The position numbers and the translations under genes were made by a program. 64,000 bases of DNA from Phototrophicus methaneseepsis (GTDB taxonomy: Bacteria > Chloroflexota > Anaerolineae > Aggregatilineales > Phototrophicaceae): NCBI RefSeq assembly GCF_015500095.1, contig NZ_CP062983.1:4526001-4590000 (forward strand). Direction: 5' to 3'. Position 1 is the stretch's first letter. Each line of letters begins with the position of its first letter. The notes below the pieces were generated by a model. The model did no database searches and was not told the origin of the DNA. It saw only the letters and a program-made list of their open reading frames with translations. Below are positions 1 to 64,000 of the stretch, piece by piece.

Positions 1-2
1 TT

Positions 3-620
3 GCAGAAAGTGACGAAACGCATATCCGTATGACCTTCGACAGTCGCGATTTTGAAGATGTGAACTTCCCCTTCTACTTCAGCGCCGAGGCCATCTACCA
101 TCTGGAAGCCGATGCTTTCATCTGGACACTTTCCCTGACGAACGAAGATGACCAGCCCTTCCCGGCAGGCTTTGGCTATCATCCTTATTTCGTCCGTACA
201 GCGCAAATGCCTTTGCTAGAAATCCCCACAGAGCAAGAATTCGTCCTCACGGATGCCATGGCAACAGGCGCACCGCAACCGATCAGTGACGTGGTTGATT
301 TCCGGCAATTGCGAGGGTTGGAAGATGGCGTCGACATCAACCACCTGTTGACAGGCCGTGACATGACCAAGCCCATCCGGCTCGTATATCCTCAGTGGCA
401 CACCGAGCTTCAAATGCAGGCGGACCCCATCTTTAAGCAGGTTGTCGTCTATACGGATATGCATACGCCATCAGTCGCGGTGGAGCCACAAACCAACGCC
501 AACGACGGATTCAATCTCTATGAGCAAGGTATCGCAGAAGCTGGCGTCTTCGTACTGCAACCGGGCGAAACAGCCAGCGGTACAGTCCGCCTGACGACTC
601 AACCTTATGAAGGCTCATAG
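3..620 (+). CDS. Aldose 1-epimerase family protein (5' end outside the window)
   Basis: The frame is open from the first bases of the window, so the N-terminus lies upstream; the first internal ATG is at 30. The motif GFGYHPYF holds the histidine typical of galactose mutarotase-type enzymes, and VAVEPQTNAND near the C-terminus holds the catalytic-base glutamate. Both are seen in the sequence. By family this is a mutarotase fold that interconverts alpha and beta anomers of aldoses, in the cytoplasm. The exact sugar cannot be told. The C-terminal beta strands are complete and end in a stop at 618-620. The YbaK-type gene follows 57 bases later on the same strand with its own good ribosome site, so co-transcription is possible. 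The family is fairly sure; the substrate is not. Confidence 0.85.
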   Translation, partial: AESDETHIRMTFDSRDFEDVNFPFYFSAEAIYHLEADAFIWTLSLTNEDDQPFPAGFGYHPYFVRTAQMPLLEIPTEQEFVLTDAMATGAPQPISDVVDFRQLRGLEDGVDINHLLTGRDMTKPIRLVYPQWHTELQMQADPIFKQVVVYTDMHTPSVAVEPQTNANDGFNLYEQGIAEAGVFVLQPGETASGTVRLTTQPYEGS

Positions 621-677
621 GCGATAAAAGCGCATACGCAGTATTTCATTTGATCGTGAACGTATAGGTGACATATC

Positions 678-1163
678 ATGGCGAAGACGAAGAAACTCAA
701 TTCAATGCGCCTGTTGGAACAAAACGACATCCCCTACGAGGTGCTCCATTACGATACCAGCACGCGCGACGCCCAGGAAGTCGCGGAGTTAATCGGCTTG
801 CCAGAATTTATGGTGTATAAAACGCTGGTGGTGCAATCCATAACGACCAACAAACCCATGCTGGTCATGCTGGCGTCGGATCGTCAGTTGGATTTAAAGG
901 CTATGGCTGCGGCTGCCAATGAGAAAAAAGTGCAGATGGCGACCCATGCGGACGCGGAAAAGCTAACGGGCCTCCAGGTTGGGGGTATTAGTGCGCTGAT
1001 GCTCACCCAGAAGAACTGGCCCGTCTACCTGGACCAACCCGCCAGTGAGCTTCAGCATATTGTCATCAGCGCAGGAGAACGCGGGACGCAGTTACGCGTC
1101 CCGGTCATGAGCCTGATGAATTTGCTCCACACACGACTTGCACACGTCAGCAGAGATGCTTAA
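678..1163 (+). CDS. ybaK: YbaK/EbsC-family aminoacyl-tRNA deacylase (Cys-tRNA(Pro) type)
   Basis: This 161-residue protein has the single-domain YbaK fold. The conserved lysine is in FMVYKTLVV, the glycine loop in QVGGISAL, and the C-terminal strand motif in ISAGERGTQLRV. Family members hydrolyse Cys-tRNA(Pro) made by mistake by prolyl-tRNA synthetase, so it is a quality-control enzyme acting in trans in the cytoplasm. Length is normal for the family. The start ATG at 678 is preceded by TAGGTGA at a spacing of about seven bases, a strong match to the anti-Shine-Dalgarno sequence. The gene ends 10 bases from the end of pfkA on the opposite strand, so the two converge. A proS gene is also in this window (about 50 kb) but is not linked to it. 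Substrate specificity is inferred from the family. Confidence 0.88.
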   Translation: MAKTKKLNSMRLLEQNDIPYEVLHYDTSTRDAQEVAELIGLPEFMVYKTLVVQSITTNKPMLVMLASDRQLDLKAMAAAANEKKVQMATHADAEKLTGLQVGGISALMLTQKNWPVYLDQPASELQHIVISAGERGTQLRVPVMSLMNLLHTRLAHVSRDA

Positions 1164-1173
1164 CGCGCATATC

Positions 1174-2136
1174 TTATTGCAGCATTTGTGCCAGATCGTA
1201 ATATTCCCCGGTGATCTCACGCTGTTGTGAGGTCACTTCTTTTAATGGCACTGTCGTCTGGACACGGCCCTGGCGAGCAACCATGACGCCTGTTTCCCCG
1301 GCGAGCAGGCGCTTGACAGCTTCCACACCCATACGCGTCGCCAGCAGGCGATCAAACGCTGTGGGGCCACCGCCACGCTGAGTATGCCCCAGGATGGTTA
1401 GGCGGATTTCAAAGCCAACATGCTGCTTTTCAAGGAATTCCTGCAATTCAGTGACTTTGTAAGGCGCGCCTTCCGCGATAACAGCAATCGCGTGGGCCTT
1501 GCCTTTGACATAAGCACTTTCCAGGTCACGAGCGACATCTTCCATCGAGAGCGGGCGCTCCGGCGTAATGATGACTTCTGCACCACCAAGGATGCCGCCC
1601 GTCAGTGCCAGGTAACCACAGTTGCGGCCCATGACTTCGATCAGGAAGCAGCGATTATGAGATGTCGCTGTATCCCGCAGGCGGTCCAGCGCGTCGAGAA
1701 TCGTGTTCAGCGCCGTATCGACACCGATACTCGTATCGGTACCATAAATATCATTGTCGATGCTGGCTGGCACGCCAACCGTAGGCACACCCAGATCATG
1801 CAAGACAGTCGCCCCGCGTAAGCTGCCATCACCGCCAATGACGATAACGCCTTCGATGTTATGTTCGTTTAAGCGCCGTAACGCTTTACGCTGACCCTGT
1901 GCTGTCTTAAATTCTTCATTGCGGGCCGTCTGTAAGATCGTACCACCACGCTGAAGAATACCACTCACTTCACGACTGGTCAGGAGTTCCATATCACCAG
2001 AAAGCAAGCCGGCATATGCCTGCCGGATACCATATACTTCTATACCCTGCGCGATCCCGGCACGAACAACTGCTCGTATCGCAGCATTCATTCCTGGGGC
2101 ATCACCGCCACTGGTCATCACGGCGATTCGCTTCAT
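1174..2136 (-). CDS. pfkA: ATP-dependent 6-phosphofructokinase
   Basis: This enzyme phosphorylates fructose 6-phosphate in glycolysis. Visible motifs in order are the N-terminal nucleotide loop SGGDAPGMNAA, the second loop GGDGSLRGA, the catalytic region ASIDNDIYGTD (Ser replaces the usual Thr before Ile-Asp-Asn-Asp), and EVMGRNCGYLA. The length of 320 residues is that of bacterial ATP-PFK. A glycine in the GGDGS loop region favours ATP over pyrophosphate, but this is inference. I place the start at ATG 2136, because AAGAAGG lies about nine bases upstream; a GTG at 2145 is also in frame but overlaps that ribosome site. A weak promoter-like pair (TTGACG at 2215-2220, TAGAAT at 2194-2199, 15-base gap, minus strand) lies upstream. 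The gene faces the YbaK-type gene tail to tail. Confidence 0.95.
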   Translation of the reverse strand: MKRIAVMTSGGDAPGMNAAIRAVVRAGIAQGIEVYGIRQAYAGLLSGDMELLTSREVSGILQRGGTILQTARNEEFKTAQGQRKALRRLNEHNIEGVIVIGGDGSLRGATVLHDLGVPTVGVPASIDNDIYGTDTSIGVDTALNTILDALDRLRDTATSHNRCFLIEVMGRNCGYLALTGGILGGAEVIITPERPLSMEDVARDLESAYVKGKAHAIAVIAEGAPYKVTELQEFLEKQHVGFEIRLTILGHTQRGGGPTAFDRLLATRMGVEAVKRLLAGETGVMVARQGRVQTTVPLKEVTSQQREITGEYYDLAQMLQ

Positions 2137-2343
2137 AACGCGCACCTTCTTTCTATGCTTTATGCAGTCTGCAATGGATTACCAACGCATCACATTCTAC
2201 CGTTGGAATCCCGGCGTCAAAACCCCTATATCATACAGTTTTGTGGTAAAGAAGTCTTTAAGAAATCGCCCTCTGCAGGAAAATACGGAAGGAAGACAGG
2301 ATACAAAAGATGTCAGGTGTCAGGCCTGTACGGATTGTTGGTT

Positions 2344-5300
2344 TCATGCCTGTAGTTCATGCTCCTTGACGAGCACATTTTCCTCACCAACGATCTTACT
2401 CAGATCGTCAATCAAATCGGCACAAAGCCCGGTCGTTTGCTCCGGATAACTGATCGTGATGTTACGTGGTTTGCCCGTTATCACGATTGCAAAGTGGTCA
2501 CGGCCAGGGTATTTAATCAGCAAATTGTGCAGGCGCCGTAAGCGACGACGATCCTTTTCTGTGTCGTTGGAGCGTGGGAACTGCACAGTAACGTGACGTG
2601 GCGCGCCACCATTTGTATGAATATCTATAAACGGGTTGTCATCTATCGGCAGCGTATCTATATCACTGACAGTGGCGTCATCTGCCCAGGCGGGGGCTGG
2701 CTCAGTGGCAAAGGGATCCGCCTCGGCGTAACCATTAGAGAAGCCGCCATGTGACGCATCACCCCTATCAGGGGCAACATCCTCACTGTTATGAGCGTTG
2801 CCATTGTGAGAGGCTTCTGGCGATGTCGCTAGCTCTGGTTCTGGCTCCGGAACAGCACCGAATTGCGGCTCAATCGAGGGGCTATCCGGGCTGTATGATG
2901 CGGGGACCACATCCGCAACAGGCTCCGGCTCCGGCGTTGGTTCATCCTGGGCCATCTCGCCCGTTTCTTCATCGAACAAGAAAGGCGATTCGTCCCTGTC
3001 GTCCATATGTGGGAGCGTCGGTGCCTCATTAGCCCAGGCTGGCGCGCGATCTTCACGCTCTCGCTCCACCATCGCCGCGATATCTTCCGGCGTCATCAAT
3101 TCAAACTCCGTGCTGATAGAATCGGCCTTAATCTGGGCATCCCCACGAGAAATATCGAACGTCCCTTTTACAACCACCAGGTCGCCATCTTGTGGCTCTT
3201 GGTCATCATGATGCATGCGGTAGTCAATAACAACACGGTCCCACGTGCGTGGGAATAGCACCACTTCAATGATGCCTGCCGTTTCGTGCCAATCTTCTAG
3301 CTGCATAATCGCCATTTGCGTGCTGTTCTTGGTAATAATCTTGCGTAGAGAGACAATTTCACCAGCAACGCGCACTTGCTTCTCGTTATAGGCTTCTGGC
3401 TGTGCTTTCAACTCACTGACGATGTTGTTCCCCATCGCCGCAAACGTCATCCGATGGCGATCAACAGGCCGCCCTGTGACATATAAGCCGAGCAGTTCCT
3501 TTTCCCAGGCAAGCATATCACGCGGCCTGACGGGTTGACGAGCTGGGCCAATATGCAGTGTCTCTTCCTCGACGCCCATATCGCCGCCAAACAAGCTCAT
3601 CTGGCCGACTTCCTTAGCTTTGTGATACTCCACGCTGAACCCGACAATGCGATCCAGGTTTTCGTGCAGCGCGTCACGGTCGCCAAAGGGCACCGCCCCA
3701 ACCTTGATGAGGCTTTCCAGCGCGCGTTTACCCACAATCCGCAGGTCAACACGATGGCAGAAATCTTCCAGACTGCTGAACGGGCCGCCCTGTTCACGAA
3801 CATCAATGATGTGTTGTAGGGCCGCGACACCCGCGTTCTTGACAGCGCCCATCCCAAAGCGAATCCCGCGCCGACCATCTTCCAGCGTTTCAATGTCGAA
3901 ATCGGTCTTACTGTAATTGATATTCGGCGGCAGGATGGGAATATTCAGGCGGCGGCACTCTTCCAGGAAGGTGGCGACCTTCGCGCTATCATCAAACTGA
4001 ACGCACAACAGCGCCGTCATGTATTCTTCTGGATAGTGACACTTCAAGAAAGCTGTCTGTACCGTGATAACGGCATAATCCGACGCGTGCGATTTATTAA
4101 AGCCATAATTGGCGAAGAACTCAATTTCGTCAAAGATCTTCTCGGCGATGTCCTCGGAGATGCCATTGGCCGGGCCACGCTCCATGAAGATGCCTTTATG
4201 CTCCATCAGGGCGGCCTGCTTCTTCTTAGAGACAGCACGGCGCATCATATCGGCTTCGCCCAGAGCATAATCGAAGAGCTGGCCCGCAATCTGCATAATC
4301 TGTTCCTGGTAGACGATAATGCCATACGTCTCTTCCAGGATAGGCTTGAGCTTTTCGTGCAGATAGGGCGTCTCTTCATCCCCATGCAGGCGGTTGTTAT
4401 ACTGCGGAATAAATTCCATCGGGCCAGGTCGATAAAGCGAAATACCGGCCACAATATGCTCGAAGCGCTGCGGACGCATATCACGCAGCATCGAGCGCAT
4501 ACCAGGGCTTTCTACCTGGAAGACACCCACCGTATCGCCCCGCCCCATCATTCCGAATGCCTGATTGAGCATCTCGCGTTGTTCATCTGTAATGGGTGAA
4601 TCGTGCCGATAGGGAATGGTCCCCATGTTGTAATGGATGCCCTGATGCTTGGCGATGAGATCACAGGCCTTGCGCAAGATCGTCAACGTCGAAAGGCCCA
4701 GGAAGTCCACCTTCAGCAAGCCGATAGACTCAGCGGTTTCCATGGGGAACTGCGTCACAGCCTTGAGCGAACCCCCGCTGGGGTCCGTGCCCGTGATGCG
4801 ATGCAGCGGGATATATTCATCAAGCGGCCTATCAGAGATAATGACGCCTGCCGCATGGGTCGAGGCATGACGCGTCATCCCTTGCAGCTTCATCGCCGTA
4901 TCCATCACGCGCTGAATCGCTTCATTGCGCTTATAGAGCGATGTCAGCTCCGGGTTTATGTCGATGTATTCCTGGATCGACTTCTGACGAGCTTCTGTCG
5001 GGATCATGCTAGCAGCCTGATTGATGAGCGCAAGGTCTACATCCATCGCACGACCGACATCACGTACAGCCGCCTTCGCCCCCATTGTCCCGAAGGTGAT
5101 AATCGCCGCGACTTTGTCCTCACCATATTTTTCAGCAGCATAAGCGATCATCTCAGCACGACGATCATCCGGGTAATCGAGGTCAATATCCGGCATGGAA
5201 ATGCGGCCAGGGTTCAAAAAACGCTCAAAGAGCAAACTATTCTGGATCGGGTCAATGCTGGTGATACCCATGCTATAAGCGACGACACTACCCGCGCCGG

Positions 5301-6411
5301 AACCGCGCACATTCCACCAGATATCAGCATGCCGTGCGAATTCGCACAGGTCCCACACAATCAGGAAGTAGGTATTGAAGCCCATCTGGTCAATGATGCC
5401 CAATTCACGATTGACGCGCTCAGAGAGTACGGTATCGCTGCGCCAGTCATCGCCATAACGCCAGACCATGCCTATTTCAACCAAATAACGCAGATACGAG
5501 CCTTCGGTGAAGCCTTCTGGGACGGGAAACACAGGCAGATGATAGCCATCATGCTCCAACTCAACCTCGCACATTTCCGCGATTTTGAGGGAATTGGAGA
5601 AAGATTCTGTGAGCATCTCATCCGGGATGCCATTGAAGGCCACCCGCATTTCCTGGGCGCTCTTCATGTAATAGCTGCCTAATGGCTGCAACGACATGCG
5701 GTTTTCTTCACTCTTACGCGACCCTGTCTGGATGCACAGCAAGGTGTCGTGCGTGTCCGTATCGTCGGCGCGTACATAATGCATGTCATTCGAAGCCAGC
5801 AGGCCAATTTTTGTGTGCCCACTCTTGCGATAGTCAACCAACCACTTATTCAGCGTATGAAGCTGGTCAATATCATGAGGCTGAATCTCAAGGTAGAAGT
5901 TCTCAGAGCCAAACGTATCTTCGTAACGGCCAACCCTAGCGCGGGCTTCATCTTCTCTACCATCTTCCACCAAGCGCGGAATTTCTGCCGCGAGGCAGCC
6001 ACTCGTCGCGATGATACCCTCTGAATATTGGGCCATCAGATCCCAATCAATGCGCGGACGGTAATAATAACCGCGTAATTGGCTCTGGCTGGCTAACTTC
6101 AGCAGGTTTCGATAGCCAGTCATGTTCTTAGCCAGCAGCAGCATATGATAGGGACGCTTATCCAGATGTGGATCGCGGTCTTCCATATTGCGTGGCGCAA
6201 GATACGCTTCCATGCCGATGATGGGCTTCACGTCAGCCTTCTTGGCTGACCGGAAGAATTGGATCGCACCGAACATGACGCCATGATCTGTCAGGCCAAC
6301 GGCGGGCATTTCCAGTTCATTGGCGCGTGCCATGACATCTTTGATTTTGCTCTGGCCGTCGAGCAATGAATATTCTGTATGAACGTGAAGGTGAACAAAA
6401 TCGCTAGGCAT
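2344..6411 (-). CDS. dnaE: DNA polymerase III alpha subunit with C-terminal extension
   Basis: This is the replicative polymerase, 1355 residues. The N-terminal PHP domain begins with HLHVHTEYSLLDG. The palm motif PDIDLDYPDD gives Asp408 and Asp410 as likely metal ligands. The fingers and tandem helix-hairpin-helix follow, and an OB-fold lies near residues 1000-1090. DnaE is usually about 1160 residues; here roughly residues 1125-1270 form an acidic, Pro/Glu/Asp-rich, probably disordered linker, and residues 1271-1355 form a separate folded-looking C-terminal domain rich in Arg (KDRRRLRRLHNLL) that ends in an acidic helix. No epsilon exonuclease motif is fused. The start ATG at 6411 is the only one that keeps the PHP domain intact; its ribosome site is weak. 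pfkA follows downstream on the same strand after about 200 bases. Confidence 0.97.
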   Translation of the reverse strand: MPSDFVHLHVHTEYSLLDGQSKIKDVMARANELEMPAVGLTDHGVMFGAIQFFRSAKKADVKPIIGMEAYLAPRNMEDRDPHLDKRPYHMLLLAKNMTGYRNLLKLASQSQLRGYYYRPRIDWDLMAQYSEGIIATSGCLAAEIPRLVEDGREDEARARVGRYEDTFGSENFYLEIQPHDIDQLHTLNKWLVDYRKSGHTKIGLLASNDMHYVRADDTDTHDTLLCIQTGSRKSEENRMSLQPLGSYYMKSAQEMRVAFNGIPDEMLTESFSNSLKIAEMCEVELEHDGYHLPVFPVPEGFTEGSYLRYLVEIGMVWRYGDDWRSDTVLSERVNRELGIIDQMGFNTYFLIVWDLCEFARHADIWWNVRGSGAGSVVAYSMGITSIDPIQNSLLFERFLNPGRISMPDIDLDYPDDRRAEMIAYAAEKYGEDKVAAIITFGTMGAKAAVRDVGRAMDVDLALINQAASMIPTEARQKSIQEYIDINPELTSLYKRNEAIQRVMDTAMKLQGMTRHASTHAAGVIISDRPLDEYIPLHRITGTDPSGGSLKAVTQFPMETAESIGLLKVDFLGLSTLTILRKACDLIAKHQGIHYNMGTIPYRHDSPITDEQREMLNQAFGMMGRGDTVGVFQVESPGMRSMLRDMRPQRFEHIVAGISLYRPGPMEFIPQYNNRLHGDEETPYLHEKLKPILEETYGIIVYQEQIMQIAGQLFDYALGEADMMRRAVSKKKQAALMEHKGIFMERGPANGISEDIAEKIFDEIEFFANYGFNKSHASDYAVITVQTAFLKCHYPEEYMTALLCVQFDDSAKVATFLEECRRLNIPILPPNINYSKTDFDIETLEDGRRGIRFGMGAVKNAGVAALQHIIDVREQGGPFSSLEDFCHRVDLRIVGKRALESLIKVGAVPFGDRDALHENLDRIVGFSVEYHKAKEVGQMSLFGGDMGVEEETLHIGPARQPVRPRDMLAWEKELLGLYVTGRPVDRHRMTFAAMGNNIVSELKAQPEAYNEKQVRVAGEIVSLRKIITKNSTQMAIMQLEDWHETAGIIEVVLFPRTWDRVVIDYRMHHDDQEPQDGDLVVVKGTFDISRGDAQIKADSISTEFELMTPEDIAAMVEREREDRAPAWANEAPTLPHMDDRDESPFLFDEETGEMAQDEPTPEPEPVADVVPASYSPDSPSIEPQFGAVPEPEPELATSPEASHNGNAHNSEDVAPDRGDASHGGFSNGYAEADPFATEPAPAWADDATVSDIDTLPIDDNPFIDIHTNGGAPRHVTVQFPRSNDTEKDRRRLRRLHNLLIKYPGRDHFAIVITGKPRNITISYPEQTTGLCADLIDDLSKIVGEENVLVKEHELQA

Positions 6412-6725
6412 AGGACTTTGGGTTGATTCTCAAACGGGCTAATGGGCTTGTAGGATGCGTTGTAATCTGGAACGATTTGCACATCAAACGATAGGTATAC
6501 GACCACGCTATAGAACGTTTGTCGTACTTCCCTAGTATAGCACGCACCCTAACCAGATGCGCGAGTAAATTGACCAATTCAGAGGCAAAATTTCATATGC
6601 AAATTCGTATATAGCCTAAAAGTACTCTGTGCTACGATAGTCGTCCTGACGAATGTTGAGAAGTTGTCAACGCATCTATAGGCATCTATACGCCAAACAC
6701 CCATATTTAGGATTACACTAACACT
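6412..6725. other. Divergent intergenic region between dnaE and mutM
   Basis: This 314-base, AT-rich gap separates two divergently read genes and should hold both promoters. The mutM promoter is listed separately. For dnaE I see only loose -10-like stretches on the minus strand and do not call one. No gene or RNA is apparent. Confidence 0.6.
6664..6692 (+). promoter_or_regulatory. Sigma70-type promoter for mutM
   Basis: TTGTCA (6664-6669) and TATACG (6687-6692) are spaced by exactly 17 bases. Transcription would start near 6699, giving a leader of about 27 bases before the mutM ATG. Prediction by pattern only. Confidence 0.6.
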
Positions 6726-7547
6726 ATGCCAGAATTACCGGAAGTCGAAACGGTCGTACGGGGCATCCGTCCGAATTTGATCGGCAAGACGATCATGAGT
6801 TTATGGACAGATTGGCCCAGATCACTGAATACAACCACAGAAGATGAGTTTGAAGCGCGCATCGCAGGCCAGCAGATTACCGACGTCTGTCGTCGCGCAA
6901 AATACATCATCATTGCCTTAGATGATACCTATCTCATGATCCATCTCAAAATGACAGGCCGACTCTACGTCACACCCGCATCAGAATATCATGATGCAGA
7001 TCGGTGGGTACACGTCAAATTTGGGTTGGATACAGGCGAAGAACTGCGTTTTAGCGATAGTCGGAAGTTCGGGCGCGTTTACGTCACAAACAGTATCGAA
7101 GATATCACAGGCCAATTAGGGCCAGAACCTCTGGAAGATGATTTTACGCTGGAAGTGTTCAAATCACGCTTCATAACGCGTAAACGGGTCTTAAAAGCCC
7201 TGCTGCTAGATCAGACATTTGTTGCCGGAATTGGAAACATTTACGCTGATGAAGCCCTTTTCCGTGCGAAAATACATCCAGAGCGCCGTTCCGATAGCCT
7301 GAGCGATGCAGAAGTCGCCCGCTTGTATGACACCATACGAGCCGCGCTTATGGACGGCATTCAATATGAAGGCGCAAGCATTACCTGGTATCGCAAGCCA
7401 GATGGCACGAAGGGTGATTCTCAGAACCACTTTTACGCCTACGGACGTGATGGGCAACCCTGCTTGGAATGCGGCACGATCATGGAAAAGATCCGTGTCG
7501 CCCAACGAGGCACGCACTTTTGCCCGACGTGCCAATCGCTGAGTTAA
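6726..7547 (+). CDS. mutM: Formamidopyrimidine-DNA glycosylase
   Basis: This base-excision repair enzyme removes 8-oxoguanine and related lesions and nicks the strand. The sequence starts MPELPEVE, where Pro2 (after Met removal) is the Schiff-base nucleophile and Glu3 the acid. The helix-two-turn-helix region carries GIGNIYADEALF, and the C-terminal zinc finger is complete with CLEC and CPTC pairs separated by the conserved QRGTHF segment. At 273 residues it is full length. The start is fixed by the need for PELPE directly after Met. The next gene starts 14 bases after the stop with its own strong ribosome site, so the two are probably one transcript. Nothing looks degenerate. Confidence 0.97.
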   Translation: MPELPEVETVVRGIRPNLIGKTIMSLWTDWPRSLNTTTEDEFEARIAGQQITDVCRRAKYIIIALDDTYLMIHLKMTGRLYVTPASEYHDADRWVHVKFGLDTGEELRFSDSRKFGRVYVTNSIEDITGQLGPEPLEDDFTLEVFKSRFITRKRVLKALLLDQTFVAGIGNIYADEALFRAKIHPERRSDSLSDAEVARLYDTIRAALMDGIQYEGASITWYRKPDGTKGDSQNHFYAYGRDGQPCLECGTIMEKIRVAQRGTHFCPTCQSLS

Positions 7548-7561
7548 GGAGCGTATACATT

Positions 7562-8653
7562 ATGGATTTTGGCAGTTTTTTCCTACAGGTTTTACCCATT
7601 GCCATCTTCTATCTGATTGTCCCCGCCGCACTACTGATGTTATTCTTTGGCGTACGTCAAGTTCGCCGTCGGATGAATAGCAACACAGCAGCGCAAGGGG
7701 CGACCACAACAAATCACAAAACAGCCATTAGCGCTGCTGATGATGATCCTCTCATGCGCGATATGACGTCACACGATATGACCTCACACGATGTGTCGCC
7801 ACGCGATGAGACGCCATGGGAAGCAGAAGATCATGAGCAAACCCCCAAGAAAACCCGCAGCACCCTGGAACTACTGGCACAGGCACAGTCTGAAGAAGAT
7901 TACGAAGAAGAATCCGATATAGACATGCCTGATATTGCGGCCCTACTTGGCAACCTGGACCCCGACCCAGAGCCACCGGCTAAAGCCACGCCTGCGCCCA
8001 GGGGACGTATTCCCATGCATTCCGGGGGCAGTGTCCAGGCCCACCCCATAGTAACCGTCATGCGGGATGAAGACAGCGGGCGCTTACTGGTTGAGATTGA
8101 TGGCCAGGGTTACTACACCCTGACGGATACGCCAGAGGCTAAAAAGCTGTTCAAAGCGATCATGAAAGAACTTAGCAACGTCATCATGACACCGCTGGAA
8201 GAACAACCAGCACCCAAAGCCGCCGTCGCTGAAGATGCCCTGTTAGAAGAACTGCGCACATCCACAGCCAGCGCACCCAAGCCGCCAACATCCGAATTTG
8301 TGCCGCCGCCACCCGTCGATACAGGCGGTGCAATGCCCGGCGACCTGCCCAGTTACAAGATGGATGATGTCGAAGTCAAAATTGAATCTCGCGGCGCTTT
8401 CCGCAAAGCCAAAGTGAGCATCGAAACCCCACCAGAATTGGATATCGCCGGGGCAATCAATGCTTACCTCCAGCATAAGCTGCGCTATACGCCAGAGATG
8501 GATGGCAATACGATTGGCATCCTCCCCTCTATGAGCGGGGGGGTACGCATTATGGTGAATGGCAAGGGCTACGAAGCTGTTGATGAGATCGACGAACTCG
8601 ATGTACGCAGCTTCGTTCAGCAGTCCATTGCGGAGTGGCAAGAACGCCAATAA
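7562..8653 (+). CDS. Membrane-anchored protein of unknown function
   Basis: I do not recognise a named family. The 363-residue protein begins with one hydrophobic segment (about residues 6-30) followed by an Arg-rich cytoplasmic stop signal (VRQVRRRM). A long acidic, Pro-rich, probably disordered region follows (about 40-150), including a short tandem repeat of MTSHD. After this come two compact regions: about 155-215, with VTVMRDEDSGRLLVEIDGQG, and about 260-363, ending in an acidic helix. The layout suggests a tethered cytoplasmic protein. The start ATG at 7562 has AAGGAG ten bases upstream, directly after the mutM stop; earlier in-frame starts lie inside mutM and would destroy the membrane segment. 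Its place behind mutM suggests co-transcription, not necessarily a shared function. Confidence 0.75.
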   Translation: MDFGSFFLQVLPIAIFYLIVPAALLMLFFGVRQVRRRMNSNTAAQGATTTNHKTAISAADDDPLMRDMTSHDMTSHDVSPRDETPWEAEDHEQTPKKTRSTLELLAQAQSEEDYEEESDIDMPDIAALLGNLDPDPEPPAKATPAPRGRIPMHSGGSVQAHPIVTVMRDEDSGRLLVEIDGQGYYTLTDTPEAKKLFKAIMKELSNVIMTPLEEQPAPKAAVAEDALLEELRTSTASAPKPPTSEFVPPPPVDTGGAMPGDLPSYKMDDVEVKIESRGAFRKAKVSIETPPELDIAGAINAYLQHKLRYTPEMDGNTIGILPSMSGGVRIMVNGKGYEAVDEIDELDVRSFVQQSIAEWQERQ

Positions 8654-8676
8654 CACTCGCCAAATGACCCTACGCC

Positions 8677-9573
8677 TTAAAAGGCGGTGTTATAAACAGC
8701 CGGGTCCATGTTAAAAATCGGCGTTTCGATGACTTCGAGGAAGGGATTGCCCCCTTCCTCGTTTGCTTTTAGCTTGCCTACGGGGCGCTTAGCATCGTGC
8801 ACAAAGATGAGCGTCGCTTCTGTTTGGATGGCCCACTGCTGCCAATGACGTTTCGTCTCTAGCGTGATGAGTGGCTCCACATCATAGGCCGTCATCCAAC
8901 TCAAGCGCTCAAAATGCACGGCATAAGATGCCAGATCACAGATGAAAGCCGCATGCTGGCCCTGGCTTTCTAGCCGCACGCTCATATGCCCTGGTGTGTG
9001 CCCTGGCGTGACGATCCCATGTACACCTGGGGCCAATTCACTATCACCATCCAGCAGGCGCATCTGCCCGCTCGCCAGGAGCGGCTCATAATTGAACGGG
9101 ATGTAAGTGGCGCGGGTGCGTTCATTGGGATGGCTAGCATCTTCGTACTCACGACGCTGAACCACATATTCCGCATTCGGGAACGCAGCAGCAAGTTCAC
9201 CCTCTTCTGTCAAAATGGTGTTGCCCGTGCAATGATCCCCATGTAAATGCGTGTTGATCACGAGGTCAATATCAGCAGGAGAAACACCCAGTTTGGTCAG
9301 GCCGCGCATCAAACCATCGAACGGCTGCTGAAAGTGCAGGATGCGCTGCATCCGTCGATCAACTTTGCTACCATAGCCCGTATCAACCACGATATTTTTG
9401 CCGCCCACCCGTAAGAACAACGTCAATTGGGCCTGTGGCACGAGGTTATTTTCATTAGGCTGCATATAGCGACTATAGAGGGCGCGGGGTACCAGGCCAA
9501 AAGGGCCACCCGCATCAACGAAATAGGTCACATCGTTGAGGATGTGGACTTCAATATCTCCAATTTGCAACAT
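8677..9573 (-). CDS. MBL-fold metallo-hydrolase (lactonase-like)
   Basis: The 298-residue protein has the metallo-beta-lactamase fold. The zinc-binding signature NTHLHGDHCTGN is complete (HxHxDH), a later histidine is in TPGHTPGHMSV, and a metal-bridging aspartate is in FICDLASYAV. Early IVVDTGYGSK is also typical. The nearest well-known group is the AHL-lactonase-like branch, but family membership does not fix the substrate. It is cytoplasmic, as no signal peptide is seen. Its ATG lies 9 bases after the adenosine deaminase stop on the same strand, so it is probably the last gene of the minus-strand group that begins with the winged-helix gene at 11.7 kb. It converges with the membrane-anchored gene that ends at 8653. 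Confidence 0.85.
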   Translation of the reverse strand: MLQIGDIEVHILNDVTYFVDAGGPFGLVPRALYSRYMQPNENNLVPQAQLTLFLRVGGKNIVVDTGYGSKVDRRMQRILHFQQPFDGLMRGLTKLGVSPADIDLVINTHLHGDHCTGNTILTEEGELAAAFPNAEYVVQRREYEDASHPNERTRATYIPFNYEPLLASGQMRLLDGDSELAPGVHGIVTPGHTPGHMSVRLESQGQHAAFICDLASYAVHFERLSWMTAYDVEPLITLETKRHWQQWAIQTEATLIFVHDAKRPVGKLKANEEGGNPFLEVIETPIFNMDPAVYNTAF

Positions 9574-9582
9574 ATCTGGAAC

Positions 9583-10623
9583 TCAATCTAGTTGGTTGTA
9601 CCAATCACGAAATTGTGCCACCAGAGCTTGACGTTCATCATCAGGTAGGAACGCAGCTTTAGCCGCACGCAGTGTATAATCAGCCACATCAGCAAGTGCC
9701 ATCTGGCCGTTTTCAATCGCAAGGGAAATTTCGTCCGTCAAGGTTACGTCGCATACAGACGGATCATCCGTATTAATCGTCGTCTGGACGCCTTTTTCAG
9801 TCAGCGCCCGCAGCGGGTGCTCTCCGAGAGAATCCACAACGCCGCTGAGCACATTCGACAACGGGCAGACTTCCAACACAGTGCCACGTTCAACAAGGAT
9901 CGGCAGCAGGGCCTCGTCACGTAAAATATTGATGCCATGACCGACACGATCCGCAAGCAAGTTACCGACAGCATCCCATACGCTGATCGCGCCCGCCCAC
10001 TCACCGGCATGGACGGTAATGCCAAAGCCCGCCGCCTTGGCCTGCTGGAATACTTTATAGAATAACGTCGCTGGATAGTTGGTTTCGTCCCCCGCGAGGT
10101 CGAACCCGGTAATACCCTTATCCTGGTGAGTTATGGCCGCCTGTAGGGCGCGCGTGCCCAGTTCGACAGGCTCATGACGGTTGATCGAGACGATATAGCG
10201 CACCATTATGCCGTATTCCTGCGCAGCGTCATTCGCCGCATCACAAACAAGCGCAACGGCATCAGCAAAGCTAATTTCCGTCAGGTTACAGAGCGCTTTA
10301 GGCGTAAAGCGCAGCTCCATATAACGGATGTTATCCGCAGATGCGTCCTCGATGCTCTCTCTCGCAATGCGCTGAATAATTTCCGGGGAGCGATAAAATT
10401 CTCTCAGGGCACGGAATTTGCTTAAGAAACCCGCCGCTGAACGCGGGTCTTTGTCCGTCATCTGGACGAGGGGGCGTAAATTTTCTTCCGTTGCAGGGCC
10501 AAAAGGTAAACGATACTGGCGAGCAATATCCACCAGCGTTGAAAGGCGCACCGAGCCTTCCAGGTGACGGTGCAATTCTATTTTGGGCATTGCCCTGATA
10601 GCAGCGCGCGTCCCCGCGTCCAA
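9583..10623 (-). CDS. add: Adenosine deaminase
   Basis: This enzyme converts adenosine to inosine (purine salvage). The zinc ligands HRHLEGS, the HAGE motif (ITVHAGEWAG), DRVGHGINI, CPLSNVLSG and the INTDDPSV motif are all present in the expected order. I choose the TTG at 10623 as start: AAGGG lies eight bases upstream, and it gives the short N-terminal helix usual before the HxH motif. The first ATG at 10590 would leave only five residues before HxH and has no good ribosome site. The frame stays open further upstream but overlaps the preceding gene. Length about 346 residues, normal for the family. It sits between the two small membrane proteins and the MBL hydrolase in a tight minus-strand group. 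The function call is firm; the start is less so. Confidence 0.93.
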   Translation of the reverse strand: MDAGTRAAIRAMPKIELHRHLEGSVRLSTLVDIARQYRLPFGPATEENLRPLVQMTDKDPRSAAGFLSKFRALREFYRSPEIIQRIARESIEDASADNIRYMELRFTPKALCNLTEISFADAVALVCDAANDAAQEYGIMVRYIVSINRHEPVELGTRALQAAITHQDKGITGFDLAGDETNYPATLFYKVFQQAKAAGFGITVHAGEWAGAISVWDAVGNLLADRVGHGINILRDEALLPILVERGTVLEVCPLSNVLSGVVDSLGEHPLRALTEKGVQTTINTDDPSVCDVTLTDEISLAIENGQMALADVADYTLRAAKAAFLPDDERQALVAQFRDWYNQLD

Positions 10624-10667
10624 TTCCCTTACCCTTGCCAAATGAAAATTCGATAACTGCCAGGTGC

Positions 10668-10991
10668 TCAGTCGCGCTCTGCCAGCAGCCAGCTCCAATA
10701 ATACCAGGCGACACCCAGCCCCAGGGAGACCCCTACAGCAACGGATGCTTCGCAAAGAAGCCTCAGTGTATTGTCAACCAACTGGCCGTTTTGTGCCACT
10801 ATGGAAGCCTCTAGCAAAAAATTGCCCACCGCCCCTGCTGTGATGAGCAGTGCTGCGATATTCATCCAGAGATAATAAGGTCGTGCATGCGTGACGTTCC
10901 CTAAACGGCGGCTCAAACGTGCGACCAACAAAAACGTCATCGCAACAGCAATCCATCCCAGGCCACCCAATGCCGCCGCAATCGCATTCAC
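10668..10991 (-). CDS. Small membrane protein, partner B of a pair
   Basis: This is a 107-residue unknown protein with about three hydrophobic segments and short loops. It shares the core pattern LLVAR-x-x-x-R, then a Tyr/Trp-rich turn (YYLW), then two more hydrophobic stretches, with the gene just upstream (10988-11296), so the two look like diverged copies. Its GTG start overlaps the TGA stop of that gene (GTGA), a hallmark of translational coupling and of subunits made in fixed ratio. Its stop lies about 45 bases before the adenosine deaminase start. No catalytic motif is visible. A role as one half of a heteromeric membrane unit is inference. Confidence 0.72.
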   Translation of the reverse strand: MNAIAAALGGLGWIAVAMTFLLVARLSRRLGNVTHARPYYLWMNIAALLITAGAVGNFLLEASIVAQNGQLVDNTLRLLCEASVAVGVSLGLGVAWYYWSWLLAERD

Positions 10992-11296
10992 GATTCAGCC
11001 TCTTCACCATGCGCACGCATATGGCGGTACAAGCGCACGACCAGGAACAACAAAATAAGCCCTGCGAGCACGCTCACCAGGCTGGCGATGAGGTCCCAGC
11101 GGCCATCCTGCGCGCCAGCATGCCGCACAGATACAAGCCCAAATGCAACTAGAGGAATGAGATAAAGCCAGAAATACATCTGCTCGCCGGAAAAGCGCTG
11201 ATAAAAGCGCGCGACGAGCAGAAGTAACAGTAGAAAAGCCGCAAGTGGAAACCAAGCGAAGAGTATGAAGAACTGGTGCAGTGCGTTGGTTTCCAT
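10988..11296 (-). CDS. Small membrane protein, partner A of a pair
   Basis: This is a 102-residue unknown protein with three hydrophobic segments: about 8-30 (ending LLVARFYQR), 40-58, and 70-90 (ending RLYRHMRAHG). The C-terminus is charged and probably cytoplasmic. The LLVAR-x-x-x-R motif after the first segment and the YFW turn recur in the next gene, which overlaps it by the GTGA arrangement. The ATG at 11296 has only a weak ribosome site, which suggests coupling to the winged-helix gene that ends 40 bases upstream. I cannot assign a function. Confidence 0.72.
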   Translation of the reverse strand: METNALHQFFILFAWFPLAAFLLLLLLVARFYQRFSGEQMYFWLYLIPLVAFGLVSVRHAGAQDGRWDLIASLVSVLAGLILLFLVVRLYRHMRAHGEEAES

Positions 11297-11336
11297 TTTT
11301 CAGGATCGGATAAGGTCTCACTAGCAAGTTAACCTG

Positions 11337-11723
11337 CTAGCTATGACGAGGAACATCCATCGTGGCTATCACCTGGTTGATCGCTTTCACACGGAAATCA
11401 CGATCATGGCATGCGGTGACAAAATCACAAACGCGATCCCGCACCGTTTTATCTGCCGTATAGGTATAAACCGTGACATTAGAAACTGTCTTCTTTTCCA
11501 GTACGCCAACCCGTACAAGGCCATCGAGTTCGCGGCGGGTGACTTTTTCGTCACGGCCGACCACAAACGCAATATTATCCGCTGTATCGGTGGTGTGAGG
11601 ATTTTCGTGGAAGAAGCGAACCAGGTCCCACTTGATGAAGGAATTGACCTTATTGACCAGAAAGTCTTTCCAGACGTCGCTCATAGCGGCATTGGCATAA
11701 CCCGTGGTGTTCGGTTGCACCAT
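11337..11723 (-). CDS. Winged-helix domain protein, probable regulator
   Basis: The 128-residue protein contains a region (about 35-95) that reads like a winged helix: a helix (IKWDLVRFFHEN), a second helix region with VVGRDEKVTRRELDGLV and the wing strands GVLEKKTVSNVTVYTYT, then a helical tail. Start ATG 11723 is fixed by a perfect AAGGAG eight bases upstream; an earlier in-frame start at 11783 would have no ribosome site. It is the first gene of the minus-strand group that continues through the two small membrane proteins, add and the MBL hydrolase. A repeated ACTGGTAA motif with a perfect inverted repeat lies 75-90 bases upstream, so autoregulation is possible (inference). DNA binding has not been shown by sequence alone. 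Confidence 0.75.
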   Translation of the reverse strand: MVQPNTTGYANAAMSDVWKDFLVNKVNSFIKWDLVRFFHENPHTTDTADNIAFVVGRDEKVTRRELDGLVRVGVLEKKTVSNVTVYTYTADKTVRDRVCDFVTACHDRDFRVKAINQVIATMDVPRHS

Positions 11724-12140
11724 CAACTTTACTCCTTCTAGATTTATGGCGACTTTAACTACACTGGTAATAAGTTCATTCAATGCACGACATAATACTG
11801 GTAAAGATACCAGACACTTGTCGAGAGAACCTTAACACCAAAAACTGATTTGTCACAGTGATTTTTTCGTAAAAAGTGCACAAGGAAGTATAACAAGTAC
11901 ATTATTATTGGTTGATGCTTGTCACACGAGGCGAAATCAACACTCACACCGTTATTATATCACAGACAACGTCAAGATTACGATAACAATTTGGTCAATT
12001 TTCTCGTTAATTTATCATATGCGCAGAAGCACCCTCAGGAGAATAAAGGAATGGGCACGCCAGAATAACCATATAAACCGTTCTGCCATGCCCATAAACC
12101 ACGACACAATATGATGTGGCAATATTCGCCAGCTTATTAG
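11724..12140. other. AT-rich intergenic region upstream of the winged-helix gene
   Basis: No gene is supported in these 417 bases. It should hold the promoter of the minus-strand group starting at 11723, and the end of the DsbA-family transcript, which stops at 12141. The clear structure is the inverted repeat at 11798-11813. The open frame at 11908-12114 has no ribosome site or domain-like content and is not called. Confidence 0.6.
11798..11813. promoter_or_regulatory. Inverted repeat, possible operator
   Basis: CTGGTA and TACCAG form a perfect six-base inverted repeat with a four-base centre. ACTGGTAA occurs here (11797-11804) and again at 11763-11770. The position, 75-90 bases upstream of the winged-helix start, fits an operator, or a short hairpin in the leader. 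Function inferred from position only. Confidence 0.35.
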
Positions 12141-12845
12141 CTAGATAGCACAGCTTTCATCCGTGCAAACACCTGCATCGTCATCTGCGCCAATCACACT
12201 GACGATGGGATGCGCATCCGTCCAGGTGCGTTCGAGCGTTTCCAGGAACAGGTCGCTGGGCTGCGCGCCAGAGATCGCATAGCGCTCGTCAAAGACGAAG
12301 AAAGGCACCCCATTGACGCCAATCATCTGTGCGCGGCGTATATCTGCGCGCACATCAGCCGCATAGGCATCCCCCGCCAGCATCTCACGAACTTCAGCCG
12401 CATCCAGCCCCACTTCAACAGCCAGTTGGACGAGCGTCTCTTCATCGCTGACGACCAATCCCTCTGTGAAGTAGGCGCGCTGTAAGCGTTCCTTCATATC
12501 GCCCTGCAAACCATGGTGGGCGGCCAGATGAATCAGGCGATGTGCATCCATTGAGTTCACAAGCTTGGCATCATCCAGGTGATATTCAAGCCCTTCCTGG
12601 GCTGCGAGCTGCGTCACATGCGCTTGCATCGCCTCGACACGGCTGCGATCCACGCCCATCTTCTTCATCAACATGTCATTTAGGGAGTCGCTCGGCTCCT
12701 GTGGTGCGGATGGGTCGAGCTGGAAGCTGCGCCACACAACTTCGACCTCATTGTCATGCTCAAATTGATCCAGTGCACTCTCAAAGCGGCGGCGACCGAT
12801 GTAGCACCAGGGGCAAGCAATATCTGACCAGATTTCAACTTTCAT
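12141..12845 (-). CDS. DsbA-family oxidoreductase (FrnE-like)
   Basis: The 234-residue protein has a thioredoxin fold with a helical insert. The active-site motif CPWC is at residues 11-14 (IACPWCYIG), directly after the first strand, as in FrnE/DsbA-like 2-hydroxychromene isomerase relatives. The cis-Pro loop is GVNGVPFFVFDE, near residue 175. There is no signal peptide, so it is likely cytoplasmic, unlike exported DsbA. FrnE-type proteins act in disulfide exchange and oxidative stress; the substrate is unknown. An extra Cys pair (VCTDESC) lies at the very C-terminus. secA lies upstream on the same strand but is separated by a strong terminator, so this gene needs its own promoter. Confidence 0.87.
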   Translation of the reverse strand: MKVEIWSDIACPWCYIGRRRFESALDQFEHDNEVEVVWRSFQLDPSAPQEPSDSLNDMLMKKMGVDRSRVEAMQAHVTQLAAQEGLEYHLDDAKLVNSMDAHRLIHLAAHHGLQGDMKERLQRAYFTEGLVVSDEETLVQLAVEVGLDAAEVREMLAGDAYAADVRADIRRAQMIGVNGVPFFVFDERYAISGAQPSDLFLETLERTWTDAHPIVSVIGADDDAGVCTDESCAI

Positions 12846-12966
12846 GGGTTTCCTTCCTGATTACTAGTCCATTCACGGCCATTTAATCAGCATCCTAATC
12901 ATTAGCTTCCTAACTATAAACCTGCTAACATTTATCTGTCAAGACATGGTCTTATGTCAATAAGAC

Positions 12967-13006
12967 AAAAAAACAGCAGAGCATCGTGATTTGCCCTGCT
13001 GTTTTT
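12967..13006 (-). terminator. Intrinsic terminator after secA
   Basis: The stem AACAGCAG / CTGCTGTT (12972-12979 and 12996-13003) has a 16-base loop and is flanked by A-runs on one side and T-runs on the other. Read on the minus strand it ends in seven Ts. It lies just after the secA stop; the symmetric A/T flanks could also stop plus-strand reading. Confidence 0.8.
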
Positions 13007-13053
13007 GATTGCCTTTCATAGGATACCCACAATAGAGGGGCTTATGATATGGT

Positions 13054-15891
13054 TTACTGCTCCACAGCCGCCGTAACCGGGGCCGTCACACCAGCCTTAT
13101 CAGATTTATAGTGGCAGTGCTTGTACTTCTTGCCACTACCGCACCAGCATAAGTCATTGCGGCCCAATTTGCGGGTATTACGGACCGTCTGCGGTTGAGA
13201 TTCAGCGGCTTTATTGCTGCGCAGCATCGAGAGATTACGCTGCTCTGGCTGGCGCTGGACGCGCTCTACCTGGACAGCGTAAATCATGCGAGAAGCCATT
13301 TCTGTGATCTGGTCCTGCAATGTGTCGAACATCTGGAAGGCTTCGCGCTGATATTCCGTCAGGGGGTCACGCTGTGCGATACCCATCAGGCCAATACCTT
13401 CACGCAGTTCATCCAGTGCCGTCAGATGCCGCTGCCAGTGCATATCAATCGCGCGCAGCATCGTCTGACGCATGGCACGATCCATCAAGCCCGCTTGTAC
13501 AGCGTTGAGTTGCTCACGCTTGTGGTCGAGCACATCACGCGCACCCTCAACAACCGCTTCTTCCAGCTCTTCCCAGGACATCTCCGACATCGTATCCGGA
13601 TTAATATGCTCTGGGACCGGATAGTTCTTCAGCAATTCCTGATACAGCAGGTCGTATGTTTCGTCTGTCTCTTCTTCTTCAGAGAAGTTGGCAACGACTT
13701 CACGAAGGCGTTCTTCAATCGTCTCGAAGTAAGTTTCATACAACTCTTCAGAGCTGTAATTCAACCACTCACGACGCTGATTGTAGATATAGGAGCGCTG
13801 GCGGTTCACAACATCGTCATAGTCCAGCACTTTCTTACGAATATCAAAGTGATGGCCTTCAACGCGGATCTGCGCCTGCTCAATTGACTTGCTAATCATG
13901 CCGTGTTCAAGCGGCTCATCCTCTGGCAAGTTAGCCCAGGACATAATCTTCTTGACGGCTTCGCCGTTAAAGCGGCGTACGAGGTCATCTTCAAGGCTTA
14001 AGTAAAAGCGCGATTCACCAGGATCACCCTGGCGACCTGAGCGACCACGAAGCTGGTTATCAATACGGCGAGCTTCATGGCGCTCCGTACCAATCACGTA
14101 CAGGCCACCTGCTGCCAATACTTTCTCGCGGTCAGCGTCACATTCTGCTTTGGCCTTGCTGAAAGCTTCTTGCCACTGTTCAGGGGTGGCATCCGTTACG
14201 TCGATACCCTCTTTGCGGAGCGCCTCACGCGCTTTACCCTCTGGGTTACCACCCAACAGAATATCAACACCACGACCAGCCATATTGGTTGCAATCGTGA
14301 CGGACCCAGGCTGCCCTGCCTGGGCAATGATGCCAGCTTCACGTTCGTGAGCTTTCGCGTTTAGCACTTCGATGCGCACATCACCATTGCTGATTTCCGA
14401 CTTGAGAGCTTTATTAAGCTCTTTCGCCAGCCGTTCAGACGTTTCAATCGCGACCGTACCTACCAGAATCGGCTGTGACCGGCTCACACGGGCGCGGATG
14501 TCATCAATGATGGCATTCCACTTCGCTTTTTCATTGACGAAAATGAGATCGTTTTCGTCAGCACGAATAATGGGCTTGTTGGTCGGGATGGCAACCACAT
14601 CCAGTTCGTAAATCTTCTCAAATTCTTCTTGCTCTGTCAGGGCGGTACCCGTCATACCAGCGAGCTTGTCATACATGCGGAAGAAGTTCTGGAAGGTGAT
14701 CGTCGCCATGGTTATATTTTCGCGGCGGACCTTCACACCTTCTTTGGCTTCAATGGCCTGGTGGAGACCTTCGCTAAAACGACGACCTGGCATCAACCGC
14801 CCGGTAAAGTCATCGACAATGACAATTTCACCATTCTGGATGACGTACTCTTTATCCCGACGGAAAAGCGCATACGCGCGCAAGCAGTTATCCAGGTAAG
14901 GGATCATCTCAGCATTATCAGGATGATAAAGACTATCCGCATTGAGCATGCCCGAGTTCGTCATCAGGTGTTCGATCTTCTCGACACCGGCTTCCGTCAG
15001 GTAAGCGATGCGGTCCTTTTCATCCACAATGAATTCGCCATCCGGCTCTTCCAGTTCCACGCTTTCATCAGAGCTGCGCTTCAACTGTTTGACCATCGCG
15101 GCAAATTTTGCATAGTATTCGCTTGGTTCGTCAGCAGGGCCGGAGATAATCAGCGGGGTACGGGCTTCGTCAATGAGGATGTTATCGACTTCATCGATGA
15201 TGCCATAGTAGAGGGGCCGCTGAGAAATGCGGTCTTGATCCCAGACCATGTTATCGCGCAGATAATCAAATCCGAACTCATTATTCGTACCGTAGGTAAT
15301 ATCAGCCCGGTACGCTTCTCGGCGGCTAATAGGCCGCAAATTCTGGAAGCGCGCATCATCACTGAGGTAATCCGTGTCGAAGATATAACTGCCGCTATCG
15401 GGCTGGCCCCCCGTATTTTGTATCACTGCAGAAGATAACCCCAACAGTTGGTAAATCGGCCCCATCAACTGGAGACCCTTCTTACTGAGGTAATCGTTCG
15501 GCGTAACCAGATGCACGCCCTTACCCTGGAGCGCATTCAGATACAAAGGCAGCGATGCGGTGAGTGTTTTACCTTCACCAGTCTTCATCTCTGCGATCCG
15601 GCCTTCGTGCAGCACAATGCCACCGATCATCTGAACGTCAAAATGACGCTGACCAATTGTGCGTTTGGCAGCTTCGCGGACCAATGCATAAGCTTCTTCG
15701 AGAATATCGTCTAATGTCTCGCCATTTTGCAACCGCTCTTTAAAGGAATCCGTCTGAGCGCGCAATTCAGCATCACTCATAGCCTCATATCGCGGTTCCA
15801 GCGCATTAATAGCCTCGACACGCGCACGATACTTATTCACTGCGCGCTCCATGGGGTCGCCAAATACGCTTTTCATAACTTTACTGAACAT
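13054..15891 (-). CDS. secA: Preprotein translocase ATPase SecA
   Basis: SecA drives export of unfolded proteins through SecYEG. The 945-residue sequence has the Walker A motif MKTGEGKT, the Walker B/DEAD-like region DEVDNILIDEARTP (Asn where Ser is common), the second ATPase half with MAGRGVDILLGG, and a C-terminal zinc/SecB-type tail NDLCWCGSGKKYKHCH with three Cys and a His. I choose ATG 15891 because it gives the classic MFSKVMKSVFGDP N-terminus and has AAAGGTG five bases upstream; the in-frame extension to 16005 is not SecA-like. An extended -10 promoter lies about 77 bases upstream, and a strong terminator follows the stop. It is probably transcribed alone. Confidence 0.98.
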   Translation of the reverse strand: MFSKVMKSVFGDPMERAVNKYRARVEAINALEPRYEAMSDAELRAQTDSFKERLQNGETLDDILEEAYALVREAAKRTIGQRHFDVQMIGGIVLHEGRIAEMKTGEGKTLTASLPLYLNALQGKGVHLVTPNDYLSKKGLQLMGPIYQLLGLSSAVIQNTGGQPDSGSYIFDTDYLSDDARFQNLRPISRREAYRADITYGTNNEFGFDYLRDNMVWDQDRISQRPLYYGIIDEVDNILIDEARTPLIISGPADEPSEYYAKFAAMVKQLKRSSDESVELEEPDGEFIVDEKDRIAYLTEAGVEKIEHLMTNSGMLNADSLYHPDNAEMIPYLDNCLRAYALFRRDKEYVIQNGEIVIVDDFTGRLMPGRRFSEGLHQAIEAKEGVKVRRENITMATITFQNFFRMYDKLAGMTGTALTEQEEFEKIYELDVVAIPTNKPIIRADENDLIFVNEKAKWNAIIDDIRARVSRSQPILVGTVAIETSERLAKELNKALKSEISNGDVRIEVLNAKAHEREAGIIAQAGQPGSVTIATNMAGRGVDILLGGNPEGKAREALRKEGIDVTDATPEQWQEAFSKAKAECDADREKVLAAGGLYVIGTERHEARRIDNQLRGRSGRQGDPGESRFYLSLEDDLVRRFNGEAVKKIMSWANLPEDEPLEHGMISKSIEQAQIRVEGHHFDIRKKVLDYDDVVNRQRSYIYNQRREWLNYSSEELYETYFETIEERLREVVANFSEEEETDETYDLLYQELLKNYPVPEHINPDTMSEMSWEELEEAVVEGARDVLDHKREQLNAVQAGLMDRAMRQTMLRAIDMHWQRHLTALDELREGIGLMGIAQRDPLTEYQREAFQMFDTLQDQITEMASRMIYAVQVERVQRQPEQRNLSMLRSNKAAESQPQTVRNTRKLGRNDLCWCGSGKKYKHCHYKSDKAGVTAPVTAAVEQ

Positions 15892-15967
15892 AGGGTCACC
15901 TTTATGGAGGTCTCTATCGATGTGATTGTCAGACAGGGCGGGAAACCCACGATGCAGACTGAAGGGC

Positions 15968-15976
15968 ATTATAGCA
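15968..15976 (-). promoter_or_regulatory. Extended -10 promoter for secA
   Basis: On the minus strand the sequence reads TGCTATAAT, a perfect extended -10 element. No good -35 is present, which is usual for this class. Transcription would start near 15961, about 70 bases before the SecA ATG. Confidence 0.55.
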
Positions 15977-16003
15977 CAAGCATGTAAACAAGTTGTTAGA
16001 AGC

Positions 16004-16035
16004 AAAAACGCGTCTAATAGAATTTAAACGCGTTT
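16004..16035 (-). terminator. Intrinsic terminator after the VTT-domain gene
   Basis: Stem AAACGCGT / ACGCGTTT (16006-16013 and 16028-16035) with a 14-base AT-rich loop. Read on the minus strand it is followed by a run of Ts. It lies between the end of the VTT gene and the secA promoter. Confidence 0.65.
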
Positions 16036-16125
16036 CCATACCCTTTATAATACCGTAAAGATATTAACGGATCAGCCATATAATCTGCAAGCCGGGTTGT
16101 AATGAACTGGCGATTAGGTGGCTGT

Positions 16126-16965
16126 TTACTTCGACTTAGGCGCATTCCCAGCTGCGAGTAAGCGCTCAAGCGGCTTACGAAACATAATCGGCAGGATGAT
16201 TAACACAGCAACCAGCCCATAAATCAGGATTAGCGAGGAACCATCCTGGATAGCAGTCGTACCTAAACCAACAAAGATCAGCGTTGGGAAGAAGCCGACA
16301 ATAATCGAAACGAGCAAGTAACTGATAAAACGTACAGGCGCTAAGCCAGCAGCATAGCTTAAGAAATCCCACACAGAGAAGAGGATCAGGCGCGCAACAG
16401 CCAGCGAACGCCAGCCCCCCATACGCGTCTTGTAAAATTCCTCAACCTGCGTCATACCGCTCTTGCCGACCATACGCTGAACCACAGGGCGACCAAATGC
16501 ACGCGCAATCCAGAAGCTGATGCTGCCACCCAATACTTCCCCTATCAGCGTATATAAAACGCCTAACCACACATTGCCAAATATCGCCCCGGCCACAACC
16601 TGTATAGGGCCGCTCGTCAGCGGCGCAAAAACATACGTTGCAGCCTTCAGCCCAATATACGCCACCGGGGCCATCGGTCCGGCATCCTCAATAAATTGCT
16701 GGATGCGACCTAGCCCAATGGCGTTAATGCCCACCGTCACAACACCGAGGAAAACAGCAAACGCCAGTCCCCCAACGATCAATTCCCGTATCGGGCGCTT
16801 CTCTTCAATCTGCTTATCTGCAACAGAAATCTGTTCGCGTATGGGGTTTTGCGTGTATCGTTCCTCACCCGGTGCCTCAGTCGGTATCTGTGGTGTAGGA
16901 TGAGGCTCAGAATAAGACTTGGCCGAATATTGGCGTTTAGGGGTCTGCTGTGTGGAGTCCGGCAT
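16126..16965 (-). CDS. TVP38/TMEM64-family (VTT domain) membrane protein
   Basis: This is a polytopic membrane protein of about 279 residues. The first 60 residues are hydrophilic and Pro/Gln/Glu-rich. About six hydrophobic segments follow, with the VTT-domain hallmarks: the re-entrant-like PLTSGPIQVVAGAIFG (the usual place of the family glycine/proline loop) and GEVLGGSISFWIARAFGR, then a positively charged helix (FYKTRMGGWRSLAVARL). Family members are linked to lipid scrambling or membrane homeostasis, but the bacterial substrate is mostly unknown. ATG 16965 is preferred to the GTG at 16971 because AGAAAG lies seven bases before it. prs lies 118 bases upstream on the same strand, so they may be co-transcribed. 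Confidence 0.85.
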   Translation of the reverse strand: MPDSTQQTPKRQYSAKSYSEPHPTPQIPTEAPGEERYTQNPIREQISVADKQIEEKRPIRELIVGGLAFAVFLGVVTVGINAIGLGRIQQFIEDAGPMAPVAYIGLKAATYVFAPLTSGPIQVVAGAIFGNVWLGVLYTLIGEVLGGSISFWIARAFGRPVVQRMVGKSGMTQVEEFYKTRMGGWRSLAVARLILFSVWDFLSYAAGLAPVRFISYLLVSIIVGFFPTLIFVGLGTTAIQDGSSLILIYGLVAVLIILPIMFRKPLERLLAAGNAPKSK

Positions 16966-17083
16966 AGACACACTTTCTCGACAATGTGGTCATGATAAGG
17001 ATACAACATGGCTCGCCGCCCAGTTTTCGCCATTGCTCGTTCTTTGCGATGATGCGCTGTATGACGCGCTTGAAGCTGATCGC

Positions 17084-18118
17084 TTACTCGTCAAACAACT
17101 CGCCGACGCTGCGTCCCTCATGGGCACGAATAATGACCTCAGCCAGCAGCGGCGCAACAGAGAGCACGGTCATGTTGGGCAGATAGAGCTCTTTCTTGAT
17201 TGGCAGTGTGTTGGTAAAGATGATCTTTTTCAGGTCTACAGATTGCAGGCGCTCGCGTGATTTTTCACTGAAGAACGCATGGGTAAATGCAACGGAGACA
17301 TCCAGCGCGCCGTGTTCTTTCACCACATTGAAGGCGCTCACAATCGAACCCGCCGTATTCACTTCATCGTCGACGAGCAGCACATTCTTATCGCGGACAT
17401 CACCAATCAGGGACATCGCGATTGCTTTTTCGTCATTGCCAACGCGGCGTTTTTCCACAATCGCAACCGGCACGCCTAATGCCTCGCCCCAGTTACGCGC
17501 TTCTTTTACAAAGCCGAGGTCAGTCGCCACAACGACGAGGTTGTCCCAATTCAGGCTCTTTACGTAATCACTCAACAGATGGAAAGCGCTGAGCGCATCG
17601 CCGGGGATATTGAAAAAGCCCTGGATTTGCCCCGCGTGCAGGTCCACCGTGATATAGCGATCAACGCCTGCGGTTTCGATGATATTCGCCATCAGACGAG
17701 CCGTAATCGGTACGCGCGGCTGGTCCTTCTTATCTGAGCGTGAATAGCTCAGGTAGGGCACCACCAGGTTGATCCGCCAGGCAGAATCCCGCTTGAGCGC
17801 ATCAATCATAATCAGTGATTCCATGATATTCTCATGAATCGGCGAAGCCATCGTCTGGATCAGATACACATCCCGGCCACGAACGCTCTCATTCAACTTG
17901 ACGAAGATATTTTCGTTGGAGAATACGGTGCGCTCATAATGCCCAACCTGGATGTCTTCATAGCCGGGGCGCTGCCCGATATAGCTACAGACTTCTTCCC
18001 CCAGGGCCGGGTGTGCAGACCCGCTGAATATCTTCATTTTACCGAAGCGCATCCGCGATGTACGTTCTTCATACGCGTTTGCACTTTCGATCTTCGTACC
18101 TGGAATTTTCTCAGTCAC
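17084..18118 (-). CDS. prs: Ribose-phosphate pyrophosphokinase
   Basis: The enzyme makes PRPP from ribose 5-phosphate and ATP for nucleotide, His and Trp synthesis. Motifs seen are the ATP-side SYSRSDKKDQPR flexible loop, TVDLHAGQIQGFF (the divalent-metal/ribose region) and the PRPP loop LLVDDEVNTAGSI (Asp-Asp conserved; the usual DMIDTAGT is replaced by EVNTAGS). It is 344 residues, about 25 longer at the N-terminus than E. coli Prs. The GTG start at 18118 is well supported by GAGGAG seven bases upstream, so the extension seems real. The altered PRPP loop is worth noting but keeps the catalytic acids. Confidence 0.94.
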   Translation of the reverse strand: MTEKIPGTKIESANAYEERTSRMRFGKMKIFSGSAHPALGEEVCSYIGQRPGYEDIQVGHYERTVFSNENIFVKLNESVRGRDVYLIQTMASPIHENIMESLIMIDALKRDSAWRINLVVPYLSYSRSDKKDQPRVPITARLMANIIETAGVDRYITVDLHAGQIQGFFNIPGDALSAFHLLSDYVKSLNWDNLVVVATDLGFVKEARNWGEALGVPVAIVEKRRVGNDEKAIAMSLIGDVRDKNVLLVDDEVNTAGSIVSAFNVVKEHGALDVSVAFTHAFFSEKSRERLQSVDLKKIIFTNTLPIKKELYLPNMTVLSVAPLLAEVIIRAHEGRSVGELFDE

Positions 18119-18751
18119 ACTGCCGCTCCTCAGTTCCTATTACGTGGATTTCATCACAAAAGTTCCGTCATCAACATACGGATGTCGTAAAAAACTTAGA
18201 ATTATTTCGTTCGGTGTGGGTGATCGATTTGATCGACTATTGAGTAGGCCATCGATGTTCTTAAACATTGTGTGTGCCTATCCGCCAGAAGCGCCAATTC
18301 TAACATAGATTGTGGAGCTTGCTCAGTGACGTGAGTACCACTTATAGCCGTGTTTTTAGACCAATGACCGTGTATCTCAAAACATCTCACAAAGCAACTG
18401 ATACCGCTGCGCTTTATGCCCTTTCCGATGCTGCGACGCACGCCTCTACGATCATTTTGTCGTTTTTGTTTTATAGTCTGCTTGGCAAAAGAGAGGTTGT
18501 AGATGAGAAGAGCGAGCGCTTCCCAGGGCAAAAATCCCTCAAAAACAACTCGTATACAGTGGAAACCGCCGACGGAACGCTTTTCAACGGCTGATCACCC
18601 ATGTATCAGACGAAAATTGCATGTATCTTAAAGGTGTAGTTTACAGGGTATGATAAAATTACAATATCGTTTCAATGGGTCAATCAGCAGGCAGCATCAT
18701 GGTTGATCAACACCCTAACGCAATGGCGATTAAGTTCTTACGAGCAGCCAC
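18119..18751. other. Long intergenic region upstream of prs and the histidine kinase
   Basis: This 633-base gap lies between divergent genes. No convincing gene is seen: the open frames at 18202-18531 (-) and 18310-18594 (+) lack ribosome sites and look random. Visible structure includes an inverted repeat TCGAT-TTG-ATCGA at 18224-18236 near prs, a TATGATAAAAT -10-like stretch near 18651, and a short open frame that overlaps the kinase start. Confidence 0.6.
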
Positions 18752-18755
18752 ATGA
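18675..18755 (+). CDS. Possible upstream short open frame overlapping the kinase start
   Basis: This 26-codon frame starts at ATG 18675 (a second in-frame ATG is at 18699) and ends in TGA that overlaps the kinase ATG as ATGA. The kinase itself has only a weak ribosome site, so translation might be coupled to this frame. No good ribosome site is seen for the short frame either, and the peptide resembles nothing I know. Tentative. Confidence 0.25.
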   Translation: MGQSAGSIMVDQHPNAMAIKFLRAAT

Positions 18756-21700
18756 CAGAGACAACATTTCGCCCAGGAACACCCCTGGCCCCCTCACGTA
18801 CCTTGAGCGCCAATAGAACCCATATCTGGCGGTGGCTGGTAACGGGCATCGCGGGTTTGACGATGGTGCTATTCGTCGCGTACTTCATCATGGCCATCAA
18901 TTTTTACAACCGGCCATTTACCGGCGCTTTTTATTCTTACACCATGACGGCCAATGCCTCCAGCGCTGCCACATATCAGGAATGGCCTGCTTTGTACGCC
19001 GGATTGGAGCATCTCGACTGGATCACCGGCCTCAATGGTCAGCCACTCGCTGAAGACCCAACGGATTACCTCAGTGCGCGCACGACTTTTTACAATTTGC
19101 TGAGTCAGATGGCCATTGGTGACGAGATCACCATGCAGTTCCAGCGTAACACGGCGATACGCAGCGTAGACCCCGCCATTTGCGAAACGCCCAGCAATGG
19201 CTTCGCAAGTTGTGAAATTAGCCTGACGCTGCGCAATTTACCGAATACGGATTTCCTCACATTTTTCTTGCTGCCTTACCTGAGCGGGTTAATCATCCTG
19301 GCGATTGGCATCGCGATTCTTTACTATCGCGGCAACGATGCTACGGGGTTAGTCGCGGCGTTGTTTTCTTTTATGACGGCGATATTCGTAGGCGGCATCT
19401 TCGACCTGGGTGCGGAAAATCTCCTGACCCCTGTCTGGATTATGGCCGCCGTATGGGCGGGAGGCGCTCTCTTTACTCTTGGGCTGATCTTCCCCAAGCG
19501 GATGAGCATCCTCTATCGCTACCCTATCCTGCAATATCTGCCGATCATCATAACGACACTGATTGGTGCCGCATTGATTGCGCGTTACCTTGTGCCGACT
19601 TCTCCCTGGGATAACCAGGCTGGGCAGACGGGCGCTGTTGTTTCTATCGTGGGCCTGGTGAGCCTGATCATTTTGCAAATTCTCTATCAGCGGCCCCGTG
19701 CTGTACTGGTTGCAACACGTGACCAGTCGAACAGTGTGCTCATTGGTACCGGGCTGATGCTGATTCCTCTCACGATCTGGCTGCTAAATCGGGCTATGCT
19801 GCTCGTCGGCCAGCCAGGGAACGTCGCTTTCGAAGCGCTAATGCCCCTATACATCTTCCCGAATGCGACTATTGCATACGCTGTTTTGCAATATCGCCGT
19901 GTGGATACTGACCGCATCATCAGCTCTAGCTTGACGTATGTCATTATGTTGGGCGCGTTGTTATTTGCGATCTTCCTGCTGACGTTTGGCAGTTCCGTTG
20001 TCGCACGCAATGTCATCCGTGTGAGCGATCCACTGGTCATTGGCGTCATCATCTTCTTTATGGTGATTCTATTCACGCCATTACGCAGCCGCTTACAAGA
20101 CCGTATCGACGCTATTTACTTCCGCTCACGCCGAGACTTCCAGGAAAAGGTGGAAACGTTCGGACGCAGCATTACCAATGCCTCCGATTATGCGGCCATC
20201 GCCCGCGAATTCACCCGGCTCATCACAGAAAATATTGAGTCTGACAGCATTTTCGTCTTCCTGCGCGATAGCAGTGGCGAGTTCGTCGCCCGCAAAGGCC
20301 TGAAAGACGAGACAGACCTCCGCTTTGCAGAAGACACCCCCATGATCGATCTGTTGGCAAAGTCAAACGAGCCGATCACCTTGCAGCCGGATCGACCATG
20401 GCCGCATGAGATGTGGGCGGAACGTGGCCGTTTGCAAATCTTGCGTGCCAGAATTCTCGTCCCATTGATGGGGGCCGAGCAGCTCAATGGCTTTGTTGTC
20501 GTGGGGATGCCAAAGGCCGCCAACAAGCGCTATGACTATGAAGAAATCCGCTTCGTCGCCAACCTGACGGGCCAGTTCGCCATTGCGACAGAGCGCTCCC
20601 AGGTCATTAACTCCCTGGAACGGCGCGTACAGGAATTGGACGTCCTCAGCCAGGTGAGCCAGGCCGTCAGCTTTACGATTGACTTCGACGATCTGCTAGA
20701 GCTCATCTATACCCAGACGAGTAAGCTGATCGAAGCGCCCTGCTTTTACATTGCGCTCACAGATGTAAGCAGCGACCATGTGTATTTTGCTTTCTTCCTG
20801 GAAGATGATGACCGTATTGAAAGCCAGGAAAATCGCCATTGGCCGATGGGCAACGATCTCTTTAGCGAGATTATCGAAACAGGCATGCCCCGCCGCGTCG
20901 CGGATTATCGGCAGGAATTGCGTACACGTGGCCTGACGGAACGCCCAGAGACGGACAATTTGCGCAGTTGGATGGGCGTCCCACTCACGGCGAAATCGAC
21001 TACCCTTGGCGTCCTGGCCGCTGGCAAAAACACGCCTGGGCCGGAATATACGCAAGAAGAATTCAAGATTCTGAGCGATATTGGCTCCTTGGCGGCTGCC
21101 AGTATCGAACGAACACGTCTCTTTTCAGAAACACAGGCCCGCGAGCGCCAGCTTACCGTGCTAAATGATATTTCTAAGCAATTGGTGGCAACAGAAGCTG
21201 ATGTTGATAAGCTGCTCGGCCTGATTATGGATAGCGCTGTAGACATCCTCAACGCAGAGGCTGGTTCGCTGCTGCTCACAACGCAGGATACCCAGAACGA
21301 ATTGGAATTCTATGTGGTCGTAGGCGGCGCAGGTGACGAACTCGTCGGCACGCGCATCCCATTTGACCGGGGCATCGTCGGCCAGGTAGCGACCAATGCC
21401 GAGCCAATAATCGTCAATAATGTGGCGGATGATCCACGTCATGCACGCGACTTCGACGATGAGACAGTTCTGGCGCGTTCATTGCTCACCGTGCCACTGA
21501 TTGCCAAGAATAACGTCATCGGCGTGCTGCAAGTGATGAATAAACGCGATGGCACCATCTTCGTCAAGGCAGATCAAGACCTGATGACGACATTCGCCGG
21601 GCAGGCGGCTGTTGCGATTGAAAATGCGCGGTTGCTACAAATGCAGGATATTCAGTTGAGCGACCGCGTGCGCGAGCTGGAAGTGCTGGAACGCATCGAC

Positions 21701-22945
21701 CGCGAGCTGAATCGCGCGTTGGACCTTACAACCGTCGCAAACCTCACGGTCCGCTCCGCAATGGAGGAACTCCATGCACAGGCAGGCGCACTCGGTATCG
21801 TCAGCCAATCACCGCCTTACCTAGAAATCGTCGCTATTGCAGGCTACAGCGAAGATGAATACCCGGATGGCGCGCAAGGCAAATACTGGCCGCTGGATGA
21901 AGGGATCATCGCGCGTGTGATGCGTACTAAAAGTGCGGACTTCGCGCCGGATGTGAGCATCGACCCCAGTTATACAAAGGGCCTGATCAACAGCCTGAGC
22001 CAGATCACCGTACCGATGATGAGCGGCGATGACGTCAACGCGATCCTCATTCTGGAGACAAACGCCCTACCGCGCTTCACCCTGCCAGACTGGGGCTTTA
22101 CACAGCGCTTAGCGGAACACGCCAGCATCGCTATTGCGAATGCCCAGCTTTATACCGCGCTGACGGAAGCCAACAAATCCAAGAGCACCTTTATGGGCTT
22201 CGCGGCGCATGAGCTCAAAAACCCGCTGACGCCGATCAAGGGTTATGCCGATGCCCTGCTGGCTGGCATGAGTGGCGAATTATCGGAGCAGCAGCAAAGC
22301 ATGATGCAGGTCGTGCGCAATAACGTCAACCGCCTTGAGACGATCATTGCCGATCTGCGCGACGCGGCCAAAATCGACGCCAATGAATTCCGTGTAGAAG
22401 TCGCCCCCATGGATATCCGCCATGCGGTGATCGGCGCTTTGCAGCCCTTCATCCATATCCTGGATGGCAAAAACCAGGAGCTCGTCAATAATGTACCGGA
22501 GGGCTTGCCGCTGGTGATGGGTGATGAAACGCGCCTGATCCAGGTCCTGACAAACCTCGTCAGCAATGCGCATAAATACAGCCCGGACGGCACAACCATC
22601 ACGATTAACGCCAGAGTGCTCAACGATTACCGCGATGCACGCGGTACGCGTATTGGGCAGGTCATGCAGGTTGCCGTCACAGATGAAGGCATCGGCATGA
22701 GCCAGGAAGATGTCTCTCGCCTCTTTAAAGAAAAATATTTCCGTAGTACAAATATGGAAGCTCTGCGCGAGACCGGCACTGGCCTGGGTATGATGCTCTC
22801 TTATGCCATTATGGAGCAGCACGGCGGCACCATTGATGTTGAAAGTGAAATTGGCAAAGGCTCCACTTTCTCGATCATTGTGCCCCTTGCGCCAGAATCC
22901 ACCCTTGCACCCGTCGAACCAGACACCGAACCGGCTTCAGATTAG
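18752..22945 (+). CDS. Large membrane multi-GAF sensor histidine kinase
   Basis: This 1397-residue protein has one membrane helix near residues 27-50, then an outside region about 60-160 that resembles a PDZ-type fold (GLEHLDWITGLNGQPL), then roughly nine further membrane helices to residue 440. Four GAF-like domains follow (about 470-610, 625-790, 800-960 and 985-1135). The HisKA motif AAHELKNPLTPIKGY puts the phosphorylated histidine at 1153. The ATPase domain (about 1250-1375) has the N-box NLVSNAHKYSP, the G1 box VTDEGIGM and the G2 box ETGTGLGM. It would autophosphorylate and pass phosphate to a response regulator, but no regulator gene is adjacent (orphan kinase). The GAF ligands cannot be told. 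It overlaps the short frame upstream by ATGA, and the FMN protein follows 28 bases later. Confidence 0.93.
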   Translation: MTETTFRPGTPLAPSRTLSANRTHIWRWLVTGIAGLTMVLFVAYFIMAINFYNRPFTGAFYSYTMTANASSAATYQEWPALYAGLEHLDWITGLNGQPLAEDPTDYLSARTTFYNLLSQMAIGDEITMQFQRNTAIRSVDPAICETPSNGFASCEISLTLRNLPNTDFLTFFLLPYLSGLIILAIGIAILYYRGNDATGLVAALFSFMTAIFVGGIFDLGAENLLTPVWIMAAVWAGGALFTLGLIFPKRMSILYRYPILQYLPIIITTLIGAALIARYLVPTSPWDNQAGQTGAVVSIVGLVSLIILQILYQRPRAVLVATRDQSNSVLIGTGLMLIPLTIWLLNRAMLLVGQPGNVAFEALMPLYIFPNATIAYAVLQYRRVDTDRIISSSLTYVIMLGALLFAIFLLTFGSSVVARNVIRVSDPLVIGVIIFFMVILFTPLRSRLQDRIDAIYFRSRRDFQEKVETFGRSITNASDYAAIAREFTRLITENIESDSIFVFLRDSSGEFVARKGLKDETDLRFAEDTPMIDLLAKSNEPITLQPDRPWPHEMWAERGRLQILRARILVPLMGAEQLNGFVVVGMPKAANKRYDYEEIRFVANLTGQFAIATERSQVINSLERRVQELDVLSQVSQAVSFTIDFDDLLELIYTQTSKLIEAPCFYIALTDVSSDHVYFAFFLEDDDRIESQENRHWPMGNDLFSEIIETGMPRRVADYRQELRTRGLTERPETDNLRSWMGVPLTAKSTTLGVLAAGKNTPGPEYTQEEFKILSDIGSLAAASIERTRLFSETQARERQLTVLNDISKQLVATEADVDKLLGLIMDSAVDILNAEAGSLLLTTQDTQNELEFYVVVGGAGDELVGTRIPFDRGIVGQVATNAEPIIVNNVADDPRHARDFDDETVLARSLLTVPLIAKNNVIGVLQVMNKRDGTIFVKADQDLMTTFAGQAAVAIENARLLQMQDIQLSDRVRELEVLERIDRELNRALDLTTVANLTVRSAMEELHAQAGALGIVSQSPPYLEIVAIAGYSEDEYPDGAQGKYWPLDEGIIARVMRTKSADFAPDVSIDPSYTKGLINSLSQITVPMMSGDDVNAILILETNALPRFTLPDWGFTQRLAEHASIAIANAQLYTALTEANKSKSTFMGFAAHELKNPLTPIKGYADALLAGMSGELSEQQQSMMQVVRNNVNRLETIIADLRDAAKIDANEFRVEVAPMDIRHAVIGALQPFIHILDGKNQELVNNVPEGLPLVMGDETRLIQVLTNLVSNAHKYSPDGTTITINARVLNDYRDARGTRIGQVMQVAVTDEGIGMSQEDVSRLFKEKYFRSTNMEALRETGTGLGMMLSYAIMEQHGGTIDVESEIGKGSTFSIIVPLAPESTLAPVEPDTEPASD

Positions 22946-22973
22946 CCGAGGATAGACACAGGGGGAAATCACC

Positions 22974-23594
22974 ATGACAACTGAATTTAAGCACATCATC
23001 CGCACCGAAGAAGAACTGCGGGAACTGATCGGCACGCCAAGTAAGCTCGTCCAGCAAAAAGTCGTTGACCACATCGACAGCCATTGTGCAGATTTCATCG
23101 CGGAATCGCCATTTGTGCTGCTCGGCACAGCGGATGCCGATGGCAATGCGGATGTCTCGCCTAAAGGCGACCCCGCCGGGTTTATCGAGGTCTATAACGA
23201 AAAGACCCTGCTCATTCCAGATCGCCCTGGTAATCGTCTGGCCGATACACTGACCAACATCCTGCAAAACCCGCATATGGGTATGATCTTCCTCGTCCCT
23301 GGCAGGCGAGAATCCTTGCGCGTCAATGGTACAGCCCAAATTGTATGCGACGATGATCAGCGTGAGCGCTTCTCTATGAACGGCAAGCCCCCTCAGCTAT
23401 TGATTGCCGTCACCGTTGAAGAAGCCTTCTTCCATTGTGCCAAGTGCGTTGTACGCTCCGACCTGTGGGGCGACAAGACGAACTCTCGTAATATGCATGA
23501 GATGGCCGTCGCCCTTGTCGAGCAAGCAAAAGTCGATTTTACCATCGAAGATATGGAAAGCATGTTAGAAGAAGACGCGAACGAGCTTTACTAA
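22974..23594 (+). CDS. PNPOx-like FMN-binding flavoprotein (MSMEG_1061-type)
   Basis: The 206-residue protein has the split-barrel FMN fold: PFVLLGTADADGNADVSPKGDP near residues 45-65, IPDRPGNRLADTL (FMN phosphate contact), and GMIFLVPGRRESLRVNGTA. A second half carries a helical segment and the pattern FFHCAKCVVRSDLW, with two Cys. This matches a group of pyridoxamine-phosphate-oxidase-like flavoproteins that use FMN or F420-like cofactors; it is not expected to be true PdxH. The substrate is unknown. GGGGG lies eight bases before the ATG. The gene starts 28 bases after the histidine kinase, so co-transcription is likely, and a strong terminator follows. Confidence 0.82.
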   Translation: MTTEFKHIIRTEEELRELIGTPSKLVQQKVVDHIDSHCADFIAESPFVLLGTADADGNADVSPKGDPAGFIEVYNEKTLLIPDRPGNRLADTLTNILQNPHMGMIFLVPGRRESLRVNGTAQIVCDDDQRERFSMNGKPPQLLIAVTVEEAFFHCAKCVVRSDLWGDKTNSRNMHEMAVALVEQAKVDFTIEDMESMLEEDANELY

Positions 23595-23657
23595 AAAGTT
23601 TGACTAAAAAGCGCTATCCAGCGATATGAATTCGCCAAGCGAGCCTTAGACCATTAA

Positions 23658-23690
23658 AAAGAAAATGCCCCGTTCTGGGGCATTTTCTTT
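23658..23690. terminator. Bidirectional intrinsic terminator
   Basis: A perfect 14-base stem (AAAGAAAATGCCCC / GGGGCATTTTCTTT) with a five-base loop lies between two convergent genes. A-rich on one side, T-rich on the other, it can stop both the flavoprotein (+) and trxA (-) transcripts. Confidence 0.9.
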
Positions 23691-23739
23691 GTCGAGTGAG
23701 TTCATCATGATGTGCTAGCCAGCACACCATTTAAAACGC

Positions 23740-24069
23740 TTAGCTCAGATGCGGCTTCAATTCGCGCAGGATGTTATCCTTCGGCTTAAAGCCGACGACA
23801 CGCGCGACAGCCTCACCGCCCTTGAACAGAATCAAGGTCGGGATACCCATAATGCCATACTGCATCAGGACATTCTGGTTTTCATCAGCATCCATCTTCG
23901 CAACGCGGAGCTTACCGTCGTATTCTGTGGCGATTTCGTCCACGATCGGTGCGACCATCTTACAAGGACCACACCATTCAGCCCAGAAATCAACCAGAAC
24001 TGGGGTTTCGCTATCTAAGACCTCAGATTTGAAGTCCGCTTCATTAACGTTAAAGGTTTTCGCACCCAT
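23740..24069 (-). CDS. trxA: Thioredoxin
   Basis: A 109-residue single-domain thioredoxin with the active site WAEWCGPCK, the buried acid in VDFWAEW, the cis-Pro in GIPTLILF and the glycine in RVVGFKPK. It reduces protein disulfides in the cytoplasm. ATG 24069 is preceded by AGGAG at seven bases and gives the normal thioredoxin length; the in-frame extension to 24126 has no support. It is divergent from hrcA and converges on the kinase/flavoprotein pair. Confidence 0.96.
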   Translation of the reverse strand: MGAKTFNVNEADFKSEVLDSETPVLVDFWAEWCGPCKMVAPIVDEIATEYDGKLRVAKMDADENQNVLMQYGIMGIPTLILFKGGEAVARVVGFKPKDNILRELKPHLS

Positions 24070-24228
24070 TCGTATCTCCTGTCTTTCCAGACAACGTATA
24101 TTGATTTCACTAGAGTGGTGGCTCAATGTAGGAATCGTACACCACTTTAAAGGTCAGGTCCATGTAAATATAGACATGCTTCAGTCTACAGTTCTTACCT
24201 AAATCTGATATTAACATCCCAACAGCAC

Positions 24229-24258
24229 TTGAAGATAAAGCCCCTTTGCTTCTACAAT
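24229..24258 (+). promoter_or_regulatory. Sigma70-type promoter for hrcA
   Basis: TTGAAG (24229-24234) and TACAAT (24253-24258) are separated by 18 bases. The start point would be near 24265, just before the inverted repeat at 24273-24295. Confidence 0.6.
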
Positions 24259-24272
24259 CTATAGGTGTAATT

Positions 24273-24295
24273 AGAGTCATCAATTCACGGACTCT
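24273..24295. promoter_or_regulatory. Inverted repeat at the hrcA start point, candidate HrcA operator
   Basis: AGAGTC (24273-24278) and GACTCT (24290-24295) form a perfect six-base inverted repeat with an 11-base centre. It lies directly downstream of the predicted transcription start, where CIRCE elements usually lie, yet it does not match the CIRCE sequence. If HrcA binds here, its site has diverged. By position only. Confidence 0.4.
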
Positions 24296-24350
24296 GGTAC
24301 CCATCCATCCGAGTTATCACCCATTCACTGACGATTTAGTGGTTGATCCC

Positions 24351-25472
24351 ATGAGCGACAATTCTCAACTTGATAACCCAACGTTGCCAGAACTCAGCCA
24401 GCGCCAGGAGCGTATTCTAGCTCTCATCGTTCAGGAATATACAAAGCACCCTGAGCCTGTCAGTTCCAAGCAATTGGCAGATCATAACAGCCTGGGGGTT
24501 AGTTCGGCGACAATTCGTAATGATATGGCCCAGCTAGAAGAACTCGGTTATGTGGCCTCGCCCCATACATCATCTGGGCGTGTGCCGACCACACAAGGCT
24601 ATCGTTACTTCGTCAAAATCTTGATGAACGATGCTGAATTGCCAACAGCAGAACGGGCACTCATTGAGCAGAAGTTTAGCGAGGTGCCTTCGATGCTGGA
24701 ACAATGGCTACGGCAGGCGGCCCGCCTTCTGGCGCGCACGACGCAAACAGCCTCACTCGTCACATCACCAGCAGCGACGTCCAACACCTTCAAACATCTG
24801 GAATTAATCTCGATTCAGGGGCGATTAACGCTGATGGTGCTCGTAACGACGAGTGGCGCGGTGCATCAACGTATGCTCAGCCTCGCAGAGCCCGTTAGCC
24901 AGCTTAAACTGAGTGAATCTGCCGAGCGTATCAATACGCTGTGTGCGAACCTCAATGCCAATCAGATCCGCCTGAAAACGCGTTTCTTACCCTTATTGGA
25001 GCAAGAAGTTGTTGAGCTGGCGGCAGATTTAATCGATACCTCCGGCAATCAGCAATATCGCGTCTTTTATAGAGAAGGCCTCAGCGATGTGATTAACGCC
25101 TTCTCGGATGGCGTCGCCGCACAGCAAGCCGTGCGAGTGCTGGAAGAACGCCCTATCCTGGAGATGATCCTGGCACAATTTTTGCAACCCCTGATGGACG
25201 ATAACAATGTACAGGTCATCATCGCTGGTAACGAAAAACTCGATGAAATTGACCGGGTAAGCATTGTCCTCAGCCGTTATGGCATACCAGACCAACTCAG
25301 TGGGGCGTTAGCAGTGGTTGGGCCAACCCATATTAACTACGGTCGCGCGATCAGCACAGTACGCCACGTCAGCCATTTGATGACGGACATGATGGCCCAA
25401 CTGTATCAGGAGGAGCATAATAAAGAAGGAAACGGTAACAGCAATACAGTCACCCTCGATAACGGGAGTTAA
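24351..25472 (+). CDS. hrcA: Heat-inducible transcription repressor HrcA
   Basis: HrcA represses chaperone genes until heat shock titrates GroE. The N-terminal winged helix is plain: PVSSKQLADHNSLGVSSATIRNDM followed by LEELGYVASPHTSSGRVPT, which is the family signature. The GAF-like dimerisation core and C-terminal helix follow. I take ATG 24351; an in-frame GTG at 24339 is possible, and the ribosome site is weak for both. The gene precedes grpE by about 215 bases, fitting the common hrcA-grpE-dnaK-dnaJ order. I found no consensus CIRCE upstream of hrcA, grpE or dnaK, so the regulation may use another site, for instance the inverted repeat at 24273-24295. Confidence 0.93.
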   Translation: MSDNSQLDNPTLPELSQRQERILALIVQEYTKHPEPVSSKQLADHNSLGVSSATIRNDMAQLEELGYVASPHTSSGRVPTTQGYRYFVKILMNDAELPTAERALIEQKFSEVPSMLEQWLRQAARLLARTTQTASLVTSPAATSNTFKHLELISIQGRLTLMVLVTTSGAVHQRMLSLAEPVSQLKLSESAERINTLCANLNANQIRLKTRFLPLLEQEVVELAADLIDTSGNQQYRVFYREGLSDVINAFSDGVAAQQAVRVLEERPILEMILAQFLQPLMDDNNVQVIIAGNEKLDEIDRVSIVLSRYGIPDQLSGALAVVGPTHINYGRAISTVRHVSHLMTDMMAQLYQEEHNKEGNGNSNTVTLDNGS

Positions 25473-25687
25473 TCCATACGAGAGTTAATCCGTTATGAAG
25501 GGTTGTAACCTCATGTCATATCCTGTGTCACCCGGTATGATACAGTTCGTAAATTAGGCTTTCAGTCCCTAATAAATTTCATATACCGATCCTTTCATCA
25601 TGTTAATATGATTCTATTACTTGTTCGCTACACTAGAGCCGTTCTGCGCTCTGAACAGGATTTATATTGGGAACCGAAGGAGCAAAG

Positions 25688-26305
25688 ATGACAGACGAAA
25701 CAATCAGTACGGCAAATGGCGCTGATGCCGAAGCCGCTAACAAAGACAACACCAATAACGAAGACAAAAACCTCAAAGACGAGCAGACAACCCAGGAAAA
25801 TGCCTCGGCAGAAGCCCCTGCTCAGGAAGAGGTATCAAACCAGGAGGCGGTATTGCAAGCAGAGTTAGAAGCGGCACGTAAGGAAGCCCAGACCAATATG
25901 GATGGCTGGCAGCGTGCACGGGCGGAATTCTTGAACTATAAGAAGCGTACTGACCGTGACATGAAGGCTGCACACCAACGTGCCTCTCTGGATACAATCT
26001 CTAAAGTGCTGCCCATCGTCGATGACTTTGGCCGCGCGCTGGAGAATATCCCGGAAGACCTCAAAGATAATGCCTGGGTCAATGGCACAGCCATGATCCT
26101 GAAAAAGTTTGATAAGCTGCTGGAAGACTATGACGTCCAAATCCTGGACCCGGTCGGGGAGCCATTCGACCCGCATAAGCACGAAGCCGTCGGCATGGAT
26201 GACAGCAGCGACTATGAAAGCGGGATCGTAACCACGACCCTGCAAAAGGGCTACATCAGCGGCGATAACGTGCTGCGCCCGGCCCTGGTACGCGTTGCAT
26301 CATAA
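25688..26305 (+). CDS. grpE: Nucleotide exchange factor GrpE
   Basis: GrpE releases ADP from DnaK. The 205-residue protein has an acidic, Gln/Glu-rich N-terminal tail (about 1-60), a long coiled-coil helix (LEAARKEAQTNMDGWQRARAEFLNYKKR), then the beta domain with NPxxHEAVG-like FDPHKHEAVG and the end strand TTLQKGYISGDNVLRPALVRV, all standard. ATG 25688 has AAGGAG five bases upstream; a TTG at 25667 in the same frame is less likely. About 107 bases separate it from dnaK, and the two are probably one transcript. A short repeat AGAGC-N8-GCTCT lies about 50 bases upstream and could be a regulatory site. Confidence 0.95.
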   Translation: MTDETISTANGADAEAANKDNTNNEDKNLKDEQTTQENASAEAPAQEEVSNQEAVLQAELEAARKEAQTNMDGWQRARAEFLNYKKRTDRDMKAAHQRASLDTISKVLPIVDDFGRALENIPEDLKDNAWVNGTAMILKKFDKLLEDYDVQILDPVGEPFDPHKHEAVGMDDSSDYESGIVTTTLQKGYISGDNVLRPALVRVAS

Positions 26306-26412
26306 GCGTACCCGCTAAACTAGCAAACCAGAAACAGCAAACCAGATCGATCATTCGATTTAAAACACAACATATCGAGCGAGTTCATTAATCTTCAGGA
26401 GATTGCAATCAT

Positions 26413-28320
26413 ATGGGACGTATTATCGGTATCGACCTCGGCACGACCAACTCCGTCGTCGCCGTGATGGAAGGCGGCGAACCCACTGTCATTCCATCCT
26501 CGGAAGGCAGCAACATTATCCCTTCCGTCGTCGCGATGAAAGGCGATGAACGACTGGTCGGGCGTGTGGCGCGTAACCAGGCCGTTGTGAACCCGGAGAA
26601 CACGATTTTCTCCGTCAAGCGCTTTATGGGTAATAAATTTGCTGACCCACAGGTAAAGAAGGCGCTGGAATTGGTGCCTTACGATGTGGCCGAAGCGCCC
26701 AACGGCGATGTGCGCATCAAGATGGGTGGGCGTGAATACAGTCCGCCAGAAGTCAGCGCCATGATCCTTCAGAAAATTAAGGCCGATGCCGAAGCCTACT
26801 TAGGTGAGACAGTCGATCAGGCTGTGATCACTGTACCGGCCTACTTCAACGATACTCAGCGTAATGCAACCAAAGACGCCGGTAAGATCGCCGGTCTGGA
26901 AGTCTTACGTATCATCAACGAGCCGACTGCGTCTTCCTTGGCTTATGGCCTGGGCGAGCGCAAAGATGGCATCATCGCTGTTTATGACCTCGGCGGTGGT
27001 ACCTTCGACATCACGATCCTGGAAATTGCCGATGGCGTCTTCGAAGTGAAGAGCACCAATGGCGATACCTATCTCGGTGGTGATAACTTCGACGAGCGTA
27101 TCATCAACTGGCTGGCGGATGACTTCCAGAAAGAAAATGGCATTGACCTGCGTAAAGATCGTCAGGCTTTGCAGCGCTTGAAGGAAGCCGCAGAAAAGGC
27201 CAAGATTGAGCTATCCAGCACATTAAGCGCTGATATCAACCTGCCCTTCATCACAGCAGACGCCAGCGGCCCCAAGCACCTCAATGTGACGTTGACGCGC
27301 GCCAAACTTGAAAGCCTCGTCGATGACCTCGTGCAGAAGACGATTGTTCCCTGCCGCGAAGCTCTGAGCGACGCTAAGGTGAAGACCGACCAGATTTCTG
27401 CTGTGCTGCTCGTCGGTGGTATGACGCGTATGCCCGCTATTCAGGAAGCTGTGAAGAAGTTCTTCGGCAAAGAGCCAACCAAGGGCGTGAACCCAGATGA
27501 AGTAGTCGCGCTCGGTGCGGCTATCCAGGCGGGTGTGCTCGGTGGCGATGTCAAGGACATCCTGCTCTTGGACGTCACCCCGCTGACGCTGGGCGTGGAG
27601 ACGCTCGGTGGTGTAGCAACGCCGATGATTGAACGCAATACGACGATTCCGATCAGCAAGTCGCAGGTTTACAGCACAGCAGCAGATAACCAGACCCAGG
27701 TGCAGATCCATGTCGTCCAGGGTGAACGCCCCATGGCGAAGGATAACAAGTCATTGGGTCAGTTCATTCTCGATGGCATCCCGCCTGCGCCGCGTGGTGT
27801 GCCGCAGGTCGAAGTCACCTTCGATATTGATGCTAACGGCATCCTGAATGTGAGCGCTAAGGATAAGGCCACTGGACGTGAGCAAAAGATCACGATCACA
27901 TCCGGCAGCGGCCTGAGCGACGATGAAGTCGAGCGTATGGTAGAAGAAGCGGAGAAATTCGCTGGTGAAGATGCCGCCCGTAAGGAAGTCGTCGAGGTCA
28001 AGAACCAGGCAGACGGTGCCATCTTCAACACAGAGAAGTTCTTGCGCGAGTACGGCGATAAACTGCCAGAAGACGCCAAGGGCGCGACACAGGCCAAGGT
28101 TGACGAATTGAAAGCCGTCATTGATGGTGATGATGTCGCCGCTATTAAAACTGCGACAGAAGCGCTCAACCAGCAATTGCAGCAGCTCGGCGCGACGATG
28201 TACCAAAATGTCGATGGTGGCGCGACACCGCCTCCAGGGGCTGAAGGTGCCACAGGCGCTGCGGGTGAGTCCGGCACCGATGACGAAGATGTCATTGACG
28301 CTGAATTCACCGAAAGCTAA
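26413..28320 (+). CDS. dnaK: Chaperone DnaK (Hsp70)
   Basis: The 635-residue Hsp70 is complete. The ATPase part shows [48 protein letters not shown] and [13 protein letters not shown]; the linker is [16 protein letters not shown]; the substrate-binding and lid domains follow, ending in an acidic DVIDAEF tail. It folds and refolds proteins with GrpE and DnaJ, both adjacent. AGGAGA lies ten bases before the ATG. Sequence and length are entirely ordinary, and the run of genes is grpE-dnaK-dnaJ. Confidence 0.98.
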
Positions 28321-28410
28321 TTTTCTCAAAAACATGTGCAGGCTGTTCCAGACGGGACGCCTGCACTTTGCATAACCGAATACAGGCAGTGAGGGTAACA
28401 AACCACAACA

Positions 28411-29559
28411 ATGGCGAGAGATTATTACGACGTACTGGGTGTGCAACGCGGTGCCAGTTCAGACGACGTCAAACGTGCTTTTCGTAAACTCGCGCGGCAG
28501 TATCACCCAGATGTCAGCGACGACCCCGATGCAGAAACCAAATTTAAGGAAATCAATGAAGCCTATGAGGTCCTCTCCGATGACCAGAAGCGCGCCCGCT
28601 ACGATCAATTCGGGCATGCTGGCGTCAATGGTGCAGCCGGTGGTTATGGAGGCGGCTATGGCGGTGTAGACATCAACTTTGAAGACATCTTTGAAGTCTT
28701 CAATAGTGCCTTTGGTGGCCGCGCCAGCGGCGGCAGTCGCCGCGGACCAGCGCGCGGGGGGCATGTGCGCGTTGATGTGTCCGTCAGCTTTATGGAAGCC
28801 GCCAAAGGTGTGGAAAAAGAGATCGAGTTCCAACGTCTGGAAGTGTGTGAAGTCTGTGATGGCAGCGGCGCCAAAGAAGGCACACATCCCGTCACCTGCC
28901 CGGATTGTAACGGCACCGGGCAGATCCGGCAGGCACGCCAGACGATGCTTGGCTCCTTCGTCAGCATGACAACCTGCCCTCGTTGTGGTGGCCGCGGCAC
29001 GATCGTCACAGACCCCTGCACCAACTGTGACGGCAGTGGACGCCGTCGCAAACCCGTCAAGATGAACGTCACCATCCCGGCAGGCGTCCATGATGGCCTG
29101 CGGATTCAATCACGCGGGGATGGCGATGCCGGTGAAAATGGCGCAGCACCTGGGGACCTCTATATCGTTGTCCATGTAGAAGAACACGAGTACTTCACAC
29201 GCAAAGACAATGACATTATCCTGGATTATACGCTGAACGTTGCCCAGGCAGCCCTTGGCGATACAGTCACCGTCCCAACTGTTGATGGCGATGTTGAGCT
29301 AAGCGTCCCCGCAGGGACCCAGACGGGCAAGGCCTTCCGCTTGCGTGGTAAAGGTATGCCCCGCCTGCGCAATGATGGCAGCAGCGCCGGACGTGGTGAC
29401 CAGATTGTCTATGTGACAGTAGCCATCCCAACCAAGCTCACGGACGAGCAAAAAGAACTCTTTGAGCAACTCGCGGATTCGCTCGGCAGCCACATACAAC
29501 CCAGGGCAGAACGGGGTTTCTTCGCCCGCATGACGGATTTCTTCAGCGGTGAGCAGTAG
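28411..29559 (+). CDS. dnaJ: Chaperone DnaJ (Hsp40)
   Basis: A full type I DnaJ of 382 residues. The J domain has the HPD motif (QYHPDVSDD), followed by a Gly-rich stretch (GGYGGGYGGV), then four zinc-binding CxxCxGxG repeats (CEVCDGSG, CPDCNGTG, CPRCGGRG, CTNCDGSG) and the client-binding beta domains. It stimulates DnaK ATPase and presents clients. The gap after dnaK is about 90 bases, with no strong promoter seen, so they are likely co-transcribed. The ribosome site is weak (GAGGG about 15 bases away). A hairpin terminator follows. Confidence 0.98.
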   Translation: MARDYYDVLGVQRGASSDDVKRAFRKLARQYHPDVSDDPDAETKFKEINEAYEVLSDDQKRARYDQFGHAGVNGAAGGYGGGYGGVDINFEDIFEVFNSAFGGRASGGSRRGPARGGHVRVDVSVSFMEAAKGVEKEIEFQRLEVCEVCDGSGAKEGTHPVTCPDCNGTGQIRQARQTMLGSFVSMTTCPRCGGRGTIVTDPCTNCDGSGRRRKPVKMNVTIPAGVHDGLRIQSRGDGDAGENGAAPGDLYIVVHVEEHEYFTRKDNDIILDYTLNVAQAALGDTVTVPTVDGDVELSVPAGTQTGKAFRLRGKGMPRLRNDGSSAGRGDQIVYVTVAIPTKLTDEQKELFEQLADSLGSHIQPRAERGFFARMTDFFSGEQ

Positions 29560-29593
29560 ATAAAACCCGGCCTAAACCAATGGATCCATCACA

Positions 29594-29620
29594 GGCACAC
29601 CTCAAAAGGTGTGCCTTTCT
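29594..29620 (+). terminator. Intrinsic terminator after dnaJ
   Basis: Stem GGCACACCT / AGGTGTGCC with a four-base loop, followed by TTTCTGT. It ends the grpE-dnaK-dnaJ transcript, at least in part, before prmA. Confidence 0.75.
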
Positions 29621-29621
29621 G

Positions 29622-29627
29622 TATAAT
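29622..29627 (+). promoter_or_regulatory. Possible -10 element for prmA
   Basis: TATAAT sits directly after the terminator T-run and 45 bases before the prmA ATG. No -35 is obvious within the terminator stem, so this would rely on the -10 alone. Weak evidence. Confidence 0.35.
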
Positions 29628-29671
29628 AGGCACCATTCAATCATGAAAATCAGAACAGGTAAGGAAAACGA

Positions 29672-30586
29672 ATGAGCCAGTGGGTAGAAGTATCCCTCAA
29701 GGTTGATGGCGAAGCTGCGGAAGCAGTCGCCCAGGAGTTACAGAAGTTTTGCCATCAGGGCGTCTCTGTGGAACAAGGTGGCAATATGCCCATCGCCTGG
29801 GATGAAGATGAAAACCCACAGCCGGAGTACCTCATCGTGCGCGGGTACTTTGCAGATGATGAACGGGCCGAAGAAACCAAGCAGCAAATCGACCGGGTAT
29901 TGGGCTATCTCAATATGATGTATCCAGTTGGCGAAGCCGTCTATAGCACCGTAGCTGATGAAGATTGGGCCGATGCCTGGAAGGTGCACTATAAACCCGT
30001 GCGCCTGGGTGAGCATATCCTCATCCGCCCACGCTGGATTGATGTTGAAACACAACCAGATGATGTCGTCATCAGCCTGGACCCCGGTATGGCTTTCGGT
30101 ACCGGGACGCACCCGACAACCCAACTTTGCCTGGAAGCGCTGGAAAAGCTCGTCGAACCAGATACCGATGTGCTCGACCTGGGCTGTGGCAGCGGCATCT
30201 TATCAATAGCAGCCGCCAAGCTGGGTGCGAATAAGATACTCGCCGTTGATATTGACCCGATCGCCGTCAAAGCCACCATCGAAAATGCACAAGACAATGG
30301 CATTACAGAAGGCATCGTCGCGCAAACAGGCAGTCTTGAAACAGTGCTTTCTTCAGCTCGCCGTTTCGACTTGATCGTCGTCAACATCCTGGCGAAGATC
30401 ATCATCCCCATGTGTGATAATCACCTGGGTGATACAGTCCGCCCTGGGGGCAAAGCGATTTTCAGCGGTATTATTGACGAACAAGCCGATGATGTAGAAG
30501 CTGCCCTACGCAAAACAGGCCTGGAGCCTTACGAACGTCTCGCACAAGGGGATTGGGTCGCCATTCTGGCGAAGAGGCCTGCATAA
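29672..30586 (+). CDS. prmA: Ribosomal protein L11 methyltransferase
   Basis: PrmA trimethylates lysines on ribosomal protein L11 using SAM. The N-terminal L11-recognition domain is present (about 1-100); then comes the signature DPGMAFGTGTHPTTQLCLEAL, the SAM motif DLGCGSGILSIAAAKLGA, an acid pair DIDPIA and motif IV VVNILAKIII. The 304-residue length is normal. AAGGA lies seven bases upstream of the ATG. The stop TAA overlaps the ATG of the next gene (TAATG), so the Mut7-C protein is translationally coupled to it. Confidence 0.95.
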   Translation: MSQWVEVSLKVDGEAAEAVAQELQKFCHQGVSVEQGGNMPIAWDEDENPQPEYLIVRGYFADDERAEETKQQIDRVLGYLNMMYPVGEAVYSTVADEDWADAWKVHYKPVRLGEHILIRPRWIDVETQPDDVVISLDPGMAFGTGTHPTTQLCLEALEKLVEPDTDVLDLGCGSGILSIAAAKLGANKILAVDIDPIAVKATIENAQDNGITEGIVAQTGSLETVLSSARRFDLIVVNILAKIIIPMCDNHLGDTVRPGGKAIFSGIIDEQADDVEAALRKTGLEPYERLAQGDWVAILAKRPA

Positions 30587-31329
30587 TGGCTAGGGCAACC
30601 TTCATATTCGAAGGGGCAATCACTTATTTCCTGCCCCAAAAGCAGAAGCACCAGCCCATTGAACATAGCTTCGATTGGCGTGCTTCTGTTAAGGATATGA
30701 TTGAATCGCTCGGCCCGCCACATACAGAAGTTGACCTCATCATGATGAATGGGCAGAGTGTCGGCTTTGAAGCGATTGTCGAAGATGGGGCGCATATCGA
30801 GGTTTACTCTGATGCGAGTGCCGTCAATATCACCGACAAAATCCAACTCAGGCCGCCATACCCAGGCACGCCGCGCTTCGTTCTGGATACGCATCTGGGG
30901 CGCTTAGCCAGCTATTTACGGATGCTCGGCTTCGATACACTCTACAACAACGCTTACCCTGATGACGAACTGGCTCGCATCTCCTCAGAAGAGACGCGTA
31001 TTGTGCTCACACGGGATATTGGTGTCCTCAAGCGTGGTATCGTGACCTATGGCTACTATGTCCGCAACACACAGCCACGCCAGCGCATTCTGGAAATCAA
31101 CGAACGCTATGGGCTGGCAGCTTATGCACAGCCCTTCCTGCGCTGTATGAAGTGTAACGGTCTGCTTAAAGCCGTCGATAAAGCGGATGTGGTCGAACAA
31201 TTACCACCCCAGGTTGCCGCTGAATTCGACACATTCGTGCAGTGTACAAGCTGCGGGCAAATTTACTGGCGAGGCAGCCACTATACTCGTATGGAAGCCC
31301 TACTACACGATGTGATCGACCCGCATTAA
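30586..31329 (+). CDS. Mut7-C RNase-like protein with N-terminal ubiquitin-like domain
   Basis: The 247-residue protein has three parts. Residues 1-90 look like a beta-grasp (ThiS/MoaD-type) domain without the Gly-Gly tail. Residues 90-175 are a Mut7-C PIN-like RNase domain with conserved acids (RFVLDTHLGRLASYLRMLG and EETRIVLTRDIGVLKRG). The end is a zinc ribbon with CMKC and CTSC. Mut7-C domains act on RNA in related proteins; the bacterial role is poorly known. The ATG overlaps the prmA stop, so the two share a message. I favour the ATG at 30586 over the in-frame one at 30553, which lies inside prmA. Confidence 0.85.
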   Translation: MARATFIFEGAITYFLPQKQKHQPIEHSFDWRASVKDMIESLGPPHTEVDLIMMNGQSVGFEAIVEDGAHIEVYSDASAVNITDKIQLRPPYPGTPRFVLDTHLGRLASYLRMLGFDTLYNNAYPDDELARISSEETRIVLTRDIGVLKRGIVTYGYYVRNTQPRQRILEINERYGLAAYAQPFLRCMKCNGLLKAVDKADVVEQLPPQVAAEFDTFVQCTSCGQIYWRGSHYTRMEALLHDVIDPH

Positions 31330-31467
31330 ACGCCCTGATCATTTTGACACGTGATGAACAACGCTTCTGTGCGTATAATGGCCCTGCATCAGCAGCAAAT
31401 GGCGTTAGCAAATGACGCTGCTCTGGCATCCAATGACTGAATCATTCTATAGAAAGCCACGATCCCT

Positions 31468-32181
31468 ATGGCCCATCTGACAGGCAAAGAGCGCTCTGAA
31501 TATGTGCAAAACATGTTCGATAAAATTGCCCGGCGCTACAATCTGATGAACCGATTAATGACCTTCGGTCAGGATATGAAGTGGCGGCGATTCGTCATCA
31601 AACAGGCACAGCTCCCCCCTCATGGGTCGCTGCTGGACCTGGCAACGGGTACGGGCGATATTGCCTTCGAGGCATTGCGCACCACCCCTACCGCCACGGT
31701 CATTGGCGCAGATTTTTCATTGGGCATGATGCGCGTGGGGCAGCATCTCAGTTATGGGGGCGAAGTTGGCTGGACGGGTGCCGACGCACTCAACCTACCT
31801 TATAGCGATAACAGCTTTGATGCCGTTGTATCGGGGTATCTGGTACGCAATGTCATCGACATTCCACGCACCCTCTCAGAGCAAAAGCGCGTGCTCAAGC
31901 CCGGTGGGCGTATCGTCATCCTGGATACATCCCCGCCACCTGATAACATCCTCAAGCCGTTTATTCTGATGCACCTGAAATATGGGATTCCGATTTTGGG
32001 GCGGCTGGTTGGTGGTAAAGATGCTGTGGATGCCTATACTTACCTGCCGGAATCCACACAAGCCTTTAAGACACCTGCTGAACTCGCGGAATTGATGCGG
32101 CAGGCTGGCTACCAGAATGTCGCCTATCGGACGTTCATGTTCAACACTATGGCCGTCCATTGGGGTGAAAAACCCACTTAA
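31468..32181 (+). CDS. menG: Demethylmenaquinone methyltransferase (UbiE/MenG)
   Basis: The enzyme adds the last methyl group in menaquinone (or ubiquinone) synthesis. The family signature FDKIARRYNLMNRLMTFGQDMKWRR is present, then the SAM loop LDLATGTGDIAFEAL, the acid in GADFSLGMM, and the C-terminal GRLVGGKDAVDAYTYLPESTQAF. All match UbiE/MenG. As the likely organism is Chloroflexota, menaquinone is the expected substrate (inference). A TATAAT at 31374-31379 and a TTGACA at 31344-31349 lie upstream, but the 24-base gap makes this an unusual pair. The ribosome site is weak. It ends opposite infA. Confidence 0.93.
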   Translation: MAHLTGKERSEYVQNMFDKIARRYNLMNRLMTFGQDMKWRRFVIKQAQLPPHGSLLDLATGTGDIAFEALRTTPTATVIGADFSLGMMRVGQHLSYGGEVGWTGADALNLPYSDNSFDAVVSGYLVRNVIDIPRTLSEQKRVLKPGGRIVILDTSPPPDNILKPFILMHLKYGIPILGRLVGGKDAVDAYTYLPESTQAFKTPAELAELMRQAGYQNVAYRTFMFNTMAVHWGEKPT

Positions 32182-32355
32182 GCCTCAGCCGCCCAAAGGG
32201 GCGCTCAATAATGAACCAGCACTTACCAATGAGGTATAAGAAACACAACAAGCCCGCTTCTGCTGGCGAGCTCCCGACAGGCTGATTCGATTATGAGGTG
32301 ACGTCAGCTAGTGCAATAGCTAAGACGAGCAAAGGCAGCCAGATAAGCAGGCTAA

Positions 32356-32595
32356 CTAGCTGCTCTGCTGATTTTCGCGGTGACGGTACGTGATGCGGCC
32401 ACGTGTCATATCGTAAGGTGTCATTTCAACCTTCACACGGTCGCCAAGGAGAATACGGATATAGAACTTACGCATCTTGCCGGAAAGATATGCCAGGACG
32501 CGATGCCCGTTTTCCAACTCGACAATGAATTGCGTATTGGGTAGTGCTTCTACAACAGTACCCTCGACTTCTAGCTTCTCTTCTTGCTTAGCCAT
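32356..32595 (-). CDS. infA: Translation initiation factor IF-1
   Basis: A 79-residue S1/OB-fold protein with the classic IF-1 sequence: [35 protein letters not shown] and [21 protein letters not shown]. It binds the 30S A site during initiation. AAGGAG lies five bases before the ATG. Here it sits beside rpsU, not in the ribosomal protein operon where infA is most often found. It faces menG tail to tail. Confidence 0.97.
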
Positions 32596-32792
32596 AGAAC
32601 TCCTTCAGACATTGCTAATATATGTTCACTGTATAGAGGTTAAGCCTGAGCCAGCATGTTCTGCACATGCCGCCAAGCCACCTATTGGCAACACATTTAT
32701 AAATGATTATGCCAGATTAGAATAAACGAAACAATCCGCTAACCTATATAGGCAGCGGGTTGTTAGTATCGAATTGTGACGTTCGTAATGAT

Positions 32793-33002
32793 TTAGAGCC
32801 CACCACGTGCAACGGCCTTGCGCTGCCGACGGCGAGCACGACGAATGGCCTTTTTCTTTTCGATGCGGCGCAGCTCGCTCTTGCTGATGTGCCAGCGCTT
32901 GCGGCGTACGGTGCTGAGGATACCTGCATTGGTAACGCGCTTACGGAAGCGGCGCAGCAGTTGCTCTTGAGATTCGCCTGGTTTAAGTTTTACTGATGCC
33001 AT
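32793..33002 (-). CDS. rpsU: Ribosomal protein S21
   Basis: A 69-residue, very basic protein with the S21 features: a start KLKPGESQEQLLRRFRKRV, then RRKRWHISKSELRR, and an Arg/Lys-rich helix at the end (IRRARRRQRKAVARGG). It is part of the 30S platform that helps mRNA bind. Promoter-like TTGTAT and TAGTAT (minus strand, upstream) could serve it; the ribosome site is weak. infA follows about 200 bases later. Confidence 0.9.
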   Translation of the reverse strand: MASVKLKPGESQEQLLRRFRKRVTNAGILSTVRRKRWHISKSELRRIEKKKAIRRARRRQRKAVARGGL

Positions 33003-33066
33003 ATATCTCGCTAATACCTTCGCATTGCTACGTATACTAGACTGTATTACTCACTATACAATAATC

Positions 33067-33104
33067 AAGCGCCGCTGTACAGCGTCAAGTGCTTAGCGGC
33101 GCTT
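33067..33104 (-). terminator. Terminator after the first S1-domain gene
   Basis: A perfect ten-base stem (AAGCGCCGCT / AGCGGCGCTT) lies just past the S1 gene stop. Within it CGCTGTACAGCG (33073-33084) is a perfect 12-base palindrome that would compete with the long stem. The following T content is modest. Confidence 0.7.
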
Positions 33105-33144
33105 ATATTAACAAAATGATGACGTTCTAGAAGCGTAAGAGCGC

Positions 33145-34359
33145 TTAGTCAGCCGCGACAGGCTCAGCGTCTTCTTCAGCTTCCTGTGTGACCATCGCAG
33201 CAGCAGCTTCAGCACGGGCTTCTTCCCATTGCTGGTGTTCGCCTTCGGTGACTTCCTTCAGGCTCAGGCCCAGGCGCTGCTTGTCGGATTCAATGCTGAT
33301 AACACGTGTCAGAACGCGCTGGCCTTCGTACAGGTGGCGGCGCGGGTCTTCATTGGTGTCATCGGAAATCTGGCTGACGTGCAGCAGGGCTTCAATGCCT
33401 GGTTCCAGGCTGATGAATGCACCAAACGGCTCCACGCGGGAGACAGTACCCTCGACCAACTGGCCGATGTGATACATTTCGTCCACCAGTGCCCATGGAT
33501 TCGGTTGGAGGCGCTTCAGGCTCAGGCCGATACGCTTGCCACGGTCATCCAGGTGCAGGATGTAGATTTCGACTTTATCACCAACGTTGACGATTTCCTG
33601 CGGGTGACGAACACGATGCCAGGCCAATTCGGAAATATGAATCAGGCCGTCTGCACCACCGAGGTCGACAAATGCCCCGAAGTCGCACAGGCCACTGACG
33701 ATACCCGTACGAATATCGCCTTCGTTCAGTTCTTCCAGCAGGGTTTCCTTACGTGCATCACGTGTTTCACGTTCTGCATTACGCTGGCTGAAGACGAGGC
33801 GGCGGCGCTTGCGATTCACCTCGATCACCTTCACGTTAATTTCCGTGCCTACCAGATTTTCCAGGTATCTCACCCGATCTTCTTCATTCAGGCCACGCGG
33901 CAAATCGACGACATGGCTAGCCGGGATAAAGCCGCGCAGGTTACCAAACGGCACAATCAGGCCGCCTTTGTTGGCCGCAGCGACTTCGCCAGCCCATGCT
34001 TCATCCTGCTCTTGCAAGACTTCTGCACGCTGCCAGTCTTCATTCTGCTTGGCCTGGGCTGCGGAAAGAATGAGGTTTCCTTCCATATCATCCAGGCGGA
34101 CAACAGCCACATCCAGCTCATCATCGATGTTAAAATCTTCGATGTTCAGGCCCATGCGCTCAATATCCTGGCGCGAAACAACCCCATCGTGCTTCCAGTT
34201 CACATCAACAATCAAGCCGTGATAATCAACTGCGAGGATGACACCCGTCACAATATCGCCCCGCTCCAACTGGCTCTTGGCGAGTGACTGCTCCAGCAGT
34301 TCTGCAAAATTCATTTCATCAAATGACAATTCAGTATCGAGTGAAACATCGGTAGACAT
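33145..34359 (-). CDS. rpsA: Four-S1-domain RNA-binding protein (ribosomal protein S1-like)
   Basis: 404 residues with four S1 OB-fold repeats (about 34-105, 120-187, 207-277 and 292-364) flanked by acidic, Glu/Ala-rich tails. The third repeat is the most typical (VSGLCDFGAFVDLGGADGLIHISELAW). Ribosomal protein S1 of many phyla has four to six repeats, so this is likely the S1 protein that helps mRNA bind to the 30S. A paralogue with the same layout lies 2.4 kb away, so which one is the ribosomal S1 is not certain. A near-perfect promoter and a long leader (about 215 bases) with a hairpin precede it, which would fit S1 autoregulation (inference). GGGAG is about 11 bases from the ATG. Confidence 0.88.
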   Translation of the reverse strand: MSTDVSLDTELSFDEMNFAELLEQSLAKSQLERGDIVTGVILAVDYHGLIVDVNWKHDGVVSRQDIERMGLNIEDFNIDDELDVAVVRLDDMEGNLILSAAQAKQNEDWQRAEVLQEQDEAWAGEVAAANKGGLIVPFGNLRGFIPASHVVDLPRGLNEEDRVRYLENLVGTEINVKVIEVNRKRRRLVFSQRNAERETRDARKETLLEELNEGDIRTGIVSGLCDFGAFVDLGGADGLIHISELAWHRVRHPQEIVNVGDKVEIYILHLDDRGKRIGLSLKRLQPNPWALVDEMYHIGQLVEGTVSRVEPFGAFISLEPGIEALLHVSQISDDTNEDPRRHLYEGQRVLTRVISIESDKQRLGLSLKEVTEGEHQQWEEARAEAAAAMVTQEAEEDAEPVAAD

Positions 34360-34511
34360 TGGTGAATAAACTCCCTAAACGAACGTTGTATGCCCTGTGG
34401 TACCTCACGGCCTAGACACACACAAACAGACAGCCCTGAGCACACATCAACCCTCTGTTAATGTGATGCCATGCTGCCAACGATGTTTGGTTTTTAACTT
34501 GTGTCTATAGA

Positions 34512-34547
34512 GAGACCGTTCGGCTTCTCCCGTATTGGAACGGACTC
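34512..34547 (-). promoter_or_regulatory. Hairpin in the rpsA leader
   Basis: GAGACCGTTC and GAACGGACTC pair as nine base pairs with one A-A mismatch and a 16-base loop, in the untranslated leader of rpsA. A regulatory role is possible; S1 genes often control their own translation. Confidence 0.4.
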
Positions 34548-34584
34548 GTGGAAGCACACAGACAATGCTCCACAGGACGGCAAA

Positions 34585-34613
34585 ATTATACTGTCGTGAT
34601 AAGTCGTTGTCAA
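34585..34613 (-). promoter_or_regulatory. Consensus sigma70 promoter for rpsA
   Basis: On the minus strand TTGACA (34608-34613) and TATAAT (34585-34590) are separated by exactly 17 bases. It is a full consensus promoter, the best in the window. Transcription would start near 34578. Confidence 0.85.
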
Positions 34614-34790
34614 CAAATGGCGGGCATTCTGTGCAGATTGTCCACCCTGTTACAAAGCACCAACGTTCTGTCTGCGCAAATACGCCTGAAAACGAAATTT
34701 TACGACTTTTTATAGGCCTTTACTTTTATCGGGCATCGTTTCCTTCATAATGAAAAACGCAAATTAACCATCGTTGGCAAAGGTCAAAAA

Positions 34791-36671
34791 ATGCAGTTCC
34801 GGTCTATTGCGACTTTACTACTAACACTATGTTTGAGTCTTTCATCGGTATTCGCGCAATCCCCTGACCCCATCGTGCCATACACAGGCACTTGGGAAGT
34901 CACCCTCCTGGATGAACAAAATAACTGCCCTGCTGAACTTCTCCTATCAGGTGCCTGGGTGCCAGCCAATGGCTCCCAACATGTTCTAACATTTTCAACG
35001 CTGGAGGCCGTCCCGCTTGATCTGCATAAGGTCGTCGCCCCCGTGGAGGTTGAAGAAACACCAGAGTTCTTCTCCGTGACAACTGGGGACTACAATCAGT
35101 ATGAAATTATCCCCACGATCCAGACACAACCCTATCTCTACCGCTATGCAATCCTAGAAGAACAATACATCGTGCTGGAATACACCCAGACGCTCGCACT
35201 CTCCGACTGTGTGCTGACAGCAACTTACAACCTAACGCTCATTTCATCAGATACGAGCACCACCGGCGAAACAACCAGCACAGAAGATGCCGCAAGTGCC
35301 CCGCTCAATAACTGGGCTCTGGGCGGTGATTCTAGCGACCCTGTCTTCCTCTTTGATGACCCGGCAGCGCCTGATGGGGCCTTATGTGGCACAGACCAGG
35401 CTCAGGGCGAAACCTGGTTCTTCAGTGCAGATCCGGCTTTCGTCAGCGAAGTAAACGCGAGCTACGGCCAGACCCTGAGCTATGACATCCGCATTAGCGA
35501 AGGCAACACTGACAATGCTTATGACGACTTTGATGTTGAATTAGTCGTCGGTAACGGCATCGTCCTGCACTATACCTCCGGCAGCTACCCCACCAGTGAA
35601 TGGACGCATTTTGAGGTCAAGCTCGATGAAACCGCAGGCTGGGTTGATGTCGATGGCTTTATGGATACAAGCGATCCGGCCCTGTTTGCGCAAATGATCC
35701 AGGATGTCACACAGGTTAACATTCGTGGCGAATATATTGTCGGTGATGATACAGCCTGCATCACAAATGTACAGATCGGCGATGGAACGACCACAGCCAC
35801 AACAAACAGCACATTCATCGACCTGAGCGGCTGGCAGCCTGGTGACATCACCACGCCAGAACTATTCTTTGAATTCGCTGAAGCACCTGATGGCGCGCTT
35901 TGCACATCGGAACAAGCACCCGGCATTCTCTGGACGATTGACGCAGATCAAGCCTTTGTCAGCCAACTCAACGCCAGTTATGGTCAGATAATCCGCTTCG
36001 ATACTCGAACGCTCAGCGAGCATATGACAGAACCTTATACAGATATGAACATTGAACTGGTCATTGGCAACGGCATCGTCCTGCAATATTCGTTTGAAGC
36101 AACATCCCAAAATGAATGGACCCACTACGACGTCGAATTGAGTGAAACCGCAGGATGGGTCGATGTGGATGGCTTTATGGATACAAGCGATCCGGCCCTG
36201 TTTGCACAAATGGTCCAGGACATCACACAATTCCGCATCTATGGCACCCATATGCAGGATACGGGCAGCACCTGCCTTGCCAACGTGCAGATCGGCAGCA
36301 ATGCCACTAACAATACGGGCACCGATGCCACACAACCCGCACAGCCAGCAGCAGGGCCGCAACTGCAAAGCGGCTTCTATGAAACCGTCATCGCAGATGT
36401 TGCAGAAGGCTGCACCAGTTATCTGCCTTTGGGAGCGGTTCAATACATCAATGTTGAATTCAGTTATATGGACCAGGACGCGACGCTGGCGATGTTGATC
36501 GAAGGGGTGCCACAGCCCGTGATCTTCTTTGCCACGGCGGACGCGGCTGTTTACCAGGCGGAAGGTGACGGGCTTGGCATGTTGAGCATCGTCAGCCCGG
36601 TGCAATTCACATTGCAGCACGTTTCTGATGGTTGCCAGACGACCACACAAGCCACGCTCGCAGACGCCTAA
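34791..36671 (+). CDS. Secreted protein with two laminin-B-like domains
   Basis: The 626-residue protein has a signal peptide (first 23 residues, cut after SSVFA). Three parts follow: an N-terminal domain (about 25-150), two copies of a ~170-residue domain (about 168-340 and 342-510), and a C-terminal domain (about 525-626). The repeats contain GxxWxF...ASYGQTLSYDIR and a region like laminin B (domain IV): W.HFEV.LDETAGWVDVDGFMD...ITNVQIG, with a conserved Cys pair. Laminin B is known in extracellular, sometimes carbohydrate- or surface-binding proteins; the function here is unknown. The two copies share nearly identical DNA over 78 bases. AAAGG precedes the start ATG. It lies between two S1 genes on the other strand. 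Confidence 0.8.
   Translation: MQFRSIATLLLTLCLSLSSVFAQSPDPIVPYTGTWEVTLLDEQNNCPAELLLSGAWVPANGSQHVLTFSTLEAVPLDLHKVVAPVEVEETPEFFSVTTGDYNQYEIIPTIQTQPYLYRYAILEEQYIVLEYTQTLALSDCVLTATYNLTLISSDTSTTGETTSTEDAASAPLNNWALGGDSSDPVFLFDDPAAPDGALCGTDQAQGETWFFSADPAFVSEVNASYGQTLSYDIRISEGNTDNAYDDFDVELVVGNGIVLHYTSGSYPTSEWTHFEVKLDETAGWVDVDGFMDTSDPALFAQMIQDVTQVNIRGEYIVGDDTACITNVQIGDGTTTATTNSTFIDLSGWQPGDITTPELFFEFAEAPDGALCTSEQAPGILWTIDADQAFVSQLNASYGQIIRFDTRTLSEHMTEPYTDMNIELVIGNGIVLQYSFEATSQNEWTHYDVELSETAGWVDVDGFMDTSDPALFAQMVQDITQFRIYGTHMQDTGSTCLANVQIGSNATNNTGTDATQPAQPAAGPQLQSGFYETVIADVAEGCTSYLPLGAVQYINVEFSYMDQDATLAMLIEGVPQPVIFFATADAAVYQAEGDGLGMLSIVSPVQFTLQHVSDGCQTTTQATLADA
35627..35704 (+). repeat. Internal repeat copy 1 of the secreted protein gene
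   Basis: A 78-base stretch that matches 36143-36220 with five mismatches by my count, at an offset of 516 bases (172 codons). It codes for the block ending in the DTSDPALFAQM motif. Confidence 0.8.
36143..36220 (+). repeat. Internal repeat copy 2 of the secreted protein gene
   Basis: The second copy of the repeat at 35627-35704. The flanking sequence of the two domains is more diverged, which suggests a recent duplication or conversion of this segment. Confidence 0.8.
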
Positions 36672-36687
36672 CTCTGAGCACTCAACT

Positions 36688-36718
36688 AAAAAAGCCCTCT
36701 CGATGCAGAGGGCTTTTC
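36688..36718. terminator. Bidirectional intrinsic terminator
   Basis: Stem AAAAGCCCTCT / AGAGGGCTTTT with a six-base loop lies between the convergent secreted-protein and second S1 genes, A-rich on one side and T-rich on the other. Confidence 0.85.
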
Positions 36719-36750
36719 TAATTCATATTTCCGGGTGCTGCTGCGATGGT

Positions 36751-37980
36751 CTACTCTTCTGCTGATTCGCTAGCATCTGCTTCTACAGACGGCTCATCAG
36801 ATGGCACAGCTTCAGAAGCGCCATCCACTGCTGCAGCAGGCTCAGCCTGTGCAGGAGGAGCATCTTCGACTTCATCCGTACCCCAGCGCTGTGTGAAACC
36901 AACACGCCGTTTTTCCGGCTCCAGGTGGCTGATGCGCAGTGAAATCCGGTCACCCTTCTGCAAATAGGAATAAGGCTCCTTGAGCGCACCATCGCCCATC
37001 TCGCTCAGGTGCAGCAGCCCTTCCAGGCCATCATCAAGCGCCACGAAAGCACCAAAATCGACAACATTGGTCACAGTGCCCTCAACGAGTTGGCCCTCGT
37101 GGTAACGGCTCTGAGCATTATCCCAGGGGTCCGATAAGAGGCGTTTGCGGCTGAGCGCAATACGATTGGTCTCACGATCCAGGCTCAACACATGCACCTG
37201 AATCTTATCCCCCACCTTCAAAATATCGCGCGGATGGTCCACACGATGCCACGCCAATTCGCTCACATGGATAAGGCCATCTGCGCCGCCGATATTGACG
37301 AATGCGCCAAAATCGCGCAGGCCGGTCACAGTGCCTTCTACCACATCGCCCTCATCCAGTTCTGAGAGTAAACGGGCTTTCTGTTGTTGGCGCCATTCCC
37401 GCTGGGCTTCGCGCTCACTAAAGATCAGACGGCGGCGATCTTGGTCAACTTCGATGACCTTCACGCCCAGTTCTTCGCCAATCAAGTTCGCCATAGCTTC
37501 ACGTCGATCCGCTGCGGCGGCAATAGATGCCAGGTGGGAACTGGGGATAAAGCCCTCCAGGCGGTTCCAACGCACCAGGACACCCCCCTTGTTGTACCCG
37601 GTTACGGTCACCTGAACCACATCTTCTGTCTTGAGCAGTTCTGCGGCTTTTTCCCAGTCGTAGCGCTGCAAGCCCATATTGATTGACACAATAAGGTTGC
37701 CATTGGAGTCGCGCGGGTTTAGGACGTAGACAGGGACATCTTCACCAACCTTGAGGCTGCTATGGAAAGAATCATCCATGCGCTCAATATCTTGGTAGGT
37801 GACGATGCCATCCTGCTTGGCACCCAGATCAACAATAATTTCCCGTTCTTCGATTTGCAAAATCGTCGCTGTACGAATCTCGCCACGACGCGGTGGGGTG
37901 TAGGAATAGTCAAACGAAGACTCCAGCATTGAAGCAAAGTCGTCGTCATGCCCACTAAAATCTTTATTCTGATCGGCCAT
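36751..37980 (-). CDS. Second four-S1-domain RNA-binding protein
   Basis: 409 residues with four S1 repeats in the same layout as the rpsA-like protein (about 30-100, 115-185, 205-275 and 290-360) and a C-terminal acidic, Ala/Glu/Ser-rich tail. Repeats three and four are very close to those of the paralogue (GLRDFGAFVNIGGADGLIHVSELAWHRV here). It may be a second S1-like translation factor or an RNA-turnover helper. The genes lie on the same strand, 2.4 kb apart, with the secreted protein between them on the other strand. The ribosome site is weak. I leave the symbol blank because it is not clear which copy is the ribosomal one. Confidence 0.85.
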   Translation of the reverse strand: MADQNKDFSGHDDDFASMLESSFDYSYTPPRRGEIRTATILQIEEREIIVDLGAKQDGIVTYQDIERMDDSFHSSLKVGEDVPVYVLNPRDSNGNLIVSINMGLQRYDWEKAAELLKTEDVVQVTVTGYNKGGVLVRWNRLEGFIPSSHLASIAAAADRREAMANLIGEELGVKVIEVDQDRRRLIFSEREAQREWRQQQKARLLSELDEGDVVEGTVTGLRDFGAFVNIGGADGLIHVSELAWHRVDHPRDILKVGDKIQVHVLSLDRETNRIALSRKRLLSDPWDNAQSRYHEGQLVEGTVTNVVDFGAFVALDDGLEGLLHLSEMGDGALKEPYSYLQKGDRISLRISHLEPEKRRVGFTQRWGTDEVEDAPPAQAEPAAAVDGASEAVPSDEPSVEADASESAEE

Positions 37981-38244
37981 ACACTCGTGCGCCCTTACGA
38001 TGCGTGAATCTAGACATATCCTTAAAACGTGCTCGTGATGATCGCAAAAGCATACCGACCACCATCGACATATCTATATTAGTATAATACAAAAAAGACA
38101 CTTATTGGCATTCTTCCCCTATCGAAAGCCCTCAATATACGACGAAATTATGTATCTTGTCCTTGTTCAATATGGACGATACACACTTGACCCCAGCAAA
38201 ATACCCCCTCTCTGGGATAAAATATTTCTTTTTCGTCATCTCTC

Positions 38245-38784
38245 CTAAGAGAGATCCGGCGTCGGGTTCGGCTCCTCGATATCCAGTCCACGGGGCCCAC
38301 GATCAATTTCCCATGGATAGATAATATAAGCGTCGGTTGCCTCGCCAAAGTAATCTGGACGGGCATTGCTAAACAGCGAACGATATGGATTATAGTGGAA
38401 AACGCAAGTATACGCTGTTGCGCCCGCGGCTTCTACGCGGCCCCTCACGGATGTACTGGTGCGCCCACTGCCCCATACATCATCTACGATAAGCGTTTTA
38501 CGCCCCATCAACAGGTCATCATCTGGGAACTGCAAAAAGATGGGCCAGGCCATTAAGCCAGCTTCTGCGGTTGAGGGGAAATCCACCGCTGCTGTTAACA
38601 TATACTGGATATCCAGGGCTTCCGCCAATAAGCCACCAGGGATGACGCCACCACGTGTAATCATCACCATGGCATCAAAGGGCCCCACAGCTTGCAAACG
38701 GGGCATCAAAATATCAATCAATTTATCGACGTCTGTCCATGTCAAAATCTCATGGCGCATAGGTTGCCCACCAGAACGATACAT
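38245..38784 (-). CDS. Phosphoribosyltransferase family protein
   Basis: The 179-residue protein has a type I phosphoribosyltransferase fold: an early acidic region MVMITRGGVIPGGLL and the PRPP-binding loop TLIVDDVWGSGRTSTSV with the acid pair Asp-Asp, then hood-like residues. Enzymes of this fold move phosphoribosyl groups (purine or pyrimidine salvage) or bind PRPP in regulation. The substrate is not clear; the hood sequence does not match the classic UPRT or HPRT ones. The start is uncertain: ATG 38784 (GAGAGG five bases upstream) or 38760 (GGTGGG six bases upstream). The stop codon lies in the loop of a perfect seven-base hairpin (38238-38255) that has no T-run. Confidence 0.82.
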   Translation of the reverse strand: MYRSGGQPMRHEILTWTDVDKLIDILMPRLQAVGPFDAMVMITRGGVIPGGLLAEALDIQYMLTAAVDFPSTAEAGLMAWPIFLQFPDDDLLMGRKTLIVDDVWGSGRTSTSVRGRVEAAGATAYTCVFHYNPYRSLFSNARPDYFGEATDAYIIYPWEIDRGPRGLDIEEPNPTPDLS

Positions 38785-38924
38785 CACGGCCTCTCAGTGT
38801 TATTGACTTCCCTGCTAAAAGTAGGTCAGGGTCAGGGGCACCCACGCCCGTATAGCGCTAGAAACCCTCCACATAGTGGTTATTATACGCGACCTACCCG
38901 CACATCTCAAAATAATATTACATT

Positions 38925-40121
38925 TTATATATATAGGCGCGTTGGCTGTTCGGCACAGATGATGACAATGGGATTATTTTGTAAACGAGTCAAGACGAGC
39001 GTACGCGCGTTATGGCCCTTTTTCAACTTCAGTGAGGCTGTAAGCTGCTCTGGCGTCACCGGGGATCCCCGCTTCTTGACAGTTATACGCCCAACATCGC
39101 GCTCACGCAAATAGGCTCGTAACTTTTTGAGGTTATATGGCATCCAATCTTCGATTTCCCAGGCACGCACCCAGGGGGATTGCGGCAGCGCGAGCGTAGT
39201 CATATAGGCGATTGTTTCATCGAGAAGTGCGCCACCTAGATGTGCAGCCAAATCTCTCACAAGGCCCGCCCGTAAAATAGCAGGGTCTGGCTCTACCAGA
39301 TAGCCCGCAGGCTCCTGCAGCGGCACATCTGGCTCCTCAGACTCCCGAGAGAAGTGATAGGTCGCTTCTTCAGTCAGCAGCGTAGCCTGGGTACCCTGCC
39401 AATCCGCACCTCGCCACAGGACGGCCTCTTTAAGGTCGCCATTGACGCTGATGAATTCAACCGCGCTTCCGTAGGGACCTAATTGTTCCCGGTCAACACC
39501 CGGCGATAACTTGACCACGATCTGCCGCGCCTGCCAGTTTTCAATTAGAGACAGCGGCGGCACATACTGGTCAACATCATAGATGCGTTTTCCAGCCTCG
39601 TCTCGCCGCGCTGGGTCATAAAAAATCATATCGTAACTATCGGGAATGCCCTGCAAAACATCTGCAACAGAAAATTGAGCTGTAGCATCGTACACACGAG
39701 CATTATGTCGTGCAATCTCAATCCGCACTGGGTCGATATCCAACCCCATCACCGCATCCGCAACCTGTGCTAAAGCGATGGTATCCGTCCCAATCCCGCA
39801 GCACACGTCCAACACACGCTGATGAGCCGCAAATTGGGCACGATACGCACGGACAAGTGGATCACTGGCTTGTTCCAGGGCGGATGGTGTAAAGAAAAGA
39901 CGGGGAGCAATCTCGCCATATTTGGCGACAGCTCGCTGACGTAATCGCGCCATGGTCAGGGCTGCCGCCGCCTCAGAGGGTTCCAGAGTTTGCCGGAGCT
40001 GCATCACCAGCGCAAGAGTGTTCTGCTCGGATAAATCCGCACCAGCCAATGCGTGCAAGGCCTTTTCGCCACGTTCAGATTGCAAAAAAGCCAGTTCAGC
40101 CAACGTCAGGGTATCACTCAT
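38925..40121 (-). CDS. Class I SAM methyltransferase with THUMP-like C-terminal domain
   Basis: 398 residues. The N-terminal helical part (about 1-95) precedes the Rossmann methyltransferase region: VLDVCCGIGTDTIALAQ, then LDIDPVRIEIAR, and the motif MIFYDPARRDE (a DPxR catalytic-like motif). The C-terminal 150 residues contain VGRITVKKRGSPVTPEQL, which resembles the THUMP-like domain of tRNA/rRNA base methyltransferases and related proteins. RNA may be the substrate (inference). The start ATG overlaps the stop of the upstream methyltransferase by eight bases (ATGAGTGA), so the two are coupled. Confidence 0.85.
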   Translation of the reverse strand: MSDTLTLAELAFLQSERGEKALHALAGADLSEQNTLALVMQLRQTLEPSEAAAALTMARLRQRAVAKYGEIAPRLFFTPSALEQASDPLVRAYRAQFAAHQRVLDVCCGIGTDTIALAQVADAVMGLDIDPVRIEIARHNARVYDATAQFSVADVLQGIPDSYDMIFYDPARRDEAGKRIYDVDQYVPPLSLIENWQARQIVVKLSPGVDREQLGPYGSAVEFISVNGDLKEAVLWRGADWQGTQATLLTEEATYHFSRESEEPDVPLQEPAGYLVEPDPAILRAGLVRDLAAHLGGALLDETIAYMTTLALPQSPWVRAWEIEDWMPYNLKKLRAYLRERDVGRITVKKRGSPVTPEQLTASLKLKKGHNARTLVLTRLQNNPIVIICAEQPTRLYI

Positions 40122-40926
40122 CAGGCGCTTCAGCAGTTTGGGGGTCTATATCAATAAATTGGATATCGGCGTGTTGGATATGGTCCAATGTTGGATTCAA
40201 CAACACGCCGTGAGGCCACGATGCCGCCACATCCTTGCTGAACTTACCGACTTTATTCACACCATGGATTAAATAAGCCAGTACAGCTGGCTGCATCAGG
40301 CCAACCGCCTTGGGTAAGCTGCTAAAGCCAAGCAATAGCACGTCGTCACCTTGGCGGATGGCAGCCGCTTCCCATGTGAGCACATCCTCTGGCGTCAACC
40401 GCCAGACGGGCTTATTCGGGGTTTGGCGCACGAGCAGGTGCACATAGCGGCCCCGATAAGTCGCCAAATCAAGCACATCCGCGTCTCGCCCTGCGACACC
40501 TTGCACGCGCGCCAACGTATCCGCCGTATCGTGCACACGTTCACCACGAATGAGCACGCCCTGCCCCTCAACAGCCGCCTCAACCAGGATCCGCACGTAG
40601 CCCGCGCCCTGTAAGGTGTGAACGAGCGATTCATCCACTGTGCCAAAGGGGTTCACCAGGATAAAACGCCCACCAGGGCGCAGCAAACGCAGCACAGCAG
40701 CCATCAAATCAGCCTGAAGTGGGATGTCATAAGCCGAGACAGCATCAGCTACTGCCTCAGGATAGGCCCACTGCTCGGTATTTAAGGATGTCACCGTCAC
40801 ATTGAGATCAGGCCGCAGCGAGCGCAAGGTCCGCCCGGCAACGCCACCGACGTCAAACAGACGCAGTTCCGCAGCGCTCGGCGGGAGATGTTTCGCCATC
40901 GCCTCGATATAGCGTTCTTGATTCAT
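40114..40926 (-). CDS. Predicted SAM-dependent methyltransferase
   Basis: About 270 residues. A Rossmann-type core is visible (LRLFDVGGVAGRTLRSL for motif I and LRLLRPGGRFILVNPFGTVDESLVHTL for the post-I/IV region), but motif I has GGVAGR in place of GxGxG, so SAM binding may be altered. A second half with several beta strands follows (about 160-270); I do not recognise it. The start ATG 40926 follows the stop of the 66-residue gene by 11 bases; the ribosome site is weak, suggesting coupling. Together with the 66-residue and THUMP-like genes it forms a tight three-gene minus-strand cassette. Confidence 0.72.
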   Translation of the reverse strand: MNQERYIEAMAKHLPPSAAELRLFDVGGVAGRTLRSLRPDLNVTVTSLNTEQWAYPEAVADAVSAYDIPLQADLMAAVLRLLRPGGRFILVNPFGTVDESLVHTLQGAGYVRILVEAAVEGQGVLIRGERVHDTADTLARVQGVAGRDADVLDLATYRGRYVHLLVRQTPNKPVWRLTPEDVLTWEAAAIRQGDDVLLLGFSSLPKAVGLMQPAVLAYLIHGVNKVGKFSKDVAASWPHGVLLNPTLDHIQHADIQFIDIDPQTAEAPDE

Positions 40927-40937
40927 CAAATTACTGC

Positions 40938-41138
40938 TTAGCGCTTCTTGCCTTTGCTGCCACCACCGCCCATAGCTGCCTGGAGCAATCCGGCCAATTC
41001 TTCCCACTCTTCAACGAAGAAGTGCAGCGTCACGCTGCCCAGTTCCAGGTGGTAGACGGTCTCGCCATCTGGCTCTACGGAAGTCCAGATGGCGTAATTA
41101 TCGCTTTCAGCAAGGGAGCGAGTCGGAATATCGTCCAT
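40938..41138 (-). CDS. Conserved-looking small acidic protein
   Basis: A 66-residue protein with no known family. It has a compact beta-rich core (YAIWTSVEPDGETVYHLELGSVTLHFF), then a helix with EEWEELAGLL, and a Gly/Lys-rich basic tail (GGGGSKGKKR). AGGA lies six bases before the ATG, so it is very probably translated. It is the first gene in the methyltransferase cassette (stop 11 bases before the next start), which suggests a small partner or RNA-binding accessory (inference). Confidence 0.72.
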   Translation of the reverse strand: MDDIPTRSLAESDNYAIWTSVEPDGETVYHLELGSVTLHFFVEEWEELAGLLQAAMGGGGSKGKKR

Positions 41139-41198
41139 TATGGTCCTGTCTTTCTGTCATGTTCTGCGAATTCACGAGCTTATTATACACAGGCCAGG

Positions 41199-42536
41199 CT
41201 AGACAGGTGAACGCTCCGTCCGTGCTTCATACAGCTTGAGGCGTAAATACCGGTACCAGCGAACCAGGAAGCGCGGCATTGTCGGCTCCTGGCCCTCATC
41301 AGGTGGATTTTCTAAGAAGGGACTTCGCCCGGTGAGCTTGCCGTAGATGTATCTGCCAATGACGCGCCCGCTGGCAATAAAAGGCGCGGCCAGGATAACG
41401 CCCAACGCCCCCGCCAGGGCCGCCCCACCTAACACGCCAATGATGACGACAAAGGGATGCAGATGCAGGCTATCGCCCATAATACGGGGTACCAGAAATA
41501 CCGCTTCAATATTTTGCAGCATCGTCCAGACGACAATAATCACAATCGCAAAAGGCACGCCAGAAAGGAACGGCAGCGTCTGAGACTCAGAAACGAGGCC
41601 TAAGAAAGCTGCCGGGACTAATGCCAGGAGGGGGCCAAGATTCGGGATAAATTCAAGAATACCGGAAAGCAACCCCAGTATAGGCGCATTAGGCACGCCA
41701 AGCAGCATGGCAGCAATATAGACGACAACACCCATCACGATACAGAGCAGCGCCTGCCCGCGAATATAACCATTCCAGACAATGCCTAATTCCGTGAAGA
41801 TACGCCGCACATCGCTTTCATAGCCATCCGGCGCTAAGTTGACAAAGCCCTCGACAAAAGCGCCCCCATCTTTCAAAAGATAGAAGGTCATCATGAGCAA
41901 AAACGTCAGGTTAATGACCGTGTTAAAGGCCCCACCCACGAAGCTAAAAGCGGGTCCTGTCAATGTGCTGACAGAGCCGAAGAACGTCCCGGCGGCCTGT
42001 GTCAGGTCAATATCCGACAGACGAATGACATCATTAAGATTCGTGGCCCCTGTCGCTTCAGCGATGCGGTCCAGCGGCACAATAGGTTCACCTTCTAACA
42101 AGATAGGCTCACCACGGAACATCAGCGGTTGGCTGAGGACTTCTTCCAGCGTGTCTTCAACATCAGCCAGCATATCCGGGATGGTATTGACGAAATCTTC
42201 AACTTGCTCGCCTGTGGTGGGGATGATAACGAGCAGTACCACTGTAATGAGGAAGATCGCCACCACAAAGGACATGACTGCGGCCAGGCCCCGGCTATGC
42301 CGGAATGGTGGGATAACAAGCACACGTCGCTGAATAAACGTCGTTAGCGGCGTGAGTAAAAACGCCAGCAAGGCTGCCACAATCACAAGTGGCAGAATTT
42401 CAACCATAAAGTAACCCAGTACCACAATCGTGACCAACAAAATCACGAACATCAGGCGTTTTGTACGTGGTCCCCATTGTGGCGATTGTGTAGGTAATTC
42501 ATCGTAATGTGGTGATGTCGATGGAGGTACGGACAC
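41199..42536 (-). CDS. AI-2E family transporter
   Basis: A 445-residue polytopic protein. Seven to eight hydrophobic segments and the family layout are seen: early LPLVIVAALLAFLLTPL, a large soluble loop (about 100-190), then the second set of helices with ILEFIPNLGPLLALVPAAFLGL and MGDSLHLHPFVVIIGVLGGAALAG, and a basic C-terminus. The family was named for AI-2 export but includes Na+/H+ antiporter-like and other exporters, so the substrate is unknown. GTG 42536 is fixed as the start by GAGGAG seven bases upstream; a GTG at 42551 is less likely because that ribosome site lies inside it. Confidence 0.85.
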   Translation of the reverse strand: MSVPPSTSPHYDELPTQSPQWGPRTKRLMFVILLVTIVVLGYFMVEILPLVIVAALLAFLLTPLTTFIQRRVLVIPPFRHSRGLAAVMSFVVAIFLITVVLLVIIPTTGEQVEDFVNTIPDMLADVEDTLEEVLSQPLMFRGEPILLEGEPIVPLDRIAEATGATNLNDVIRLSDIDLTQAAGTFFGSVSTLTGPAFSFVGGAFNTVINLTFLLMMTFYLLKDGGAFVEGFVNLAPDGYESDVRRIFTELGIVWNGYIRGQALLCIVMGVVVYIAAMLLGVPNAPILGLLSGILEFIPNLGPLLALVPAAFLGLVSESQTLPFLSGVPFAIVIIVVWTMLQNIEAVFLVPRIMGDSLHLHPFVVIIGVLGGAALAGALGVILAAPFIASGRVIGRYIYGKLTGRSPFLENPPDEGQEPTMPRFLVRWYRYLRLKLYEARTERSPV

Positions 42537-42695
42537 GCAACAGCTCCTCACTTGCCAGTCGTGTGCGAATCAACTTGTTATACTGACCAACCCGTCATGT
42601 ATATAATACGCCAAAGTCAGCAAGTGGTTACGATAAACGCTGGTAAATGAGCGAATAAATGAGCTAAATCACCTACAATCAGATTGTACGATTGG

Positions 42696-43946
42696 CTAAC
42701 CTACATTTTCTGCAGGTATAGGGGCGTGGTTCATTGCTCGCTCTCGCAGCAGCAGCAGAGCGCCAATGCCCACGAGCATATAGGCATAGGCTTGCACATT
42801 AATCACGGGAACGATGCCCAGAGCTTCATCAGCCAACCCTGTTAAAGCAATGCCGACCAGAACAAACGATGATCGCGTCAGGGTGATGGTACTGTATACG
42901 CGCCCACGATGGCTATCAGCAACCTCTGTCTGAATCAACGTATGGAAGCTAGCCCCAACCATCACGACGAGCGGGCCTGCCAGGAAGATCAGAACATAGG
43001 CCAGCGCCACGCCTGAGAAAAATTGCGAGTAGTTAAACAACGCCAAGTCCACAAAGCCAAATGCAAGCGCGCTGTAGCCCAATAACCGCGACGTCTTCAT
43101 CCGCAGCGAGAGCCAACCAATGAGCATGCCACCCGTCAGGCCGCCCAACGCCTGGGCAGACATCAAACCACCTACATGGAAGCTCTCTTGCTGCAAAACC
43201 ACCGTCACAAAAGGCACCAGGAGCACATACATCACGCTTTCGCCGATGGCCGGGGGGATATTCAACAAAAAGAGAATACGCATATTAGGTTTACGCCAGA
43301 TCAACTGAATACCATCAACCCACTCTTTCAGCAGGCTCCTGGAAGCCAACGCCGCATCCAGATCACGCTTACCGGGGTGAGACGTCACGTTGATGAACGC
43401 CGTCAGGATCGCCGCACCAACATAGGTGACCACATCAATAAAGACCACGCCATTCAAGCCCAACAGCGGCGCAACCAACCCACCCAGGGCGGGACCTATC
43501 AACCGGGCCAGATTGTTATTCAGCGCATTCAGCGCATTAGCGGAGACAAGTAACTTCTGATCAGAAAGTAAGGGCAGCATGGCATTTTCTGCAGGGGTAA
43601 AGAACTTACCCAGGGCCGATTGAACGAAGCTCACGACATAGACCAGCCACAACCACTCTGGCGACCGTACCAGCAAGAGGGGCAAAATAGAGACCGCCAA
43701 CAGCAAATTAATCACGACAATGGTGCGTCGCCGTTCCCAGCGGTCCACATAAATACCCGCGAAGGAACTAAATAAAATACCGGGCAGCGTACTCGCCAGC
43801 AGCATGCCACCAACCGCTAACGCAGAGCCCGTCATCTCATAAACGGCAACGGGCAACGCCACACTGAGCATCCAGTTGCCCGTTAAGGAGATCAAGCCTG
43901 CCAACCACAAAAGGGCAAAATTACGTTGGCGAAGGGTGGCTAACAT
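42696..43946 (-). CDS. Major facilitator (MFS) transporter
   Basis: 416 residues with about 12 predicted membrane helices, including the first-half loop motif GIYVDRWERRRTIVV between helices 2 and 3 and the second-half counterpart GWLSLRMKTSRLLG. It resembles the MFS_3/EntS branch of drug or siderophore exporters. The substrate is not known. The ribosome site is poor. The gene lies downstream of pnp on the same strand but behind a terminator. AI-2E-type and MFS genes lie next to each other without other clues. Confidence 0.85.
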   Translation of the reverse strand: MLATLRQRNFALLWLAGLISLTGNWMLSVALPVAVYEMTGSALAVGGMLLASTLPGILFSSFAGIYVDRWERRRTIVVINLLLAVSILPLLLVRSPEWLWLVYVVSFVQSALGKFFTPAENAMLPLLSDQKLLVSANALNALNNNLARLIGPALGGLVAPLLGLNGVVFIDVVTYVGAAILTAFINVTSHPGKRDLDAALASRSLLKEWVDGIQLIWRKPNMRILFLLNIPPAIGESVMYVLLVPFVTVVLQQESFHVGGLMSAQALGGLTGGMLIGWLSLRMKTSRLLGYSALAFGFVDLALFNYSQFFSGVALAYVLIFLAGPLVVMVGASFHTLIQTEVADSHRGRVYSTITLTRSSFVLVGIALTGLADEALGIVPVINVQAYAYMLVGIGALLLLRERAMNHAPIPAENVG

Positions 43947-44160
43947 AGGCGTTTGTCCTTATTCCAGTACATACTCACCGGCTCTACTTCTATTCAATGC
44001 TTCCAAATTATGTATACCAGCAATTAACCAGCATACAATACGCTATAACACTGATTAAAGCTACGGTGATGCGGCCTATAAAGTTCAATATTTTAATGTG
44101 ATCCTATCTATGGGGATGTTCCTGGACAGGCACCCGACAAGGGCAGCAGCAAACAGAAAT

Positions 44161-44193
44161 AAAAAACGCGCCAGCCAGTTGCCAGCGCGTTTT
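44161..44193 (-). terminator. Intrinsic terminator after pnp
   Basis: Stem AAAACGCGC / GCGCGTTTT (44163-44171 and 44185-44193), 13-base loop, minus-strand T-run (TTTTTTAT). It separates pnp from the MFS gene. Confidence 0.85.
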
Positions 44194-44218
44194 GAAAGCG
44201 AAATAACCTGTGCGGAGC

Positions 44219-46501
44219 TTAGTCGCGGCGTCCGCGATTACCGCCGCCACCACCACCGCCACGGCGATCACCACCACGATTACCACCGCCACCACCACGG
44301 CGATCACCACCACCGCCGCCACCGCTACTGCGACGACCACCACGGCCACCGCTATCGCGTTCGCGGGCTTCTTCAACAGTCCAGCCTTCGAGGACGGCCT
44401 GACGGCTCAGACGAACGCGACCTGTCGGGTCCACATCCGTGACCATAACCATGATCTCATCGTCCATGTTGAACTCATCTCGTACCGATTCAACACGGTA
44501 ATCAGCAAGCTGGCTAACGTGAACGAGGCCTTCTTTACCGGGCAAGAATTCAACAAAGACACCGTAGTCTTCCAGACGTGTGATTTTGCCGGTGTATACA
44601 GCGCCGACCTTGGCTTCTTCGACAAGGCCCTGGATGCGATCACGCGCCTTGTAAACAGTTGGGCCATCATCACCCGCCACAAAGACGGTACCGTCTTCCT
44701 GGATGTCAATCTTGACGTTGAGCGTATCCTGAATACTGCGGACTGTTTTGCCGCCGGGGCCAATCACAGCACCGATTTTCTCAGGATCAATCTTGAGGCT
44801 GATCATACGCGGTGCGCTTTCCTTGAGGTCTTCGCGCGGGGCTTCAATCGCCTGTCGCATGACGCCCAGGATTTGCATACGTGCATCCCGTGCCTGTGAG
44901 AGAGCCTGACGCATGACATCTTCCGTCACGCCAGAGATTTTGATGTCCATCTGCAGAGCGGTGATACCAACTTCGGTACCAGCCACTTTGAAGTCCATAT
45001 CACCGATATGATCTTCCAAGCCCTGGATATCCGTCAGCACAGCGACCTTGTCTTCTTCCTTGATGAGACCCATCGCGATACCGCCAACCGGGCGCTTGAT
45101 CGGGACACCAGCATCCATTAGGGCCAGGGTGCTACCGCACACACTCGCCATGGAAGTACTGCCGTTGGAGCTCATGACTTCGCTCACAAGGCGGATTGTG
45201 TAAGGGAATTCTTTTTCATCCGGGATCATCGGCAGCAGCGCATTTTCAGCCAGGGCACCATGACCAATTTCACGGCGTTTGGGGCCACGCAGCGGGCGCG
45301 TTTCGCCCGTGCTGTATGGCGGGAAGTTGTAATGATGCAGGTAGCGCTTGCTATCTTCCAGCGTCAGGTCGTCAATGAGCTGCGAATCGCGCGGCGTACC
45401 GAGCGTTGCAACCGTCAGAACCTGCGTTTCGCCACGTTGGAACAAGCCCGTACCATGGACGCGTGGCACAATATCGACAGCGGCCGAAAGCGGGCGGATC
45501 GTCGTCAGGTCGCGGCCATCAGCACGAATGCCTTCATTGACTGTGCGACTGCGGACCTGTTCCGCAAAGACAGTATCAACAGCCTTGGCAACAAACTTCA
45601 GGCTGACCTGGCCTTCTTCCGGCAGGCTTTCATTGCGAATGACGTAAGACGCCAGCACCTCTTCTTCGAGGGCATCCATCGCTTCTTTACGTGCGTGACG
45701 CTCGCTATGTTCACGGATGAGGGCGGCGATACGGTCGCTGTAAGCAGCGCGAATTTCCGCTTCCAACTCATCATCATGGGGTTGCGTCACATAGTCGGAT
45801 TTTTCCTTGCCGACGGCTTCGCGGATTTTCTCCTGAAGGGCGATAATCGGCTGAATCGCTTCCTGAGCCAGGGTCAGCGCACGGATCATCGTCTCTTCGT
45901 CGACTTCATCCGCGTTACATTCCACCATGTTGATCGCATTGGATGTACCGGATACACGCAAGTCCAGCTTGCTGTTTTCCATCTGGCTCACCAGCGGGTT
46001 GACCACCAGCTCATCGTCGATCAAGCCAATGCGCACACCAGCGACCGGACCATCCCAGGGCACGTCGGAGATCATCAGCGCCGTGCTGGCTGCAATGATG
46101 CCGAGCATATCAATCTGATGTTCCTGATCTGTGGAAAGCGATGTCAGGATGATCTGGACCTCGTTCAGCATGTTCTTGGGGAACAAGGGGCGCAGTGTGC
46201 GGTCGATAACGCGGGAGATCAGGATCGCGCGATCTGACGGGCGGCCTTCGCGGCGCATGAAGCTGCCTGGGATACGACCAGCAGCATATAATTTTTCTTC
46301 ATAGTCGACCGAGAGGGGGAAGAAATCGAGCCCTTCGCGGATGCTCTTGCTCATTGTAGCGGTGCAGAAAATCATCGTATCGCCAACGCGGACGGTGACA
46401 CTACCGCCTGCTTGCTGTGCCAGACGCCCCGTCTCGATGGTGACTTCTTCGCCCCCCATCGTCCCGACGAACGTCTTAGGTTCGGATATTTGTATTACCA
46501 T
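44219..46501 (-). CDS. pnp: Polyribonucleotide nucleotidyltransferase (PNPase)
   Basis: PNPase degrades RNA 3'-to-5' with phosphate. The 760-residue protein has two RNase PH halves (the second with MDFKVAGTEVGITALQMDIK, holding the catalytic acids), a KH domain (KIGAVIGPGGKTVRSIQ) and an S1 domain (GKITRLEDYGVFVEFLPGKEGLVHVSQL). The last 45 or so residues are a repetitive Gly/Arg tail (GGGGGDRRGGGGGNRGG...), an unusual feature for this enzyme. GGAGGA lies eight bases before ATG 46501. A large hairpin and T-rich run lie just upstream, and rpsO is the next gene upstream, the classic rpsO-pnp order. Confidence 0.97.
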   Translation of the reverse strand: MVIQISEPKTFVGTMGGEEVTIETGRLAQQAGGSVTVRVGDTMIFCTATMSKSIREGLDFFPLSVDYEEKLYAAGRIPGSFMRREGRPSDRAILISRVIDRTLRPLFPKNMLNEVQIILTSLSTDQEHQIDMLGIIAASTALMISDVPWDGPVAGVRIGLIDDELVVNPLVSQMENSKLDLRVSGTSNAINMVECNADEVDEETMIRALTLAQEAIQPIIALQEKIREAVGKEKSDYVTQPHDDELEAEIRAAYSDRIAALIREHSERHARKEAMDALEEEVLASYVIRNESLPEEGQVSLKFVAKAVDTVFAEQVRSRTVNEGIRADGRDLTTIRPLSAAVDIVPRVHGTGLFQRGETQVLTVATLGTPRDSQLIDDLTLEDSKRYLHHYNFPPYSTGETRPLRGPKRREIGHGALAENALLPMIPDEKEFPYTIRLVSEVMSSNGSTSMASVCGSTLALMDAGVPIKRPVGGIAMGLIKEEDKVAVLTDIQGLEDHIGDMDFKVAGTEVGITALQMDIKISGVTEDVMRQALSQARDARMQILGVMRQAIEAPREDLKESAPRMISLKIDPEKIGAVIGPGGKTVRSIQDTLNVKIDIQEDGTVFVAGDDGPTVYKARDRIQGLVEEAKVGAVYTGKITRLEDYGVFVEFLPGKEGLVHVSQLADYRVESVRDEFNMDDEIMVMVTDVDPTGRVRLSRQAVLEGWTVEEARERDSGGRGGRRSSGGGGGGDRRGGGGGNRGGDRRGGGGGGGNRGRRD
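44222..44345 (-). repeat. Low-complexity Gly/Arg codon tract in pnp
   Basis: The tract encodes the RGG-like tail of PNPase as repeated blocks of Gly codons broken by Asp-Arg-Arg and Asn-Arg. On the plus strand it reads as repeated CCACCGCC-type units. Confidence 0.8.
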
Positions 46502-46520
46502 GCAGAGATTCCTCCGTATT

Positions 46521-46620
46521 TAAAAAATAAAATCGCCTGGCACAACAGGGATTGGCGCATGAAGCCAGCTATCGCAGGTACACCTAACCTCATGCTCCAA
46601 TTCCTGCAAAACCAGGCGAT
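46521..46620 (-). promoter_or_regulatory. Large bulged hairpin and T-rich run in the pnp leader
   Basis: On the minus strand the outer stem ATCGCCTGG / CCAGGCGAT (46612-46620 with 46532-46540) encloses a second paired segment (46597-46604 with 46549-46555, one bulged base) and a third (GCATGA / TCATGC). TTTTATTTTTT follows directly, before the pnp ribosome site. It could be an attenuator, or an RNase III-type site like that of E. coli pnp. Structure seen; role inferred. Confidence 0.65.
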
Positions 46621-46651
46621 GAATGACGAAACATGTCGCGCTTGGTGCGGA

Positions 46652-46706
46652 TGAGAGTGGTGCAAGCTCGGGCCATCTTTTAATGACTTTGACCTTCCCA
46701 CTCTCA
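46652..46706 (-). promoter_or_regulatory. Second hairpin in the rpsO-pnp spacer
   Basis: TGAGAGTGG and CCACTCTCA (46652-46660 and 46698-46706) form a perfect nine-base inverted repeat, 37 bases apart, upstream of the pnp hairpin. Confidence 0.5.
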
Positions 46707-46777
46707 ATTATCGCACATTTACGCTATTTGCGCTTCATTGCCAGCGATCTGCGTGATTGCGGACCTGCCGCAACAAC

Positions 46778-47047
46778 TTAGCGACGCAGACCAAGACGCT
46801 GAATGAGTTCGCGGTATTCGCTAGGATCTTTCTTAGCGATATACTTGAGATGGCGGCGGCGCTGCCCAACCAACTTCAACAAACCACGGCGTGAGTGCTC
46901 ATCATGAGAGTGGATGCGCAGGTGATCGGTCAGTTGGATGATGCGACGTGTGAGCAGAGCAACCTGCACTTGCGGTGAACCCGTATCGCCTTCAAAGCGA
47001 CCGAATTCCTTGATGATTTCTTGTTTTTCTTCTGTCGTCAGGGGCAT
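46778..47047 (-). CDS. rpsO: Ribosomal protein S15
   Basis: An 89-residue S15 with [52 protein letters not shown] and the basic end. It binds 16S rRNA early in 30S assembly and in many bacteria represses its own mRNA. A sigma70-type promoter lies about 90 bases upstream, and the leader has two small hairpins beside the ribosome site. The order rpsO-pnp is conserved in many bacteria. Confidence 0.96.
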
Positions 47048-47057
47048 AATAACCTAC

Positions 47058-47097
47058 CGTCCTTCTTCGGACGCCGGTTGGGTTGGACAGTTAACCC
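47058..47097 (-). promoter_or_regulatory. Hairpins beside the rpsO ribosome site
   Basis: On the minus strand, GGGTT / AACCC (47080-47097) is followed by CGTCC / GGACG with a six-base loop (47058-47073). The second stem pairs part of the AAGGA sequence near the start codon. This is consistent with an S15 self-regulation site, but this exact fold is not one I know. Confidence 0.4.
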
Positions 47098-47136
47098 AGC
47101 GGCCTCGTTTCAATTCATATGTTGTGTAACAAGAGC

Positions 47137-47165
47137 ATTGTATCAGAGCGTACACTGACTAACAA
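47137..47165 (-). promoter_or_regulatory. Sigma70-type promoter for rpsO
   Basis: TTGTTA (47160-47165) and TACAAT (47137-47142) on the minus strand, 17 bases apart. Transcription would start about 85 bases before the rpsO ATG. Confidence 0.65.
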
Positions 47166-47316
47166 TGCTCGGTTAGACTCGCCCAAGCGAGCCATCTCCG
47201 ACTGCACTGTCTGGATAAGCTGGGACCTTCTGTGGATGTGGGTGCCAACGTGATGTGCCGGGATAGCGAGCCACAAGTAACAAACAGTGACTCATCGAAT
47301 GAGGTGATTCAACCCT

Positions 47317-49446
47317 TTATTCGACACTATCCCCGGCAACGATTTTAACAGTGTGGTGCGTACGGAACAGGCTATACTGTCCAGCTCGGCCCGGCAGCAC
47401 ATTGAGAACATTCTCAGTTTCCATAATGGAGAGCCACAGTTCGTAATCAAAATTACCGTCGCTCTGCGCTTCAATCGTCTGGCGTGTGATTGGCTGGTTC
47501 GCCTCATAAAGGGCCAGCAGCACGCGGATAAAATCATCTCGCTCGTTCAGGACAGCCTGTGTATAAGCGGCCTCCATATTGATCGAGATACCCTTGGTAT
47601 TGTAATTACTCTGGGGATTGGCATATTCATCCACAGCGACGATATTGTTCGCTTCAAGGTACTCTACGGCGCGTTGGAAAGCCATGCCTGTATCGTAGGC
47701 ACGCAGGCGCTTGTGCAAACTACCAAGCGGGCACCATATGAAGTTGCGGAAGCTCGTAAATTGCTGCACGCTCACGATGATGCGAACGGTCATTGCTGCT
47801 GCGTCAGCATCAAAATCCGCCAATTGGGCAATTGAAGTTCCTGTCCAATCAATGGCGTCGATGATTTCCCCATTCATATGGTTCAACGGGGCGATAATTT
47901 CATCTTCAAACTCATCCGGCAGGCGGATCACAGGCACCAGATCATCCGGGTTATGGCGATGAGGCACCAATTCACGCTTGAGGATCTGCTCGCGGACGAG
48001 GCTATCAATCCAATGGGAACGCCACTGATCATTCTCATTCATACCAGGGCGATTTATTTCTGGCTCCATCTCAAGGCCCTTGAGCAAGAAGCCATAATTG
48101 ACATATTCCCAACCACGCACCTTCAAGGTGTTGGCGACACGCCGCTGAATCGAATCATAGATCACGCGCGTCTTTTCAACGATGGGGTGGCTTGCATTGA
48201 GCGTCAGGTTATTACGCCCGGCGTTCTGCAACACGCCCATAGAGCTCGCTTGCGAGATTAAGTCCTGGGCACGGTCATTGTTCAGCACTACGCCTGCATT
48301 GACGAGCTGCTGCGCCAGTGCAGATAGTTCAAGGGATTCTTTGCCCAGACGCTGCGCAAGGCGATCAAACTGCATGACCACGCTCGACCACTGCGAAGGC
48401 ACAAAAGGCTCTGCCGGGTCGCTGGCTAATGAGCTTGTACTCAGGGATTGGTGCGTCGCTAACTCGGTGAAGTCCTCAACATACTCCACCGTCACGCCAG
48501 GGTGATTCTCCAGAACGCGGCTGGTGCTGCCGCGTACACCCCAGATGACGACCTGCTTACCACGCTGGATGAGCGCGTTCAAAACTTCATTGAAGTCACG
48601 GTCGCCACTTGCCACAATATAAATATCGGCAGAATCTGGCTGAGCCGCAGCAGTAATCACGTCACGGGCGATGCGTATATCCGCGCTATTTTTACCGGGG
48701 AGATTAAACACCGGGTCGATGTTCGCCAGCATCATACGAGAAGGCGCATCATCAGCGATTTCTCGGCCTGCGCTATCTACCAAAGGCGGCAGCGTACCAC
48801 GTTGGCCCCAGGGCGCATAAGCCGCCATCTTGACGATCTGCCCGTGCTGGCTAGCCTGAGCAACAAAACGCTGAATAATATGGTCCAGGTTGACCATATA
48901 CCCCTGCTCATTCAGGCTGATCGCGATGTTCTCAAAGTCGATGTAAACGGCCACATTCTTGGACTGAATGCCAAGGAGCGTCTCCAACGGCTGGAAGATA
49001 ATCGAATCAGCAAATTCTGTGCCCTTAAGCACATCCTCTGACCCCCACATACGGACGCGTGCATTACGCGTCACCTTGATGCGCCGGATTAACGGCAGCA
49101 GATCACGGCTCGTCGTTGCGAGGATTAATTCATCGATCGGCTCAGGATCATAGGAAAAGTAGTGGATGATAAGCACATCCGCGAGGCTCTCGCGCAACTT
49201 AACATCAAACACGTCATACCCAGCCACTCTGAAGATGAGCTGAGGATCCACACCGCTGCTTGTTGTCTTGTGATTGTCCCAGTTGGCGACTGCAATTGCT
49301 TTGAGTCGATCAGCACTTACCAGGCCCGCCGCAAGCGCAGCGGCTCCTCGTAACCCTACTGCAAGTTCTTGTAAATCAACGGACATCCCGCTGAGACGGA
49401 AGCGCTGCAGCAAATTATCGACATCTACAATCAAATAAGCTGCCAT
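47317..49446 (-). CDS. Tandem NYN-domain protein with winged-helix tail
   Basis: 709 residues. Residues 1-160 and 165-325 each look like an NYN (PIN-like) nuclease domain: the first starts YLIVDVDNLLQRF and has ATTSRDLLPLI; the second starts VAVYIDFENIAISL and ends ASGDRDFNEVLNALIQRGKQVVIWG with the usual acids. The rest (about 345-709) is helical and contains several segments like winged helices (for example near 370-420 and 625-700). NYN proteins cleave or process RNA; tandem copies on one chain are rare, and the first copy looks less canonical. AGGA lies seven bases before the ATG. It sits between proS and rpsO. Confidence 0.82.
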   Translation of the reverse strand: MAAYLIVDVDNLLQRFRLSGMSVDLQELAVGLRGAAALAAGLVSADRLKAIAVANWDNHKTTSSGVDPQLIFRVAGYDVFDVKLRESLADVLIIHYFSYDPEPIDELILATTSRDLLPLIRRIKVTRNARVRMWGSEDVLKGTEFADSIIFQPLETLLGIQSKNVAVYIDFENIAISLNEQGYMVNLDHIIQRFVAQASQHGQIVKMAAYAPWGQRGTLPPLVDSAGREIADDAPSRMMLANIDPVFNLPGKNSADIRIARDVITAAAQPDSADIYIVASGDRDFNEVLNALIQRGKQVVIWGVRGSTSRVLENHPGVTVEYVEDFTELATHQSLSTSSLASDPAEPFVPSQWSSVVMQFDRLAQRLGKESLELSALAQQLVNAGVVLNNDRAQDLISQASSMGVLQNAGRNNLTLNASHPIVEKTRVIYDSIQRRVANTLKVRGWEYVNYGFLLKGLEMEPEINRPGMNENDQWRSHWIDSLVREQILKRELVPHRHNPDDLVPVIRLPDEFEDEIIAPLNHMNGEIIDAIDWTGTSIAQLADFDADAAAMTVRIIVSVQQFTSFRNFIWCPLGSLHKRLRAYDTGMAFQRAVEYLEANNIVAVDEYANPQSNYNTKGISINMEAAYTQAVLNERDDFIRVLLALYEANQPITRQTIEAQSDGNFDYELWLSIMETENVLNVLPGRAGQYSLFRTHHTVKIVAGDSVE

Positions 49447-49901
49447 ACTAATTCCTAATAAATATGGATAACTGTGCGTAGGCGCACAAGCATGTAAAAG
49501 TAACCTTTTGAAAGTATTCGTTTATTTTTGTGCCAAACGTTGGATGAAGTTTGTTTGGATGTCTAATTTAAAAAATGAAACATAAAACAATTTAAGTCTA
49601 GCACCCCGCTCTATGCCAAACAACCGTGTAATTTGTAGATGAAAGAGCGCTCTCACTTGTACATTAAATCACAAAGAATCGTAAGACGCTAGGGCAAACA
49701 AATGAACACCCCGGATAAAAACTATACTATGGGTTATTTAACAATAATTTATCCAATTATGCCAAACAATATCTTAAGTATTTAGCCATAATTACGGAGT
49801 AACCCGTAGTTACATAGATGTGACCCGCAAATGCGCGTTCATTCGTATCAAATAGATAACCCTGAACGCGCATTGAAGGTTCACACGCCATTTACGAAAA
49901 A
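49447..49901. other. AT-rich gap with three TGCCAAAC copies
   Basis: No gene is supported in these 455 bases. Three exact copies of TGCCAAAC lie at 49531-49538, 49614-49621 and 49760-49767. A TGTGCG / CGCACA hairpin lies at 49473-49489, in the leader of the NYN gene. Confidence 0.55.
49830..49874 (-). terminator. Hairpin after proS, probable terminator
   Basis: A perfect 12-base inverted repeat AATGCGCGTTCA / TGAACGCGCATT with a 21-base loop lies past the proS stop. No clear T-run follows, so it may be a weak or factor-dependent terminator, or an RNA-stability hairpin. Confidence 0.5.
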
Positions 49902-51341
49902 CTAATAGGCTTTAGCGAAAAGCGCCACGCTCTGTGCCACTTCGTCACTGTAGAAACAGGTACCTGTCCCACCGGGTTGTTCCAGCGGGATGCAGCGTAA
50001 CGTCGCACCCGTATCTTCTTTGATCTGACGTTCATTGTCATCACTGCCAGCCCACCAGCCACGAGCCCAACCGCCACCATCGATCACCTGACGGAATTCA
50101 TCGTAAGAACTCACATCATGGATATTGGCATCGCGGAATGCAGTGGCATCCGCAAGCAAACTCGCCTGGACATCATCCAGCAAATCCTGCACTGTTTTGA
50201 CGATGCCATCCTGGCTGACGAACTGCTTCGCATCACGACCAGCAACATCACGCCGGACCAGTACCGCATTGCCCTTCTCCACATCCTTGGGGCCGATTTC
50301 AAGGCGAACAGGCACACCGCGCATCTCCCAGTCATTGAACTTGAAGCCGGGGCTCTGGTTGCGGTCATCGACATGCACGCGGATACCCGCAGCACGCAGG
50401 TCTTTCACGATATTCATGAGCTTTTCCATGACGGGGGCCTCTTCTTCTTCCTTACGGAAGATCGGGATTGCCACGACCTGGTAAGGCGCAACCTTTGGTG
50501 GCAGGCGCAGGCCCTGGTCATCGCCGTGTGTCATGATGATAGCCCCGATCATGCGCGTGCTCATACCCCAGGATGTCGTCCAGCAATATTGCTGTTCATT
50601 CTGCTCATCCAGATATTTGATATCGAACGCTTTGGCAAAGTTCTGCCCCAGGTTATGGCTCGTACCGGATTGCAGCGCCCGCGTATCACGCATCATGCCT
50701 TCAATCGTGTACGTGCGCAGTGCCCCGGCAAAACGCTCAATATTGCTCTTAAGCCCTTTAATCACTGGGATCGCTGCCTCGTTGATCGCAAAATCAGCAT
50801 AGACATCGAGCATTTGCAGCGTTTCCGCTTCGGCCTCTTCGTGGGTGGCATGGGCTGTATGCCCTTCCTGCCACAAGAACTCAGATGTTCTCAGGAAAGG
50901 ACGCGTACGCAGCTCCCAGCGCACCACATTCGCCCACTGATTAATCAGCAGCGGCAAATCACGATAAGACTGAATCCACTCACTAAAGGCCTCACCAATT
51001 ACCGTCTCCGATGTTGGGCGCACAACCAGCGGCTCTTCAAGTTCTTTGCCACCAGCCACTGTCACAACAGCCAGCTCAGGGCTAAAGCCTTCGACATGCT
51101 CAGCTTCGCGCTTCAGGTAGCTTTCCGGGATAAACAAGGGGAAGTAGGCATTCTGGTGCCCCGTCTCTTTAAAACGACGGTCCAGGCTATTATGGATCGC
51201 TTCCCAGATTTCATACCCATACGGTTTAATAATCAGGCAACCGCGCACAGGCGACCGAGCCGCTAGATCAGCGCGGTAGACAATTTCATTATACCAATCG
51301 CTAAAGTTCTCGCTTTGGGGTGTCACACCCTGTTTGGACAT
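49902..51341 (-). CDS. proS: Prolyl-tRNA synthetase (eukaryote/archaeal type)
   Basis: 479 residues. The class II motifs are present: motif 2 NQWANVVRWELRTRPFLRTSEFLWQEGHTAH, motif 3 near TSWGMSTRMIGAIIMTHGD, and the C-terminal anticodon and zinc-like domain ending in the conserved Tyr (FAKAY). The N-terminal layout and the lack of the bacterial editing insert mark the ProS type 3 (archaeal/eukaryote-like) form. That form does not edit mis-charged Cys or Ala, so a separate YbaK-type deacylase, as at 678, is a sensible partner. ATG 51341 is preceded by a GA-rich stretch. The leader is about 200 bases. Confidence 0.95.
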   Translation of the reverse strand: MSKQGVTPQSENFSDWYNEIVYRADLAARSPVRGCLIIKPYGYEIWEAIHNSLDRRFKETGHQNAYFPLFIPESYLKREAEHVEGFSPELAVVTVAGGKELEEPLVVRPTSETVIGEAFSEWIQSYRDLPLLINQWANVVRWELRTRPFLRTSEFLWQEGHTAHATHEEAEAETLQMLDVYADFAINEAAIPVIKGLKSNIERFAGALRTYTIEGMMRDTRALQSGTSHNLGQNFAKAFDIKYLDEQNEQQYCWTTSWGMSTRMIGAIIMTHGDDQGLRLPPKVAPYQVVAIPIFRKEEEEAPVMEKLMNIVKDLRAAGIRVHVDDRNQSPGFKFNDWEMRGVPVRLEIGPKDVEKGNAVLVRRDVAGRDAKQFVSQDGIVKTVQDLLDDVQASLLADATAFRDANIHDVSSYDEFRQVIDGGGWARGWWAGSDDNERQIKEDTGATLRCIPLEQPGGTGTCFYSDEVAQSVALFAKAY

Positions 51342-51551
51342 ACAGACTCTCTCTCGTAGAACAGGTCTTCACTCGGACGTATTATAGCAAGGAATCTGGC
51401 ACCTGACGGCACCCCAAATGGGCAGCCATCACCAGAACCAACAGGATAATGCCTGGAAGAGAGTATGCAGGTGGGGAGCGGGCGCTAGAGGCCCAACGGA
51501 AGATAATAAACGACCATGATCGCCCTCAGTCTTTAGGGTTCACTATGGGTC

Positions 51552-51580
51552 ATAGTAGATCAATCTATGTAGATTGTCAA
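51552..51580 (-). promoter_or_regulatory. Sigma70-type promoter upstream of proS
   Basis: On the minus strand TTGACA (51575-51580) and TACTAT (51552-51557), 17 bases apart. The start point would be near 51545, some 200 bases upstream of the proS ATG. A second TATAAT (51381-51386) lies closer, without a good -35. Confidence 0.6.
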
Positions 51581-51597
51581 GAAGGCAAAGCGTCCGT

Positions 51598-51903
51598 TTA
51601 GTCTTTGTCCCAGGTGCGATGATAATTTTTATCAAGCTTGGTCATAACAGCCTCTGCCAGGTCAATATCGCTGATGCTGGCGATTTGCAGCAAATACAGC
51701 ATGACATCCGCTAATTCTGAGGCTAATTCTTCCGGGTCGCTGGATTGCTCCCCCCATTGGAAGTGCTCCAGCACTTCGGATGCTTCCAGGACGAGGGAAA
51801 TCGCCAGATTGCGAGGCGTCTGCGGGCGTTTGGAATCCGCTTCGTACCAGCCCTTGCTAGCGACGAATTTATGCATAGCTTCTTCAAGCGTTTTAATATC
51901 CAT
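51598..51903 (-). CDS. MazG-type nucleotide pyrophosphohydrolase
   Basis: A 101-residue protein with the MazG signature: LVLEASEVLEHFQW, then ELASELADVMLYLLQIAS, giving the E-x-x-E...D acids that bind magnesium. The short length and the FQW motif are closest to the dCTP pyrophosphatase/iMazG group (house-cleaning of non-canonical or excess NTPs). ATG 51903 is taken because the upstream in-frame extension overlaps the sugar transferase gene; the ribosome site is weak. It follows that gene by 58 bases, and its function is probably independent of it. Confidence 0.88.
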   Translation of the reverse strand: MDIKTLEEAMHKFVASKGWYEADSKRPQTPRNLAISLVLEASEVLEHFQWGEQSSDPEELASELADVMLYLLQIASISDIDLAEAVMTKLDKNYHRTWDKD

Positions 51904-51961
51904 AATCAGCCCAGGAATTGCAGATGAGTAAGCATTGGCGGCTTCAGTACGCGAGACGGCG

Positions 51962-53440
51962 TTAGTAAGCGTTGCGATTGCGGCGCAGCAAGGTCTGGGC
52001 AATCGTCCAGAAGACGATCTTAATATCCAGCCACAGAGACCAATTTTCAATATACCAGAGATCAGCACGTGTGCGCTGTGCAATCGATGTATCGCCCCGC
52101 AGCCCCTGAATCTGTGCCCAGCCCGTCATACCAGCCTTCTCGCGATGCCGCTCCATATACCTAGGAATGCGCTCGCGGAATTCTCGCACATACTGGGGTT
52201 GCTCTGGGCGTGGGCCAACGAGGCTCATATGACCCAGCAGCACATTGATAAGCTGCGGAATTTCATCCCAATTGGTGCGGCGCATAAAAGAGCCGATATG
52301 CGTCACACGCGGGTCATTTTCGACAGTCCAATCACCGAGCTTATCAGCGTCTGCCCGCATCGACCGGAATTTAATCATGGGGAATGGACGTCCATCTAAC
52401 CCCATTCGCATCTGCGTATAAAAGACAGGGCCTTTAGATTCCAGGTAGACAACCAACCCCGTCAACAGCATCAGCGGCGATAGGAAGATCAAACCCACTG
52501 CGGCCCCAAACACATCCATACCGCGCTTGAGGCTCAGCTTCCAACCGCGCAGAGCAATATCACGCACGGTCAGCAGCGGCGTCCCATCCAACTCATCGAC
52601 GTTCAGGTCACCAGCCATATACGCGAAGATATCCGGATAGACCTTAATATCAACGCGTCCACGCTGGCAGCGCGTCACCAGGTCAACCAGTTCAGCACGC
52701 TTCGCATCCGGCAGTGCGATAATCACCTGATCAACATAGTACTTGTCGATGACTTCCGGTATCTCGTCATAATCACCCACAATTTCTACGCCGAGCATCT
52801 TACCCTGATGATCGTCTTTGCTGGTGATCACCCCGACGACGGTATAGCCAAGGGAAGGCTTTTGCTTAATCTTACCCAGAATATCCCGCGCGATACGCCC
52901 GGTGCCGATAATCAAGAGATTATCAGAGATAATCCGGCGTTCCCGCAATCTGTTCTGGATCACCATGAAGACTTCACGCCCAATGGCGACAAACAACACG
53001 CTGAATAACCACACATACGTAAACATGCTGCGTGGGTAATTCACATATTGGAGCGTATTGCGGAAGATAAACTCCTGCATACCATAGACGATGAGCGAGC
53101 CAATTGTGACAGCCCCGGCTAAAGCCCGCAGACGATCAAACCGGCTGTATGTGCGGCGCTGATGATACAACTGGGATACAAAGAACATGAAGATCACCAC
53201 CACCAGTTGCAGGACAATGGTCGGCCCGTAACGCTCAAAATCTGGCGGATCTTCTGGAATGGCGAAAAGCGGCAAAACCTCACGAGCTTGATAGCCGACA
53301 ATGAACGCAAGAACAAGCATCGTCATATCAACGAGGATTTTAATCGCAGCCAGCCAGACTTTAATACGCTGCGTTCGTTTGATCGCAATCGGATTTAAGA
53401 TGGTATCAGGGGCGGTGTAGGCTGACGTATCTCTTGCCAT
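51962..53440 (-). CDS. Polyprenyl-phosphate sugar phosphotransferase
   Basis: 492 residues. The N-terminal half has about four to five membrane helices and a nucleotide-binding-like fold (VVGVITSKDD... and LLIIGTGRIARDI). The C-terminal half is the bacterial sugar transferase domain: RGMDVFGAAVGLIFLSPLML, FPMIKFRSMRADAD, and the MSLVGPRPEQP catalytic region. These proteins start exopolysaccharide or glycan synthesis by moving a sugar phosphate onto undecaprenyl phosphate; glucose or galactose is common, but this is not determined. ATG 53440 has a perfect AAGGAGG nine bases upstream, which lies inside the GT2 gene; the two genes overlap by about 46 bases. Confidence 0.9.
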   Translation of the reverse strand: MARDTSAYTAPDTILNPIAIKRTQRIKVWLAAIKILVDMTMLVLAFIVGYQAREVLPLFAIPEDPPDFERYGPTIVLQLVVVIFMFFVSQLYHQRRTYSRFDRLRALAGAVTIGSLIVYGMQEFIFRNTLQYVNYPRSMFTYVWLFSVLFVAIGREVFMVIQNRLRERRIISDNLLIIGTGRIARDILGKIKQKPSLGYTVVGVITSKDDHQGKMLGVEIVGDYDEIPEVIDKYYVDQVIIALPDAKRAELVDLVTRCQRGRVDIKVYPDIFAYMAGDLNVDELDGTPLLTVRDIALRGWKLSLKRGMDVFGAAVGLIFLSPLMLLTGLVVYLESKGPVFYTQMRMGLDGRPFPMIKFRSMRADADKLGDWTVENDPRVTHIGSFMRRTNWDEIPQLINVLLGHMSLVGPRPEQPQYVREFRERIPRYMERHREKAGMTGWAQIQGLRGDTSIAQRTRADLWYIENWSLWLDIKIVFWTIAQTLLRRNRNAY

Positions 53441-54309
53441 AAGCCACCACCTCCTTTCAACAACAACCCCATCATAATCAAACTGTGCAACCAGATCGGC
53501 GTCGTCGCACGATAGTGCTTGCGATAGAAGATCAGCATCGCACGCCAGAACTCGAACTGCGCTTTGCGGCTCTGGCTGCTGGCTGCTCGTTTGATGTGAT
53601 AAACCGTCACAGCCGGATGATACCAGACCTTCCAACCAGCCTGCTTGATGCGATAACACCAGTCAATGTCTTCCGCATACATAAAGAAGACTTCATCCAG
53701 CAAGCCTGTTTGTTCAATCGCCTCTTTGCGGATCTGCATATACGCGCCAACGACGCTGTCGACTTCAATCTCGTCATTCACATCTGCAAAGGTCATATTA
53801 TAGCGACCAAAGCGCTCACTCTTGGGGAACAGCTTCGCCAAACCGGAATAATGGTACAAGCTCACCATCGGAGTCGGGAAGCCACGCCGACAAGCTTTAT
53901 CCAGGCTGCCATCAGCGAGAATCAGCTTAGGGCCAGCAACACCCACATCGGGGCGCTGATCCATGAACTTCATCATATTGAATAATGCGTCTGGTGGGAG
54001 CTGCGTATCTGGATTGAGCAGGAGCGCATAACGGGGTGCTTCTGCGTCGACATCCCCAGGGCCACGATACCCCAAAGCGCGCAGGCCCATATTGTTACCA
54101 CGCGGATAGCCTGTATTCTCGTCGCTGCGGATAAGCTGTACCTGCGGGTAATTCTCCGCGACCATATCAGGGCTGCCATCATCCGATGCATTATCAACCA
54201 CCACAACCGTATACGAAAAGTCGCCTCGGCTGGCGAATACAGTCTGTAGACAGGTATCGAGATATTCTCTTGTGTTCCAATTGACGATCACAATGCCAAG
54301 ATCGTGCAT
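53395..54309 (-). CDS. Glycosyltransferase family 2
   Basis: 304 residues with a GT-A fold: LGIVIVNWNTREYLDTCLQTV, VVDNASDDGS, then LLNPDTQLPP for the acid-pair metal site, and DEVFFMYAEDIDWCYRIKQAGW for the catalytic-base region. It transfers sugar from a nucleotide sugar to a glycan or rhamnan-like acceptor; the product is not known. There is a C-terminal membrane-like helix. AGAGTGA lies near the ATG. The following sugar-transferase gene overlaps its end, so the two are translated together and probably act in one polysaccharide pathway. Confidence 0.9.
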   Translation of the reverse strand: MHDLGIVIVNWNTREYLDTCLQTVFASRGDFSYTVVVVDNASDDGSPDMVAENYPQVQLIRSDENTGYPRGNNMGLRALGYRGPGDVDAEAPRYALLLNPDTQLPPDALFNMMKFMDQRPDVGVAGPKLILADGSLDKACRRGFPTPMVSLYHYSGLAKLFPKSERFGRYNMTFADVNDEIEVDSVVGAYMQIRKEAIEQTGLLDEVFFMYAEDIDWCYRIKQAGWKVWYHPAVTVYHIKRAASSQSRKAQFEFWRAMLIFYRKHYRATTPIWLHSLIMMGLLLKGGGGLWQEIRQPTPPLIPS

Positions 54310-54569
54310 AGAGCCGTCACTCTTTGTAAATCCATAAGCGCCATCATAAAACGGGCCGATTTTACCACAAAAGCCCCTATCAATAACCTAACGATCCTGA
54401 CGATTTGTCATCGTTTGTGGCAAAAAATGCGCAGGTCGATCACTTACACAGAAGATTTCACTTGCAGGGTGATGCGAGTAACACATGTTATTCACCATGA
54501 GATCATCGCCCCACAACCCAGACATAACTGTTCGTAGCACCACCACACATCCCGCACCATCCGTTGTGC

Positions 54570-56117
54570 CTATAACGATGATGCCGTCGGCAGCGTTTGG
54601 AGCGGGGCTCCACGCAGGGCCGCACGCAGCGCTTGGCGGTCATCCCATGGGAATTCCGTCGTGCCAAAACACATACTCTGTTCATGGCCTTTGCCACACG
54701 CCATGACCACATCACCCATTTGTGCCATCTGGCACGCCTGATACAGTGCTTTGCCGCGATCCGGCACACGGATAAAGGTTTCGCCTTCTACCCCACCCTG
54801 GGAGTTACAGCCATCGGCCATCATCTGCAAAATTGCATCCAACGATTCTGTACGCGGGTCTTCCGCTGTCAAAATCGTAAAATCGGCCAACTGCGCGCTG
54901 ACCTCAGCCATCATACGTCGCTTTTCTACATCACGTAGGCCAGCGCTGCCAAAAACAGCGATCAAGCGCCCGCCCTGCTCGACCATCTCACGGCCTGCAT
55001 CCAGAGCCCGGCGCAGCGCATTAGGCGTATGAGCGAAGTCGACAAGTGCCAGGAAATCCTGCCCTTCATCGATGCGTTCCATCCGGCCAGAAATCATCTC
55101 CACTTGCGCCAAACCTGCGGCTGAATCCACATTGCTGACGCCCAACCCACGCGCCGCAGATAGGGCCGCCAGCGCATTATACACATTGAACGCACCGACA
55201 AGCTGCATCTGATACGCATCATCCGCGACCATAAAGCGCGTGCCATCGGCTGCATATTCAATGGCCCGTGCTTGCAAATCAGCCGCGTTTTCGATGCCAT
55301 AACTCATAACGCGATCTGCTGTAAAGGAGGCGAAATAATCAAACGAGGGATCATCCTTATTGATGACGGCCACTTTAGGCTGCGCACCTTTACGCTGGCT
55401 ATGCCCTAGCATCTCGAACAAGCGCCCCTTTGCTGCACGGTAAGCTTCCCAGGAGCCATGGAAATCAAGATGCTCGTGCGTGACGTTCGTCATCACAGCA
55501 ACGTCCATCTCAACGCCATTGAGCCGTCCCTGTGCCAATCCGTGACTAGTCATTTCAAGCACCACATGGGTCAGACCAGCTCGCCGCATCTGTGCCAGGT
55601 AGGCCTGGACCTGTGGCGCGCTCGGTGTGGTGACGTGCAGCCCTGTTTCCTCGCTGTGGTCGCCCAGGTCCGCGGCGATGGTGCTGATAAACCCGGCTTT
55701 ACCGCCTGTTGCCTGCTTCAATATCTGATGCAAGATGTGGCTGGTGGTCGTCTTGCCATCCGTGCCCGTGATGCCAACCACGATGAGGCCACGCGAGGGA
55801 AATCCATGATAGGCCGCAGCGAGATACCCTGTCGCTTGTTGTGCATCGGCCACACGGATATAAGGCACTCCTAGATTCTGTAAGGCTTGCTCTCCGACGA
55901 TAGCTGCTGCACCGCGCGCAATAGCGTCCGGGATGAAATGATGCCCATCCACAGAGAGACCCTGCCGTGCGACAAACACACCACCCGGTTCAATCAGGCG
56001 ATTATCTTCTGTCACAGGCGCTGTTACAGGAGTTTCTAAATCTTGTTGATTCATATGTATGGGTGCTGTTGGCAGCGATTGAATCAACTGTTGGAGGGTT
56101 ATCATCGTCGGGGCCAT
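54570..56117 (-). CDS. murE: UDP-N-acetylmuramyl-tripeptide synthetase
   Basis: MurE adds the third residue of the peptidoglycan stem peptide. The 515-residue protein has the P-loop VVGITGTDGKTTTS, the substrate loop THVVLEMTSHGLAQGRL, the middle domain with GRMERIDEG, and the C-terminal VMACGKGHEQ and DDRQALRAAL motifs. The residue-selection motif reads TAEDPRTE; DAP-adding enzymes carry DNPR, Lys-adding ones lack the Arg, so the Arg here hints at DAP, but the Asn is changed. The third residue is thus uncertain. The start is one of two ATGs (56117 or 56105), neither with a good ribosome site. Confidence 0.9.
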   Translation of the reverse strand: MAPTMITLQQLIQSLPTAPIHMNQQDLETPVTAPVTEDNRLIEPGGVFVARQGLSVDGHHFIPDAIARGAAAIVGEQALQNLGVPYIRVADAQQATGYLAAAYHGFPSRGLIVVGITGTDGKTTTSHILHQILKQATGGKAGFISTIAADLGDHSEETGLHVTTPSAPQVQAYLAQMRRAGLTHVVLEMTSHGLAQGRLNGVEMDVAVMTNVTHEHLDFHGSWEAYRAAKGRLFEMLGHSQRKGAQPKVAVINKDDPSFDYFASFTADRVMSYGIENAADLQARAIEYAADGTRFMVADDAYQMQLVGAFNVYNALAALSAARGLGVSNVDSAAGLAQVEMISGRMERIDEGQDFLALVDFAHTPNALRRALDAGREMVEQGGRLIAVFGSAGLRDVEKRRMMAEVSAQLADFTILTAEDPRTESLDAILQMMADGCNSQGGVEGETFIRVPDRGKALYQACQMAQMGDVVMACGKGHEQSMCFGTTEFPWDDRQALRAALRGAPLQTLPTASSL

Positions 56118-56294
56118 CTATCGGGTCATCTATCCTCTACGAGATGTTCATGAGGTGTTTATTGCGTCGCAGAGTTTAGCGGAAAGGCGTTTCTTTGAAA
56201 AGACTCGTATAAAAGCCCCTGTAAAAACCTGCTGTACGAAGTGCAGGCACATCAGCAGGTGAATAGACCCAGAAACGCAACCAGGAAACGCAAA

Positions 56295-56318
56295 GGGCAC
56301 AGCATATGCTGTGCCCTC
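56295..56318 (-). terminator. Intrinsic terminator after atpF
   Basis: GGGCACAG / CTGTGCCC with a CATATG centre forms a perfect palindrome of 22 bases (56295-56316). On the minus strand it is followed by TTTGCGTTT. Confidence 0.75.
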
Positions 56319-56342
56319 ATTGTTCTCAGAAGAGAAGTGAGC

Positions 56343-57164
56343 TTAGTTCAAGCGAGCAGACAGTGCGTTCAGGTTGCTACGAACGCTGCCATCGATCACG
56401 CGGCCAGGGGCACGCACGATCAGGCCACCCAGAATGGCCGGATCGACCACATAGGTGATGTCTTCAGTGCTCAGTTCGCCAGCAATCTTGGACTTTTCAG
56501 CATCGGTCAACGGCATAGCGCTGACGACCTCAACTGAACCCGCCACGTTTTTGGCATCAGCAGGCACTGTGCTGAAGAAGTTGCTGACCAGAGCTTGCTG
56601 CTTCTGCGGGTCGATTGACTCGCCCAGGATGCGCCCAGCTACGGCGCTAGAAATATTCAGCACCTGCTCGCGCAGACCAGCCAGCTCAGCATCACGAGCG
56701 GCCACACCCTCTTGATGGGCATTGACCTTGATGCCTTCAGCTTCTTGCTCAGCGGCCAGACGAATGGAGTTCGCCACTTCGTCACCACGACCACGAGCTT
56801 CTTCCAGCAATTTGGCTGATTCCGCACGGGCAGCAGCCAGGATTTTCTCGGCTTCAGCTTCAGCATTCTGACGTGCACGTGCAGCAGCGGCTGCATCTTC
56901 AAGGCCCTTCTGAATCTTCGCACTGCGAGAATCCAGGAAGTTCACCAGCGGGCGCCACAGCACCACGCCGAGAATGACGGCAATCAGGATGAAGTTGAAG
57001 GTATGCGTAAACAACAGACCAGCGTTAATGCCCAGCGGCGTCAGGGGGCTTTCTGCAGCGGCTGCGTGTTCTTCCTGGGCCAGGGCCACAGCGGGGAACA
57101 CAGCCAGAATAGCCACCAGCATTGCCGATGCCGGGATAAGCTGTTTCATGATCTTTTTACTCAT
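56343..57164 (-). CDS. atpF: ATP synthase subunit b with delta-like C-terminal domain
   Basis: 273 residues. The start looks like a signal peptide or first membrane helix (residues 5-30, ending AVALAQ), followed by a second helix (about 52-72) and the long b-type helix (about 75-180). The last ~70 residues read as the C-terminal part of subunit delta: LTDAEKSKIAGELSTEDITYVVDPAILGGLIVR then RVIDGSVRSNLNAL. The N-terminal helical domain of delta is not present. ATG 57164 is fixed by GGAGG ten bases upstream. The gene is the last of the Fo cluster (atpI-like, atpB, atpE, atpF); no atpH, atpA, atpG, atpD or atpC follows. Confidence 0.9.
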   Translation of the reverse strand: MSKKIMKQLIPASAMLVAILAVFPAVALAQEEHAAAAESPLTPLGINAGLLFTHTFNFILIAVILGVVLWRPLVNFLDSRSAKIQKGLEDAAAAARARQNAEAEAEKILAAARAESAKLLEEARGRGDEVANSIRLAAEQEAEGIKVNAHQEGVAARDAELAGLREQVLNISSAVAGRILGESIDPQKQQALVSNFFSTVPADAKNVAGSVEVVSAMPLTDAEKSKIAGELSTEDITYVVDPAILGGLIVRAPGRVIDGSVRSNLNALSARLN

Positions 57165-57186
57165 CGTAATCGGACCTCCCATCGCG

Positions 57187-57420
57187 CTAAAGCACGAACA
57201 GGACAACGAGCGCGACCACCAGTGCATAAATAGCCACAGCTTCCGCGAACACGATACCCAGAATCATGTTTGTCTGAATTGCACCGGCGGCATCTGGGTT
57301 ACGAGCGATACCCTGCATCGCACCCTGTACCATCAAACCAATGCCAATACCCGGGCCAAAAGCACCAACCATAGCCAGGCCAGCACCTACTGCCTTCAAA
57401 CCTACATCGAGTCCTTCCAT
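57187..57420 (-). CDS. atpE: ATP synthase subunit c
   Basis: A 77-residue, two-helix proteolipid: helix one [23 protein letters not shown], loop ARNPDA, and helix two [15 protein letters not shown], with the proton-binding glutamate at residue 59. The Na+-binding pattern (Gln in helix one, Ser/Thr after the Glu) is absent, so protons are probably the coupling ion. AAGGAG lies nine bases before the ATG. The gene is 22 bases ahead of atpF and 131 bases after atpB. Confidence 0.95.
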
Positions 57421-57551
57421 GAGTTGTTACTCCTTAGTTCTTTCGTATCGTTAGTTATGCAGTCGTTAGATTTGCAGTTTATTGGGGCCACGCCCCTCAT
57501 TGATTGAAACTTACTTGCATTCCTGTGAAGACACCGCCGTTGATGCGGAGC

Positions 57552-59183
57552 TTACACATGTGCCTCAACGTGATCTTCTTCATGGACGTGGCTAACCATC
57601 GCCTGTGCACAGAAGAGCATGGTCAAGATTGCGAACACAGCCGCCTGCGCCGTACCGACGATCAATTCCAGGGCGAGGATGACAACAGGAACCGTTGTAC
57701 CCACCAGGAACATGATCACGACGAACAGAACAGACCCTGCGAACAAAGCACCAAACAAACGGAAGGAAAGACTGATGATCTTACCGATTTCCGAGATAAT
57801 CTCGAACAGACCGACCACAAAGTCAATCGCACCCAGAGGATGCTTGGCAACTGAACCCAGAGCATGAACGTTGATAAACTTCTGGAAGTAGTTCAAGCCC
57901 AGTTCGCTGATACCAAATGCCTGGATGGCAACGAAAGCGAGCAGCGCAAGCCCGATGGTGAAGCTCAGGTCTGTTGCGACACCACGAACAAACGGTGCAA
58001 CTGTGAACAACTGGTTGGTGAAGGTTGTCGCTTCCGCACCCACAAGGGCTTCGCGGATGACAATTTCCTGTCCAGCTTCAAGCTCTGTCGTCGGGCCAAT
58101 CGCGACCACATCTTCAAGCTCGTGTTCAGCTTCTTCTGCGGCAGCTTCTTCTGCAACGGCTTCTTCAACCTCAGCAGTTTCTTCGCCTTCGGCAGCTTCT
58201 TCAACCACCTCTTCCGCAGCTTCTTCGCTGTGATCTTCTGCCGCTTCGTGTGCATCAGCACCCGCAGCAACGAGATTCACAGTGCCATCATCAGCAGTGT
58301 TTGCCTCGATGATGCTCTCCGGCGAAATTTCTACCGGTGCATAACCTTCATACTCGACATCGACATATTCACTACCATCATCCAGCTCGGCAGTCAACAG
58401 GTCAGGAATACGAACCGTGTTAAAGTACTCAGCGACTTCTTCCAGCGTGTCCCCTTCTTCAGTCAGATAGGTCACTTTTTGATCGCGGAAAGGATCGAGC
58501 TGAGTGGGCAGGTAAGACTCATAAGCGTCAATACCCATCATCGCTTCGCAGCGATGGTAACTTTCATCGGATGCGGGTGTACCTGTATTGAGCGCTGCAT
58601 CGTTCTTCAGCACGAAATAAGGTTGCCCAGTGAATGACCCCAATTCGGAGACAGGGAAACCATTCAACACGACCGGATCATAATCTGCACAGTGCAGCAC
58701 ACCGACAGTTTCAACACCCGGCAGCAACTTACCCAGGTTACCTGCAAGCAAGAACAAGAAGATGCTCGCAACCAAGGGGAACAAGATGTACTTTACTTTG
58801 GGCTTGGTGCCCGCCTGATCTCGTGTCAGTCCCCACCACATGGAGCCGATTAATTCGACCACACCCTGGAACCGACCCGGTACTTCTTTCGTCCACCCTT
58901 TAGAAGCACGCCAAGCGAAGAACGCAATCAACAGGACGATGATATTCGCCAAGAGTGCGCCGCCAAGCGTGTTGACCAGTTGGAAATCCGGGAAGATCGC
59001 CTGGATTGGCGACAAGAAACCGGCCCAACCTTCTATATAGTACTCTGCGGGCACAGTAATCACAGGGAGTGTGACGGCTGTCCCCCATGCAGGGAGCACT
59101 ATAAAGGGGAATAAGAAGCACCCGAAGAAGGCGAAGATAACCAGCCCAACCAGGTATAAGCAACCACGTTGATTGGTGCTCAT
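57552..59183 (-). CDS. atpB: ATP synthase subunit a with large insert
   Basis: Subunit a, the proton channel, is normally 240-350 residues; this one is 543. Membrane segments are at about 10-30, 75-90, 130-152, and the standard C-terminal group from 400 on, with the essential arginine at 475 (SLSFRLFGALFAG). Between about residues 162 and 386 lies an extra, probably outside, part: residues 238-254 (TYLTEEGDTLEEVAEYF) and 286-304 (ISPESIIEANTADDG...), then 366-376 (TELEAGQEIVI), read like a LysM module interrupted by an Ala/Glu-rich acidic stretch (308-358). The C-terminus is His-rich. GGAG is nine bases before the ATG. Confidence 0.92.
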   Translation of the reverse strand: MSTNQRGCLYLVGLVIFAFFGCFLFPFIVLPAWGTAVTLPVITVPAEYYIEGWAGFLSPIQAIFPDFQLVNTLGGALLANIIVLLIAFFAWRASKGWTKEVPGRFQGVVELIGSMWWGLTRDQAGTKPKVKYILFPLVASIFLFLLAGNLGKLLPGVETVGVLHCADYDPVVLNGFPVSELGSFTGQPYFVLKNDAALNTGTPASDESYHRCEAMMGIDAYESYLPTQLDPFRDQKVTYLTEEGDTLEEVAEYFNTVRIPDLLTAELDDGSEYVDVEYEGYAPVEISPESIIEANTADDGTVNLVAAGADAHEAAEDHSEEAAEEVVEEAAEGEETAEVEEAVAEEAAAEEAEHELEDVVAIGPTTELEAGQEIVIREALVGAEATTFTNQLFTVAPFVRGVATDLSFTIGLALLAFVAIQAFGISELGLNYFQKFINVHALGSVAKHPLGAIDFVVGLFEIISEIGKIISLSFRLFGALFAGSVLFVVIMFLVGTTVPVVILALELIVGTAQAAVFAILTMLFCAQAMVSHVHEEDHVEAHV

Positions 59184-59234
59184 CTGGCGTTCTCCTCTCT
59201 ATCTACGGATACAAACAAAATATAGGACAAAGGA

Positions 59235-59561
59235 CTATTCCTCCTTATGTTCTAGTGGAACCGCTATGGGCACCTCATCCTCTACGGTTTGAACTACCTC
59301 GTGCGTTGGTTGATCATGCTTGTGTCCAAGTTTTGAGATCAAGCCAAGCGCAATTCGGATCATGATAAACAGGCTGAAAGGAACGCTGACCACCAACAAA
59401 CATATTGTGGCTGGTCCGCGCTGGCCTATCATGCCATCAATCCATAAGCCTAACGACAGCGCTGAAAATGCAATGAAAAGTGCGATGCAACCGGTTAAGG
59501 CGCTGATACCTGCAATAGCCAGGTTAGATATGCGCGGCGCACTCTTGTGACGCTTCATCAT
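59235..59561 (-). CDS. AtpI/AtpZ-like small membrane protein
   Basis: 108 residues with two membrane helices (about 12-38 and 47-75), a basic N-terminus, and an acidic/His-rich tail. The helix motif SLGLWIDGMIGQRGPAT, with Gly-Asp/Gly-rich turn, is typical of AtpZ/AtpI proteins, which help assemble the c-ring or carry Mg2+. It lies 51 bases before atpB, the usual place. Two ATG codons (59561 and 59558) are possible; the ribosome site is weak. Confidence 0.75.
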   Translation of the reverse strand: MMKRHKSAPRISNLAIAGISALTGCIALFIAFSALSLGLWIDGMIGQRGPATICLLVVSVPFSLFIMIRIALGLISKLGHKHDQPTHEVVQTVEDEVPIAVPLEHKEE

Positions 59562-59711
59562 TAACCGTCGCGCATGTTTCGTTCATCAATTTGGTAACTT
59601 TGATTTGCCACGCATGAGAATTTTATCACAAGCGTAACAGGCTGCCTATGTCGGGTCAGAGACAATTTTCCATAAATCGGCAAATTGCCACAGAAATTGC
59701 CGTCAATAACG

Positions 59712-61256
59712 CTATAACCCCGCGACCAGTACGGATACCGCCCGTGTGAGCGCATCCGCGCCTTCGCGCGCCCAGTTGAACAAAGGCGACACGGCCACCG
59801 TCCCCAATAGCAAAATCACGACCGACGTAATCCCCAGTGCCCAGGCATACGGCACCGTCAGCGTGATCGGTGTCTCATCATCTTCGCCCTTATCGACATA
59901 CATGATCTTGATGACGACAAGATAGTAGAAAAGGGCCACAATCGAGTTCAGGACCACGATAATCGCCAGTAACGTCATCTGGCTTTCTACGGCAGCCTGG
60001 AACAAGAAGAATTTACCAAAGAAACCAGCCGCAGGCGGGATACCAGCCAGCGAGAGAATACCAAGGGCAATCGCCAGGGCCAGCCAGGGGTTACGACGCT
60101 GTAAACCTGCGTAGTCGGATAAATCCTCGCTGCCGACAGCCTCCGTCACCACAACAATACCAGCGAAGATCGCCAGATTGGAGAAGGTATACATAAACAG
60201 GTAGAAGGCCACTGCTGAAACACCGAGCGTCATGCCCAGGTTCACATCACCTTGCATGGTGGGGCCACCCTGCAATGCTGCCACACCGACAAGCGTATAA
60301 CCAGCCTGTGCGATGGAGGAATAAGCCAACAAGCGCTTGATATTACGCTGACGCAGGGCAAGCACATTACCCACTGTCATAGAAACCACAGAAGCAATGC
60401 CAATGAAGGCCACCCAGAATTGCTGTACAGTCTCCCCTTCGATCACAACAGTGCCAGGGAAGACAGCCAACAAGAAGCGGACCAACACAGCGAAGCTCGC
60501 CGCTTTAGAGGCCACACTCAGGAAGGCCGTCACAGGGGTTGGCGCACCCTGGTAAACATCTGGCGTCCAGAAATGGAACGGCACAGCACTAATTTTGAAG
60601 CCAAAGCCCGTAATCACCATGACCAGTGCAATCAGCACGGCGACGACATTACCGCCGGAATTCAACGCAACAGCGATGCCTTCCAGGTTCGTCGTCCCCG
60701 TAAAGCCATACAGCAAGCTAAAGCCGTAAAGCATAATTGCCGAGGCGAAGGACCCAAACAAGAAGTACTTAATACCACTTTCGGCGCTGCGTGCATCTTC
60801 ACGGCTGAAGGCCGCCAACACGTACATCGGGATAGACAGCGTTTCCAGCGAGACGAATAGCATGATCAAATCAGCCGCGCTCACGAGCAAACAAGCGCCG
60901 AGCGTAGCGACCACAATCACGATATGGAACTCCGTCTTGCGATGAACGCCGCTGTCATCAATGGCAATCAGGCAAGTAATGGCCCCGCCAAGCAGGATCA
61001 TCACCTTGAAGATCGCGCCAAAGACATCGTAGCGGATCATATTGCCCCAGTACAACCCGGCTGTTTCTGGCGTGGGTGCCCACACAACCGGGGCAATCGC
61101 CAAAAAGGCAAGGCTCACTGCTGCCACATAGGCGATATTGCGGCGGTTTTCCTTACCCAGGTAGGACTCCAGGAAGACCAGCACAATTGCCAGTATGGTC
61201 AGGCCAATTTCCGCGCTGATGGCGGGTAGGCTGGCGAGTAAATCAAATTCAGGCAT
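59712..61256 (-). CDS. nuoN: NADH-quinone oxidoreductase subunit N
   Basis: 514 residues, about 14 membrane helices, an antiporter-like Complex I subunit. Seen are the VSLETLSIPMYVLAAFSREDARSAESGIKYF motif with the key Glu and Lys, FKISAVPFHFWTPDVYQGAPTPVT, and LAYSSIAQAGYTLVG, all standard for NuoN. It would pump protons. Its ribosome site (AGGGGG) is in the end of the upstream nuoM gene, whose stop TAA directly precedes the ATG, so the genes are coupled. Confidence 0.96.
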   Translation of the reverse strand: MPEFDLLASLPAISAEIGLTILAIVLVFLESYLGKENRRNIAYVAAVSLAFLAIAPVVWAPTPETAGLYWGNMIRYDVFGAIFKVMILLGGAITCLIAIDDSGVHRKTEFHIVIVVATLGACLLVSAADLIMLFVSLETLSIPMYVLAAFSREDARSAESGIKYFLFGSFASAIMLYGFSLLYGFTGTTNLEGIAVALNSGGNVVAVLIALVMVITGFGFKISAVPFHFWTPDVYQGAPTPVTAFLSVASKAASFAVLVRFLLAVFPGTVVIEGETVQQFWVAFIGIASVVSMTVGNVLALRQRNIKRLLAYSSIAQAGYTLVGVAALQGGPTMQGDVNLGMTLGVSAVAFYLFMYTFSNLAIFAGIVVVTEAVGSEDLSDYAGLQRRNPWLALAIALGILSLAGIPPAAGFFGKFFLFQAAVESQMTLLAIIVVLNSIVALFYYLVVIKIMYVDKGEDDETPITLTVPYAWALGITSVVILLLGTVAVSPLFNWAREGADALTRAVSVLVAGL

Positions 61257-62978
61257 TTACATACCCCCTAGCAGCATGATAATCGGCGAGACGCCTTGGC
61301 TAATCATGGGCGCCATAATCTGCGGATACAGGCCCACGATGAGCAGCGGTGCACCCAACAGCAGTAAGATAATTCGATCCGTGACAGCAATATTGCCCAC
61401 TTCAGGGTAACGCTTAGCGTCAAAATCCCCAAAGAAGACCTGCCCCGTGACGCGCAGCACATAAGCAGCCGTTACGACAATACCCAGTGCAGCCAGGATC
61501 ACAATCGGGCCATAGTAATTGCTTAAGGTAAAGTTGCCTATTTGCAGCGTCACATTCTGTGAGGCTTCCCACATCCCCTGGAAGATCGGGAATTCAGCGA
61601 CGAAGCCGCTAAACCCAGGCATACCCATACTGGTGAGGCCGCCAATGATGAAGGCGACGCCAACCCATGGCATTTGCTTGATAAAGCCACCCAGGCTGGG
61701 AATATCGCGCGTATGAGCACGGTCGTAAACCATACCGACGCAGCCGAAGAAGAGCGCTGTCATCGCACCATGGCTGAACATCTGCAAGCCCGCGCCCGTC
61801 ATACCCGTGATGTTCATCGTAGCGAAGCCCATGCTCACAAGGCCCATATGGCTCACCGATGAGAACCCAATCACATATTTGAAGTCGCGCTGGCGGAAAG
61901 CGATCAAAGCACCATAAACCACGTTGATCAGCGTCAGGAAGACAATCCACGGTAAATGGAGTTGTGCGCCTTCCGGCATCAACTGGACGCCGACGCGCAA
62001 AGCCGCGAAAGCACCGAGCTTCATCAGCACGCCTGCATGGATCATCGACACAGCCGTTGGTGCCGCCACGTGACCATCTGGTGACCAGTTGTGGAAGGGG
62101 AAAACACCTGCCAGGACGGCAAACCCGATGAAGATGAAGGGGAACCAGAATGTACCGAACGTCAGGACATCAATGCCGAAGTAACCACCCACATTGAAAA
62201 TACCGTTTTCCGCAGCCAGCGTTAGCTGAACAAGGTTAAAGCTATAGGCCGTTGAGCCTTGCGGCAGCAGGCCGCTTTCGATAGCTGCCTGTAAGATCGC
62301 GCTGCCCTGCTCCCCTGTGAAGTACGACCCAGCATAGAAGTACATCGCAACCGCACCAACCAGCGCCACAACGGAGCCGATCAAGATATAGAGCGTTAGC
62401 TTCATACTGGCGTATTCACGTAGTTGGACCCAACCCCACCCAGCGATGAGTAGGTACATGGGGAAGATGGCAAGTTCATAAAAGAAGAAGAGCATAAATA
62501 AATCGACCGCGACGAACACACCGAGTACGCCCGCCACCAACAGCATGAAGAAGGCCATAAATTCACGGATGCGATCCTGAATATTCCAGGATATAAGCAC
62601 ACCCGCGACCGTCACCATACCCGTCAGGAGCACCATGGGGGCACTCAGGCCATCCACACCCACGTGCCACGCGATGCCCAACTGCTCAACCCATATATAT
62701 CGCGCCTCAAAGACGAGGGACTCACTAAAGGCCCTGGTCGCCGTACTGGCGCCGATACTCGCATCGAAGGCGGGTTGGCCGGACATAAGGGTGCCCATCG
62801 CTACCGCATTGTGATAGCTCAGGAACACCACCAGCGAGAGTGCCAGCAGTGATGCTGCCGCCGTGATCGCAACACCGCGAATAATGTCACGGTTTGCAGC
62901 CGGCATAAACAGCAGAACGATACCGGCAATCGTCGGTATGGCGATGATGAGCGATAAAACGTCGAAACCAAAATCCAT
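61257..62978 (-). CDS. nuoM: NADH-quinone oxidoreductase subunit M (second copy)
   Basis: 573 residues, with about 14 membrane helices, FELAIFPMYLLIAGWG-like EMSL region (FFYELAIFPMYLL), FPFHNWSPDGHVAAPTAVSMIHAGVLMKLG and VSHMGLVSMGFA. It is a NuoM-type proton-pumping subunit. It is the second of two NuoM-type genes in a row (the other begins outside the window and ends at 62983), and it starts only four bases after that one. It shows more variation in the loops (for example the long one at about 60-100 with ATRAFSESLVFEARYIWVEQ). Confidence 0.94.
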   Translation of the reverse strand: MDFGFDVLSLIIAIPTIAGIVLLFMPAANRDIIRGVAITAAASLLALSLVVFLSYHNAVAMGTLMSGQPAFDASIGASTATRAFSESLVFEARYIWVEQLGIAWHVGVDGLSAPMVLLTGMVTVAGVLISWNIQDRIREFMAFFMLLVAGVLGVFVAVDLFMLFFFYELAIFPMYLLIAGWGWVQLREYASMKLTLYILIGSVVALVGAVAMYFYAGSYFTGEQGSAILQAAIESGLLPQGSTAYSFNLVQLTLAAENGIFNVGGYFGIDVLTFGTFWFPFIFIGFAVLAGVFPFHNWSPDGHVAAPTAVSMIHAGVLMKLGAFAALRVGVQLMPEGAQLHLPWIVFLTLINVVYGALIAFRQRDFKYVIGFSSVSHMGLVSMGFATMNITGMTGAGLQMFSHGAMTALFFGCVGMVYDRAHTRDIPSLGGFIKQMPWVGVAFIIGGLTSMGMPGFSGFVAEFPIFQGMWEASQNVTLQIGNFTLSNYYGPIVILAALGIVVTAAYVLRVTGQVFFGDFDAKRYPEVGNIAVTDRIILLLLGAPLLIVGLYPQIMAPMISQGVSPIIMLLGGM

Positions 62979-62982
62979 TCGT

Positions 62983-64000
62983 TTACCCTATCCCGTTCAT
63001 TATCGCGGTCACACTGCCGTTGATCGTCAACAGAATCCAGTTCGGCAGGATACCTGTAATCAACATCAGGACCAGCAGCGGTGAAATCGCCACCATTTCA
63101 TTGAGGTGCAGTTCCAGGTTGGTGTTGAGCCACTTCATGTTGAAGGGACCATGCAATACAGCGCGGATGCCCTTCAGAATGTAGCTACCTGTGAACAGCA
63201 GGCCGATCATTGAAAGTGCCGTCAACACCGTGAACACCGGCCAAGTGCCGCGCACCACCAGGAATTCACCAATAAAGCCGTTCAGGCCCGGCAAGCCCAG
63301 GCTCGCCATACTGGTGAAGATGAAGATACCACCAAATATTGGGGCACGGACCCACAAGCCACCATACTCGGACATATCGCGCGTATGCGTCTTGTGATAC
63401 AAGCCACCTGCGAGCAAGAACATACCCGCTGCGCTCAGGCCATGGTTGAACATCTGCATGACCGCGCCGTTTGTGGCGATGATGCCCGTCTGGAGCATAT
63501 CCGCGCTCAGGCCAGCCGTTGACTGCTGTGCAGCCTGCCAGGATTCACCATAGAGCAAGGCCATCACCGCAACACCGATGCCGACGAAGCCCATATGATT
63601 GACTGAACTATAAGCAACCAGGCGTTTAATGTCATTCTGGCCGAAGGCTGCGAGCGCCCCAAGGACGATGCCAAGCACAGAAAGAATGGCGAAGATCGTG
63701 GCGAAGTTCATCCCGAAGATCGCTTCGCTGATCCACACATCCGGGAACAGCGGTACCACCAGACGGATGAAGCCATAAGCGCCTAACTTCAGCATGACGC
63801 CAGCCAACAACATGGAGCCAGCCGTAGGCGCTTCACCATGGGCATCTGGCAACCATGTATGGAAGGGCCAGATCGGCACTTTGATGGCGAAGGCGACGAA
63901 GAAGCCGATGAATGCAAGAGCCTTCACCGTCTCAATCGGGATACCCAGGAAGGAAGTCCCCAGGGTGTTGCTGAGCTGCGGCCAGATGACCGAGAGCGCC
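62983..64000 (-). CDS. nuoM: NADH-quinone oxidoreductase subunit M, first copy (5' end outside the window)
   Basis: The reading frame is open up to base 64000 and continues beyond the window; only about the last 339 residues are seen. Motifs include VPIWPFHTWLPDAHGEAPTAGSMLLAGVMLKLGAYG and LVAYSSVNHMGFVGIG, both characteristic of NuoM. It is a proton-pumping subunit of Complex I. It ends four bases before the second NuoM gene, so they are in one operon with nuoN. The internal GTG at 63925-63927 is not the real start. Confidence 0.94.
   Translation of the reverse strand, partial: ALSVIWPQLSNTLGTSFLGIPIETVKALAFIGFFVAFAIKVPIWPFHTWLPDAHGEAPTAGSMLLAGVMLKLGAYGFIRLVVPLFPDVWISEAIFGMNFATIFAILSVLGIVLGALAAFGQNDIKRLVAYSSVNHMGFVGIGVAVMALLYGESWQAAQQSTAGLSADMLQTGIIATNGAVMQMFNHGLSAAGMFLLAGGLYHKTHTRDMSEYGGLWVRAPIFGGIFIFTSMASLGLPGLNGFIGEFLVVRGTWPVFTVLTALSMIGLLFTGSYILKGIRAVLHGPFNMKWLNTNLELHLNEMVAISPLLVLMLITGILPNWILLTINGSVTAIMNGIG

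Follow-up and report, generated by a model that had tools for sequence, protein, structure and literature searches.

The window, i.e. the whole stretch of 64,000 nucleotides analysed here, belongs to the genome of Phototrophicus methaneseepsis, which consists of one contig of 5,631,885 bases. On its minus strand, the open reading frame at 57552..59183 (atpB) encodes subunit a of an F-type ATP synthase with a length of 543 aa. This identity, given in an earlier note made from the sequence alone, is borne out by PF00119 (ATP-synt_A), which scores 95 bits against a gathering score of 33.9, with the alignment broken into two stretches, the best of which covers residues 389-525. Arg475 (57759..57761, minus strand) sits in an R-L-F-G motif that is invariant in our alignments, and we take it to be the counterpart of E. 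coli Arg210, the stator arginine on which subunit a depends. Downstream on the same strand follow the gene of subunit c (atpE, 57187..57420, PF00137 with 61.3 bits), a b-delta fusion (56343..57227, PF00430 with 79.5 bits and PF00213 with 49.2 bits) and a Mur ligase gene, murE by our own reading. The delta portion of the fusion corresponds to the C-terminal part (PF00213 profile positions 97-172). The coordinates of the fusion are those of the longest open reading frame, whose true start possibly lies further in, and by eye a signal-like stretch precedes the membrane helix of the protein. Upstream of atpB, at 59235-59561 on the minus strand, an open reading frame of 108 aa, in which two membrane helices seem likely by eye, occupies the usual place of AtpI; it gave no match in a Pfam search at E<=0.001. 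The C-terminal tail of subunit a (57555-57620, minus strand), which the usual topology would put on the inner side of the membrane, belongs to a set of tails rich in His, Asp and Glu, these three residues making up a median of 45% of the last 22 residues in 93 sequences of the order.

The outer loop of subunit a

Compared with 9itj_T, the best-scoring solved subunit a against the window protein, residues 64-169 and 393-536 align with residues 43-141 and 178-310, and the gap between the aligned halves amounts to 223 residues in the window protein versus 36 in 9itj_T. The insert of about 220 residues without counterpart in ordinary subunit a, which the earlier note had described, is therefore real. 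From this gap and the flanking hydrophobic stretches we delimit an expanded loop at residues 164-393 (58005..58694, minus strand), preceded by hydrophobic stretches at 67-95 and 128-155 and followed by one at 401-430. There are 60 acidic against 8 basic residues in the range 152-401, and three acidic against six basic ones in the range 96-133, as expected for the outside and the inside, respectively. By the known topology of E. coli subunit a, the loop between helices 2 and 3 lies on the outer side of the membrane, and an outside location of the LysM-bearing loop is thus supported by homology.

The loop begins with a two-cysteine module at residues 164-212 (58548..58694, minus strand), defined by cysteine counts and alignment and containing Cys165 and Cys212, both of which are invariant in an eight-row alignment. 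Among the 93 distinct loops of the order, 86 have two cysteines, 5 have four and 2 lack cysteine; the pair fits an extracytoplasmic location of the loop. Together with the placement between helices 2 and 3, it agrees with the outer-face position that had been predicted for the insert. The module, about 49 residues long in the window copy, had no Pfam match there.

Long loops are not peculiar to this genome, an explanation that can be ruled out since they are common across the order: loop length ranges from 53 to 279 aa with a median of 134, and the median acidic share is 19% (93 distinct subunit a sequences in both cases). A sequencing or frame error as the origin of the insert is likewise ruled out, since six genomes have it in stop-free open frames. 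With both the long loop and the two-cysteine module common in the order, the window case is to be seen as one form of a wider theme. In L014-L019, L047 and others, the same loop is by eye filled by long charged, helix-like stretches and not by LysM, L047 having the longest loop with 279 residues.

A LysM-derived module interrupted twice

Downstream of the cysteine module, the loop holds three pieces that together correspond to a LysM domain. The first part (strand 1 to helix 1), TYLTEEGDTLEEVAEYFN, comprises residues 238-255 (58419..58472) and was located by Pfam in orthologues, by a segment test and by a PDB profile; it is followed by insert 1, which separates the LysM helices (residues 256-285, 58329..58418). 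The second part (helix 2), ISPESIIEANTA, comprises residues 286-297 (58293..58328) and was located by the segment test. Insert 2, an acidic Ala/Glu-rich stretch, spans residues 298-366 (58086..58292). The third part (strand 2), ELEAGQEIVIR, comprises residues 367-377 (58053..58085) and was located by the segment test and by conserved residues. All of these features lie on the minus strand, and the limits of both inserts were taken from an alignment of the six sequences that carry the module. The three pieces picked out by eye in the earlier note, and the Ala/Glu-rich stretch it had placed inside the LysM, are thus all present.

A contiguous LysM of about 43 residues was not found, and three pieces with two inserts stand in its place; because of this non-contiguity we name the module LysM-derived and not a canonical LysM. 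The double interruption is shared across the clade of six, with 27-41 aa in insert 1 and 16-69 aa in insert 2, while the pieces (18, 12 and 11 residues) show zero indels in the six sequences, so that length change is confined to the inserts. Mean pairwise identity among the six is 0.57 for the first piece, 0.38 for helix 2 and 0.58 for the third piece, compared to the inserts with 0.31 and 0.36 and the membrane core with 0.71. Invariant in 6/6 are the LysM hallmarks G-D-T-L, the helix 2 Asn and Leu-x-x-Gly-Gln with the following Arg; further invariant columns are LDPF-x-D at the start of the region, the helix 1 Ala, a Tyr-Tyr-Gly triplet within insert 1 and a Gly that follows strand 2.

Curated models recognise the module in part of the clade. 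In the window protein, searched at full length and as loop pieces, PF01476 is absent at E<=10, and the window copy matched a plant LysM model only (E=0.045 and 0.022). Against a PF01476 gathering cut-off of 20.9 bits, the cut-out regions of L011, L012 and L013 reach 30.3, 29.9 and 32.8 bits and the full proteins 25.2, 25.8 and 27.7 bits, all above the cut-off, while L020 and L107 stay below it (region 19.5 and 19.6 bits, full protein 14.9 and 14.0 bits, respectively). The good LysM score that the earlier note had named as support was obtained in three orthologues and not in the window copy. The best Pfam LysM stretches stop by profile position 25 of 43 and so cover the first half only. No NCBIfam model reached its own cut-off on the five clade regions searched. 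A profile built from the six regions gave 18 matches at E<=10 among all PDB sequences, the best being 4uz2 with E=2.8e-8; we take 16 of the 18 to be LysM-bearing, the other two being 2mcm, which is not a LysM protein, and 8vd6. This profile match, too, supports chiefly the first half of the domain.

For the remaining pieces we turned to a segment score matrix for which 26 LysM domains encoded in this same genome were used (of 35 places, 30 were fetched and four of these dropped for a stop inside the widened stretch). When the loop of each of the six proteins was shuffled, the first segment outscored 2000/2000 shuffles in every case. Downstream of it, the second and third segments in the right order were found with p = 0.0005 in the window copy, 0.001 in L011, 0.004 in L012, 0.0005 in L013, 0.0105 in L020 and 0.001 in L107, and in the six-way alignment 0/5000 column shuffles attain the observed score. 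As a negative control, the other 87 distinct subunit a loops gave first-segment scores of at most 6.4, compared to 17.9 (the window copy, the lowest) to 38.2 in the six, and an HMM of the same-genome LysM domains had no match in these 87 loops at E<=1. Structure models contribute little: AlphaFold returned a mean pLDDT of 36.6 for the full protein (8-row alignment) and 39.1 for the L001 loop (2 rows), values so low that no fold claim is built on them. A Foldseek search with the low-pLDDT loop model listed 20 matches with a best E of 1.6, among them 5yz6 (rank 7) and 2mpw (rank 13), both titled LysM, and the CVNH protein 5c8o (rank 6), which we take to be LysM-bearing; with such E values we discount them as chance and not as fold support.

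Taken from Pfam in three orthologues, the PDB profile, the shuffle tests and the tree described below, the descent of the loop module from LysM appears near certain, and the split LysM proposed in the earlier note is supported.

Distribution and origin

The LysM form was sought in relatives within the phylum. It occurs in 6/98 genomes of the family, in the same six among 154 genomes of the order, and in three of these six among 396 genomes drawn from the class. These runs used a five-row profile (A2) and scored, among the matches listed, at most 31, 19 and 7 candidates per genome for family, order and class, respectively; with so few candidates misses are possible, above all in the class, and it is within this scope of 396 class genomes that the LysM form was not seen to be widespread. 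The subunit a of G013 (L108), which is without LysM, was picked up by the profile in each of the three runs, and G125 (L109) matched in the family run only, with an unrelated three-LysM protein. In a phylum-wide PF00119 run 377/400 genomes matched, with open frames of 225-461 aa among the matches listed.

For comparison of relatives, 94/101 genomes matched and 90 were used, with G005, G021, G034 and G080 left out; these 90, one sequence from the family run and the named contigs gave the 93 distinct sequences. In a tree of their membrane core, the six LysM carriers fall on one branch with a support of 100/98, and their clustering was equalled by 0/500 label shuffles. The LysM carrier G113 has an assembly of 8.5 Mb, and the nine other members in the tree of the genus it is filed under have a different loop; G113 may therefore be a mixed assembly. 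The simplest account is a single gain of LysM in an already long loop.

Possible function and comparison with known systems

LysM usually grips cell-wall sugars, and the bacterial ATP synthase, whose core varies little, is commonly pictured as free in the membrane. The best explanation of the locus as a whole is in our view a LysM-derived outer module acting as a predicted wall tether on the stator, a reading we hold tentatively, at close to an even chance. A LysM domain would have entered the already enlarged loop of subunit a, downstream of the two-cysteine module, in one clade; two inserts interrupt it, and the three pieces would still come together and fold. The folded module would bind GlcNAc-containing wall glycan and thereby tether the Fo stator to peptidoglycan, which would hold or position the synthase during turning of the c-ring, in the way that MotB ties the stator of the flagellar motor to the wall. 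The predicted tether between stator and peptidoglycan is plausible at a little under an even chance. Slightly more tentative is the picture in which the Fo stator would grip peptidoglycan beside the proton entry channel, fix the site of the synthase in the filament and perhaps sense wall tension.

In agreement with a wall tether, the host genome contains peptidoglycan genes, with the Mur ligase inside the window and ten transpeptidase matches in the genome. Its other LysM proteins were sampled as 16 distinct open reading frames (30/35 places gave 18, from which L124, in the wrong frame, and L126, the same protein as L116, were removed), of which 15 have a hydrophobic stretch able to serve as signal or anchor. 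The exception, L120, has no stretch over the threshold, L116 and L117 have a second one, and none of the 16 has more than two separate hydrophobic stretches. Strain ZRK33 of P. methaneseepsis is described in the excerpted text of PMC8941918 as a deep-sea, filamentous member of the Chloroflexota that was isolated and cultured, with a membrane and a wall surface layer in thin sections, and an excerpt of PMC11005417, in which the LysM-derived domain is not mentioned, reports in situ upregulation of its ATP synthase genes.

Binding data on the AtlA LysM, as excerpted from PMC4083421, bear on glycan binding in both directions. There, T13A, L14A and I39A reduce affinity 60-80-fold, and D37A and L38A about 12-fold. 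By our own mapping, the places of T13, L14 and I39 correspond to Thr and Leu of GDTL and to the Leu three before Gly-Gln, all invariant in 6/6, while the places of D37 and L38 are not conserved in the six, which counts against a tether. The glycan pocket of LysM is bordered by the loops between strand 1 and helix 1 and between helix 2 and strand 2 (excerpts of PMC4356369 and PMC4083421), and insert 2, acidic in the window, sits in the latter loop, where it may hinder or gate binding; this, too, counts against a tether. According to the same AtlA text (PMC4083421), a single LysM bound GlcNAc5 at about 12 uM, and peptide-bearing peptidoglycan tetrasaccharides were bound only in the millimolar range, which likewise counts against a tether. 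We further count against it that the window copy is without a PF01476 match and has the lowest first-piece score, that helix 2 identity is only 0.38, that AlphaFold yielded no reliable fold, and that, to our knowledge, rotary catalysis requires no wall anchor.

Two further roles have to be weighed. The LysM-derived fold could have been retained for a protein contact at the outer face, for example for pairing of two synthases or for contact with the N-terminus of b-delta or another complex, and not for glycan. Such a contact would agree with an acidic insert in the glycan-pocket loop and with the quite different sequence that other members of the order have in the same loop, which suggests a general outer-face role, and LysM1 of a T. 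thermophilus endopeptidase packs on the catalytic domain of its partner (excerpt of PMC4356369). It would not, however, require the three glycan hot-spot positions that our mapping finds invariant in all six, and we consider it unlikely. In the other case, the module would be a decaying passenger in a tolerated acid- and histidine-bearing loop at the proton entry mouth, where charge or proton buffering would matter, if anything. The variation in loop length across the order (53-279 aa, median acidic share 19%), the C-terminal tails likewise rich in Asp, Glu and His and the first piece scoring lowest in the window copy could all be read in this way. Pieces that stay constant in length in the six while the inserts vary speak against decay, as do first and third pieces with identities of 0.57 and 0.58 above the 0.31 and 0.36 of the inserts, although the helix 2 piece (0.38) hardly exceeds them; a passenger seems improbable. 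A chance or convergent beta-alpha likeness to LysM, without common descent, could appeal to a window copy that alone lies below every curated LysM cut-off and to Pfam stretches ending by position 25 of 43, which leaves the second half to our own segment test, but it is very improbable and largely refuted already by the shuffles, the 87-loop control, the PDB profile matches and Pfam scores above the cut-off in three orthologues.

Should the predicted wall tether be true, the energy motor of a small Chloroflexota clade may be tied to its cell wall. With LysM placed on subunit a, wall fixing of the synthase becomes directly testable, in a host that is in culture. The outer loop of subunit a is also shown to accept whole domains. 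Among the matches listed from the open-access literature, none described a LysM domain within any subunit of an ATP synthase.

With ordinary F-type subunit a (PF00119, 9itj_T) the window protein shares the transmembrane core, the R-L-F-G motif and the gene order a-c-b, and differs from it in the length of its loop. With LysM (PF01476; closest solved structure 4uz2, an endopeptidase) the module shares the strand-helix part, GDTL, the helix 2 Asn and Leu-x-x-Gly-Gln; unlike it, the module of the window clade is split twice and resides inside a polytopic channel subunit. The CVNH-LysM lectins 5c8o and 2l9y, which are among the PDB profile matches, also have a LysM housed within a second domain, but there LysM is whole and the protein soluble. 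In peptidoglycan-bound stators of the MotB type, too, the wall holds the stator of a rotary machine, a likeness that depends on the predicted tether being true, and MotB binds the wall through an OmpA-like C-terminal domain, unlike LysM. From the same phylum come PilO-like proteins of L. aerophila (Chloroflexota) with a C-terminal LysM, encoded near archaellum genes, for which the excerpted text of PMC12488501 suggests anchoring of the rotary machine. Wall fixing of a rotary machine is likewise proposed there, by separate accessory proteins and not by an insert in the channel subunit of the motor itself, and we regard them as a precedent for the principle but not for the architecture.
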